From positions 1 to 42,641 of the forward strand of contig JANYDK010000021.1 of NCBI GenBank assembly GCA_025363655.1: a stretch of 42,641 nucleotides of DNA, read 5' to 3'. Shown here one piece after another: positions 1-42,641 of this stretch. Each line of letters starts with the position of its first letter. The first letter of the stretch is position 1. The notes beneath the pieces were generated by a model. It searched no databases and was not told the origin of the DNA. It saw only the letters and a program-made list of their open reading frames with translations. This DNA comes from Deltaproteobacteria bacterium. GTDB lineage: Bacteria > Myxococcota_A > Polyangia > Polyangiales > JADJMO01. The translations under genes and the position numbers were made by a program.

Positions 1-3000
1 GGCACCGAGTTCCTTCGCCTCGTCTTCGTGCATTCCGGCGATGCGCACGAGGTATCCGCGACGCTCGCCCGGATCGTCGGTGTCGAGCAGCCGCACCTCG
101 AGGGTCTGCATGACCTTCTTCCAGTCGACCCGCTGCAGGTAGACCGGTTCGAGGATTTCGGCGGCGCGCGCACGGAGGGCGGCGTCTTCGAGCATCCCTT
201 CGAGCTCGGCGATGGTCGGCGCGAAGGCGGCATCGATGGTGAGCGCGACGCGGAACTCTTCCAGCGCGCGATCGACGTCGGCGAGGTGCTGACGGATCAC
301 CAAACCGAGCGCGTGATGGAGCTCGACGTCGGTGCGGTAGGTGCCGCCACCGGAGGGCGGAGAATCGGGCGCGGTCCCGAGCTGACGCTCGAGCAGGCCG
401 ACGACGTCGTCCCAACGCTCGACCTGGCCGTACAAGCGCTCGAGGGCGACGAGCGCCTTGAACGGCGGCGTCTTCGCACCACCATCGGCCTCGATGATTT
501 GCTCGAGGGCTTCGATCGCCCCGCGGGGATCTTTCAGCTGCTCTTCGCAGAGCTTCGCTTCTTTGAAGAGGAGCTGGACCTTCTTCTCCGGATCGACCTC
601 CGCCTCGGCACGACGCTTGAGCACGTCGAGGAGGGCAGAGCTGTCGCCTTCGTCTTCGTAGAGGGTCTCGAGTGCTTCGAGCGCACGACCGTCGTCGCCG
701 CGGAGATCTAGAGCGCGAACGTAGTACGTGCGCGCGACCTGACGATCTTCGAGGCGCGTGCGTGCGAGCTCGGCGATGCGCAAAAGGACGTCGAGCTTGG
801 CGTCGCCGTCGACGATTTCAGGCTCGATTTTACGAAGAAGCGCGACCAGCGAGGTCCACTCGGAGGTGGCGGCGACGAGCCGCTCGACGCGCTCGAGCCA
901 AGCCCGGACGTCGTCGGTGGCAGCCGCCTCTTCGAGACCACGCGCGGCGAGACCGAAGGCGTGCTTCGGATCCTTCAGACGATCTTCCGCGACCTGCACG
1001 GCGGTCGCGAGGGTCTCGAGGCGCTCGACCGGATCGGTGGTCGAGTCGGCCTGGATTTCGAGGACGTGGAGGAGCTTCTCGCCCGCCGATTCGGCTTCGT
1101 AGAGCGGGCGGAGAAGCGCTGCGGCTTCTGCACGCGCGGTGTCGCCGTCGTCTTTGCGATCGAGGAGCTTCTCCAGCTCGGTGCGCGTCGGCGCGTGGCT
1201 CGGATCGAGCGTGAGCGCGTCGCGATACGCTTCGAGGCCCGACGAGAGCTCACCGAGGTGCTCGATGCGCAGCTTGCCGACGGTGGAGAGGAGCCCCACA
1301 CGTTCGTCGGCTTCGCTCGCCAGCTCGAGTCGTTGCTCGAGCGCGCCCTCGAGATCACGATGTTGACCGGCGCGCTCGTAGAGGCTCGAGAGCGGCGCCA
1401 GGACCTCGCGATCAGGGCCGAAATCCGTGAGCAACGTACGATACGTCTCGATCGCGCGGGGGACGTCGGCGAGCTCCTTGTCGAGCACCGCGGCGGCACG
1501 GACGAGGAACGCACGACGGTGATCGCGGTCTTCGGTGAGGCCTTCGCGGACCTCGAGCACACGGACGAGCTCGGCGTGATCTTTGGTGGCGGTGTAGAGA
1601 CGATCGAGCGCTTCGAGCGCGACGGCGTCGGACACGTCGGTGGCGAGACGAGCACGCCACGCCTCGATGGCGCCTGCCTTGTCGTCGAGCGGACCTTCGC
1701 GCAGCTCACCGAGACGACCGAGGAGCGTCGCCTTCTGTTCGCTGTCTTCTTCTTGCGCGACCTCGAGCGCGAGGATCTCGGCCAGCTCCTTGTGTTGGCC
1801 TCGCGTCTCGTAGATGCGCTCGAGTGCCTTGAGCGCCGGTGCACGCGCGTCGCCGACTCCGGCGATGCCGAGGATGCGTCGGTAGACTTCTTCCGCGTGC
1901 TTGTCGTCGGAGAGAAGGTCTTCGAATACCTTCGCCTGATCGAGGAGAATTTCGCCGCGGATGCCGGCGTCGCTCTCGCCCGAGATGTCCGATGCGTCGG
2001 CGGCGAGGCCGAGCACTTCGGCGACGCGCGCATGGGCCACCGCCCGACGACCGACGTCGAGCAGGCTCTTGCGCATCGCTTCGTCGCGGGGATCGAGCGG
2101 AACGAGCTGCGAGAGCGCGTCGAGGGCACCTGCGTCGTCGGCCAGCCGCTCGTCACGAAGGCGAGCGAGCCGACGCAGGAGCTCGAGACGAGCTTCGCGC
2201 GGGAGCGCTTCGCCGCCTTCTTTCAGGCGAATCGCCGTCACTTCGTCGAGCTCGCGGGCTTCGTCACGGGCGAGGTAGACACGCTCGAGGACCTCGGCCG
2301 CGCGGACGCGCGTCGCCGGACGTTCCATCACGGTGCGGGCGAAACCACGCGCATCGGCGTCGTCGACGTTGCGTTCGAGGATGGAGGCCGCGTAGCGAAG
2401 AGCGCCTTCCGGATCGTCGAGCTTCTCGAGATGTAGCCGGGAGAGACGCGTCTCGATTGCGAGGCGGGACTCGTCCGAGGCTCGCTCGAGCTGACGCGCG
2501 AGGAGACCGGAGAGATCTTTCCAGCGATCGGTGCGCGCGTAGAGCTTGTCGAGGGCGCGCGTGGCTGCCTCGTTCTCCGGGTCGATTTGGAGGACGCGCT
2601 CGTAGGCCGACGCCGCGCGCGCCGGATCGTCGAGGATGTCCTCGAAGACGAGGGCGACTTCCGAAAGCAGATCGACGCGTCGCGACGAGTCGCTCGCGGT
2701 ATCGATGGCGCGATCGTACATGCGCTGGAGATCGTCCCAACGCTCGCGCGCGGTGAGGATCTGCTTCAGGCGCGTGAAGGCGTGAGTGTCGCCCGCCTCC
2801 GCTTCGAGGATGCGCTGGAGGTAGGGAATGGCTCCATCGGGGTCGGAGAGCTTGTCCTCGAGGAGGATGCTCGCCCGCTCGCAGAGCTCACGCGCGATGT
2901 CGGCGGGGAGCTCTTTCTGCAATGCCGCGGCGTAAGCCTCGGCGACCTCGCGGAGCTTGCCGGTGAGCACCGCGTGCTCGCCGAGGCGATCCCACAGCTC

Positions 3001-6000
3001 GAGATCGGCGGGGAATTCGCCGGCGGCGCGGAGGAGCGCGGCGAGGGCCGATTCGTTGTCGTTGCGCTTGTCGTGATGCACCGAGGCGAGCCGACCGTGA
3101 AGCTCGCGACGACTCGCGCCGTCGGTGGTGGCGCCGAGCAGACGCTCGAGCGCGCGCGCCTGTTTGTCGGGCGCACCCATCGCGTCGTATTCCTGCTCGA
3201 GGTGACGAGCAGCCTGGGCGGCGAGCGCTTCGTTCTGTTCGAGCTGCTCGAGCACCTCGATGGCGCCGGGATCGTGCGTCGCGATCGCGAGAGCACGCAC
3301 GGCGGCGTCGAGGGCATCGGCCGGACGCTCGAGCTTGCGCAGATAGAGACGGGCGAGCTCGACCTCACGCTCGGCGCGCTCGGTGCCGACGGCGAGATCG
3401 CGCTCGCGTTCGAGCACTTTCACCGCTTCGGCGGCATTTCCCGCCGCGAGCTCGATGCGCGCGATGGCACGAAGGGCAGCGCGGTGATCGGGCGAGATCT
3501 CGATGGCCTTGCGATAGCTTTCGAGCGCGTGCGGGAGATCGGTGAAGACGTCTTCCTCGAGCTGCGCCCACTCGACGAGGAGCGAGACGCGCGCGGCGTC
3601 GCTGGCAGCACGTTCGAGGCGGAGGGCATAGAGCGCACGCAAATCGTCGCTGCGCTTGGCCTCGCGGAGGAGCTTGTCGAGGGCGAGGATCGAGCCTTCG
3701 TCGGCCGAGTCGCTGTCGACGATTTTGCGTAGCTCGGCGACGGCATCGTCGATGCGGCCGAGATCGGCGGCGAGAACGCGCGCGATTTCCTGCTGCAAAC
3801 TGCGCTTCTCGTCCTGGGCAGCCTCGCTGCGCTTCTTCTTGATGGCCGCGAGGCGCTCGCGGAGCGCGGTCACGTACTCTTCGAATGCAGCCGCAGCGCG
3901 CGCTGCTTGCTCGAGGTCGTTGCGGAGTTGCTCGCTCGGATCGAGCGCGAACGCTTGCTTCGCGTACTCGAAGGCCTTCGCCTTGTCGGCGAGCGGACCG
4001 GCGGCGAGCTCGCGCAGACGACCGAGGATGCGCACCTTCTCGGCGGGCTCTTCGGCGCCAGCGAGGAGGACGTCGTAGACGGCGGGCAGCCGCGTCCATG
4101 ACGATTCGCCCTCGAGAATGGGTACCAAGGCCTGCGCCGCCTTCACCTTTTCGGCAGCCTCGGCGTCGGCGGCGAGGATGCGCTCGTACGCACGCGCGGC
4201 GCGTTCGGGGCGCTTGATCTTGTCGACGTAGACCGCAGCGACACGCCAAGAGAGCGAGACGCGTGTGGCGGCGTCTTCGACCTTTTCGGCCGCGTGCGAG
4301 AGAGCGTCGGCGAGCCCTTCCCAATCTTCGCCTTGCGAGTAGACGTCGGTGAGACCGTCGTAGTCGCCGAGCGCGAGGTACTCCTCACGGAGGATGCGGA
4401 GCGCCTTCGGGAACCCGGGACGCTGCTCGAGGACGCGGCGCCACGTGTCGATGGCCTTGTGCGGATCGCGGAGGCGCGACTCGTAGATGCCACCGAGCTT
4501 CTCGAGGAGCTTGATTTTGGCGTCGGCGTCGTCGGTCTGATCGACGCGGTGCGAGAGCACGCGCGCGAGGGCGGCGAAGTCCTTGTCGCGCTCGGCTTGC
4601 TTCTCGAGCGCATCGAGCACGCCAGCGGCCTTCGGATCGTCGTTGAGGATCGACCAATAAAGCTCGATCGCGTCGGCACCTCGATCGAGGCGCTCGGCGG
4701 CGAGCTTGGCCATCTCGAGGGTGAGCTCGCGCTTCTCGTCGCCCGTGGCGCGCACGCGCATCTTGCCGAGAAGATCGTAGAGCTGCTTGAACGCGCGGCG
4801 CTTGCCGTAGAGCTCGCGGAGCTTGGCGGCTGCCTCTTCGTCCTCGGGGAGTAGCTCGTAGAGCTTCTCGTAACCGTCGAGGGCGTTCTGGATGTTGGAG
4901 AATTTCTCCAGCCACTGGCGCGCGATCGAGCGGAAGAGATCGGCCTTGAGGGCGGCGTTGCTCTCGAGCTCGGCGAGGCGCGTCTGCGCGGCGATCAAGT
5001 CGCGGGGACGGTTCAGTGCCTCGAAGATACGCACCTGCTCGCGAACGGCGTCGACGTCGGCCGGCTCGAGCTGCACGAGCTGGTTCAGGATCGGAACGAG
5101 CGACGCGTCTTGCTTGGTGCGATCGCGGTGCAGACCGACGAGCTCGCGAAGGAACGGCACGCGCCCCGGGTCGTTCGCCGGGAGACGATCCATCGTCTGA
5201 CGGACGAGGTCGACCACCGCCGGCCACGCTTCGGTGCGGTAATAAAGGCGCTTCAGCGAGTCGCGCGCTTCGGTGTTGTTGGCGTCGCTGCGCAGCACCT
5301 GCCGCCAATGCTCGATTGCTTTGCCTGCGCCTTGCGTCTCTTCGCTCAGCTTGGCGAGCTCGGTGGCGATGGCTTGGCGCTCGGCGCCGTCTCCGAGCGC
5401 GCGCTGCGCATCGGTCAGCACTTGCACGAGGCGCGCTTGTTCGTCACGCGGCGGAAGATGCTCGCGGAAGAAGCCGAGCATCGCCGGGTGCGCCGGCTCG
5501 GCGCGACGAATCTTCTCGAAATAAGGCTCGGCGAGCTCGGGCTTGCCCCGCATCCGCCAGTTGAGCATGGCGATCTGGAAATAGATCTCCATCTCTTTGC
5601 CGGGACGGAGGCGCGCACGGAGCGCGTCTTCGTAGGCAGCGATGACGCTCTCCCACTGCTCGGTCTTGCTGAAGTAGTCGACGAGGAAGCTCATCGCCTC
5701 TTCGTGGCCAGGCTGCAGATCGAGCACGCGCTCGTACGCCGCCGACGCGCGCTTCTCGCTCTTGAGCTGGCGCGATGCGACACGGGCGAGGCGGATGTAC
5801 GCGGCGAGACGCGCATCACGATCGGTCGCTTCGAGTGCGATTTTCTCGAGGACGCGGGCGACGTCTTCCCACTGCAGCTCGGCGCGGTAGAGGCGCTCGA
5901 GCAGGAAGGCCGTCTCTTTGCGCTCGGGGGCGAGCTCGCGTGCTTCTTCGAGGCGCTCGATGATCACCTGACGGGTAGCCTTGACCTCGTCGGCGCTTCC

Positions 6001-6510
6001 CTCGAGGCCATAGCGGAACGCAGTTTGCGCGGCGGTGTAGAGGATGCCTGCCTGCGCCGACGGATTGTTCTCCATCCGGTCGGCGGCCTCCATCATTTCT
6101 TGGAGGAGCTCGGGCCAGCGCGCCTTCTCGTCGCGGATGCCGGCGATCTTCTGCTTCACCTTCTCGTCGTCGGGACGAAGCTTGGCGAGGCGCTCGAGCG
6201 CGGGGAGGCCGCGTGCGGTGTCGTCGAGGACGTCGTTGAGGTGGCGAGCGAGCTCGGCCTGAAGGTCGGTCTCTTTCGCACCGCCGCTAGCGACGAGGAC
6301 CTCGAGCTCGAGGAGCCGGGCGACCGCCTCGTCTTCGCGGCGCGCGGAGTGTTCACGGCGCGCGGCTTCGAGCAGCTCGAGGAGCTGTTCGTGCGGCATA
6401 CCGCCGCCGCTCGGATCGGTCGCGGCATCTTGCAGCTCCGTCCACGCACCTTCGTGGTCGGGGTCGTCCTGCAACTTGCCGAGAGCACGGCGAATCGTCT
6501 GCTCGCTCAT
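1..6510 (-). CDS. Giant tetratricopeptide-repeat protein, 3' end outside window
   Basis: The leftward frame starting at the ATG of 6510 (MSEQTIRRALGKL...) stays open to base 1, giving 2170 codons with no stop, so the C-terminus lies beyond the window. GGAG sits a few bases upstream of the ATG, and an in-frame stop lies a short way further up, which fixes the start. The product is almost wholly degenerate 34-40 residue helical repeats of the TPR/HAT type. The recurring pattern is a D-rich turn, then A/I-x-x-Y/W-x-x-L, then P, then A-x-x-x-L-x-x-L/I-Y (for example PGHEEAMSFLVDYFSKTEQW). No signal peptide, membrane segment or enzymatic motif is visible, so it is probably a cytoplasmic protein-protein scaffold. 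Its partner is unknown. Long open frames on the opposite strand here are GC-driven shadows. Confidence is high for the frame and TPR nature and low for any role. Confidence 0.9.
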   Translation of the reverse strand, partial: MSEQTIRRALGKLQDDPDHEGAWTELQDAATDPSGGGMPHEQLLELLEAARREHSARREDEAVARLLELEVLVASGGAKETDLQAELARHLNDVLDDTARGLPALERLAKLRPDDEKVKQKIAGIRDEKARWPELLQEMMEAADRMENNPSAQAGILYTAAQTAFRYGLEGSADEVKATRQVIIERLEEARELAPERKETAFLLERLYRAELQWEDVARVLEKIALEATDRDARLAAYIRLARVASRQLKSEKRASAAYERVLDLQPGHEEAMSFLVDYFSKTEQWESVIAAYEDALRARLRPGKEMEIYFQIAMLNWRMRGKPELAEPYFEKIRRAEPAHPAMLGFFREHLPPRDEQARLVQVLTDAQRALGDGAERQAIATELAKLSEETQGAGKAIEHWRQVLRSDANNTEARDSLKRLYYRTEAWPAVVDLVRQTMDRLPANDPGRVPFLRELVGLHRDRTKQDASLVPILNQLVQLEPADVDAVREQVRIFEALNRPRDLIAAQTRLAELESNAALKADLFRSIARQWLEKFSNIQNALDGYEKLYELLPEDEEAAAKLRELYGKRRAFKQLYDLLGKMRVRATGDEKRELTLEMAKLAAERLDRGADAIELYWSILNDDPKAAGVLDALEKQAERDKDFAALARVLSHRVDQTDDADAKIKLLEKLGGIYESRLRDPHKAIDTWRRVLEQRPGFPKALRILREEYLALGDYDGLTDVYSQGEDWEGLADALSHAAEKVEDAATRVSLSWRVAAVYVDKIKRPERAARAYERILAADAEAAEKVKAAQALVPILEGESSWTRLPAVYDVLLAGAEEPAEKVRILGRLRELAAGPLADKAKAFEYAKQAFALDPSEQLRNDLEQAARAAAAFEEYVTALRERLAAIKKKRSEAAQDEKRSLQQEIARVLAADLGRIDDAVAELRKIVDSDSADEGSILALDKLLREAKRSDDLRALYALRLERAASDAARVSLLVEWAQLEEDVFTDLPHALESYRKAIEISPDHRAALRAIARIELAAGNAAEAVKVLERERDLAVGTERAEREVELARLYLRKLERPADALDAAVRALAIATHDPGAIEVLEQLEQNEALAAQAARHLEQEYDAMGAPDKQARALERLLGATTDGASRRELHGRLASVHHDKRNDNESALAALLRAAGEFPADLELWDRLGEHAVLTGKLREVAEAYAAALQKELPADIARELCERASILLEDKLSDPDGAIPYLQRILEAEAGDTHAFTRLKQILTARERWDDLQRMYDRAIDTASDSSRRVDLLSEVALVFEDILDDPARAASAYERVLQIDPENEAATRALDKLYARTDRWKDLSGLLARQLERASDESRLAIETRLSRLHLEKLDDPEGALRYAASILERNVDDADARGFARTVMERPATRVRAAEVLERVYLARDEARELDEVTAIRLKEGGEALPREARLELLRRLARLRDERLADDAGALDALSQLVPLDPRDEAMRKSLLDVGRRAVAHARVAEVLGLAADASDISGESDAGIRGEILLDQAKVFEDLLSDDKHAEEVYRRILGIAGVGDARAPALKALERIYETRGQHKELAEILALEVAQEEDSEQKATLLGRLGELREGPLDDKAGAIEAWRARLATDVSDAVALEALDRLYTATKDHAELVRVLEVREGLTEDRDHRRAFLVRAAAVLDKELADVPRAIETYRTLLTDFGPDREVLAPLSSLYERAGQHRDLEGALEQRLELASEADERVGLLSTVGKLRIEHLGELSSGLEAYRDALTLDPSHAPTRTELEKLLDRKDDGDTARAEAAALLRPLYEAESAGEKLLHVLEIQADSTTDPVERLETLATAVQVAEDRLKDPKHAFGLAARGLEEAAATDDVRAWLERVERLVAATSEWTSLVALLRKIEPEIVDGDAKLDVLLRIAELARTRLEDRQVARTYYVRALDLRGDDGRALEALETLYEDEGDSSALLDVLKRRAEAEVDPEKKVQLLFKEAKLCEEQLKDPRGAIEALEQIIEADGGAKTPPFKALVALERLYGQVERWDDVVGLLERQLGTAPDSPPSGGGTYRTDVELHHALGLVIRQHLADVDRALEEFRVALTIDAAFAPTIAELEGMLEDAALRARAAEILEPVYLQRVDWKKVMQTLEVRLLDTDDPGERRGYLVRIAGMHEDEAKELGA

Positions 6511-6774
6511 CGTCGCTCCGAAATCCTGAAAACGGTAGGACTCGCGGCGCCCTCACGGGCCGCCGCGACGGTTTCTTGCGGGGTGAAGGACTTCCCCGTC
6601 GACTTCGACTGGGCGGCGAAAAGAGGCCGCCACAACTACGAGGACACTGCACGGCCCCACGACTTCCCCACCTTCGATGCGACTGCGCGGTGAGATGCGT
6701 CGGGAGGCCGAGACTACACCGTTTCCCCGCAGTCCAACCCCGCATTCTTGAGAACGTCCCGCCTCACCCGTCCG

Positions 6775-7434
6775 TCAGCGGACGAGCGTCCATTGAAGGT
6801 CGAGCTTGCCGAGCGGCCCCGAGAAACGAAGCGTGACCGCCGATGCGTCCTGGTCGATTGCCGGCCCCGCCGACGTGGCGACGGGGAAACGGACGCGGAA
6901 GGCGCTCCGCCACGCGGTAGTATAGGGAAAATATGTTTTTTCGAGGACGCCGGGGCGCTTGATGGGGATGATCTCGTCGGGCGCGGTGACGTGACCCTTG
7001 TCGTCGAGCAGTCGGACGATCCACGCCGGTGAGGCCGCGGTGAGATCGGCGTCGCGCGGCCTGTTGCCGTAGAGTGCGACGTAGAACTGATGATGCGTGC
7101 GCGCGTCGTCCAGGCTCGCCGTGAGGAGCTCTTTGCGACGATCGATGGGGATGCCGTAGTCCTCGACGTAGCGGATGACGTAGGCCCAGCGAAACTCCCA
7201 CGCCTCGAAGGTGGCGTCGGCGGAGAGCACGTCGTCGGCGCCGAGCTTGGCGTACGAGCGCTCACTGCGGGTCCAACGCGAGAGGAGCTTGTCGTAGTCG
7301 GCGGCGACGTATTCGCGGGGACCTTCGCGCATCGTCACGACGCCCGTCGACGAGCAGGCGAGGCTCGAAGCTCCCGCGAGGAGCGGCAGGACCGCGAACG
7401 CGCATGCGAGACCGAAGCTCCGTGTGGTCGTCAC
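6775..7434 (-). CDS. Predicted lipoprotein of unknown function
   Basis: Encodes 219 residues. The start is taken as the GTG at 7434, whose GTGA overlaps the ruvC stop by 4 bp, implying translational coupling to ruvC. An in-frame ATG at 7530 lies inside ruvC and would add an Arg-rich tail before the signal peptide, so I rejected it. The N-terminus (TTTRSFGLACAFAVLPLLAG) is a hydrophobic signal ending in a loose lipobox, SLAC, with Cys followed by Ser-Ser. The mature part is rich in aromatic and charged residues (YDKLLSRWTRSERSY, AWEFRWAYVIRYVEDYGIP) and looks like a compact beta/alpha domain. I do not recognise the family. It probably sits in the outer membrane, as the +2 residue is Ser. The giant TPR gene follows 264 bp downstream on the same strand. 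Confidence 0.75.
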   Translation of the reverse strand: MTTTRSFGLACAFAVLPLLAGASSLACSSTGVVTMREGPREYVAADYDKLLSRWTRSERSYAKLGADDVLSADATFEAWEFRWAYVIRYVEDYGIPIDRRKELLTASLDDARTHHQFYVALYGNRPRDADLTAASPAWIVRLLDDKGHVTAPDEIIPIKRPGVLEKTYFPYTTAWRSAFRVRFPVATSAGPAIDQDASAVTLRFSGPLGKLDLQWTLVR

Positions 7435-7985
7435 CGGCGGCCTCCGAGGGCGCGGACGAGCATCGCGGTGCGGGGGTTGGCGACAGCGGCGGCCTTGGCG
7501 GCAGCGGCGATGCGACGTGCCGGAGCGCATCGCACGTGCGCGATTGCGACGGCGAGCGCGTCGGCGGCGTCGGCGCGCGGCGCCTTCTCGAGCCGGAGCA
7601 CCGTCGCGACCATCCGCGCGACCTGCGGCTTCTCTGCCCGCCCCTGCCCCGTCACCGCACGCTTCACCGTCGCGGGAGGATACTCGCCGATCACGAGACC
7701 TTGGCGTTGCAACGCCAGGAGGACCACGCCGCGGGCGTGACCGAGCTTCGCCGCCGCGGAGGCGTCCTTGGCGAAGAAAATCGCTTCGACGCCGGCTTCC
7801 TTCGCGTCATGCGAGGCGAGCACTGCACGCAGACCATCGTCGAGCACCGCCAGCCTCGCCGGCAACTCGAGCGCGTCGTCGACGTCGATGACGCCGTGCG
7901 CGACGTGCACGAGCTGCGAGCCGCGCGTCTCGATCACTCCCCAACCGAGGTGGAGCGTCCCCGGGTCGACGCCAATCACGAGCAT
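7431..7985 (-). CDS. ruvC: Holliday junction endodeoxyribonuclease RuvC
   Basis: 184-residue RuvC resolvase, which cleaves Holliday junctions together with the RuvAB branch-migration motor. The start is the ATG at 7985, giving MLVIGVDPGT with the first catalytic Asp at residue 7, as in the family; a GTG further upstream (8030) would add 15 unconserved residues. The other acidic catalytic residues fit E67 (GVEAIFFAK) and D139/D142 (RADAADALAVAIAH). The loop K-R-A-V-T-G-Q-G-R-A-E-K is also typical. It lies 90 bp downstream of yebC in the classic yebC-ruvC order, but ruvA and ruvB do not follow. Its TGA overlaps the GTG of the downstream lipoprotein gene. No strong Shine-Dalgarno sequence is visible, so translation may depend on the upstream transcript. 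Length is normal for the family. Confidence 0.93.
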   Translation of the reverse strand: MLVIGVDPGTLHLGWGVIETRGSQLVHVAHGVIDVDDALELPARLAVLDDGLRAVLASHDAKEAGVEAIFFAKDASAAAKLGHARGVVLLALQRQGLVIGEYPPATVKRAVTGQGRAEKPQVARMVATVLRLEKAPRADAADALAVAIAHVRCAPARRIAAAAKAAAVANPRTAMLVRALGGRR

Positions 7986-8075
7986 CGCCGTAGACGATAC
8001 CGCAGCCAGCGGGGATTGGCGCGGAATCACGCTCTGGAGTCGCCGTTGCTTTCCGTCACGCTGGGCGAAGGAGTC

Positions 8076-8834
8076 CTAACCTTCGGCGGCGGAGATGCGA
8101 TCCATCTCCGCGTCGGAGACGTCGAAGTCGGAGTAGACGTTTTGCACGTCGTCGTGCTCGTCGAGGAAGTCTGCGAGCTTGAGGCAGACTTCGGCGTCGC
8201 GGCCGCTCACTTCCTTCTTGTTCTTCGGAACCCAACCGAGCTTCTGCGACGTCGGTGCGAGGCCAGACGCCTCGATCGCCTTGGCGACGGCATCGAGCTG
8301 ATCGGGCGGCGTGCCGATCGACCAGGCGTCGCCGACGTCGAGGTAGTCATCGGCTCCGGCGCCGACGGCGACGTCCATCAGCTTGTCTTCGTCGGCCGCT
8401 TCACGCGCGATGGTGATGAGGCCCTTCTTGTCGAAGGCCCAACCCGCGGTGCCGGACGAACCGAGCACGCCGTTGTTCTTCTCGAAGATCTTCCGCAGCT
8501 CGGCGACGGTGCGGTTCTTGTTGTCGGTGAGTGCTTCGACGATGAAGAGCGTGCCGCCGGGGCCAGTGCCCTCGTACGTCGCTTCTTCGTAGCTCTGGCC
8601 CTCGAGCTCGCCGGTGCCGCGTTTGATCGCGCGCGTGATGTTGTCGGCGTTCATCGCCGCCGCCTTGGCCGTAGCAACGGCCTTGCGTAGGCGTGGATTG
8701 GCGTTGGCGTCACCACCGCCCATTCGCGCCGCGACTTGGATTTCCTTGATGCACTTCGACCAGATGCGCCCGCGCTTGGCGTCGGCAGCGCCCTTCTTGT
8801 GCTTGATTGTCGCCCATTTGGAGTGGCCAGACAT
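8076..8834 (-). CDS. yebC: YebC/PmpR-family transcriptional regulator or translation factor
   Basis: 252 residues, the usual family length. It opens with the hallmark MSGHSKWATIKHKKGAADAK followed by RGRIWSKCIKEIQVAARMGG and ends with the acidic DVSDAEMDRISAAEG. YebC proteins have been described as DNA-binding regulators and, for some members, as factors that relieve ribosome stalling; the sequence cannot say which applies. The ATG at 8834 is chosen because the conserved MSGHSKW begins there; a longer open frame upstream runs into ftsH and is not credible. Upstream is the ftsH terminator, so yebC should have its own promoter within 8835-8891, although I see no clear boxes. ruvC follows on the same strand. 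No good Shine-Dalgarno sequence is visible. Confidence 0.95.
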   Translation of the reverse strand: MSGHSKWATIKHKKGAADAKRGRIWSKCIKEIQVAARMGGGDANANPRLRKAVATAKAAAMNADNITRAIKRGTGELEGQSYEEATYEGTGPGGTLFIVEALTDNKNRTVAELRKIFEKNNGVLGSSGTAGWAFDKKGLITIAREAADEDKLMDVAVGAGADDYLDVGDAWSIGTPPDQLDAVAKAIEASGLAPTSQKLGWVPKNKKEVSGRDAEVCLKLADFLDEHDDVQNVYSDFDVSDAEMDRISAAEG

Positions 8835-8891
8835 GGGTGCGGACAGTAGTCGACATGTTGTCTCGGCGACAACCCCCACTCTAGATCCTCG

Positions 8892-8927
8892 AAAAAAAAG
8901 CCCCGGTTGCGCGAGGCAACCAGGGCT
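8892..8927 (-). terminator. Intrinsic terminator of ftsH
   Basis: Reading leftward after the ftsH stop, an 11-bp stem with one mismatch (8916-8926 pairing with 8900-8910, arms GCCCTGGTTGC and GCAACCGGGGC, 5-nt loop) is followed at once by eight T residues (8892-8899 as A on the given strand). This is a textbook Rho-independent terminator for leftward transcription and separates ftsH from yebC. Confidence 0.9.
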
Positions 8928-8949
8928 TCTCGGAAGGCGAACCGACGAT

Positions 8950-10881
<1,932 letters not shown>

Positions 10882-10956
10882 GGCTTCCTCGTCCGGCCTG
10901 TTCGTTCGGTGGCAGCGGGCTCACTGACTCTCGGGAACCTCGGCAGCGGCCGGGGT

Positions 10957-11001
10957 GAGATTCCGCGGATCCGCCGAAGGCGGGACGCGGGTATGAGAAT
11001 T
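10957..11001 (-). repeat. 45-bp palindromic repeat, copy A (putative ftsH leader)
   Basis: Read leftward this 45-bp segment matches 27813-27857 at 43 of 45 positions, far beyond chance. The core contains CCGCC-TTC-GGCGG, a 5-bp stem with a 3-nt loop, flanked by a second pairing CCGCG/CGCGG across a small internal loop, so an RNA copy would fold into a two-step hairpin. It lies 76-120 bases upstream of the ftsH GTG, downstream of the putative promoter. No protein gene is supported here. Confidence 0.8.
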
Positions 11002-11050
11002 TGCGGGGACCTCATGGAGGTAGTGACTCGCCCTCTGCTTGCCAAGTTAC

Positions 11051-11078
11051 GCGATAGCATGCGTCGTGCCCCCGTCAA
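11051..11078 (-). promoter_or_regulatory. Putative sigma-70-type promoter for ftsH
   Basis: On the leftward strand TTGACG (11078-11073) is followed after 16 bases by TATCGC (11056-11051), the latter preceded by TGC, an extended -10 arrangement. The -35 matches consensus at 5 of 6 positions and the -10 at only 3 of 6. If used, transcription would begin near 11043 and give a leader of about 160 nt carrying repeat copy A. This is a pattern match only. Confidence 0.3.
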
Positions 11079-11131
11079 TCGGTAGAGGTCGGTCCTCGGC
11101 GCGATGGAACGCCGGAAAACCTCGGCGAATT

Positions 11132-12055
11132 TCACCTGCGTCGCGCTCGGCGGCTGCGGCTCGGGTCCTGGTCGCCCAGAGTGTCTGATCCATCCCTCGA
11201 TGAGATGACGATCCCCTGCAAAGGGTCCCAAGCGCCGACCTGTCCTTCGCCCAGCTCGACGCGGGCGCGCGAATTCCGGCGATGAGCAGCCTCGGTGATG
11301 GCGGCGAGGGCAGCCCCGGACGCCGAGGGGTGGGTCCGGCGGAGCGAGCTCGGGGCCAGAGAGAAGACGGCGCACGCCTCGTCGGCGAGGGCGACCAAGT
11401 GGGCGTCGACGCGTGGGTCGATCGTGCGCAGCAACGGGAGCACCTCGTTGCGCACGCGTACGCGAACGAAGCGGTGATCGGCGTTGTTCGGATCGTCGGC
11501 GAAGACGAGCTTCCGCCGTTTGGCGTGGGCGACGAGCTCGTGTCTGCGGGCGCGCACGAGGGGACGGAGGAGGTCGTCGCTCCGCACCGAGAGGACCCCG
11601 AGGCCGGCCAGCGGGGCTCCTCGCAAGAGCCGCATGAGCACGGTCTCGGCGCGGTCGTCGAGGTGATGACCAGTCGCGAGAAAGGTGGCGCCGACCGTGG
11701 ACGCAGCCGCCCGCAAGGCGCGATAGCGAGCTTCTCGCGCCCGCGCCTGGAGGTTGCTGCCCTTCTCGACACGAAGCTGGGTGATCGCAAAGTGCACGCC
11801 GCGCGCCCGGGCAAGGTCAGCCGCGAGCTCGAGCTCGCCCTGTGCCTCGGGTCGCAGGCCGTGATCGACGCCGTGGGCGAATACGCGCAGCACCCCAGAG
11901 CCGCCGACGTGAGCGAGGGTGTCGAGGAGGACCTGCGAATCTAGACCGCCGGAGCACGCGACGAGCACGGTTGCGCCCCGAGCAACCCCCGCTTCGGCGA
12001 GCGCACGACGAGCGTGCGTGGCAACAGAGGGGAGCGACGCGAGTGACGGCCTCAC
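11132..12055 (-). CDS. tilS: tRNA(Ile)-lysidine synthase
   Basis: 307 residues. TilS converts C34 of the CAU-anticodon tRNA-Ile to lysidine, using ATP and lysine, so that it reads AUA. The N-type ATP pyrophosphatase PP-loop is seen as ACSGGLDSQ (SGGLDS about 35-40), followed by HGVDHGLRPEA and the typical LATGHHLDDRAETVLMRLLRG. The core ends with the DDPNNADHRFVRVRVRNEVLPLL motif region. The C-terminal substrate-binding part is short and degenerate, so this is a compact TilS. The GTG at 12055 is chosen, 10 bp after the stop of the upstream lipoprotein gene; an open extension through that gene is not conserved in character. ftsH lies downstream. Confidence 0.9.
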   Translation of the reverse strand: MRPSLASLPSVATHARRALAEAGVARGATVLVACSGGLDSQVLLDTLAHVGGSGVLRVFAHGVDHGLRPEAQGELELAADLARARGVHFAITQLRVEKGSNLQARAREARYRALRAAASTVGATFLATGHHLDDRAETVLMRLLRGAPLAGLGVLSVRSDDLLRPLVRARRHELVAHAKRRKLVFADDPNNADHRFVRVRVRNEVLPLLRTIDPRVDAHLVALADEACAVFSLAPSSLRRTHPSASGAALAAITEAAHRRNSRARVELGEGQVGAWDPLQGIVISSRDGSDTLGDQDPSRSRRARRR

Positions 12056-12065
12056 GACACGGGTG

Positions 12066-12554
12066 TCAGGGCGAGCCACCGACGGGAGGCATCGCGGGCA
12101 TGCCCGGGCACTCGCCATTCGGTCCGCCGAGCGGCAATCCGACGGGCACGGTGTAGACCGCGGAGTCATCGGTGGGGCAGGCGTACTGCATCGAAGCGAG
12201 GCGCGCCTTGATGCAGTCGGTGACAGGGATGGGCAGCGACGACTGCGCCACCTCGCTGCTCTGCACCTTGCCATTTTTGCCGATTTTCACGGCAATTTTC
12301 GCCGAACCGCAGAGGTTGGTGTCGAACTTCCCGGCGTTGGCGACGCACGCGCTGACGATGCCCGGCTCCTTGGCGAGGACGTCGCCCGGGTTCGACGGAG
12401 CGTCGACGCAGGGCGGCGCTGGCGGAGGCGTGGTCGGCGCGGTCGCGGTGTAGACGGTGGCGTTGGCCGGGTCGGGCTGCTTCTTCGCGCAGGCGACGGA
12501 GATGACGGCGGCGAAGCCAGTGAACAGCGCGAGGAGGCCGAGGGCGCGACGCAT
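12066..12554 (-). CDS. Lipoprotein with AgmX/TonB-like C-terminal domain
   Basis: 162 residues. The ATG at 12554 gives MRRALGLLALFTGFAAVISVAC, a signal peptide with lipobox SVAC followed by Ala-Lys-Lys; AGGA lies upstream. A longer frame to 12635 would bury this signal. After a Pro/Thr-rich linker the C-terminal half (VSACVANAGKFDTNLCGSAK, then IAVKIGKNGKVQSSEVAQSS, then VTDCIKARLASMQYACP) resembles the small alpha/beta domain found at the C-terminus of myxobacterial AgmX/PglI and TonB-like proteins: a strand with K-x-G-x-V, then a Cys helix. Paired cysteines suggest disulfides in an exported protein. The role is unknown. It sits between the TolC-family gene and tilS on the same strand with short gaps, so co-transcription is plausible. 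Confidence 0.75.
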   Translation of the reverse strand: MRRALGLLALFTGFAAVISVACAKKQPDPANATVYTATAPTTPPPAPPCVDAPSNPGDVLAKEPGIVSACVANAGKFDTNLCGSAKIAVKIGKNGKVQSSEVAQSSLPIPVTDCIKARLASMQYACPTDDSAVYTVPVGLPLGGPNGECPGMPAMPPVGGSP

Positions 12555-12652
12555 GGGGGAATCCTGGAGTAGAGAGGGCGCGGCGGGAAGCGTCGCGGCC
12601 TTGGGCGTGATCGAAGGACGCAGCGGCGCGCCCATTTGTTCACAAAATCAGG

Positions 12653-14083
12653 TCACTGGGTGACGCCAGCGCAGGATCCCTCGACGAAAGGCAGGGAGAG
12701 CCGGGCACGCGCGGTGTCGAGCTCGCGAAGGACGAGTTGGGTCTCGCTCTGACGGAGCAGACGGCCGGCGTCGATGAGATCGAAGTTGGTGCCGATGCCG
12801 GCGGCGTAGGCGAGGCGCGCCAGACGGTCGGCTTCCTTCGCGAGGTCGCGGGCTTCGCGCGCAGAAGTCTCGGCGGCTTCGGCGACGGAAATGGCACGTC
12901 GAGCTTGCGACATCTCGATGAGCGCGCCGACCTTGGTCTGCACCGCACGGGCCTCGGCCTCTTCGACCTGCGCCTCGCGATCGCGACGCTCGCCATAGCG
13001 GACGCCGCCGTCGTAGAGAGGAATCGTGAGGACGCCGGAGATCGACCAGCCGGTGGCGAAGGGGCCCGAGAACGCCAGGCCGGACGCGTTGGCAGACATC
13101 TGCGCGGTCAGCGTCGGGACGAACTTGAGCGCGATGTCGTCGACGTTGCGCTTCGCGATGTCGATCTGCTTCTCGGCGATGACGACGTCGATGCGAGGTG
13201 CGCCCGATGGGGCCTTGCCACCGCAGAACGTCTGAATCTCTTTCTCGAGGGCCGCTTCGTCCTGGGCGAGGCCGAGATCGCCCGGGATCACGAGGAGCTG
13301 CGCGAGGGCCTCGCGCGCTTGCACGAGCTGTTCGTCGGCGGAGGCGATGACCGCACGGGCGGCGGCCACGTCTTGCAGCGCACGAACGAGATCGCGGGCG
13401 TCGCCGACGCCTGCCGCCAAGCGCTTTCGGGTGAGCAAGAGGCGATCGCGCGCGGCGTCGAGGCCGATGCGGTTGAGCTCGGCGAGACGCTGCGCCGAGG
13501 CGATGCCGACCGCCGCCTTGGCGAGACCGAGCGCGAGTCGACGACGCACGTCGTGGATGGAGAGCGCGGCGATGTCTTCGAGCTCACGCGCGGTGCCGAT
13601 GGCATGCCAAGCGCGGAGGTTGATGAGCGGCTGCACCGCCGAGATTTGCATCTGCAGCGCGTTGGTGTTGGCCGGTTGGAACGAGGCCGAACCGCTGCCG
13701 CCGCCAGGTATGTGGGTGAGGGTCGCGCTCGCGTTCACGGTCGGGAGGGCGCCGCCCCAGGCGATGCGCGTGGCCGCTTCGGCGCGCTCGATTTCGGCGA
13801 GTGCGATGCGCAAATCGGCGCTGGTTTTGCCGACCTCCGACCAGAGCTCGTTCCATCCGCCGAGCGTGCGCTTGGCCGGTGTCACCTCGGGCGCGGCAGT
13901 CTCGTCGACGGAGACCGACGACGCAGGCCCGGCGCCCGCCAGGCCAGCGCCGACCGTCGGCGACGCGCTCGGCATCGGTGCGATCGGCGGGGCGGTGACC
14001 GGCGCAGGCGCAGCGACGGACACGAGCGGAGCGAAGAGGAGGCCGACGAAGAGAGCGACGGGCACGACGCCGCGGCGTCGCAT
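12653..14083 (-). CDS. TolC-family outer membrane efflux protein
   Basis: 476 residues from the ATG at 14083. In-frame ATGs at 14113 and 14146 give a longer N-tail before the signal peptide; the shorter start puts RRR directly before VVPVALFVGLLFAPLVSVAA with an Ala-x-Ala cleavage site. The body has the internal duplication and long alternating helices of OEP/TolC proteins (ADLRIALAEIERAEAATRIA, LTAQMSANASGLAFSGPFAT, EARDLAKEADRLARLAYAAG), including the familiar A-x-G-x-x-x-x-x-D-L-I-D-A motif near the C-terminus. TolC proteins form trimeric outer membrane exit ducts for efflux pumps or type I secretion. No membrane-fusion protein or pump gene is adjacent, so the partner is encoded elsewhere. 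The downstream lipoprotein gene begins 98 bp on. Confidence 0.9.
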   Translation of the reverse strand: MRRRGVVPVALFVGLLFAPLVSVAAPAPVTAPPIAPMPSASPTVGAGLAGAGPASSVSVDETAAPEVTPAKRTLGGWNELWSEVGKTSADLRIALAEIERAEAATRIAWGGALPTVNASATLTHIPGGGSGSASFQPANTNALQMQISAVQPLINLRAWHAIGTARELEDIAALSIHDVRRRLALGLAKAAVGIASAQRLAELNRIGLDAARDRLLLTRKRLAAGVGDARDLVRALQDVAAARAVIASADEQLVQAREALAQLLVIPGDLGLAQDEAALEKEIQTFCGGKAPSGAPRIDVVIAEKQIDIAKRNVDDIALKFVPTLTAQMSANASGLAFSGPFATGWSISGVLTIPLYDGGVRYGERRDREAQVEEAEARAVQTKVGALIEMSQARRAISVAEAAETSAREARDLAKEADRLARLAYAAGIGTNFDLIDAGRLLRQSETQLVLRELDTARARLSLPFVEGSCAGVTQ

Positions 14084-14270
14084 CGGGAGATCGGAGTCAC
14101 GAGCAAGCGGCATCGGGCGGGCTACGCTAGCAGGGCCCCTGGGCATCGGGGGACGCGTAACGTTTCTTCACGCTTTCGAACATTCGATCGAGCGAAGAAG
14201 CGAGACGTCGCTCCGATGTCGCGAATCGAGGTTCGGTCACTCGGCAGTGGCTGCGGGTCACGGAGACGGG

Positions 14271-15251
14271 CTAATTGCGTGAAGTCCGCGTCACGCGTTC
14301 GGTGCGCGCGCTGTAGCGGCGATCGCCAGGAGCCACGCGGAGCGCACTCACCATCGCGCGCACGCGGGCACGGAGACGCGCAACAGAGACGCCGAGCTTG
14401 GCGGCGACCAGCTCGTAAGGAAGCGCACGCGCGCCGTCGACGCGAGCGACGACGAGCACCGAAGCTCCCGCGAGCACGGGCGAATCACCACTCGCGCGCA
14501 CCTCTCGCAAGTAGTCGGCGAGGAGGCGGAGCGCCGTCGCCTTGCGGCCTGGCGCCAGCTTGGCGGCTTCGGCGGCGTCACCGACGAGCGAGGCGACGAC
14601 TTTGTTTTCGGCCTTGCGACGAGGCCCTCCGAGCGCCCGCCGCGTCGGCTGCCCTTCGGCGCGGGCGAGCTCGAGGGCGAGCGCCGTGACGTCGGGATCG
14701 GAGCCGCCGCGTCGCACGAGCGGCTCGAGGACGGTGCGTGCTTCTTCGAGCTGACCGCAGCGCCAGAGCGCGTGCACCAGAGAACAGGTGATGGCCGGCT
14801 CGTCGGCGACGTCGCGATGGGCGCGCCGCAGGTGGGCGAGTGCGTCGCGTGGACGATCGAGCGCGACGTCGAGCAGGTGGCCGAGGTTGTGCGCGTACCA
14901 GGGATTGCCGGGCGCACGGGCGAGCGCCTGTCGATACGAGGCGCACGCATATCGGTAGTGACCGAGGAGCGCCTGGGCGAGGCCCATCAATGCCCAGGTG
15001 GCGTCGTCGTCAGGGGCGGCGGCGACGAGGCGCCTGATGTGAAGCGCGGCACGCCAAGGTGCCGACTCGAGGAGCATCTCGGCGAGACGACGGTCGGCAA
15101 AGGTGCGGTCTTCGCTGCCCTCGACGGCAATGTGCTGCAGCCGCTCGAGCATCGGGAGGACGTCGGCCGGCGCCTCGTCCCGCCGAAGCGCGCGCTCGAT
15201 GTTGCGACGCAGCACCTTCGGATCTTGATCGGCGTCGCGTGAGCGAGGCAT
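14271..15251 (-). CDS. TPR protein with helix-turn-helix-like C-terminal domain
   Basis: 326 residues. ATG 15251 is preceded by AAGGAGAG, a strong Shine-Dalgarno sequence; the much longer upstream frame is therefore not used. Residues of about 40-200 are TPR-like repeats (RYACASYRQALARAPGNPWY, LGHLLDVALDRPRDALAHLR). The last 90 residues differ: KATALRLLADYLREV, then SPVLAGASVLVVARV, then ALPYELVAAKLGVSVARLRA. This reads as helices ending in a helix-turn-helix, and resembles a sigma region 4 or the cyclin-like fold of TFIIB. It could bind DNA or a polymerase partner, but that is inference. The divergent neighbour is an ECF sigma gene, which makes a regulatory link worth testing. No signal peptide is seen. 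Confidence 0.75.
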   Translation of the reverse strand: MPRSRDADQDPKVLRRNIERALRRDEAPADVLPMLERLQHIAVEGSEDRTFADRRLAEMLLESAPWRAALHIRRLVAAAPDDDATWALMGLAQALLGHYRYACASYRQALARAPGNPWYAHNLGHLLDVALDRPRDALAHLRRAHRDVADEPAITCSLVHALWRCGQLEEARTVLEPLVRRGGSDPDVTALALELARAEGQPTRRALGGPRRKAENKVVASLVGDAAEAAKLAPGRKATALRLLADYLREVRASGDSPVLAGASVLVVARVDGARALPYELVAAKLGVSVARLRARVRAMVSALRVAPGDRRYSARTERVTRTSRN

Positions 15252-15673
15252 CTCTCCTTGGGGATACGGTACGGACAGTGTTCGAGCAAGGACGTCGATG
15301 TGTGCACGGTCGATGAACTGACCGGGTGCTGCCTTCGAACTGCCACATCGCGGCCCGCCGGCGACGCCGACGTGGCCAGCCGGCCGCGGGACCGGTTGTC
15401 CGAGGACCCACTCGAGCGTGTCAATTTGACAGCGAAAACCTCGGGCCTTCGATGAAAATCGTCGGCGAATGGTGCGGCGCCGATCGTGGCGCGCCCCTTG
15501 CTCCTCTCGGCAGCGCCACTCCGAGCTCTCACCGCCACGTCGTGCCCCGCGCGATCTCTGGCGAAATGTAAGACGTCGTCGCAGCGCTCGTCTGCGCGCA
15601 CGCACCACCGGCAACGTCGCGACCGCGCGGCGCTGGCACTCGTCTGCCCATCGAACACGCAAAGAGGAATGCC
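15252..15673. other. Divergent intergenic region between TPR gene and ECF sigma gene
   Basis: 422 bp with no supportable gene; the open frames here are shadows. It should hold both divergent promoters. A perfect TTGACA occurs at 15426-15431 on the + strand, unusual in such GC-rich DNA, but no convincing -10 follows at 16-18 bases. I see no clear ECF-type GGAAC/CGTC pair. The Shine-Dalgarno sequence for the sigma gene (AGAGGA) lies at the right edge. Confidence 0.5.
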
Positions 15674-16339
15674 ATGGACGACCTGCAAGCTTTTCCCTGC
15701 GACCACGTTGGCGAGGACATGAACCTCGGGACCAGCGAGACCCGCGAATCGAGTGACGATCGTGGTCGCTCGTCGGAAACGCGCGTGAAGGCCGCAGCAC
15801 TCTTCGAGCGTGGACGCGTCGCCGAGGCCGCGTTCGCCCGCAGCCTGGTGGCGCTCCGCCCCGACCTCCACGCACGCGCCCTGCGGCTCACGCGCGACAT
15901 GGCGGCGGCCGACGATCTCGTTCAGGACGCGGTCGAGCGCGCGCTCCGCTTCCGCGAGCAGTTCCAGCCGGGGACCAACCTCCGGAGCTGGGCGCAGACC
16001 ATCGTCTTCAGCCTCTTCATCACCGGGTATCGCCGTCGCCGTCGTGAGCGTGAGGCGGTGCGTGTCCTCACCGTCGACCCCTGCGCGTGGACCTCGCGCG
16101 ACGACGGCGCGCTCGACACCTCGCGCCTCGAGCTCTCGCCGACCCTCCGTCGCGCGGTCGAGTCGTTGCCCGCGAGCTTTCGCGAGGTGCTCCTGATGGT
16201 CGACGTCGGCGACTACAGCTACCGTGACGCCGCCGAGGCGCTCGACGTTCCGATCGGCACCGTCATGTCGCGCCTCCACCGCGCACGCAAACAGCTCGCG
16301 GCGACGATCGCCGAGAACGAGCCCAAGCTCGCCGCCTGA
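15674..16339 (+). CDS. ECF-type RNA polymerase sigma factor
   Basis: 221 residues, start ATG 15674 with AGAGGA upstream. After about 45 unconserved residues comes sigma region 2 (LRLTRDMAAADDLVQDAVER, then FREQFQPGTNLRSWAQTI, then FITGYRRRRRE) and then region 4 (LRRAVESLPASFREVLLMVD, then YSYRDAAEALDVPIGTVMSR, then LHRARKQLA). Region 3 is absent, as expected for extracytoplasmic-function sigma factors, which redirect RNA polymerase to stress or envelope promoters. No anti-sigma gene adjoins: the downstream neighbour is a convergent Sel1 lipoprotein 15 bp away, and upstream is a divergent TPR gene. Control may be transcriptional or by a distant anti-sigma. The class within ECF cannot be set from sequence alone. 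Confidence 0.92.
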   Translation: MDDLQAFPCDHVGEDMNLGTSETRESSDDRGRSSETRVKAAALFERGRVAEAAFARSLVALRPDLHARALRLTRDMAAADDLVQDAVERALRFREQFQPGTNLRSWAQTIVFSLFITGYRRRRREREAVRVLTVDPCAWTSRDDGALDTSRLELSPTLRRAVESLPASFREVLLMVDVGDYSYRDAAEALDVPIGTVMSRLHRARKQLAATIAENEPKLAA

Positions 16340-16354
16340 GCTCACGAAACGCGC

Positions 16355-17065
16355 TCACATCGACGCGCCGCCGCCTTTGGGATCTTTCGGCGGCGGAGCG
16401 CCGCCACCACCGCCGGCGTTGGCTGCGTTGATGATTTCCTGGAGACGATCGCAGCCCCACTTGTTGCCGGCGACGCAGCCTTGTTTGAGGAGGACGATGC
16501 CCCGCTCCTGGTTGCGGACGACGCCCTTGCCGATGAAGTAGGCGACGCCGGCCGAGCTGCAGCCGGCGGCGGTCGTGAGGAGGCAGGCGTATTCGAAGTC
16601 GACGACGGCGCGAGGGTAGTCTTTGGTGACGCCGAGCCCCGACTCGTACATCACGCCGAGGTTGTAGCAGCCCTGACCGACGCCCGCGTCACAGGCGCGT
16701 TGGTAATACGTGAGCGACTTCGCGTAGTCGACGCTGACGCCCTTGCCGGTGCCGTACATGTAACCGGCGCTGCTGCAGCCGTAGCCGTTGCCGAGCTCGC
16801 AGGCCTGCATGTAGAGCTCGGTCGCGTGCTTCAGATCGACGGGAAAAGGCGTGCCCGATTCGTACATCGCGCCGAGCTGCATGCAGCTGCCGGCGTTTGC
16901 GTTCTTCGTGCACTGCGTGGCGCAGTCGTCGGCCTCGCCGTAGTTGCAGAGGCGCGCGCCCGACGACGAAGACGTGTTCGGCGCGTTGGCCGCGCCCTTT
17001 CCGCCGCAGGCGACGAGGGAGAGAGCGCAAGCGACCACTGCGAACGACAGCGCGCGGAGGGCCAT
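16355..17065 (-). CDS. Sel1-repeat lipoprotein, array member 3 (promoter-distal)
   Basis: 236 residues, ATG 17065. The signal peptide ends in lipobox LVAC followed by Gly-Gly. A linker leads to the cysteine module C-x2-G-x3-D-C-x3-C-x8-C (starting CNYGEADDC), then four or so Sel1-like repeats of about 36 residues with Cys at the repeat ends (ACELGNGYGCSSAGYMYGTG, ACDAGVGQGCYNLGVMYESG). These paired cysteines match the disulfide-linked helix pairs of HcpA-like Sel1 proteins. The tail is Gly/Pro rich. It is the third gene in a head-to-tail array of three paralogues, 36 bp after its neighbour, and so is likely co-transcribed. Location is probably outer membrane or periplasm; the ligand is unknown. 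The ECF sigma gene converges on it. Confidence 0.88.
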   Translation of the reverse strand: MALRALSFAVVACALSLVACGGKGAANAPNTSSSSGARLCNYGEADDCATQCTKNANAGSCMQLGAMYESGTPFPVDLKHATELYMQACELGNGYGCSSAGYMYGTGKGVSVDYAKSLTYYQRACDAGVGQGCYNLGVMYESGLGVTKDYPRAVVDFEYACLLTTAAGCSSAGVAYFIGKGVVRNQERGIVLLKQGCVAGNKWGCDRLQEIINAANAGGGGGAPPPKDPKGGGASM

Positions 17066-17101
17066 CGCACCAGTCTAGCGAATGCGAGCGGACCGAGTCG
17101 A

Positions 17102-18649
17102 CTAAGGGCTTTCGCCGAGCTTCTTCAGCACGTCGCAGCCCCACTTGTTGCCGGTGTTGCATCCCTTGCGCAAGAGGGAGACGCCGCGCGGGCGATCGAC
17201 CTCGACGCCGCGACCTTTGACGTAACAGAAGCCGAGATTGCTGCAGCCGCTGGCGTCGCCGAGGTTGCATGCGCGCTGGAAGAGATCGGCGGCTTTCGGA
17301 TCGTCCTTCGAAACACCCCAACCATTGGCGTACATGCGCGCGAGGTTGGTGCAGCCTTCCGATCGACCACCGTCGCAGGCCTTCTGGTAGAGGGAGACTG
17401 CGGCGACGTCGTCTTTGGTCGCGCCGATGCCGTCTTCGAGGCGCATGCCCGCTTGGTTGCATCCGAGCGCGCTGCCGAGGTCGCACGCGGACATGTAGAA
17501 ACCGAGCGCCTTCTTGTCGTCCTTCGGCAGGCCTTCGCCCTTGGCGCACATGAGCGCGAGGTCGGCGCAGCTCGCGGCGTCCTTGTCCGAGTGACAGCGC
17601 GTGGTGCAGTCGGTGGCATCGCCGTAACGACAACCGGGCGCCTTTTCGGCGTCTTTTTTCGCCTTCTCCACCTTGGTAGCCTTCGAATTCTTGCCGTCGT
17701 CCTTCACCACCATCGACACGGTGGTGACGGCGTTCGGATCGGGCTTGCAGCCGGCGTCGTCGGCGATCATCCCACTCGGACAGGCTTCCTTGGTGTTCGT
17801 CACCACCTGCGCGGCGACGCAGGCCTGGCCATCCCACGCGCTCTTCTCGGGGCACTGCGGCGCATGGGCGAGGCTCGCGTCACCGAACGGAAGGAGCTCG
17901 ATGCGAAGGAGCGCGCCGCAGCCGTCGGGAGGTGTCTTGTCGCCGAGCGTCGCAGCGACGCATTTCTTCTCGTCACCGTCGACGTTGAGGTGCTCGACGC
18001 TCGACGAGCTGCTCGCGCCACCGCCCGCGCCGAAGACGGTCGCCGACGCGCCCACCGACGACTTGTCTCCGGTGAAGAAGTCGAAAGCGCCGGCGACCAT
18101 CCCCGACACGAGGTGCGTCGCGCCCTCGCAGTCACCGTCGAGCTCGGCGCGTGGGACTACGAGGCGATCGGCTTCGAAGCGACCGACGATGGTCATCTCC
18201 ACGTGGAGCGCGCCCGCTTGCGCGAGCTTTCCTTCGAGCTGCGCGGCGCCGAGCGGGACACTGGCCCAGAGCTCGGCGGCGTCGTCGATTCTGACGAGGT
18301 CGTGTTTGCGCGTGATCGGCGTGTAGACGTAGGCGCCCTTCACCTTGCAGGAGCCGAGAACCTCGAGTCGACACGACTCGAAGTGGACGACGACGAGCGC
18401 GCTGTGCGAGAGGGCTTCGAGCTTCGCGCGCGAGGTGCTCGGCCATTCGACGATCAGCGGCTCATGCGCACCGTTGTACTTGCCGTCTTTGCCTGGGACA
18501 CAGCGAGGCTCGCCAGTGGCCTCGAGCGACGAGGTCGGCCTCGGCGAAGTCGTCGTCAGCTTGCCGCCACCACACGCGGCGATCGAGCCCGCGAACGCCG
18601 CGAGACTCGCGACGAGCAGTGACGCGACGGGGAGAGCAGACGCACGCAT
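17102..18649 (-). CDS. Sel1-repeat lipoprotein with large N-terminal domain, array member 2
   Basis: 515 residues, ATG 18649; the signal peptide ends in lipobox IAAC followed by Gly-Gly. Unlike its two neighbours it has about 300 extra residues before the Sel1 part: a beta-rich domain (VVVHFESCRLEVLGSCKVKG, YVYTPITRKHDLVRIDD) with features of a pore- or ligand-binding fold I do not recognise, a Ser-rich stretch, and a Lys-rich linker (KATKVEKAKKDAEK). From about residue 335 come the shared cysteine module C-x2-G-x3-D-C-x3-C-x8-C and Sel1 repeats ending GNKWGCDVLKKLGESP. It probably arose by fusion of the array's Sel1 unit to another exported domain. It lies 40 bp after array member 1 and 36 bp before member 3. 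Confidence 0.88.
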   Translation of the reverse strand: MRASALPVASLLVASLAAFAGSIAACGGGKLTTTSPRPTSSLEATGEPRCVPGKDGKYNGAHEPLIVEWPSTSRAKLEALSHSALVVVHFESCRLEVLGSCKVKGAYVYTPITRKHDLVRIDDAAELWASVPLGAAQLEGKLAQAGALHVEMTIVGRFEADRLVVPRAELDGDCEGATHLVSGMVAGAFDFFTGDKSSVGASATVFGAGGGASSSSSVEHLNVDGDEKKCVAATLGDKTPPDGCGALLRIELLPFGDASLAHAPQCPEKSAWDGQACVAAQVVTNTKEACPSGMIADDAGCKPDPNAVTTVSMVVKDDGKNSKATKVEKAKKDAEKAPGCRYGDATDCTTRCHSDKDAASCADLALMCAKGEGLPKDDKKALGFYMSACDLGSALGCNQAGMRLEDGIGATKDDVAAVSLYQKACDGGRSEGCTNLARMYANGWGVSKDDPKAADLFQRACNLGDASGCSNLGFCYVKGRGVEVDRPRGVSLLRKGCNTGNKWGCDVLKKLGESP

Positions 18650-18689
18650 GGCCCAGGCTTGACGAACGACCAGCCGCGTCGCTTCAGTC

Positions 18690-19436
18690 CTACTCTTCCG
18701 ACTTCATGTCCTTGAGGCGACCACAGGCCCAGTTGTTCCCGGATTTGCAGGCTTTTTCCAGGAGAGCCCCCCCCTTTTCGAGGTCGGTGTCGATGCCGAT
18801 GCCGAACGCGTAGCAGTTGCCGAGCGAGGCGCAGCCCTTCATGTTGCCGAGGAAGCAGCTGCGGTCGAAGTAGGCAGCTGCGCGCTCCTGGCTCTCTTCC
18901 TCGTCGATGCCCTGCTCGTAAGTGACGCCGCGCCAGTAGCAACCGTGGCCGTTGAGCTCTTCACACGCTTGGACGAAGAGCTGCTTGGCGTGGTGGTCGT
19001 CCTTGGGGGCGCCCTTGCCCTCCCAGAGGCGCTCGCCGGACTCGACGCAGCCGTCGTAGTCCTTGGCCTCGCAGCCGCGCGAGAAGTACATGAAGGCCTT
19101 GGCGTCGTCGGCCGCGACCCCGACGCCGCTCGTGTACACCTGCCCGGCGCTGGTGCAGGCGGCGCCGCTGCCGTAGTTGCAGCCCATGTCGAAGTAGACG
19201 GCAGCTTTCACCGGGTCGACCGTGGCGCCCTGTCCCTTCGAGAGCATCGTGCCGAGCGTGTTGCAGGCAGCACCGTTCTTGTTGCCCTCGCACTGTGCGC
19301 GGCAGTCGGCTTCGTCACCCGGCGTGCACGACCCGCCGTTGTTGCCCGAGGTGATGACACCCTTCTTCGGACCACAGGCGACGATGGGCGCGACGACGAG
19401 CAGCGATGCGATGGTGAACAGGGCGGGGAGGCGCAT
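18690..19436 (-). CDS. Sel1-repeat lipoprotein, array member 1 (promoter-proximal)
   Basis: 248 residues from ATG 19436, which starts MRLPALFTIASLLVVAPIVAC, lipobox IVAC followed by Gly-Pro-Lys-Lys; an upstream start at 19472 adds a polar 12-residue tail and is less likely. The cysteine module C-x2-G-x3-D-C-x3-C-x8-C begins CTPGDEADC. Sel1-like repeats follow, each with Cys near the end (GCNYGSGAACTSAGQVYTSG, SCFLGNMKGCASLGNCYAFG), ending GNNWACGRLKDMKSEE, matching the tails of the other two members. It is first in the array and divergent from prkA across 116 bp, so the array promoter should lie there. Its function is unknown; Sel1 proteins usually mediate protein-protein contacts. Confidence 0.87.
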   Translation of the reverse strand: MRLPALFTIASLLVVAPIVACGPKKGVITSGNNGGSCTPGDEADCRAQCEGNKNGAACNTLGTMLSKGQGATVDPVKAAVYFDMGCNYGSGAACTSAGQVYTSGVGVAADDAKAFMYFSRGCEAKDYDGCVESGERLWEGKGAPKDDHHAKQLFVQACEELNGHGCYWRGVTYEQGIDEEESQERAAAYFDRSCFLGNMKGCASLGNCYAFGIGIDTDLEKGGALLEKACKSGNNWACGRLKDMKSEE

Positions 19437-19505
19437 GGGGCGGAGCGTAAACACCTTGGCGCGCGCACTCAATCGCTACTTCACACCACCTCGGCCCCAG
19501 CGCTT

Positions 19506-19539
19506 GCCCGATCTTCGTGTGCCGGCCGGCCGATCGGGC
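19506..19539 (+). promoter_or_regulatory. Inverted repeat just upstream of the prkA start
   Basis: Perfect 8-bp arms GCCCGATC (19506-19513) and GATCGGGC (19532-19539) enclose 18 bases that themselves contain the palindrome GCCGGCCGGC (19521-19530). The right arm ends 13 bases before the prkA ATG, so in RNA the hairpin would cover the ribosome-binding region. It could equally be a DNA operator between the divergent Sel1 and prkA promoters. Confidence 0.4.
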
Positions 19540-19552
19540 GATACTGCTCTCG

Positions 19553-21895
19553 ATGACCGCGACGCCCCGCAGTCCGTCGAAGCCCCCGAGCCGCAAGCCG
19601 GGAGCAGCCGAACGAGCCGAACGAGCCGATCACCCCGATCACGACGAGCGCGACAAACCGCCGCTCGACCTCGCCGCCGAGCTCGGGAGCATCGCACAAG
19701 GGGTGCGCGATCAATTCCAAGTGGGAAAACGTGTGCTCTCCTTCCAGGAGTACCTCGCGCTCTATGCCGACGATCCGGCGAGGCACGGGCGTGATGCGAG
19801 CCGCTACCTCCGCGACGCGTTCCTCCACTACGGCACGACCGAGGTCGATCGGCCGTTCGGGAAGCTCCTGCGCTATCGCCTCTTCGATCTCCCCTTCGCC
19901 GAGCCGGCGAGCGCGCGCGAGCGATTGGTCGGTCAGGAAGACGTGCAGGCCGAGGTCTTCCGCATCCTCGAAAATTTCGGTCGCGAGGGACGCCCGAACA
20001 AGCTCGTCCTCCTTCATGGCCCGAACGGCTCGGCGAAGTCGACGGTGGCGATGTGCCTCATGCGCGCGCTCGAGCACTACTCGACGCTCGACGACGGCGC
20101 CCTCTACCGCTTCCATTGGGTGTTCCCCAGCGCCAAGACCATCAAGAGCAAAATCGGTTTCGGTGGGGAAATCGAAGGCGGCGGCGCAGGCGTCGACGCC
20201 TCGTTCGCGCACCTCGACGAAGATCTGATCGACGCCAAGCTCAACAACGAGATCCGCGATCATCCCCTGTTTCTCTTGCCGCTCGATCGTCGGCGCGAGC
20301 TCGTCGAACGCGCGCTCACGGCGAAGGGCGTCAGCGAGGGTCCGCCCGATTGGATCCTCCGCGGGCGGCTCTCCCACAAGAGCCAGCAGGTCTTCGAAGC
20401 GCTGCTCTCCAACTACCGCGGCGATCTCGCGCAGGTGCTCCGGCACGTGCTCGTCGAGCGCTTCTTCATCTCCCGTCGGTATCGCGTCGGCGCGGTCACG
20501 CTCGGACCGTCGATGTCGGTCGACGCGGCCGAGCGGCAAATCACGTCCGATCGCTCGCTGGCGGCGCTTCCTGCATCGCTCCAGTCGATCACCCTCTACG
20601 ACGCGGTCGGTGAGCTCATCGACGCCGCGAGCGGCGTCCTCGAGTACAGCGATCTGCTCAAGCGCCCGCTCGACGCCTACAAATATCTGCAGCTCACCAT
20701 CGAGACCGGCGAGGTTCCGCTGCAGCACCAGACGGTGCAAGTGAACGCGGTGCTCGTCGGCAGCGCCAACGAGGTGCATCTCTCGGCCCTCCGCGAGCAC
20801 CCCGAGTGGGCGAGCTTCCGCGGGCGGCTCGAGCTCGTGCGCAGCGGTTATCTCCGTTCGTGGGTCGACGAGCAGCAGATCTACGACGCGCAAATCGTCC
20901 CGCAGATTCGTCGCCACGTCGCGCCGCACGCCACCTTCGTCGCCGCGCTCTTCGCCGCGCTCACGCGCATGCGCAAGCCGGTCGCCGACAAGCTGAGCAA
21001 GGCCGTCTCGCCGATCGCGACGACGCTGACCGCGCCAGAGAAGGCCGATTTGTACGCGCGCGGGACCATCCCCGAGCGGATGGACGCCGACGCCGCGAAG
21101 ATCCTCCGCGTCTCGATCGGCGAGCTCTGGGACGAGAGCCGCTCGTATCCGATCTACGAAGGCCGCATCGGCGCCTCGCCGCGGGAGATGAAGACGGTCC
21201 TCCTCGACGCCGCGCAGAGCCTTCGTTCGCCCTGCCTCTCACCGCTCTCGGTGCTCGACGAGCTCGACGAGCTCTGCACCCGCACCGGCGAATACGAGTG
21301 GCTGCAACAAGAGGCGATGGCCGGCGGCTACCACGACACGCGCGGCTTCCGCGATCACTGCAAGACGCGCCTCCTCGATTTGTGGGAGGGCGAGCTTCGC
21401 GTCGCCTCGGGCTTCGTCGAAGAGAAGAGCTACCTCGAGCTCTTCGAGCGCTACGTGCGCAACGTCTCGACCTGGGTGAAGGGCGAGAAGGTGAAGAACG
21501 CGCACACCGGCGCCTACGAAGATCCCGACCCGTCGCTCATGCAGCACGTCGAGAAGCTGCTCGGCGCCAAGGGAGATTCGACGGAGTTCCGTCGCGCGAT
21601 CATGAGCAACATCGCCGCTTGGTCGATCGATCACCCTGGTGAAAAAGTCACCCACGACAAGGTGTTTCCCCAGCACCTGAAGAAGCTGAAGGAGACGGCC
21701 TTCGCCGAGCGTCGCAAGGGGCTCGGTGATCTGTGTCGGTGGGTGATTTCGCTTCTCGACGACGAGGGCAAAGGGCTCGACGGCGCGCAGAAGAAGAGCG
21801 CCGAAGAGTCGCTGGTACGGCTCGAAGGGATGGGCTTCTGCAGGTCGTGCGGGCGGGAGATGGTGTCGGGGCTCTTGGGGCAGCGGTTCGCGTGA
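19553..21895 (+). CDS. prkA: PrkA-family AAA serine protein kinase
   Basis: 780 residues from ATG 19553. PrkA proteins pair an AAA-like N-terminal domain with a C-terminal domain distantly like eukaryotic kinases; they act in stress and stationary-phase signalling. Seen: SFQEYLALYADDPARHGRDA near 63-82, the ADP-loop GPNGSAKS at 156-163, FHWVFPSAKTIKSKIGFGGE region, VLVGSANEVHLSALREHPEW around 400, RRELVERAL and SITLYDAVGELIDAASG elements, and the FRDHCKTRLLDLWEGELRVA region of the C-terminal domain. The N-terminus carries a charged extension of about 45 residues with a 9-bp tandem repeat (ERAERAD), and the C-terminus ends with CRSCGRE, a CxxC not expected in all relatives. Its TGA overlaps the GTG of the next gene. 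The usual companions, DUF444 (yeaH-like) and spoVR, are not in the window. Confidence 0.93.
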   Translation: MTATPRSPSKPPSRKPGAAERAERADHPDHDERDKPPLDLAAELGSIAQGVRDQFQVGKRVLSFQEYLALYADDPARHGRDASRYLRDAFLHYGTTEVDRPFGKLLRYRLFDLPFAEPASARERLVGQEDVQAEVFRILENFGREGRPNKLVLLHGPNGSAKSTVAMCLMRALEHYSTLDDGALYRFHWVFPSAKTIKSKIGFGGEIEGGGAGVDASFAHLDEDLIDAKLNNEIRDHPLFLLPLDRRRELVERALTAKGVSEGPPDWILRGRLSHKSQQVFEALLSNYRGDLAQVLRHVLVERFFISRRYRVGAVTLGPSMSVDAAERQITSDRSLAALPASLQSITLYDAVGELIDAASGVLEYSDLLKRPLDAYKYLQLTIETGEVPLQHQTVQVNAVLVGSANEVHLSALREHPEWASFRGRLELVRSGYLRSWVDEQQIYDAQIVPQIRRHVAPHATFVAALFAALTRMRKPVADKLSKAVSPIATTLTAPEKADLYARGTIPERMDADAAKILRVSIGELWDESRSYPIYEGRIGASPREMKTVLLDAAQSLRSPCLSPLSVLDELDELCTRTGEYEWLQQEAMAGGYHDTRGFRDHCKTRLLDLWEGELRVASGFVEEKSYLELFERYVRNVSTWVKGEKVKNAHTGAYEDPDPSLMQHVEKLLGAKGDSTEFRRAIMSNIAAWSIDHPGEKVTHDKVFPQHLKKLKETAFAERRKGLGDLCRWVISLLDDEGKGLDGAQKKSAEESLVRLEGMGFCRSCGREMVSGLLGQRFA

Positions 21896-22245
21896 CGAAC
21901 GCGCCCACGACTCTCTTCGCGTGCGATGCGTGTCAGCGGCACGTCCGCACCTCGGAAACGCATTGCCCGTTCTGCGGGCTGTCCCTGCTCGGCTCGGCGT
22001 CGGCGGCGGGTGCGGCCAAGTCGATCGTTCCTCCGCGCGGCCTCAGTCGAAGCGCATTGCTGGCCCTCGCTGCCGCCGCAGCGGCGAGTGGAATGGCGCT
22101 CACGGCGTGTCCGACACACAGCGACGTGTATGGCGGGCCCCCGCTCGAAGACCGACCGGCGCCGAAACCGAAGCCTTCGACGACGGCATCCGTGACTGGG
22201 ACATCCGCGAAGGATGCCGGTGACGACACCAACGGGCACGATTGA
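21892..22245 (+). CDS. Small zinc-ribbon membrane protein coupled to prkA
   Basis: 117 residues starting at GTG 21892, whose GTGA overlaps the prkA stop. N-terminal CDACQRHVRTSETHCPFCG forms two CxxC knuckles 11 residues apart, a typical rubredoxin-like zinc ribbon. A hydrophobic segment follows (about residues 50-68, ALLALAAAAAASGMALTAC), then a Pro/Lys/Thr-rich tail (PAPKPKPSTTASVTGTSAKD). The likely topology has the zinc ribbon in the cytosol and the tail outside. The Cys at the end of the hydrophobic segment resembles a lipobox (LTAC) but sits far from the N-terminus. The overlap implies production with PrkA, so it may anchor or regulate the kinase; that is inference. I do not recognise a named family. 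Confidence 0.75.
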   Translation: MTNAPTTLFACDACQRHVRTSETHCPFCGLSLLGSASAAGAAKSIVPPRGLSRSALLALAAAAAASGMALTACPTHSDVYGGPPLEDRPAPKPKPSTTASVTGTSAKDAGDDTNGHD

Positions 22246-22255
22246 CTCCATCCGC

Positions 22256-22277
22256 AGTGCGCGTCGTCCGGCGCACT
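22256..22277. terminator. Stem-loop between convergent genes (possible bidirectional terminator)
   Basis: Perfect 7-bp arms AGTGCGC (22256-22262) and GCGCACT (22271-22277) with an 8-base loop lie in the 41-bp gap between the convergent zinc-ribbon gene and lspA. There is no T-run on either side, so intrinsic termination would be weak. Position is the main argument. Confidence 0.4.
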
Positions 22278-22286
22278 TCGATTGGA

Positions 22287-23078
22287 CTACGTCGCCTTCG
22301 GCTTCTCAACCGGCTCGCTCGTCACCGTCGCCTTCTTCTTCACGACGCGCACGACGCGCTTGCGGGGAAAGAGAAAGTCGATCGCCATGAGGCCGACGCC
22401 GATGCAGATGGCGATGTCGGCGACGTTGAACGTCGGCCAGTGATCGCTCGCGTTGGAGGCGATCTTCAGCTTCACGAAGAGCTTGTTGAGGCCGAGGATC
22501 CAGTCGGCGCGGTAGTCGATGAAGTCGATGACCTTGCCCGAGCGGATGCGGTCGGCGAGGTTGCCGAGGGCGCCACCGAGGACCAGCGGCAGGCCCCACT
22601 TGAGCGCGTGCTGCTTCGGGTCGAGCTTGCGGAACATCGAGATGATGACGCCGACCGCGAGGAGCGAGACCATCACGAAGAAGGCCTTGCGGCGTCCTTC
22701 GGGCCAGTCGTGGAACATGCCGAACGCGCCGCCAGGATTGCGCGCGAGGACGAACGAGAGGTGGTTCTTGATCACCTCTTTCGGCGGAATGTACTGGCCG
22801 ACCTTCTCGAGGTTCTTCAGCGCCCAGGCCTTCGACCAGAGATCGGCGATGAGGACGAAGATGGAGATGCCACCGAGGAAGAGGTACGCCGACGGCGGCG
22901 CGGTGAAGTCGGCGGGCGGAGCGGTGCTCGTCGACTTGGCGGCTTTGGCCTCGGGCTTGATCTCGGCCTTGGGCTCAGGCTTCGGCGCGAGCTTGGCCTC
23001 GTCGGTCGGAGCGGCGTCCATTTCGGGACCGCTGGTGCCGGCAGCCGGAGGCGCCGCCGGGGGAGAGCTATCGGACAT
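22287..23078 (-). CDS. lspA: Lipoprotein signal peptidase (signal peptidase II)
   Basis: 263 residues from ATG 23078; a longer frame to 23303 lacks conserved character. LspA is the inner-membrane aspartyl protease that cleaves prolipoproteins before the lipidated Cys. Seen: transmembrane segments at about 64-80, 132-148, 161-174 and 218-237; the family motif NPGGAFG (114-120); catalytic Asp 176 in GNLADR and Asp 221 in FNVADIAI. It is longer than the usual 160-170 residues because of a 62-residue Ala/Pro/Lys/Glu-rich N-terminal tail (KPEPKAEIKPEAKAAK) that should be disordered in the cytosol, plus a slightly long loop before FNVAD. The window encodes about ten predicted substrates. It is divergent from the GspE_N-GAF-HEAT gene across 309 bp. 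Confidence 0.93.
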   Translation of the reverse strand: MSDSSPPAAPPAAGTSGPEMDAAPTDEAKLAPKPEPKAEIKPEAKAAKSTSTAPPADFTAPPSAYLFLGGISIFVLIADLWSKAWALKNLEKVGQYIPPKEVIKNHLSFVLARNPGGAFGMFHDWPEGRRKAFFVMVSLLAVGVIISMFRKLDPKQHALKWGLPLVLGGALGNLADRIRSGKVIDFIDYRADWILGLNKLFVKLKIASNASDHWPTFNVADIAICIGVGLMAIDFLFPRKRVVRVVKKKATVTSEPVEKPKAT

Positions 23079-23387
23079 CGTAGGGGGCTCGGTCGCGCGC
23101 GGCGAGAAGGAGGGGACGGAGGGATACACCACCGGAGGCCCTTTCGGGGAGAGGGGTTCTAGTCCACCTCGAACGATGCGGCAAAGGAGCTTGTTTCCGC
23201 TGCCAAAACGGCGTGTTTCGCCTTCGGGCCGCCGGAGTGACGCGGCCTCCGAGGCGCCGATCGAGCGGTCCTGCCACTTCGACATCGCAAACGAGTTGGC
23301 CAATGGTGGCGTTTGCGGGCTATTCGCCCATGAACGAAATGGCGTAGCGTGCCTGCCGCGCCGCTCGAGGACGCCGACGTAACAGCC
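23079..23387. other. Divergent intergenic region, lspA / GspE_N-GAF-HEAT gene
   Basis: 309 bp without a supportable gene. It contains the nested inverted repeat at 23286-23317 listed separately. Open frames running through it from lspA (to 23303) and from the rightward gene (GTG at 23349) are possible N-terminal extensions, but neither shows family-like sequence. No convincing sigma-70 boxes were found. Confidence 0.5.
23286..23317. promoter_or_regulatory. Nested inverted repeat in divergent promoter region
   Basis: Perfect 8-bp arms CGCAAACG (23286-23293) and CGTTTGCG (23310-23317) enclose 16 bases containing the palindrome TTGGCCAA (23296-23303). It is 71 bp upstream of the rightward start codon and more AT-rich than its surroundings. 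The layout suits a dimeric repressor or activator site controlling one or both divergent genes. No known consensus was recognised. Confidence 0.4.
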
Positions 23388-26300
23388 ATGACGACGTGCA
23401 GCTCACTCGTGGTCCAGCGCTCCTTGGCGACGCTCCGCCAGGTCGAGGAAGCGCTCGCCCGCCAGATGCTGTTCGGCGCCGACGTGGTCACCAACCTACT
23501 GGAGGTCGCGCCGCCGCCGGCCACCGACGAAGCGTTGCTCACCGCGGTGCTCGCCGAGTCGCATGGGCTCGCGCCGACACCGCTCGCGTCGCTGCTCGCG
23601 CCCGATCCCGACGTCGTCGCCGCCGTCCCTCGTGCGATCGCCGAGGAGCACGGCATCGTCGCCTTCGCCCGTGAAAATGGGGCGATTCTCATCGCCGTCT
23701 CCGAGCCGCTGCCGGAGTCGACGCACGCCTCGCTCGCGCAACGGCTCGGCGCGAAGGTCATCCAGACGGCGACGCCGGTCTTCCGTCTCCGCCAAGCGCT
23801 CGATCGCACCTACGGCGTTCCGATGGATCGACGGTCCGAGCGGCTCCTCGCGCAGCTCGGGGATCGCGCGCCGTCGTCGCGTCCGCCTCCGTCGGAGCTC
23901 GGCGCCGCCTTCGCGCGCACGCTCGCCATCTCCGAGCTGCGTGAGGAAGAGCGCGCCTCGCAAATTCCCCCGCCGATGGCCCGCCTCCCCTCTGCGCCGC
24001 CGCCGCCCGCCGCTGCTTCGGGCATTCCGCCAGCGCCGCTGGTGCCCGATACGCCGCGGCCGCCTTCGCTCACGTCGCTGGCCTCGTTCACCTCTGCGGG
24101 CCCGGCGATCGTGACCTCGTCGTCGTCGTCATCGTCCTCTTCGCCCTTCGATCAGCTGACGCCGCGTCCGCTCGCACCTCCGATCTCGCCACCGACGCCG
24201 GAAGAAATGCCGGCGCCCTCTTCGTCGCGGACGCCGACGACGACCATCCGCGCGACCGTGCCGCCTCCGCCGAAAGAGTCAGGCGAGACCAAGTCGGGGC
24301 CGACGCCGAAGCCGAGCGGGCTCCTCGCGCTGCAGTCGTTCCTCGACGTCATCCAAGATCGCGCAGATCGCGCAGATCGCGTGAGAGAGCAGGCCAAGCC
24401 GTCGAAGCGGCCGCCACGGCAATCGGCCTCGCGCCTGCCGACGCCGGGAAAGAAGCGTCGCGGTCCCTTCACGCGCGAAGAAGCGGAAGAGGCGCTCGAG
24501 CTCGCGCCCTCGTCCGACGTCGTCTTTGCCTGCGTGCTCGAATACGCACATCAATATGCGGCCTACGCAGCGCTCTTCCTCGTGAAGGACGATCTCGCGG
24601 AAGGATGGGACGCGCGCGGCACGGGTGCGACGGGACAGCGCGTGCGCAAGATGGGCGTGCCGCTCGATCTCCCGAGCGCGTTCGCCGCTGCGCGCACGCG
24701 AGGCTCGGTGCTGACGATGCCGACGCCGCGCGATGGGCTCGACGCGGTCGTCGCCTCCGATCTCGGTCGTGACGGAGCCACCGACGTCCTCGTGCTCCCG
24801 CTCTTGCTCGGCAAGCGCGTGGTCGCGCTCCTCTGGCTCGACGACGGCGGCGAGCCGCTGGTGGTCGAAGAGATCACCGAGGTCCTCGAGCTGGCGGCGA
24901 AGGCCGGGGGCGCGCTCGCGAACATCATCGTCCGTAAAAAGAAGCCGAAAGTCGCGGCGATCGCCGAGCCGACGCCAGCGACGCGAGTACGCTCGGAGCC
25001 GCCTCGCAAGGGCATCAGCGTCGCGCCGACCGATCTCGAGGCCCGCGCAAAGGCTCTGGCCGCCGCGCTTCTCCCTGCAAGGCCGCGTCGAAGCGTTCCT
25101 CCGGCAGCACCGATCGCGCTGGTGCGGCCGTCCCAAACCAAGATCACGTCGCCGCTCGGCATCGAGTCACCGGCGCAGGCGATGTCGCCGAGCTCCTCGC
25201 AGCCAATTTCGCCGCCGATTGTCGAGGTGAAGCCGCCGCACAAGCGTTCGGTGACGCCGCCGATGCCGTCGTTCGTGCCGCTGCCGCGCAAGCGCCCGAC
25301 GTCGGTCCCGCCGCCGAACGTCACGCCTTCCCCGCGCTCCGGCACGACCGATCCTTCGTTTCCCGCGACCAAGCTCTCGGAGCATCCCCCGCGGCCCGTG
25401 CTTCCGACCCGCGATGTTTCTCCGGTTCCACCGCCGCTCCCGCCGCATCCTCCGCAAGAGGTCACGCCCTACCACACCAAGTCCGATCCGCCAGCGCGCG
25501 CCACCCCTGCGGAGGTCGCGCCCATTCCGCCGCGCAACCCGACGCTGCGGCGGATGCCGTCGATCGAGTCGACGCCGCGACCGTCGGAAGGGCGAACGAC
25601 CGATCCGCTCTTCGAGGAGGTGAAGGTCTCGGAGCCGACGCCGACCGCGAAGGAGTCGATCGCGCGCATCGACTTGGTGACCGTCGCTGCGCCGAAATCT
25701 GCGCCCGGTGGCCTCATCGAACGGGTCGGCTCGCGCACCTTCCCGACGCCGACTCCACTCCAGGCCGAACCGGCCGACGTCCCGGCGCAAGTCGAGCACG
25801 TGCCCGATCCGCATCCGGGCGTGGCGTCGTTGGCGCTGGCCCCGCCGCCGCTCCTCGCCGGCAAGCGCAAATTGACGCCGCCGATCCCGCGCGAAGAGCC
25901 CGAAAGACCGGCCACTTCGACGCCGCCGCCGATTCCGGCGCACGGGTCGAGCACCGACGACGCGCTCGCGGCGCTCGCTGCGGTGACGGGTGTCCCCCGC
26001 GCCGAGCCGACGCCGGAGATTCCGATCGTCGTCGCGACGCCGGCCCCGGGATTCGCCGATACCAGCGAGCCCGAGGTGATCGAGGCCACCGAGGTCACCG
26101 AGGCCGAGCTCGAAGATTTGTTCGCCGACGCTGCAGGGCCGCGCAGTGAAGGGAGCCGCGTCGAGGCCTATCCCGCGCGCTCGCCGCCGAAGCCGCTCGA
26201 TGGCGGCTCGATTTCCCTGCCGAAGGTGATGGTCGCGCTCGACCCCGAGAACGTCATCCTCGTCGAACGCGTCATCCGCGGGGGTGCTGCCGGCGAGAAG

Positions 26301-27116
26301 GCTGCGAGCGAGCTCGTCACGCTCGGCGCCGAAGCACTCGCGGCGATCATGGATCGTTTTCCAGGACCGACGCGAGAAGGCCGCAACACCGCGCCGGCGC
26401 AGCTCCCTCCGCCGAAAGACGCCGGACCGCTCCTCTCACTGCTCGCGGACCTCGGTCGGACGGCCCTTCGCGACGTGCTCGCACGGACCAGCGATCCCTC
26501 GCCGGATGCACGTTTTTGGGCGACGTATTTGCTGGCGACGATCGTCAGCCCCGAGTCCCTCGAACCTCTCCTGCCCCGCTTGGTCGACGACGATCCGGCC
26601 GTGCGGCGTGTCGCTGGGCTCGCCGCGCGCGCGCTCCTCGGCGAAGAGCCGACCGCCGCCATCGCCCTCGTCGATCCGATCGTCGGCGTCCTGCTCGATG
26701 CGGGCGCGACCGCGACCCTGCGCATCCGAGCCGCCGAAGCGCTCGCCGACTTGCGCAGCGCCGAGGCCGTCGAAGGCCTGATTCTCGGCCTCGCGAGCTA
26801 CGAGCGGGACGTTGGTCTCGCGTGTCACGACGCCCTCGTCGTCCTCGCGCGTCACGACCCTACGCGCGACGGCGGCACCTGGCCTGCCTGGTATGCGGCC
26901 AACAAGCATCGTCGTCGGGTCGAATGGCTGATCGAAGCGCTCCTCGACGACGACGAGTCGATGCGCGACGCCGCTTCCATCGAGCTGAAGGCGATCACCA
27001 AGGTATATTTCGGCTACTACGCGAATCTCTCCCGAGCCGAGCGCGAAGCGGCCCACCGCCGCTATCTGATGTGGTGGAGTGCCGAGGGCCGGACCAAGCT
27101 CGGGGATCGCGCGTGA
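23388..27116 (+). CDS. GspE N-terminal/MshEN-like, GAF-like and HEAT-repeat protein
   Basis: 1242 residues from ATG 23388 (a GTG at 23349 would add 13). Domains in order: 1-150, a GspE/PilB N-terminal (MshEN-like) domain (VPRAIAEEHGIVAFARENGA, then ILIAVSEPLPEST, then ending LRQALDRTYG); 160-355, a Pro/Ser-rich linker with a poly-Ser run; about 360-520, a GAF-like domain (SSDVVFACVLEYAHQYAAYA, then DVLVLPLLLGKRVVALLWLD); 520-940, a second long Pro/Thr-rich region; about 945-1242, HEAT repeats (PDARFWATYLLATIVSPESL, PAVRRVAGLAARALLGEEPT) ending in aromatic YFGYYANLSRAEREAAHRRY. No ATPase motor domain follows the GspE-type domain, so it is not a secretion ATPase. It may be a signalling scaffold; some MshEN domains bind cyclic di-GMP, but the motif here is degenerate. 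A lipoprotein gene follows 107 bp on. Confidence 0.85.
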   Translation: MTTCSSLVVQRSLATLRQVEEALARQMLFGADVVTNLLEVAPPPATDEALLTAVLAESHGLAPTPLASLLAPDPDVVAAVPRAIAEEHGIVAFARENGAILIAVSEPLPESTHASLAQRLGAKVIQTATPVFRLRQALDRTYGVPMDRRSERLLAQLGDRAPSSRPPPSELGAAFARTLAISELREEERASQIPPPMARLPSAPPPPAAASGIPPAPLVPDTPRPPSLTSLASFTSAGPAIVTSSSSSSSSSPFDQLTPRPLAPPISPPTPEEMPAPSSSRTPTTTIRATVPPPPKESGETKSGPTPKPSGLLALQSFLDVIQDRADRADRVREQAKPSKRPPRQSASRLPTPGKKRRGPFTREEAEEALELAPSSDVVFACVLEYAHQYAAYAALFLVKDDLAEGWDARGTGATGQRVRKMGVPLDLPSAFAAARTRGSVLTMPTPRDGLDAVVASDLGRDGATDVLVLPLLLGKRVVALLWLDDGGEPLVVEEITEVLELAAKAGGALANIIVRKKKPKVAAIAEPTPATRVRSEPPRKGISVAPTDLEARAKALAAALLPARPRRSVPPAAPIALVRPSQTKITSPLGIESPAQAMSPSSSQPISPPIVEVKPPHKRSVTPPMPSFVPLPRKRPTSVPPPNVTPSPRSGTTDPSFPATKLSEHPPRPVLPTRDVSPVPPPLPPHPPQEVTPYHTKSDPPARATPAEVAPIPPRNPTLRRMPSIESTPRPSEGRTTDPLFEEVKVSEPTPTAKESIARIDLVTVAAPKSAPGGLIERVGSRTFPTPTPLQAEPADVPAQVEHVPDPHPGVASLALAPPPLLAGKRKLTPPIPREEPERPATSTPPPIPAHGSSTDDALAALAAVTGVPRAEPTPEIPIVVATPAPGFADTSEPEVIEATEVTEAELEDLFADAAGPRSEGSRVEAYPARSPPKPLDGGSISLPKVMVALDPENVILVERVIRGGAAGEKAASELVTLGAEALAAIMDRFPGPTREGRNTAPAQLPPPKDAGPLLSLLADLGRTALRDVLARTSDPSPDARFWATYLLATIVSPESLEPLLPRLVDDDPAVRRVAGLAARALLGEEPTAAIALVDPIVGVLLDAGATATLRIRAAEALADLRSAEAVEGLILGLASYERDVGLACHDALVVLARHDPTRDGGTWPAWYAANKHRRRVEWLIEALLDDDESMRDAASIELKAITKVYFGYYANLSRAEREAAHRRYLMWWSAEGRTKLGDRA

Positions 27117-27179
27117 CGCGCTTTCGTCAAAGATTGCTCCCCCCCTGCGCCTCGGAGTAACTTCCGCTGACCGAGCGAA

Positions 27180-27199
27180 GCGAGATCGAATGATCTCGC
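27180..27199 (+). promoter_or_regulatory. Perfect hairpin upstream of lipoprotein gene
   Basis: Arms GCGAGATC (27180-27187) and GATCTCGC (27192-27199) with the 4-base loop GAAT form an uninterrupted 8-bp stem 24 bases before the ATG at 27224. No T-run follows, so it is more likely an RNA leader hairpin or operator than a terminator of the upstream gene, though the latter is possible. Confidence 0.45.
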
Positions 27200-27223
27200 G
27201 CCGAAACGGAAAGGATTCGAACG

Positions 27224-27778
27224 ATGCGCCTCTTCTCTCAACCGGTGGTCAGGATGCTCGCCTCTTTCGGTCTCGCCGCCTTGCTCGCGGGCTGCCCGAG
27301 CGGCGGAACGGGGGCTGCTGGAGAGCCGAAGTGGCCGACCGCCAACAAGGTCGCGACCACGCCCCTCCCCGGCACCGCGTCTTGGACCGGCGTCTACTTC
27401 ATCAACACCGCCGGTACGCGCGGGACGATGCATCTCTTCGAAGGCGGCGACAACAAGGTCCACGGCTGCTGGCTCGCCGAAGACAAGCACGCCAAGGCCA
27501 CGTTCGTCGGCGAGACGAAGGACAACCTCGTGAAGCTCGATTGGACCGAGAAGCGCATCGGCTTCGCCGGCGCTCCGGTGCACCTCACTGCCTACTTCGT
27601 GATGACGCCCGCCGAAGACGGCAAGCACATCATCAAGGGCGAGTACGGCAACGACGTCAGCAGCGACGCTGGCTCGCCCTGGGAAGGCATTCGCCAGAAG
27701 AACGCCGAGCCGAAAGAAGACGGCTGCAAGCTCGAAGAGGGTGAGACCATTCCCGTCGAGACCAAGCCGCTCGATTGA
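27224..27778 (+). CDS. Predicted lipoprotein of unknown function
   Basis: 184 residues, ATG 27224 with AAGGA upstream. The signal peptide (VVRMLASFGLAALLAGC) has a good lipobox, LAGC, followed by Pro-Ser. The mature part (TASWTGVYFINTAGTRGTMH, then GGDNKVHGCWLAEDKHAKAT, then IKGEYGND) looks like one small beta-barrel or beta-sandwich domain with alternating hydrophobic strands, as in envelope proteins with lipocalin-like folds. I do not recognise a family. The next gene, a thioredoxin-like lipoprotein, starts 26 bp downstream, so the two probably share a transcript and location. Confidence 0.8.
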   Translation: MRLFSQPVVRMLASFGLAALLAGCPSGGTGAAGEPKWPTANKVATTPLPGTASWTGVYFINTAGTRGTMHLFEGGDNKVHGCWLAEDKHAKATFVGETKDNLVKLDWTEKRIGFAGAPVHLTAYFVMTPAEDGKHIIKGEYGNDVSSDAGSPWEGIRQKNAEPKEDGCKLEEGETIPVETKPLD

Positions 27779-27804
27779 TTGGCAAGTCGAACCCCGGAGG
27801 CATC

Positions 27805-28410
27805 ATGCGTCGAATTCGCATACCCGCGTCCCGCCTTCGGCGGATCCACGGAATCTCCCTTGCGAGCGTCGCGCTCGCAGTCATTTGCGCGAGCACGCTC
27901 TTCGCCTGTGGAACTCCGGCTGCGGGAGGGAAAGGTCTTCCCAACGGCGCCGAGGGGGGCAAGCCGAGCGGTGACGACGGCACCTCCGACGTCACCGATT
28001 TCACGCTCACCGACATCGAGGGCAACCAGGTGTCGCTCTCGCAGTACGTCGGCAAGGGCGCCATCGTGCTCAGCTTCTGGGCGACCTGGTGCAAGCCGTG
28101 CGTCGCCGAGATGCCGCACCTCCAACGCCTCTACGAGACGCGCAAAGGAAGCGGCTTCGTCGTCCTCGCCATCTCGCTCGATGGCCCCGAGACCGAGGCG
28201 GAGGTCGCGCCGTTCGTGAAGACCAAGGGCTTCACCTTCCCAGTGCTCGTCGACAGCGAGACGCGCGCCGCCAGCCTCTACAACCCGCGCCGCGCCGCGC
28301 CCTTCACCGTGATCATCGATCGCCACGGCAAGATCGTGAAGAAGCGGGAAGGGTTCAACCCCGGCGACGAGGCGCAGCTCGAGGCCGACGTCGACGCGGC
28401 GATGAAGTAA
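27805..28410 (+). CDS. TlpA/ResA-like thioredoxin-fold lipoprotein
   Basis: 201 residues. The ATG at 27805 has GGAGG seven bases upstream; a non-ATG start at 27775 is less likely. The signal peptide ends in lipobox LFAC followed by Gly. After a Gly-rich linker the thioredoxin fold begins (VTDFTLTDIEGNQVSLSQYV), with active site FWATWCKPCVAEMPHL and a cis-Pro region AAPFTVIIDRHGKIVKK. Such AhpC/TSA-type TlpA proteins reduce disulfides in the periplasm, for instance in cytochrome c maturation. Remarkably, 45 of the first 53 bases of the gene are copy B of the repeat found upstream of ftsH, so residues 4-17 (IRIPASRLRRIHGI) of the signal peptide n-region are repeat-derived. A strong terminator follows. 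Confidence 0.92.
   Translation: MRRIRIPASRLRRIHGISLASVALAVICASTLFACGTPAAGGKGLPNGAEGGKPSGDDGTSDVTDFTLTDIEGNQVSLSQYVGKGAIVLSFWATWCKPCVAEMPHLQRLYETRKGSGFVVLAISLDGPETEAEVAPFVKTKGFTFPVLVDSETRAASLYNPRRAAPFTVIIDRHGKIVKKREGFNPGDEAQLEADVDAAMK
27813..27857 (+). repeat. 45-bp palindromic repeat, copy B (inside signal-peptide codons)
   Basis: Matches 10957-11001 (reverse strand) at 43 of 45 positions. It lies within the start of the thioredoxin-like gene. The CCGCC-TTC-GGCGG inner stem is intact; one of the two differences (A for G) breaks one pair of the outer CCGCG/CGCGG stem. Both copies have the same reading frame relative to an upstream ATG. Confidence 0.8.
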
Positions 28411-28429
28411 CTGCTTTCGAAAATAGAGA

Positions 28430-28463
28430 AACCCCCTCTCCCTTGCGGGAAGAGGGGGTTTTT
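28430..28463. terminator. Intrinsic terminator, probably bidirectional
   Basis: A long GC-rich stem with arms around AACCCCCTCT (28430-28439) and AGAGGGGGTT (28451-28460), extended by CCC/GGG next to a TTGC loop, is followed by T residues to 28463 on the + strand. On the other strand the A-rich 28421-28430 gives several T. It lies between the ends of the thioredoxin-like gene and the convergent lipoprotein gene. Confidence 0.88.
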
Positions 28464-28490
28464 CATGAACAAGGAGAGGCGTGACGACTC

Positions 28491-29051
28491 TCAGTCGTCG
28501 CCGTCGTCGTCCTTCTTCTTGTCGTCCTTCTTGTCGGCCTTGTCTTCTTTGCCGCCGCCGGTCTTGGCCTTCTCGATGCCTTCGTCGCAGGACGCTTGCA
28601 TCTGCTTGTCGAAGGTCTTTCCGAGGTCGGAGAAGTCCTGGAAGAACGGCGTCTCGAACTTGCAGTTGCCCCAATCGGCCATCTTCGACGCGCCCATGTA
28701 GCAGGTGGCGTCCTTGGCGATGTAGCTCTTGCCCGTCTGGGTCTTGCAACCCTTGGTGAGCTCCTTGGTCTGCTTGTCGACCAGATCAGCGAAGTTCTTG
28801 TCGGCCGCGTCTTCGACGTCCTTCTCGGCCTTCTTCGCGTCCTTGTCGCCGTCTTTGGTGGCCTTTTTGCCACACTTCTTCATGTTCTCGTTGAAGGCGT
28901 CCTTCGTCATCTTCGAGAACTTGTCACCCCAGTCTTCGCAGTCCTTGTCGGTGACCTTCTTCGGAAGCCACCCGCACGACGAGGTAGCGACGCAGATGAC
29001 CAGCCCGGCAAACGCGGCGGACGTGATTCCAAAGTTCTTGCTGGCCCTCAT
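28491..29051 (-). CDS. Predicted Cys-rich lipoprotein with Lys/Asp tail
   Basis: 186 residues from ATG 29051, which has AAGGAAGG upstream; an open extension to 29192 precedes the signal peptide and is rejected. The signal peptide (FGITSAAFAGLVICVATSSC) ends with SSC followed by Gly-Trp. The mature part has paired cysteines (DKDCEDWGDKFSKM, MKKCGKKATK, GCKTQTGKSYIAKDATCYMG, WGNCKFETPFFQDF, ASCDEG), giving likely disulfides in a helical domain. The last 25 residues are almost all Lys, Asp and Glu (DKKDDKKKDDDGDD), a disordered polyampholyte. I do not recognise the family. It converges with the thioredoxin-like gene across a shared terminator and is divergent from gcvPB. Confidence 0.82.
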   Translation of the reverse strand: MRASKNFGITSAAFAGLVICVATSSCGWLPKKVTDKDCEDWGDKFSKMTKDAFNENMKKCGKKATKDGDKDAKKAEKDVEDAADKNFADLVDKQTKELTKGCKTQTGKSYIAKDATCYMGASKMADWGNCKFETPFFQDFSDLGKTFDKQMQASCDEGIEKAKTGGGKEDKADKKDDKKKDDDGDD

Positions 29052-29200
29052 GCTCGACCTTCCTTTCGTGCAATTGCTGCCTACGCATTCGAGCGAGGGC
29101 AAACGTGCGAACCGTGAGTGGCAGCATGGATACCGAAAAATGGTCGTGCAGGGAAGAGTCTCGACGCGGGCGTCGCACAACGAGGTCCACAACGGGGCTT

Positions 29201-29215
29201 TCCGCGCTGCGCGGA
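29201..29215. promoter_or_regulatory. 15-bp dyad upstream of gcvPB
   Basis: TCCGCGC-T-GCGCGGA is a perfect 7-bp inverted repeat around one base, 25 bases before the gcvPB ATG. It could be an operator. GC-rich sequence makes such dyads commoner, so confidence is low. No glycine riboswitch-like structure is evident in the 189-bp gap. Confidence 0.25.
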
Positions 29216-29240
29216 GCGATCTAGGTCATCGTCCACGCGC

Positions 29241-30758
29241 ATGCCCTACATGAAACAAGCGTCGCCGGGCCTCCAGTTCAACGAACAGTCGATTTTCGAG
29301 CGCGGGGCCCCGGGGCGCACCGCAGCGTCGCTCCCGGCCCTCGATGTGCCGGAAATCTCGGTCGATCGTGCGCTCGGGGTGCTCGCCCGCAAGGCACCAG
29401 CCGGGCTCCCCGAGGTGAGCGAGCCGGAGGTGATGCGACACTTCACGCGCATCTCGCAGTGGAACTACTCGATCGACACCAATTTCTACCCGCTCGGCTC
29501 GTGCACGATGAAGCACAACCCGCGGGTGAACGAGTGGGCGGCGCGGCTCCCCGGATTCGCCAACCTTCATCCGTATGCGCCGGCGCGTGGCATCCAGGGC
29601 GCCCTCGAGCTGATGGCGCGTCTTCGTGATGCGCTCGCCGAGATCTGCGGCATGGACGACGTCTCGCTGCAGCCGGCCGCCGGCGCGCAGGGCGAGCTCA
29701 CCGGTCTGATGATGATCCGCGCTCACTTCGCCAAGCTCGGAAAGTCGCCGCGCAAGGTGCTGATCCCCGAGACCGCGCACGGCACCAACGCTGCTTCGTG
29801 CACACTCAACGGTCTCGTCGCCGTGCCCTTCAAGGGCAGCGACAACGGCGCCTGTGATCCGGCCGACGTCGCGCGCCTGCTCGAAGAGCACAAAGGCGAG
29901 GTGGCGGCGATCATGATCACCAATCCGAACACGCTCGGCCTCTTCGAGCGTCACCTCTCGGAGATCGCCAAGATGGTGCACGACGCCGGCGCGCTCGTGT
30001 ACGGCGACGGCGCCAACCTCAACGCGCTGATGGGGCGCGCTCGTCCGGGCGATCTCGGCATCGACGTCATGCAGTTCAACCTGCACAAGACGTTCACGAC
30101 GCCGCACGGCGGAGGCGGTCCTGGCTGCGGACCGGTGGCGTTCAAATCGTTCCTCTCGCCGTACCAGCCTGCGCCGGTGGTGGTGAAGCGCGTCGGTGCC
30201 GGCGGCGAGACCCTCTTCGAGCTCGACGACACCCGCCCTGAGTCGGTCGGTCGCGTGCGCTCGTTCGTCGGCAATTTCGGGATGATGGTGCGTGCCTACA
30301 CGTACCTGCGCGAGATGGGCCCCGAGGGTTTGAAGGCAGCGACCGACCTCGCGGTGCTCAACGCCAACTACCTCGCGGCGTCGCTCAAAGACGTCTTGCC
30401 GCTCGCCTACGATCAGCTCTGCATGCACGAGGCGATCTTCTCCGATCGCGACGTCAAGAAGGCGACCGGCGTGCAGACGCTCGACATCGCCAAGCGGCTC
30501 ATCGACTACGGCTTCCATCCGCCGACCGTCTATTTCCCGCTCGTCGTCGCCGGCGCGATGATGATGGAGCCGACCGAGACGGAGACCAAGCAGACGATCG
30601 ACGGCTACGTCGCGGCGATGAAGAACATCCTCGAGGAAGCGAAGAACGATCCCGAGATGGTGAAGAAGGCGCCGCACGACACGCGCACCGGTCGGCTCGA
30701 CGAAGCGCGCGCGGCTCGCAAGCCCGTCCTCCGCTTCCACCCGAAGTCAGCGACGTAG
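29241..30758 (+). CDS. gcvPB: Glycine dehydrogenase (decarboxylating) subunit 2
   Basis: 505 residues, ATG 29241 (a second ATG at 29250 is equally placed). This is the PLP-carrying half of the split P-protein of the glycine cleavage system, which decarboxylates glycine and passes the aminomethyl group to the H-protein lipoyl arm. Seen: YSIDTNFYPLGSCTMKHNPR near 75-95, LQPAAGAQGELTGLMMIRAH, HGTNAASC, and the PLP lysine K283 in FNLHKTFTTPHGGGGPG. The length and the lack of an N-terminal half identify subunit 2 of the two-subunit form. The partners gcvPA, gcvH and gcvT are not in the window, although they often adjoin. Its 3' end overlaps the convergent downstream gene by 12 bp. Confidence 0.96.
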   Translation: MPYMKQASPGLQFNEQSIFERGAPGRTAASLPALDVPEISVDRALGVLARKAPAGLPEVSEPEVMRHFTRISQWNYSIDTNFYPLGSCTMKHNPRVNEWAARLPGFANLHPYAPARGIQGALELMARLRDALAEICGMDDVSLQPAAGAQGELTGLMMIRAHFAKLGKSPRKVLIPETAHGTNAASCTLNGLVAVPFKGSDNGACDPADVARLLEEHKGEVAAIMITNPNTLGLFERHLSEIAKMVHDAGALVYGDGANLNALMGRARPGDLGIDVMQFNLHKTFTTPHGGGGPGCGPVAFKSFLSPYQPAPVVVKRVGAGGETLFELDDTRPESVGRVRSFVGNFGMMVRAYTYLREMGPEGLKAATDLAVLNANYLAASLKDVLPLAYDQLCMHEAIFSDRDVKKATGVQTLDIAKRLIDYGFHPPTVYFPLVVAGAMMMEPTETETKQTIDGYVAAMKNILEEAKNDPEMVKKAPHDTRTGRLDEARAARKPVLRFHPKSAT

Positions 30759-31451
30759 GCCGAGCTGCGCGTAGAAGCGCGCGAAGACCGCGAAGCCGGA
30801 GTGGCTCGAAATCTCGACCGGAACGGCGAGCTCGAGGCCGTAGCGTGAAGTGCGCGAGGTCCATTCTTGGAGGCCGAGCGCAGGGGCGAGAAGGAGTCCG
30901 GGGGCGACGATGCCCTTGTTGGTGCAGTTGCCCTTGGCGTCGAGATCTTCTGGCTTCGAACATCGCCCGTACGACGTCCAGGCGCCGCCGAGTCCGAGGG
31001 CGAGGAAGCGTTCGGCGAAGAAGCCGCTCTCCCCGCGATAGACGAGCCGCGCGCCGATTTCGGTCCATCGATCGGGATAGGCCTGGATGTCGGCCTTGAA
31101 CGACGAGCGCGTGGCCGTGAACGAGGCGAAGGCGTCGATCGACCAGGGGATGCGCGCGCCGCCCGGGCCGAGGCCGAACGAGAACGTGAAGACGAAGTTG
31201 CCACCGAACGTCGGGCTCGGGCTGCCTTTCGTGACGATGAGCGCGGGGCCGGCGCTCATTCCCGCTGCGTAGGCCTGATGATCAGGCTCGGGCTCCTCGG
31301 TGAGGTCGATGATGGTGACCTCCGGCTCTTCCGGCTCGGCCGTTTTTGCAGCTGCAGGTGCAGGCGCGGGAGGCTCGGCCGCACCCGCGAGGGCGGTGGC
31401 GACGAAGACGGCGAGAGCGGCGGAGAAGGCGCCGAGGCGCGACACGGTCAT
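30747..31451 (-). CDS. Predicted outer-membrane beta-barrel-type protein
   Basis: 234 residues, ATG 31451. The signal peptide (GAFSAALAVFVATALAGA) is cleaved near AGA-AEP. An acidic Pro-rich linker (PEEPEVTIIDLTEEPEPD) is followed by alternating hydrophobic/aromatic strands (GGNFVFTFSFGLGPGG, WSIDAFASFTATRSSF, IGARLVYRGESGFFAERFLA, LGLGGAWTSYGRC, RYGLELAVPVEISSHSGFAV) and a C-terminal AVFARFYAQLGLRR. This pattern suits an 8-10 strand outer membrane barrel. I cannot name the family. Its stop lies inside the end of gcvPB on the opposite strand, and its start is divergent from the AI-2E-family permease gene across 129 bp. Confidence 0.7.
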   Translation of the reverse strand: MTVSRLGAFSAALAVFVATALAGAAEPPAPAPAAAKTAEPEEPEVTIIDLTEEPEPDHQAYAAGMSAGPALIVTKGSPSPTFGGNFVFTFSFGLGPGGARIPWSIDAFASFTATRSSFKADIQAYPDRWTEIGARLVYRGESGFFAERFLALGLGGAWTSYGRCSKPEDLDAKGNCTNKGIVAPGLLLAPALGLQEWTSRTSRYGLELAVPVEISSHSGFAVFARFYAQLGLRR

Positions 31452-31580
31452 CGGGGACAGCTTCTATCCTCGGGCAGGCGTTGGGTCATGCCCAGAAAGG
31501 GGCTCGGTCCGATTGGGTGCGCAAATCGCCGCACGATTCAGCTTTTCTTTCCCGAGCACCCGCGGCCCGGGACGTATGAG

Positions 31581-32744
31581 ATGATGACGGACAAGAGGCC
31601 GCTCATCTCCAAGCACGATACTCCGCGACCGTCGTTCCCGCCCGACAGCGAGCTGCCGCGGTTGATGACGCCACCGCCGGTGCAGGAGTCGACGCGCCAC
31701 AGCCGGCTCGTCGCGCTCGGCGTCGTCTTGGCGCTCACCTTCCTCGCGGTCATGCGCATCGCCGCCCCGCTCTGGGTCGGCATCGTGCTCGGCACGTTCA
31801 TGGCGTTCACCGCGCAGCCCACCTATCGGCGCATCGCCGCACGGCTCGGCAATCGACGCGAGCTGGCGGCGGTCGTCACCACCGTGGTGATGGGGCTCGT
31901 CGGCGCGACGGTGTGCGTGGCGGTGATCTGGATTCTCAGTCGCGAGGTGGTGGCGCTCGTCGGCATCATCCAAGATCGCTTTCGCCAAGGCGGCCTAACG
32001 TCGATCTTCGGCGAGCGCGCGGTGGCCTGGATGGACAAAATCGGGGTCAATCGCAGCACGCTGAGCGAGCACATCCAGCAAGAGCTGAGCAACGCCTCGG
32101 CTTCGATCGCCAACGCCGCCGGCTTCGTCCTCACCGCCACCTCGGAGGCGGTGCTCGGCGGCGTCATCGGTCTCATGACGATGTACTACGTGCTCATCGA
32201 GTGGCCGCGGCTGCCGGTGCGGCTCGAGCGCATCCTCCCGCTCGATCCGCGACACACGCGCGCGCTCGTGATCGAGTTTCGCGACGTCGGTCGCTCGGCG
32301 CTCATCGGCACCATCGCCACCGCGGCGGTGCAAGGCGTCCTCGGCGGCGTCGGTTACGCCATCTGCGGCATTCCGCACTCCATCACGTGGGGTCTGCTCA
32401 CGGCGCTGGTCTCGCTCATCCCGGCGATTGGCACCGCGCTCATCTGGATCCCGATGGGGCTTTATCTCATCTTCACCGGTCACACCGGCGCCGGCATCGC
32501 CGAGTTGGTGTGGGGCGGCGTGATGGTCGTCGGCGTCAGCGACTACGTCATTCGTCCGCGCCTCGTCGGCGGCAAAGGCGAAGGACACCCGCTCTTGATG
32601 CTCATCGGGCTCCTCGGGGGCATCGAGGTGTTCAGTCTCCCCGGCCTCATCATCGGCCCGGTGGTGATGTCCCTCTTCGTCGCCGTGCTCCGCATCTACG
32701 AGCGCGAAGTGCAGTGGGAAGCGACGCACGGACCGAAAAAATAA
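31581..32744 (+). CDS. AI-2E family transporter (PerM/UPF0118 type)
   Basis: 387 residues, start ATG 31581 (ATG 31584 follows directly); the long open frame upstream is antisense to the previous gene and not used. An N-terminal Pro-rich cytoplasmic tail is followed by a hydrophobic pair (LVALGVVLALTFLAVMRIAA, LWVGIVLGTFMAFTAQP), a third segment (AAVVTTVVMGLVGATVCVAV), a soluble part, and a cluster of four to five more segments ending RYVIRP-like (VSDYVIRPRLVGGKGEGHPL) and GLLGGIEVFSLPGLIIGPVV. These last motifs are the family signature. Members include putative exporters of AI-2 and Na+/H+ antiporters; the substrate here is unknown. Confidence 0.92.
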   Translation: MMTDKRPLISKHDTPRPSFPPDSELPRLMTPPPVQESTRHSRLVALGVVLALTFLAVMRIAAPLWVGIVLGTFMAFTAQPTYRRIAARLGNRRELAAVVTTVVMGLVGATVCVAVIWILSREVVALVGIIQDRFRQGGLTSIFGERAVAWMDKIGVNRSTLSEHIQQELSNASASIANAAGFVLTATSEAVLGGVIGLMTMYYVLIEWPRLPVRLERILPLDPRHTRALVIEFRDVGRSALIGTIATAAVQGVLGGVGYAICGIPHSITWGLLTALVSLIPAIGTALIWIPMGLYLIFTGHTGAGIAELVWGGVMVVGVSDYVIRPRLVGGKGEGHPLLMLIGLLGGIEVFSLPGLIIGPVVMSLFVAVLRIYEREVQWEATHGPKK

Positions 32745-32750
32745 GCCGAC

Positions 32751-33599
32751 TCACGCACGCGCACGGAGCGCAGCGAGGACACCGGCCGGGTCGTCGGTGA
32801 TGAGCCCGTCGACGCCGAGCGCCGCCAAGTCGAGCGCCTCGCGCACGTCGTTGACGGTCCACGGGTTGACGACGAGGCCGGCGCGCTTCCACGCGGCGAC
32901 GAGCGATGGCGTGCAGAGCTTGCGCTCGGGATGATAGGCGAGCACGCCGAGCGCCTTGGCACCGAACACCGCGGCCTGCGTCCACGCGAGGCGTTGCCCG
33001 GCATGGACGATGAAGGCGCGCGGCACGCGATCGGCGAAGGCGGCGGCGAGCGTGAGCAGCCGAGGATGAAAAGACGAGAGGATGACGCGCTCGGTGACCC
33101 GGAGGCGACCTCGGAGGAGACGCGAAACGCCACGCACCAGCCGCAGGTGATGAGGATCGTCGTGCTTGAGCTCGACGTTGACGCGCAACTCGAGAGGCGC
33201 CGCCCAATCGAGCACTTCGGCGAGCGTGGGAACGCGCCCTTCGCGTCCCCCGACGTCGAGCACGACGTCACGAAGCTCGCGCGCGGTGAGCTCGCCGACG
33301 ACGCGGGAATCGTGGCCTCCGGTGACGCGCGTGAGATCGAGATCGTGAACCACGACAACCACGCCGTCGCGAGTGGTGCGCACGTCGAGCTCGATGCCGT
33401 CCGCACCTTCGACGCGTGCCAGCTCGAAGGCAGCGAGCGTGTTCTCGGGTGCACGCGCGCGCGCACCACGGTGTGCGTAGACGAATGGGAGCGCCCTCCC
33501 CTTGCGTTGGAATCGGAACGCACGCGGATGTGGGTCGCTCACCAGCGCTACATGCGGCGCCTCGCCGCCTGCGGCAAGGGAAACGCGACCCGAGGGCAT
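32751..33599 (-). CDS. Glycerophosphodiester phosphodiesterase
   Basis: 282 residues from ATG 33599; a longer frame to 33944 lies inside rnd on the other strand and is rejected. GDPD enzymes hydrolyse glycerophosphodiesters to glycerol-3-phosphate and an alcohol. Seen: HRGARARAPENTLAAFELA with H43, R44 and E52; ELDVRTTRDG with E70 and D72; VVVVHDLDLTRVTGG with H85; then VNVELKHDD in mid-protein, and the C-terminal LGVDGLITDDPAGVL. These are the metal ligands and catalytic His of the TIM-barrel family. No signal peptide is visible, so it is likely cytoplasmic. It ends 6 bp from the convergent permease gene and is divergent from rnd across 49 bp. Confidence 0.94.
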   Translation of the reverse strand: MPSGRVSLAAGGEAPHVALVSDPHPRAFRFQRKGRALPFVYAHRGARARAPENTLAAFELARVEGADGIELDVRTTRDGVVVVVHDLDLTRVTGGHDSRVVGELTARELRDVVLDVGGREGRVPTLAEVLDWAAPLELRVNVELKHDDPHHLRLVRGVSRLLRGRLRVTERVILSSFHPRLLTLAAAFADRVPRAFIVHAGQRLAWTQAAVFGAKALGVLAYHPERKLCTPSLVAAWKRAGLVVNPWTVNDVREALDLAALGVDGLITDDPAGVLAALRARA

Positions 33600-33648
33600 C
33601 GATTTGCTGCCCGATCCGGCGCCCACGAAGGTTAAGCTGCTCGGCCCG

Positions 33649-34833
33649 ATGGACGTCCCGATTACCGTGATCACGGCGCCCGACGTGGCGGCTTCCTTCG
33701 CCGCGCGTCTCCTCGCCGCGGGGCACGACGTGCCGATCGACATCGAGAGCAACGGGCTACACGCGTATCGACCCTCCCTCTGCACGCTGCAGATCGCGCT
33801 GACGTCGGCCGAGGGCGAGGTGCTCGAGATCGCGGTCATCGATCCGATCGCCGGTGGCGAGGCGGTGCTCGCGCCGCTACACGCCGTCCTCGGGAAGACC
33901 GGTCCACGCAAGCTCGTCCACGATCTCGCGTTCGACGCGCGCATCCTCGCCCGCAGCGGGCTGCCCTTCGAGCACGTCTTCGATACCTCACTCGCTGCAC
34001 GATTTCTCGGTGTTTCGTCGACCAGCTTGGCCGCGCTGGTCGAAGCCCGTGTCGGCGCACGGCTCTCGAAGGAGCTGCAGCATCACGACTGGGGCAAGCG
34101 GCCGCTCACCGGCGCCGAACTGCCGTATCTCGCCGCCGACGTCGCGCATCTCCCGGCGCTCGCGCGTTCGCTGACGGGCGATCTCGTCGCAGGCGACATC
34201 GTCGACGAGGTCGAGGTCGAGACGGTCTATCGCTTGGGCACCGCAAAGGACGCGCAAGACGACGCGCGGCCTCCCTACGTGCGCATGAAGGAGAGCGCTG
34301 GGCTCGAGCCGCTCGCGCTCGTCGTCCTCCGCGCCGTCGCCGACGTCCGCGAAGAGGCCGCGCGCAACTGGGACGTGCCGCCGTTCAAGGTGATGGGCAA
34401 CGACGTGCTGCTCGCGCTCGCCAAGCTGCGGCCGACGTCGCGTGAGGCAGCACACCGCGTGCGTGGTCTCGACCGTGGTCGTGGCGCCTCGCTCCTCGGT
34501 GAGCTCCTTTCCGCCATCGCTCGCGCCGTCGCCGAGGGCGATCTCTCCGAAGACGAGCGCGCGCTGCATTTTCCGCCTCGTCGCGTGATCCCGCGGGCCG
34601 AGCTGGAGCTTCGTCGCGGCCGCGAGCATCGACTCTCGGCCTGGAGGCGCGCCGAGGCGAAGACGCGCGCGGTCGACGAGCAGGTGGTGCTCCCCGGCCA
34701 CTGTCTGCAAGAGCTCGCCGATCGCGCGCCCGTGACCCTCGACGAGCTCGGGGGCATCGGCGGCTTCGGTGAACGGCGATGCGTGCGCTACGGCGAAGCG
34801 ATACTCGCGGCGGTGCGCGGGAGCGCGACGTGA
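33649..34833 (+). CDS. rnd: Ribonuclease D
   Basis: 394 residues from ATG 33649. RNase D is a 3'-5' exonuclease that trims tRNA and other RNA precursors. The DEDDy exonuclease domain occupies residues of about 10-180: D31 and E33 (PIDIESNG), HDLAFDARIL with D96, and Y160-x3-D164 in ELPYLAADVAHL preceded by WGKRPL. An HRDC domain follows around 225-310 (LEPLALVVLRAVADVREEAA, then NWDVPPFKVMGNDVLLALAK). The C-terminus ends in a helix-hairpin-like stretch (LDELGGIGGFGERRCVRYGE), normal in helicase/RNase D C-terminal regions. Length is near the 370-390 norm. Its TGA is within a GTGA overlapping a possible start of the next gene. Confidence 0.95.
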   Translation: MDVPITVITAPDVAASFAARLLAAGHDVPIDIESNGLHAYRPSLCTLQIALTSAEGEVLEIAVIDPIAGGEAVLAPLHAVLGKTGPRKLVHDLAFDARILARSGLPFEHVFDTSLAARFLGVSSTSLAALVEARVGARLSKELQHHDWGKRPLTGAELPYLAADVAHLPALARSLTGDLVAGDIVDEVEVETVYRLGTAKDAQDDARPPYVRMKESAGLEPLALVVLRAVADVREEAARNWDVPPFKVMGNDVLLALAKLRPTSREAAHRVRGLDRGRGASLLGELLSAIARAVAEGDLSEDERALHFPPRRVIPRAELELRRGREHRLSAWRRAEAKTRAVDEQVVLPGHCLQELADRAPVTLDELGGIGGFGERRCVRYGEAILAAVRGSAT

Positions 34834-34862
34834 GCTACGACGTGAGCTATCGTGCGGCCTCC

Positions 34863-35558
34863 ATGTGGCGTCCGGCGCTGATTCTCGTGGGTTTCGCGAG
34901 CCTCTGTCTCGTCGGCCTCGTCGGCTGTGGTGGCGCGAGCCCGCGCGTCTGTCGTGCGTCCAGCACCTGCAGCGACGGCGAGGCCTGCGTCGTCGGACGT
35001 TGCACGCTCGCCACCGCTCCGGGGCCGGTCGCTCCGACGACCAGGCGCCTCATCGTCCCCGCAGAGAGCATCGCCTTCGTCACGTCTTCGGGCGAAGGCG
35101 GCGCCGAGCATCGACTCGCGAGCATCGCGCTCGGCGCATCGATCGGTGATTCGGCACGAATTCTCGTGCGATTTCCGCGTGGGCTGTGGAGTGACGGCGC
35201 CGTCGCCAAAGCCTACCTGGTGCTCGATCGTGCCGAGGCGACGCAGGCCGGTCCCTCCGAGGTGCTCCTCCGCGCAGAGCGCATCGTCGAGCCGTGGTCG
35301 CTGAAGGCGCAGGCCGGTCTCTCGTGGGCGAGCCCGCCGCAGTCGCTGTCGATCACGGGTGCCGAAGCGCGCGTCGCGCCTCGCGGGGTGGCTCCGATTC
35401 GCATCGACGTCACTGCCTACGCCGTCGAGCTCGGAAAGAAGAACCTCACCTCGTGGGGTCTGCGCATCGAGGGCAAGGGCGACGGCTACGGCGTGCCCAT
35501 TGCCACTGGTTTCGTCGCCGGCTCGGCGCCCCGGCTCGAAGTTTTCCTCAATCCCTAG
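34863..35558 (+). CDS. Lipoprotein with DNRLRE-like beta domain
   Basis: 231 residues from ATG 34863; an alternative GTG at 34830 overlaps the rnd stop (GTGA) and would add 11 residues, MSYDVSYRAAS, before the same signal peptide. MWRPALILVGFASLCLVGLV ends in lipobox LVGC followed by Gly-Gly. Next is a short Cys-rich motif (RVCRASSTCSDGEACVVGRC), common in myxobacterial lipoproteins. The rest (SARILVRFPRGLWSDGAVAK, then AYLVLDRAEATQ, then IRIDVTAYAVELGKKN) has the strand pattern of DNRLRE/carbohydrate-binding-type jelly-roll domains, where L-R-F and A-x-L-x-L are typical. Function is probably in the outer envelope; the ligand is not known. Confidence 0.75.
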   Translation: MWRPALILVGFASLCLVGLVGCGGASPRVCRASSTCSDGEACVVGRCTLATAPGPVAPTTRRLIVPAESIAFVTSSGEGGAEHRLASIALGASIGDSARILVRFPRGLWSDGAVAKAYLVLDRAEATQAGPSEVLLRAERIVEPWSLKAQAGLSWASPPQSLSITGAEARVAPRGVAPIRIDVTAYAVELGKKNLTSWGLRIEGKGDGYGVPIATGFVAGSAPRLEVFLNP

Positions 35559-35578
35559 AGCCCTGAGCACGCGCGTAG

Positions 35579-35767
35579 TCAGCGAGAGCCGTGCCTGCGG
35601 GAGGGATCTCCGAGCACCGCGGTCATTGCATCGACCAGCGCTTCACCGGGTGAACCTGCGGCAGCGACTGCGGCAAGACAGATCGGACAACGCGAGAGGC
35701 CAGGCATCGGGAGCGCCGCGTGGCATTGCGGGCAGAACTGTTTCTTGGGCGGAGGGCCGAACGACAT
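35579..35767 (-). CDS. 62-residue double-CxxC (zinc-ribbon) protein
   Basis: ATG 35767 has TTGAGG three bases upstream; a longer frame to 35989 runs through a real opposite-strand gene. MSFGPPPKKQFCPQCHAALP is followed by a second knuckle, CPIC, 16 residues after the first, giving a zinc ribbon of four cysteines. The C-terminal half is Ala/Gly-rich, then GDPSRRHGSR. No membrane segment or enzyme motif is present. It converges with the DNRLRE-like lipoprotein gene (20 bp gap) and is divergent from the next lipoprotein gene. The role is unknown; it may be a small structural or regulatory protein. Confidence 0.6.
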   Translation of the reverse strand: MSFGPPPKKQFCPQCHAALPMPGLSRCPICLAAVAAAGSPGEALVDAMTAVLGDPSRRHGSR

Positions 35768-35843
35768 GACCTCAAGGTGCGTCGCCGGGCCGGAAGTGCA
35801 AGCGCACTCGCGGCCTCGGGAGCAACGCGCGTAGAATCGACGA

Positions 35844-36659
35844 ATGGTGCGGCGTGCGCTGTTTCTGCCGTTCCTCGTGATCGGCGCGTGCCAAGCGGCG
35901 ACGCCGACGAAGAGGCCACCAGCGGGACCGATGACCCAGTTGACGCCCAGCTGCCCGGCAGGCGACTTCGCGCAGGAGCTGATGCGCATCGTGCCTCCGA
36001 TGAAGGCGCTCGCCCCCGTCGCCCTCTACGGCGCGTCGCACCTCGATCGCACTCTCGAGCCGGGGTGCGTCCTCGCATTCCACGGCAAGCCGGGCGACGA
36101 CACACTGCTCGACGTCGGTCGGGTCGTCGTCAAGACGCGTCGCAGAGACCGCGCGACGACGACGTGGAAGGAAGTCGGGCGCGGCACGCTGCGCATCGGT
36201 AGAAATCGCCTCGCGCTGCAGGCGACCGATCGCGGTGGCACCGAAGCGATCTACGTGGCGCTGGAAGACCGTCGCTACGAGGTTCGCTTTCCGGGCACCG
36301 AGCCACTCAGCGGCGAGCTCGACATCGCCGGGAACGATCGACTGCCCTTGCCGATCGACGCGCTGATGACGGCGCTCGAACGTTGCGACGACGACGAACG
36401 ACTCCTCGCCTCGGAGGAAGGAAACGTCGTCGAAGCGAGACGTCGCGGCGACTTGCTCTGGCGCTCGCGCTGGCTCGACGAGACGAGCACCCTCGCCGTC
36501 GACACCAGCGTGCTCTGTGGCGAAACCGACGCGCGCCTCGCCTGGCGCTCGATCGCCGGAGATACGTTGCCGATGTTGGTGGTCGCGAGCGCCCGCGCCG
36601 AGAGCGCATTGCTCGTCGAGCGCGAAGCTCCGTACGTCGGCGAAGAAGCGTTTCCGTGA
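35844..36659 (+). CDS. Predicted lipoprotein of unknown function
   Basis: 271 residues, ATG 35844. The short signal peptide MVRRALFLPFLVIGAC has lipobox IGAC followed by Gln-Ala. The mature protein contains SCPAGDFAQELMRIVPPMKA, a central part rich in Arg/Asp with beta-strand alternation (RRYEVRFPGTEPLSGELDIA), and DETSTLAVDTSVLCGETDAR. There are four cysteines in the mature part. No family recognised. Its end is 30 bp from the convergent aldehyde dehydrogenase gene. The upstream 76-bp gap is shared with the divergent zinc-ribbon gene. Confidence 0.75.
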   Translation: MVRRALFLPFLVIGACQAATPTKRPPAGPMTQLTPSCPAGDFAQELMRIVPPMKALAPVALYGASHLDRTLEPGCVLAFHGKPGDDTLLDVGRVVVKTRRRDRATTTWKEVGRGTLRIGRNRLALQATDRGGTEAIYVALEDRRYEVRFPGTEPLSGELDIAGNDRLPLPIDALMTALERCDDDERLLASEEGNVVEARRRGDLLWRSRWLDETSTLAVDTSVLCGETDARLAWRSIAGDTLPMLVVASARAESALLVEREAPYVGEEAFP

Positions 36660-36689
36660 TGGGCTAGCGATCGGCCCGGCGACGAACGG

Positions 36690-38225
36690 CTAGCGTCCGA
36701 GCAGACGCTTCGGTCCGTTCACCAAAATCGTCCAAAATGCCCGCAATTTCTCGCGAAACGTCCGTGCCGAGCTGCGCATGGTGGCCATCGCACGGGCGAC
36801 GGTGACGAGGCTGGTGGTGTAAGGCATCCACCAGAGCTCGCTTTTGGAGCGTGACTTGTCGACGAGGACGAAGCGGGGCCTCGTCAGCTCGCGGAGCGCG
36901 TGGCGCGAGTTGGTGATGCCATAGCCGCTCTCGCCGACGCCCGACCACGGAGCCGAAGGGAGCGCGGCAGTGAAGCCATGGTTGTTGACGGTGACGACGC
37001 CGGCGCGAAGGCGGTGGGCGATGCGTTCGCCACGCTCGGTCTTCTTCGTCCAAATGCTCGCCGTGAGGCCGAAGCGCGAGGCGTTGGCGCGACGAACGGC
37101 CTCGTCCTCGTCGTCGACGATGACCACTGGGAGGACGGGACCGAAGGTCTCCTCTTCCATCACCGGCATCGCCTCGCGATCTTTCGGCACCTCGAGGATG
37201 GTCGGCTCGAACCCGAGCCCGCGCCCCGTCGGACGACCGCCGCATAGAAGAAGCGCGCCCGCGGCCTCGGCCGAGGCGACGTGCCGACGCACCGTCTCGA
37301 GCTGCGCCTCGGTCGTCAGAGGACCGACGTCTTCGCCTATTTTCAAGGTCTGCGCGAGCTCGACCATGCGCTCGATCAGCGGACGCGCGACGCGGTGATC
37401 GACGTACACGCGCTCGATCGACGCGCAGTTCTGCCCGGCGTTGTTGAACGCGCCCCAGACGAGCCCGCGCGCGGTGCGATCGAGGTCGGCGTCGTCGAGG
37501 ACGATGGCGGCGTCCTTGCCACCGAGCTCGAGGCTGACCGGCGTGAGGTGCTCGGCGGCGGTGGCGGCGATCTTGCGGCCGGTCGGCACCGAGCCGGTGA
37601 AGACGACCAAGTCGACATCGGAGCGTACGAGCGCGTCGCCCATCGGCGCGCCACCTTGGAGCAGCGTCAGGACTCCTTCGGGCAAGAGCCCTTGGAAGAG
37701 ACTGGCGACGAAAGCGCCGGCGCGCGGCGTGAACTCGCTCGGCTTGAAGACCACCGCGTTGCCCGCGAGGAGTGCCGGGACGATCGTGCGCAGAGGAATG
37801 GCGACCGGGAAATTCCAGGGTGTGATCAGCGCGATGACCCCGCGCGCCGCCGAGTGGATGGCGCCGCTCTTGCCGGGATAGGCCATCGCGTCGAGCACGA
37901 CCTCTTCGACGGCCATCATCGATTCGATGTTGTCGACCCAGTGCTCGACCAGATCGGCGTTGGGCAGCACCTCGGCGGTCCAGGTCTCGGCGGCAGGTTT
38001 TCCCGACTCGGCGCGGAGCAGTGTCGCCAGCTCGTCGCCGCGATCGAGGATGCGATCTTTCACGCGATGGAGCACCTCGAGACGTTCGGCGAGCGGCGTC
38101 TGCGACCAGACCCACTGCGCGTCACGGGCCCTCGCGATCAGCGCACCAACCTCGGCGAGCGGCGTCTCTTCGACCTCGGCGAGCGGCGAGAAGTCGAGCG
38201 GCGAGCGGTTGGCGAGTGCCGACAT
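36690..38225 (-). CDS. NAD(P)-dependent aldehyde dehydrogenase
   Basis: 511 residues from ATG 38225; a GTG at 38243 would add six. It oxidises aldehydes to carboxylic acids via a thiohemiacetal. Seen: ITPWNFPVAIP with N138, VVFKPSEFTP with K161, the FTGSVPTGRKIA nucleotide-fold turn (210-220), general base E233 in LELGGKDAAIVL, catalytic C267 in NNAGQNCASIERV, and EETFGPVLPVV. The C-terminal 60 residues beyond the oligomerisation strand are long and contain a Trp/aromatic stretch (SELWWMPYTTSLVTVARAMA) and an Arg-rich tail, which could associate with membrane, as in fatty-aldehyde dehydrogenases. The substrate is not deducible. It lies 57 bp after the AgmX/TonB-like gene and may be co-transcribed with it. 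Confidence 0.93.
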   Translation of the reverse strand: MSALANRSPLDFSPLAEVEETPLAEVGALIARARDAQWVWSQTPLAERLEVLHRVKDRILDRGDELATLLRAESGKPAAETWTAEVLPNADLVEHWVDNIESMMAVEEVVLDAMAYPGKSGAIHSAARGVIALITPWNFPVAIPLRTIVPALLAGNAVVFKPSEFTPRAGAFVASLFQGLLPEGVLTLLQGGAPMGDALVRSDVDLVVFTGSVPTGRKIAATAAEHLTPVSLELGGKDAAIVLDDADLDRTARGLVWGAFNNAGQNCASIERVYVDHRVARPLIERMVELAQTLKIGEDVGPLTTEAQLETVRRHVASAEAAGALLLCGGRPTGRGLGFEPTILEVPKDREAMPVMEEETFGPVLPVVIVDDEDEAVRRANASRFGLTASIWTKKTERGERIAHRLRAGVVTVNNHGFTAALPSAPWSGVGESGYGITNSRHALRELTRPRFVLVDKSRSKSELWWMPYTTSLVTVARAMATMRSSARTFREKLRAFWTILVNGPKRLLGR

Positions 38226-38282
38226 GCGAGGGGTATCTAACACGCGGAGAACGGGACGGCGGCGGCGCGGCGCGATACCTCG

Positions 38283-38909
38283 CTACTTGAAGAAGAAGGG
38301 GTAGTCGAACTCGGCGCCTTCGCTGCTCTCGGGGAATTTCCACGCCTTCGCCTGCGCGACGACGCAGTCGGAGACCTCTTGCGGCCCCGACGAACCGATC
38401 AGCTTCACTTCCTTGACGACGCCGTCCCGTCCGACCGAGAGGTGGAGGCGCGACGAGCTCGGCGTGAAGACCTTCTCCCAACAGACCTTGCGCAAGATTG
38501 GACGTTGCGCGTCGATGACCTCGTTGATCGACGAGGTGTTCATCGCGGTGTTCGATGGATCGTCGTCGCCGAGTCCGTATTTGGGCACCGATTTCGGGCG
38601 CGGCGGCGGCTCGGCGCTCATCGGCTCCTGCGTTGGCGTGGGGAACGCGGTGGCGACGACGGGCGGCGCGTCGGACATCGGATCGACGATGAGGACGACG
38701 GGGGTCGAGACCGACGGGGTGACGGCGACCGACGTCGATGCCACCGGCTTCGGCGACGTCGGCTCGTGCTTGTCGCGACCGACCCAGATCACGAGACCGA
38801 TCATCGCCACCAGGAGAATGCCGACGAAGGCGACGACGATCTTCACATCGGACCCGCGCGGGCTCTTCGCCGGCGCGGCCTTTTGCGGTGCGGAGGGGCT
38901 CACGGTCAC
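38283..38909 (-). CDS. Membrane-anchored protein with AgmX/TonB-like C-terminal domain
   Basis: 208 residues starting at GTG 38909; its GTGA overlaps the stop of the LolC/E-like permease gene. A single transmembrane anchor lies near 23-43 (KIVVAFVGILLVAMIGLVIW), then a long Ser/Thr/Pro/Val linker, and a C-terminal domain of about 90 residues (SINEVIDAQRPILRKVCWEK, then SRLHLSVGRDGVVKEVKLIG, then VSDCVVAQAKAWKFPESSEG). The pattern fits the AgmX/PglI-type periplasmic domain, similar to TonB C-termini, in which the last strand ends W-x-F-P. It may bridge the inner membrane to an envelope partner. Coupling to the permease suggests a shared complex; this is inference. Confidence 0.8.
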   Translation of the reverse strand: MTVSPSAPQKAAPAKSPRGSDVKIVVAFVGILLVAMIGLVIWVGRDKHEPTSPKPVASTSVAVTPSVSTPVVLIVDPMSDAPPVVATAFPTPTQEPMSAEPPPRPKSVPKYGLGDDDPSNTAMNTSSINEVIDAQRPILRKVCWEKVFTPSSSRLHLSVGRDGVVKEVKLIGSSGPQEVSDCVVAQAKAWKFPESSEGAEFDYPFFFK

Positions 38910-40597
38910 TGTGCGCGGAGGCCGTCCGCCGGGCGAATCGCCGCCGCGTTGAGGGCCGGAAAAATGGTGGCAGCCAAGCAGATGAGGATGGCGATGAAAC
39001 CAGTGATGAGGAACTCCATCGGGCGGACCTCCACGGGCAGACGCGAGATGAAATAGACCTTGGGATCGAGCGGGAAGCCGTAGATGAGTAGACCTTTGCA
39101 GAGCCCGAAGCCGATGCCGAGCCCGAGCAGGGTGCCGATGCCGCCGATGATCAGCCCCTGATAGAGGAACGCGCGGAGGATGGCGCCGTCACGCGCGCCC
39201 ATCGCCTTGAGCACTGCGATCTCCTTGCGTTTGTCGAGGACGATCATGATCAGCGTCGCGATGACGGTGAAGGCAGCGACGACGATGATCAACGCGAGGA
39301 CCGCGCTCATGCCGATTTGCTGGATTTTCAGGGCGGTGAAGAGCGGGTGGTTGAGCTCTTCCCAATCCATCACGTGGTAGACGCCGTTGCTCAGCAGCTT
39401 GTCGATCTTGTCGCGAATCTTCCGCGCGTCGTCGATGTTGGAGACGCGCATCTCGACGCCGGTGACGCTGTCGCCTTGATCGTAGAAGGCCTGCGCCTCG
39501 AACAGGTCGACGTAGACGAGCTTGCTGTCGTACTGATCGAAGCCTGCCTCGAAGATGGCGATGACGCGGAACTGCTTGGCGATGGGCGCGCGCGGTGAGC
39601 CGCTGAAGGAGAAGCCGATCGCCGGCGAGGTGATCTTGATGCGCGCGCCGAGCACGACGCCGAGCGACTTCGCCAGCGTCTTGCCGAGGGCGACGCCGGG
39701 GAGATCTTTGTCGGCGATGAGGAGCGCGTCCTCGGCGGCGATTTTCCCGACCTGCGCGTCCTCGATGTCGTCGGGGGGGAGGTCGCTCTTGTAGCCGCCC
39801 TGCGGCTCGATGAGGCCTTGCGGCGCGTCGACGCTGGGAGGCTTGGCGGACGCCGCAGCGGCGAGGTCGGCCTCGGCCTTCGCGTTGTCGTCCTCGATTT
39901 GCCCGATCTTGTCGTTCTGATCGTGGACCTCGGCGAGCTTCTGCTCGAGGAGGTGGGTGAAGGGATCGTTGCTCGTCGAAGGCGCTGCGCCGAGCGTGCC
40001 TGCAGGCGCTGGTTTGTCGCCCTTCTCGCCGGAGGCCGAACCCGAGGGAGACGGAGACGGCGTCGGCATTGGCGGCGGCGGGATCGGGTTCGACCACGAG
40101 TGCGGCGACGGCGGCGGCTTCGCGCCGGGCTTGCGCAACGTGGCGAGGACCTCGATCACCTGCGGCAACGGGAGCGGCTCTCCGTTCGCCTGCGCCGGCT
40201 GCACCACTTGCTTCGGCAGATCGAGCACCGACGGCATGCGCTCGGGATCGATGCCCTTCATGAGCACGCCGGTCGCCGTCTTGTCGCCGGCGGTGACGAG
40301 CATCGGGTTGATGACGAAGGGGGCGACGCCGATCACGCCTGGCACCTTCGCGACCTTGTCCATCACCTCGCGATACTCGAGGAACTCGGGCGTTCGCTTG
40401 AGCACCAGGACGTGCGCGTTGACCCCCAGGACCTTGTCTCGGAACTGTTTCTGGAAGCCGCCCGTCACGCTCATCACCGTCGCCAGCGCGGCGACTCCGA
40501 GCGCGACCCCGAGGATCGCGAAGAGCGTCCCGACGGAAATGAAGGCGCGCTTCTTCGAGCGGAGGTAGCGGATGCCGAGCGTGAACGCGTAACCCAT
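38906..40597 (-). CDS. LolC/LolE-family ABC permease with large insert
   Basis: 563 residues from ATG 40597. LolC/E proteins form the inner-membrane part of the LolCDE machine that releases outer-membrane lipoproteins to the carrier LolA; the family also includes MacB-like FtsX permeases. Seen: transmembrane segment 22-43 (VGTLFAILGVALGVAALATV), the motif FVINPMLVTAGDKTATGVLM and MKGIDPER typical of LolC/E, three C-terminal segments (LALIIVVAAFTVIATLIMIV; IGGIGTLLGLGIGFGLCKGL; EFLITGFIAILICLAATIFP), and EIAVLKAMGAR. The usual length is 400-415; here an insert of about 150 residues (135-285) is Pro/Ser-rich, then coiled-coil-like (HLLEQKLAEVHDQNDKIGQI), and lies in the periplasmic domain. No lolD ATPase gene is adjacent. 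It is overlapped by the AgmX/TonB-like gene. Confidence 0.88.
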   Translation of the reverse strand: MGYAFTLGIRYLRSKKRAFISVGTLFAILGVALGVAALATVMSVTGGFQKQFRDKVLGVNAHVLVLKRTPEFLEYREVMDKVAKVPGVIGVAPFVINPMLVTAGDKTATGVLMKGIDPERMPSVLDLPKQVVQPAQANGEPLPLPQVIEVLATLRKPGAKPPPSPHSWSNPIPPPPMPTPSPSPSGSASGEKGDKPAPAGTLGAAPSTSNDPFTHLLEQKLAEVHDQNDKIGQIEDDNAKAEADLAAAASAKPPSVDAPQGLIEPQGGYKSDLPPDDIEDAQVGKIAAEDALLIADKDLPGVALGKTLAKSLGVVLGARIKITSPAIGFSFSGSPRAPIAKQFRVIAIFEAGFDQYDSKLVYVDLFEAQAFYDQGDSVTGVEMRVSNIDDARKIRDKIDKLLSNGVYHVMDWEELNHPLFTALKIQQIGMSAVLALIIVVAAFTVIATLIMIVLDKRKEIAVLKAMGARDGAILRAFLYQGLIIGGIGTLLGLGIGFGLCKGLLIYGFPLDPKVYFISRLPVEVRPMEFLITGFIAILICLAATIFPALNAAAIRPADGLRAQ

Positions 40598-40916
40598 CGT
40601 GAATTCGACTCTCTGTGGCGCACCGAGGCTCTGGAGAGGCTCGAAAGCTTGGACGCGCGGAGATGAGGTGGCCTTGGCACCTACCAAGGCTGCGGCACGC
40701 CGACCAGAGCGACACGCACATCTTGAAGTGGATGGCGAAGGCGGCGCATCCAATGAGGCTTCGGGCGCGAACTTCGCATATCATTGCTCGACCTTCCGGG
40801 CCGGCATCGTTCGCCCACGTTTTTCCCTAGTGGCGGTTCTCCTGTGAACCGCATTTCGTCGCTGGCACCGCAACTTTTTCAAGGTTTGCGAACGCATCAA
40901 GGCTTCAGGAGATTCC
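40598..40916. other. Divergent intergenic region, LolC/E-like gene / kinase gene
   Basis: 319 bp without a supportable gene. It must hold promoters for both divergent genes. A perfect inverted repeat lies at 40833-40852, listed separately. The kinase Shine-Dalgarno sequence AGGAG is at 40907-40911. No convincing promoter boxes were seen. Confidence 0.5.
40833..40852. promoter_or_regulatory. Inverted repeat upstream of kinase gene
   Basis: Perfect 7-bp arms GCGGTTC (40833-40839) and GAACCGC (40846-40852) with a 6-base spacer lie 64 bp before the kinase ATG. The size and position suit a dimeric regulator's operator or an RNA hairpin in the leader. No consensus was recognised. Confidence 0.4.

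Positions 40917-42641
<1,725 letters not shown>

Follow-up and report, generated by a model that had tools for sequence, protein, structure and literature searches.

The window analysed here, the whole stretch of 42,641 nucleotides, carries a short palindromic repeat twice, once between a tilS-like gene and ftsH and once at the start of a lipoprotein gene. The ftsH assignment made in an earlier, sequence-only reading of this DNA is upheld by Pfam, which finds M41 peptidase, AAA and FtsH_ext domains in the gene downstream of the first copy. The relevant features are as follows.

8950..10881, minus strand: ftsH (Pfam; start region 81-82% identical in three relatives of the same family)
10957..11001, minus strand: repeat copy 1, tilS-ftsH intergenic; minus-strand sequence AATTCTCATACCCGCGTCCCGCCTTCGGCGGATCCGCGGAATCTC
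10963..10967, minus strand: outer-stem arm of copy 1, partner of 10986-10990 (fold, and covariation in relatives)
10971..10975, minus strand: inner-stem arm of copy 1, partner of 10979-10983 (fold and covariation)
10976-10978, minus strand: inner-stem loop of copy 1, TTC on the minus strand
10979..10983, minus strand: second inner-stem arm of copy 1 (fold and covariation)
10986..10990, minus strand: second outer-stem arm of copy 1 (fold, and covariation in relatives)
10989..10999, minus strand: 5' tag of copy 1, TTCTCATACCC, on the unpaired side of the hairpin; consensus TTCACATACCC (20-copy alignment)
11051..11078, minus strand: putative promoter-like motif TTGACG-N16-TATCGC, read by eye
11132..12274, minus strand: upstream gene for a PP-loop ATPase, tilS-like (Pfam)
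27805..28410, plus strand: gene for a thioredoxin-like (AhpC-TSA/Redoxin) lipoprotein, starting MRRIRIPASRLRRIHGISLASVALAVICASTLFACG (Pfam, on ORF 27775-28410)
27813..27857, plus strand: repeat copy 2, in the signal-peptide n-region of the lipoprotein; one outer-stem mismatch

Repeated segments (families D2 and D7) are also present at 16449-19182 of the window. Their translation to GNKWGC-like motifs suggests a cluster of Sel1/TPR-like repeat proteins.

The two copies (45 nt, 96% complementary, 16.8 kb apart) rank first among the inverted repeats of the window, and the repeat search reproduced the pair as originally described, inverted and identical at 43 of 45 positions. Only these two copies in the window match the 25-nt core with up to three mismatches, where shuffled sequences lead one to expect none. 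When folded as single-stranded DNA, copy 1 gives -11.1 kcal/mol (z -3.0) with a perfect outer stem, CCGCG/CGCGG; the initial bases of its tag deviate from the consensus TTCACATACCC of the 20-copy alignment. In copy 2, CACGG replaces CGCGG, creating a C/A mismatch, and the predicted fold lacks the outer stem. Of the two stems proposed to be conserved, the inner one (CCGCC/GGCGG) is indeed found in both copies, whereas the outer one holds for the ftsH copy but not for the copy at 27813.

The 9.03 Mb assembly of the window's genome (G000, 150 contigs) was searched entire. A DNA search with the copy-1 region yielded 20 clear matches. The covariance model derived from the copies recovered 21 full copies (E <3e-7), which occupy 19 loci on 18 contigs; next in rank, after a gap, come remnants. 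The suggestion that the pair belongs to a repeat family, for which a whole-genome search had been proposed, is thus confirmed with 21 copies rather than two. The 43/45 identity of the window copies would also suit a simple local duplication, but the flanks differ at each repeat locus, and the 21 copies genome-wide therefore refute this reading, which retains virtually no probability.

The repeat unit is approximately 39-40 bp long and consists of a (TTC)ACATACC tag followed by CRCG-TC-CCGCC-TTC-GGCGG-ATC-CGYG. The oriented consensus of the 20-copy alignment is (G)AATTTCACATA-CCC[A/G]CG-TC-CCGCC-TTC-GGCGG-ATC-CG[C/T]GG-AAATTC. Exact ends of the repeat are ambiguous, because GGAA/AATTC-like bases are common to both. 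Classical MITEs have terminal inverted repeats, a target-site duplication and a parent transposon; the repeat has short AATTT/AAATT arms, a target duplication is inseparable from its ends, and no parent transposon was found. Most copies in G000 are dispersed, intergenic, short palindromes, and the only array in this genome, on contig C116, consists of three copies head-to-tail with a 40-bp period. Within G000, covariation comes down to a single compensatory pair, at the R/Y position of the outer stem, seen in 8 copies. Copies between genes of the same direction are sense in seven cases and antisense in four, with no sense bias, as counted with crude gene calls (the strand of tilS, upstream gene of the ftsH locus, was taken from the Pfam result); two intragenic copies are antisense.

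A word search of the open-access literature found no earlier description of an ACATACC-tagged family. The repeat had no match above gathering score among the Rfam covariance models and no BLAST match in plasmids or phages, and two repeat patterns had none on viral contigs. A 17-nt half-pattern had four matches on viral contigs, which are attributed to chance because all are missing the second arm.

Sequence comparison shows that the repeat unit is added DNA at the four sites compared, namely in a xanthine-dehydrogenase-like (XDH-like) gene, an ATPase gene, the lipoprotein gene and the ftsH leader. The XDH-like FAD-domain gene contains a 42-bp in-frame insert, FRESAEGGGTRVCE, that is absent from orthologues in three genomes (52-68% identity), so that the junction reads DGE-FRESAEGGGTRVCE-FPSI versus DG-QLPAI in the orthologues. 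In the AAA_16-type ATPase gene a 39-bp in-frame insert between LRH and FPGGVFFCDL is missing in paralogues; this comparison is weaker, because it involves paralogues only, at no more than 51% identity. Copy 2 of the window adds about 39 bp in frame to the lipoprotein gene and lengthens the n-region of the signal peptide (MRRIRIPASRLRRIHGIS-LASVALAVICASTLFACG); five homologues in the family have short signal peptides. All three intragenic copies keep the reading frame, and the consensus, as read from its sequence, is free of stops in five of six frames. These are clear cases of a 39-42 bp element that lengthens conserved proteins by 13-14 residues in frame.

At the fourth site, counterparts of the promoter-like motif upstream of ftsH were identified by eye in two of three relatives from the same family (TTGACG-N16-TAGGCG in G002, TTGACG-N16-TACCCG in G003); the third, G001, shows no evident -35 part. 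A generic promoter scan gave no score to the motif at 11051-11078, from which a transcription start near 11044 is predicted. By eye, the ftsH leaders of all three relatives are without the hairpin, and the distance from motif to start codon is approximately 70-75 nt in these genomes versus approximately 170 nt in the window's genome. The leader at 10882-11050 is thus about 95 nt longer than those of the relatives, and the repeat covers some 45 nt, about half, of this difference. Since copy 1 lies downstream of the conserved promoter-like motif, it is probably inside the 5'UTR of ftsH, in agreement with its original placement in the ftsH leader. In the predicted fold of the leader the hairpin forms a module of its own, well away from the conserved GAGGAAGCC ribosome-binding region, and for this reason we do not expect a large effect on ftsH translation. 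A putative regulatory role is possible, but the default expectation is that this copy is a tolerated passenger. A reading as an intrinsic terminator was dropped, since the T run is absent; no terminator-like site, and no T run after the hairpin, was found at 10870-11140.

When 56 relatives were searched for the repeat with the full model, the core turned up in three more members of the family and in a few others from the order. A 30-nt core model, run order-wide with stricter filters and few candidates scored per genome, had matches in 10 of the 183 genomes that represent the order. Among 377 genomes from the phylum it matched none beyond the order. Those of the genomes with the core that carry a named record are Polyangiales-type myxobacteria, e.g., Labilithrix sp. 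MYX7 and a MAG labelled Sorangium. A pattern scan of 84,980 genomes returned 20 stretches, approximately 6 of them in myxobacterial records, several of which combine paired outer stems with the TTC loop; the remainder, scattered single matches in GC-rich genomes, look like chance. In Labilithrix sp. MYX7 (JAHBWC010000020.1, locus L125, 3861-3933) two cores lie 51 bp apart and are perhaps coding, with PRPAFGGSA repeated, which suggests a repeat-derived peptide motif.

The lower stems vary from genome to genome, yet they pair (CCAAG/CTTGG, CGAYG/CRTCG, CCGAG/CTCGG, CCGG/CCGG). Among 28 distinct cores from G000 and related genomes, two-sided changes were observed in all five outer pairs (19 cells; a score reached in 0 of 500 shuffles), the relatives having been found by a structure-aware model that favours paired sequences. 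The covariation in relatives that the sequence-only reading had proposed to look for is therefore present.

A weak match in a further genome, G029, shares the tag TTCACATACCC but has a different hairpin, and defines a sister family. Its unit consists of NACATACC, a 7-bp stem, a bulge, AGCC-TTC-GGCT and the returning stem, so the ACATACC tag is common to both families. Its copies number at least 70 in G029, 60 in G043 and 32 in G018; these three genomes belong to one genus (g16) in another family of the same order. A survey of approximately 0.94 Mb, drawn from five further families within the order, found no ACATACC hairpins. The 7-bp stem occurs in at least seven different sequences, all fully paired. 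Across 51 units, chosen by tag and apical sequence with stem pairing not used, two-sided changes affect 6 of 10 pairs (51 cells, 0 of 500 shuffles). The covariation in the sister family is the strongest evidence for pairing being selected or required.

Free variation of the stems also bears on whether the repeat might be a binding site in double-stranded DNA, such as a palindromic operator or a site for a nucleoid protein. It is palindromic and intergenic, and some copies in G000 are near the promoters of divergent gene pairs (L042, L046, L052). However, the complementary lower stems change freely (CCGCG, CCACG, CCAAG, CGAYG and CCGAG in one family; CGCGAAG, CGCCGAG and ACCAAAG in the other), which a sequence-specific dimer site would forbid, and we regard this explanation as very improbable.

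The arrangement of the sister units is highly regular. Neighbouring units in G029 have the same orientation in 30 cases and opposite orientation in none. According to a home-made gene caller, whose calls are crude, 31 of 33 intergenic arrays in genus g16 have a co-directional upstream gene, whose stop codon is for most of them no more than 10 nt, or a few tens of nt, away; arrays between genes of the same direction are sense in 23 of 23 cases. In G029 (C253:7500-15500, L246) several intergenic gaps in the spc/alpha ribosomal region hold sense units, close to rpsE, rpsD, rpoA and rplQ. This operon region is an unusual site for repeated DNA.

The near-strict sense orientation of the sister units is as compatible with a role in RNA as with one in DNA. 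The repeat could be a functional stem-loop at the 3' or 5' end of mRNAs, kept by selection, for example to protect mRNA ends or to set expression within operons, rather than mainly mobile. The strong stem covariation and the position of the g16 units, mostly no more than 10 nt past stops and co-directional (23:0), including the spc/alpha ribosomal region, agree with such a role. Against it, orientation in G000 is mixed (7 sense, 4 antisense, and two intragenic copies antisense), there is no T-run terminator and no Rfam match, and the in-frame intragenic copies, empty orthologous sites and uneven copy numbers in relatives are better explained by mobility. For the repeat in general we consider this explanation unlikely, although for g16 a role in RNA is still in serious contention.

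RAYT transposases are the usual explanation for short palindromic repeats. A true REP/REPIN family spread by a genome-encoded RAYT (TnpA-REP), as the sequence-only reading had envisaged, would account for the size, the mismatch-bearing palindrome, the location after stops and the occasional intragenic copies, all of which match REPs (PMC3733652), and G000 does contain one Y1_Tnp gene. However, long inverted repeats of its own flank this gene, and the ACATACC repeat is absent within approximately 1.5 kb. The gene corresponds to ORF 1318-1896 of locus L031 (C70:51915-55250), an IS200/RAYT-like Y1_Tnp ORF with inverted repeats CCGCGGGCTAGAAGCCCACGGCATCGAGATCTTCAAGACCCGGCTTCGCCGGGCTTCG that are unrelated to the ACATACC repeat; in this arrangement it resembles TIRYTs (PMC3733652). 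In 12 genomes, 28 Y1_Tnp loci were examined, all of them with neither tag nor core within approximately 1.5 kb, and G029, with more sister copies than any other genome, has no Y1_Tnp match at E<=0.001. The genomes are drafts, 83-100% complete, and the absence of a gene from a single one may reflect an assembly gap. The anticipated REP-associated transposase is therefore not seen beside any copy; in addition, the GTAG tag is missing, and paired copies are head-to-tail, never inverted. Spread by a RAYT is accordingly improbable. An autonomous partner was also sought between close arrays in G029; this was rejected, as the genes there encode ribosomal proteins, secY, rpoA and lgt, or are without a Pfam match.

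We consider it quite probable that the repeat is a small, presumably non-autonomous, mobile REP-like DNA hairpin, an ACATACC-tagged palindrome. A conserved, unpaired 5' tag, TTCACATACC, stands ahead of an imperfect hairpin that has a variable lower stem, an internal loop that is conserved, and CC-TTC-GG at its apex. Units would insert whole at AT-rich spots, preferably just past stop codons and sometimes in frame within genes. A trans-acting enzyme may recognise the tag and hairpin in folded single-stranded DNA, by analogy with TnpA-REP and GTAG REPs, for which the tag 5' of the hairpin has been proposed to guide cleavage (PMC8266576). Head-to-tail arrays could arise from re-insertion at, or duplication of, one unit. 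The A/T-rich flank before the tag (TTRAT or AATTT) would be met mostly at stop codons in GC-rich genomes, and this might, as a conjecture, account for the placement and sense orientation in g16; selection against intragenic copies would also have to contribute. The ftsH-leader copy would have inserted downstream of the promoter-like motif and ahead of the start codon, once this lineage had separated from the relatives in its family. Given this position downstream of the motif, it is probably transcribed, placing a stable stem-loop approximately 75 nt upstream of the start.

More tentatively, both families may represent a new superfamily, confined to this myxobacterial order, of mobile hairpins that carry an ACATACC tag and spread by a mechanism other than RAYT, with head-to-tail arrangement and sense placement immediately after stops (e.g., through recognition of TRA-type stop motifs on a single strand), in which lower stems are swapped wholesale while tag and apex stay fixed.

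GTAG REPs are imperfect hairpins of 20-45 nt with an unpaired conserved 5' tag and an internal mismatch or bulge; they lie between genes, in many cases no more than 20 bp from a stop codon, with occasional intragenic copies (PMC3733652, PMC8266576). The ACATACC repeat is likewise a short, tagged imperfect hairpin that is dispersed, mostly intergenic, located after stops and occasionally intragenic. It differs from GTAG REPs and REPINs in having ACATACC at the 5' foot of the hairpin, no flanked RAYT at the 28 Y1_Tnp loci of 12 genomes, neighbours that are head-to-tail (30:0 in G029) instead of frequent inverted HH/TT pairs, and a freely variable lower stem. CGTC REPs have an unpaired CGTC tag, an 8-9 bp stem starting with AT pairs and a CCA tail, and head-to-head dimers predominate (PMC3733652). 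Like those of alpha-proteobacteria and Rickettsia (RPE-4/6), the present family has no dedicated transposase, as far as the Y1 class searched here is concerned; moreover, the G000 copies contain CGTC, the hairpin ends in ATCC, and some copies are in frame. In contrast, the CG of CGTC is base-paired here and replaced in relatives (AAGTC, CGGTC, GCATC), the inner stem is 5 bp without AT, and there are no head-to-head dimers.

Rickettsia RPEs provide the parallel of palindromic in-frame inserts in conserved ORFs (XDH-like +42, ATPase +39 and lipoprotein approximately +39 bp in G000), but RPEs are 100-150 bp long (PMC3767692). The ACATACC elements, at 39-42 bp, differ also in sequence, phylum and a mostly intergenic location. 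Mycobacterial interspersed repetitive units (MIRUs) are not known to be hairpin-based, and occur also at stop/start junctions in sense orientation. Their tandem intergenic placement, as 40-100 bp units in direct arrays (e.g., the rnc-fpg1 spacer; PMC2734929), is similar, but their sequence and phylum are unrelated to those of the ACATACC repeat. By the features tested, the ACATACC family is neither a GTAG nor a CGTC REP. It is a REP-like family with another tag, head-to-tail geometry, strong sense placement after stop codons in one genus, and no Y1 transposase in the genome richest in copies; the spread of REPs that have no transposase (e.g., the CGTC class) thereby becomes directly testable in a new group.
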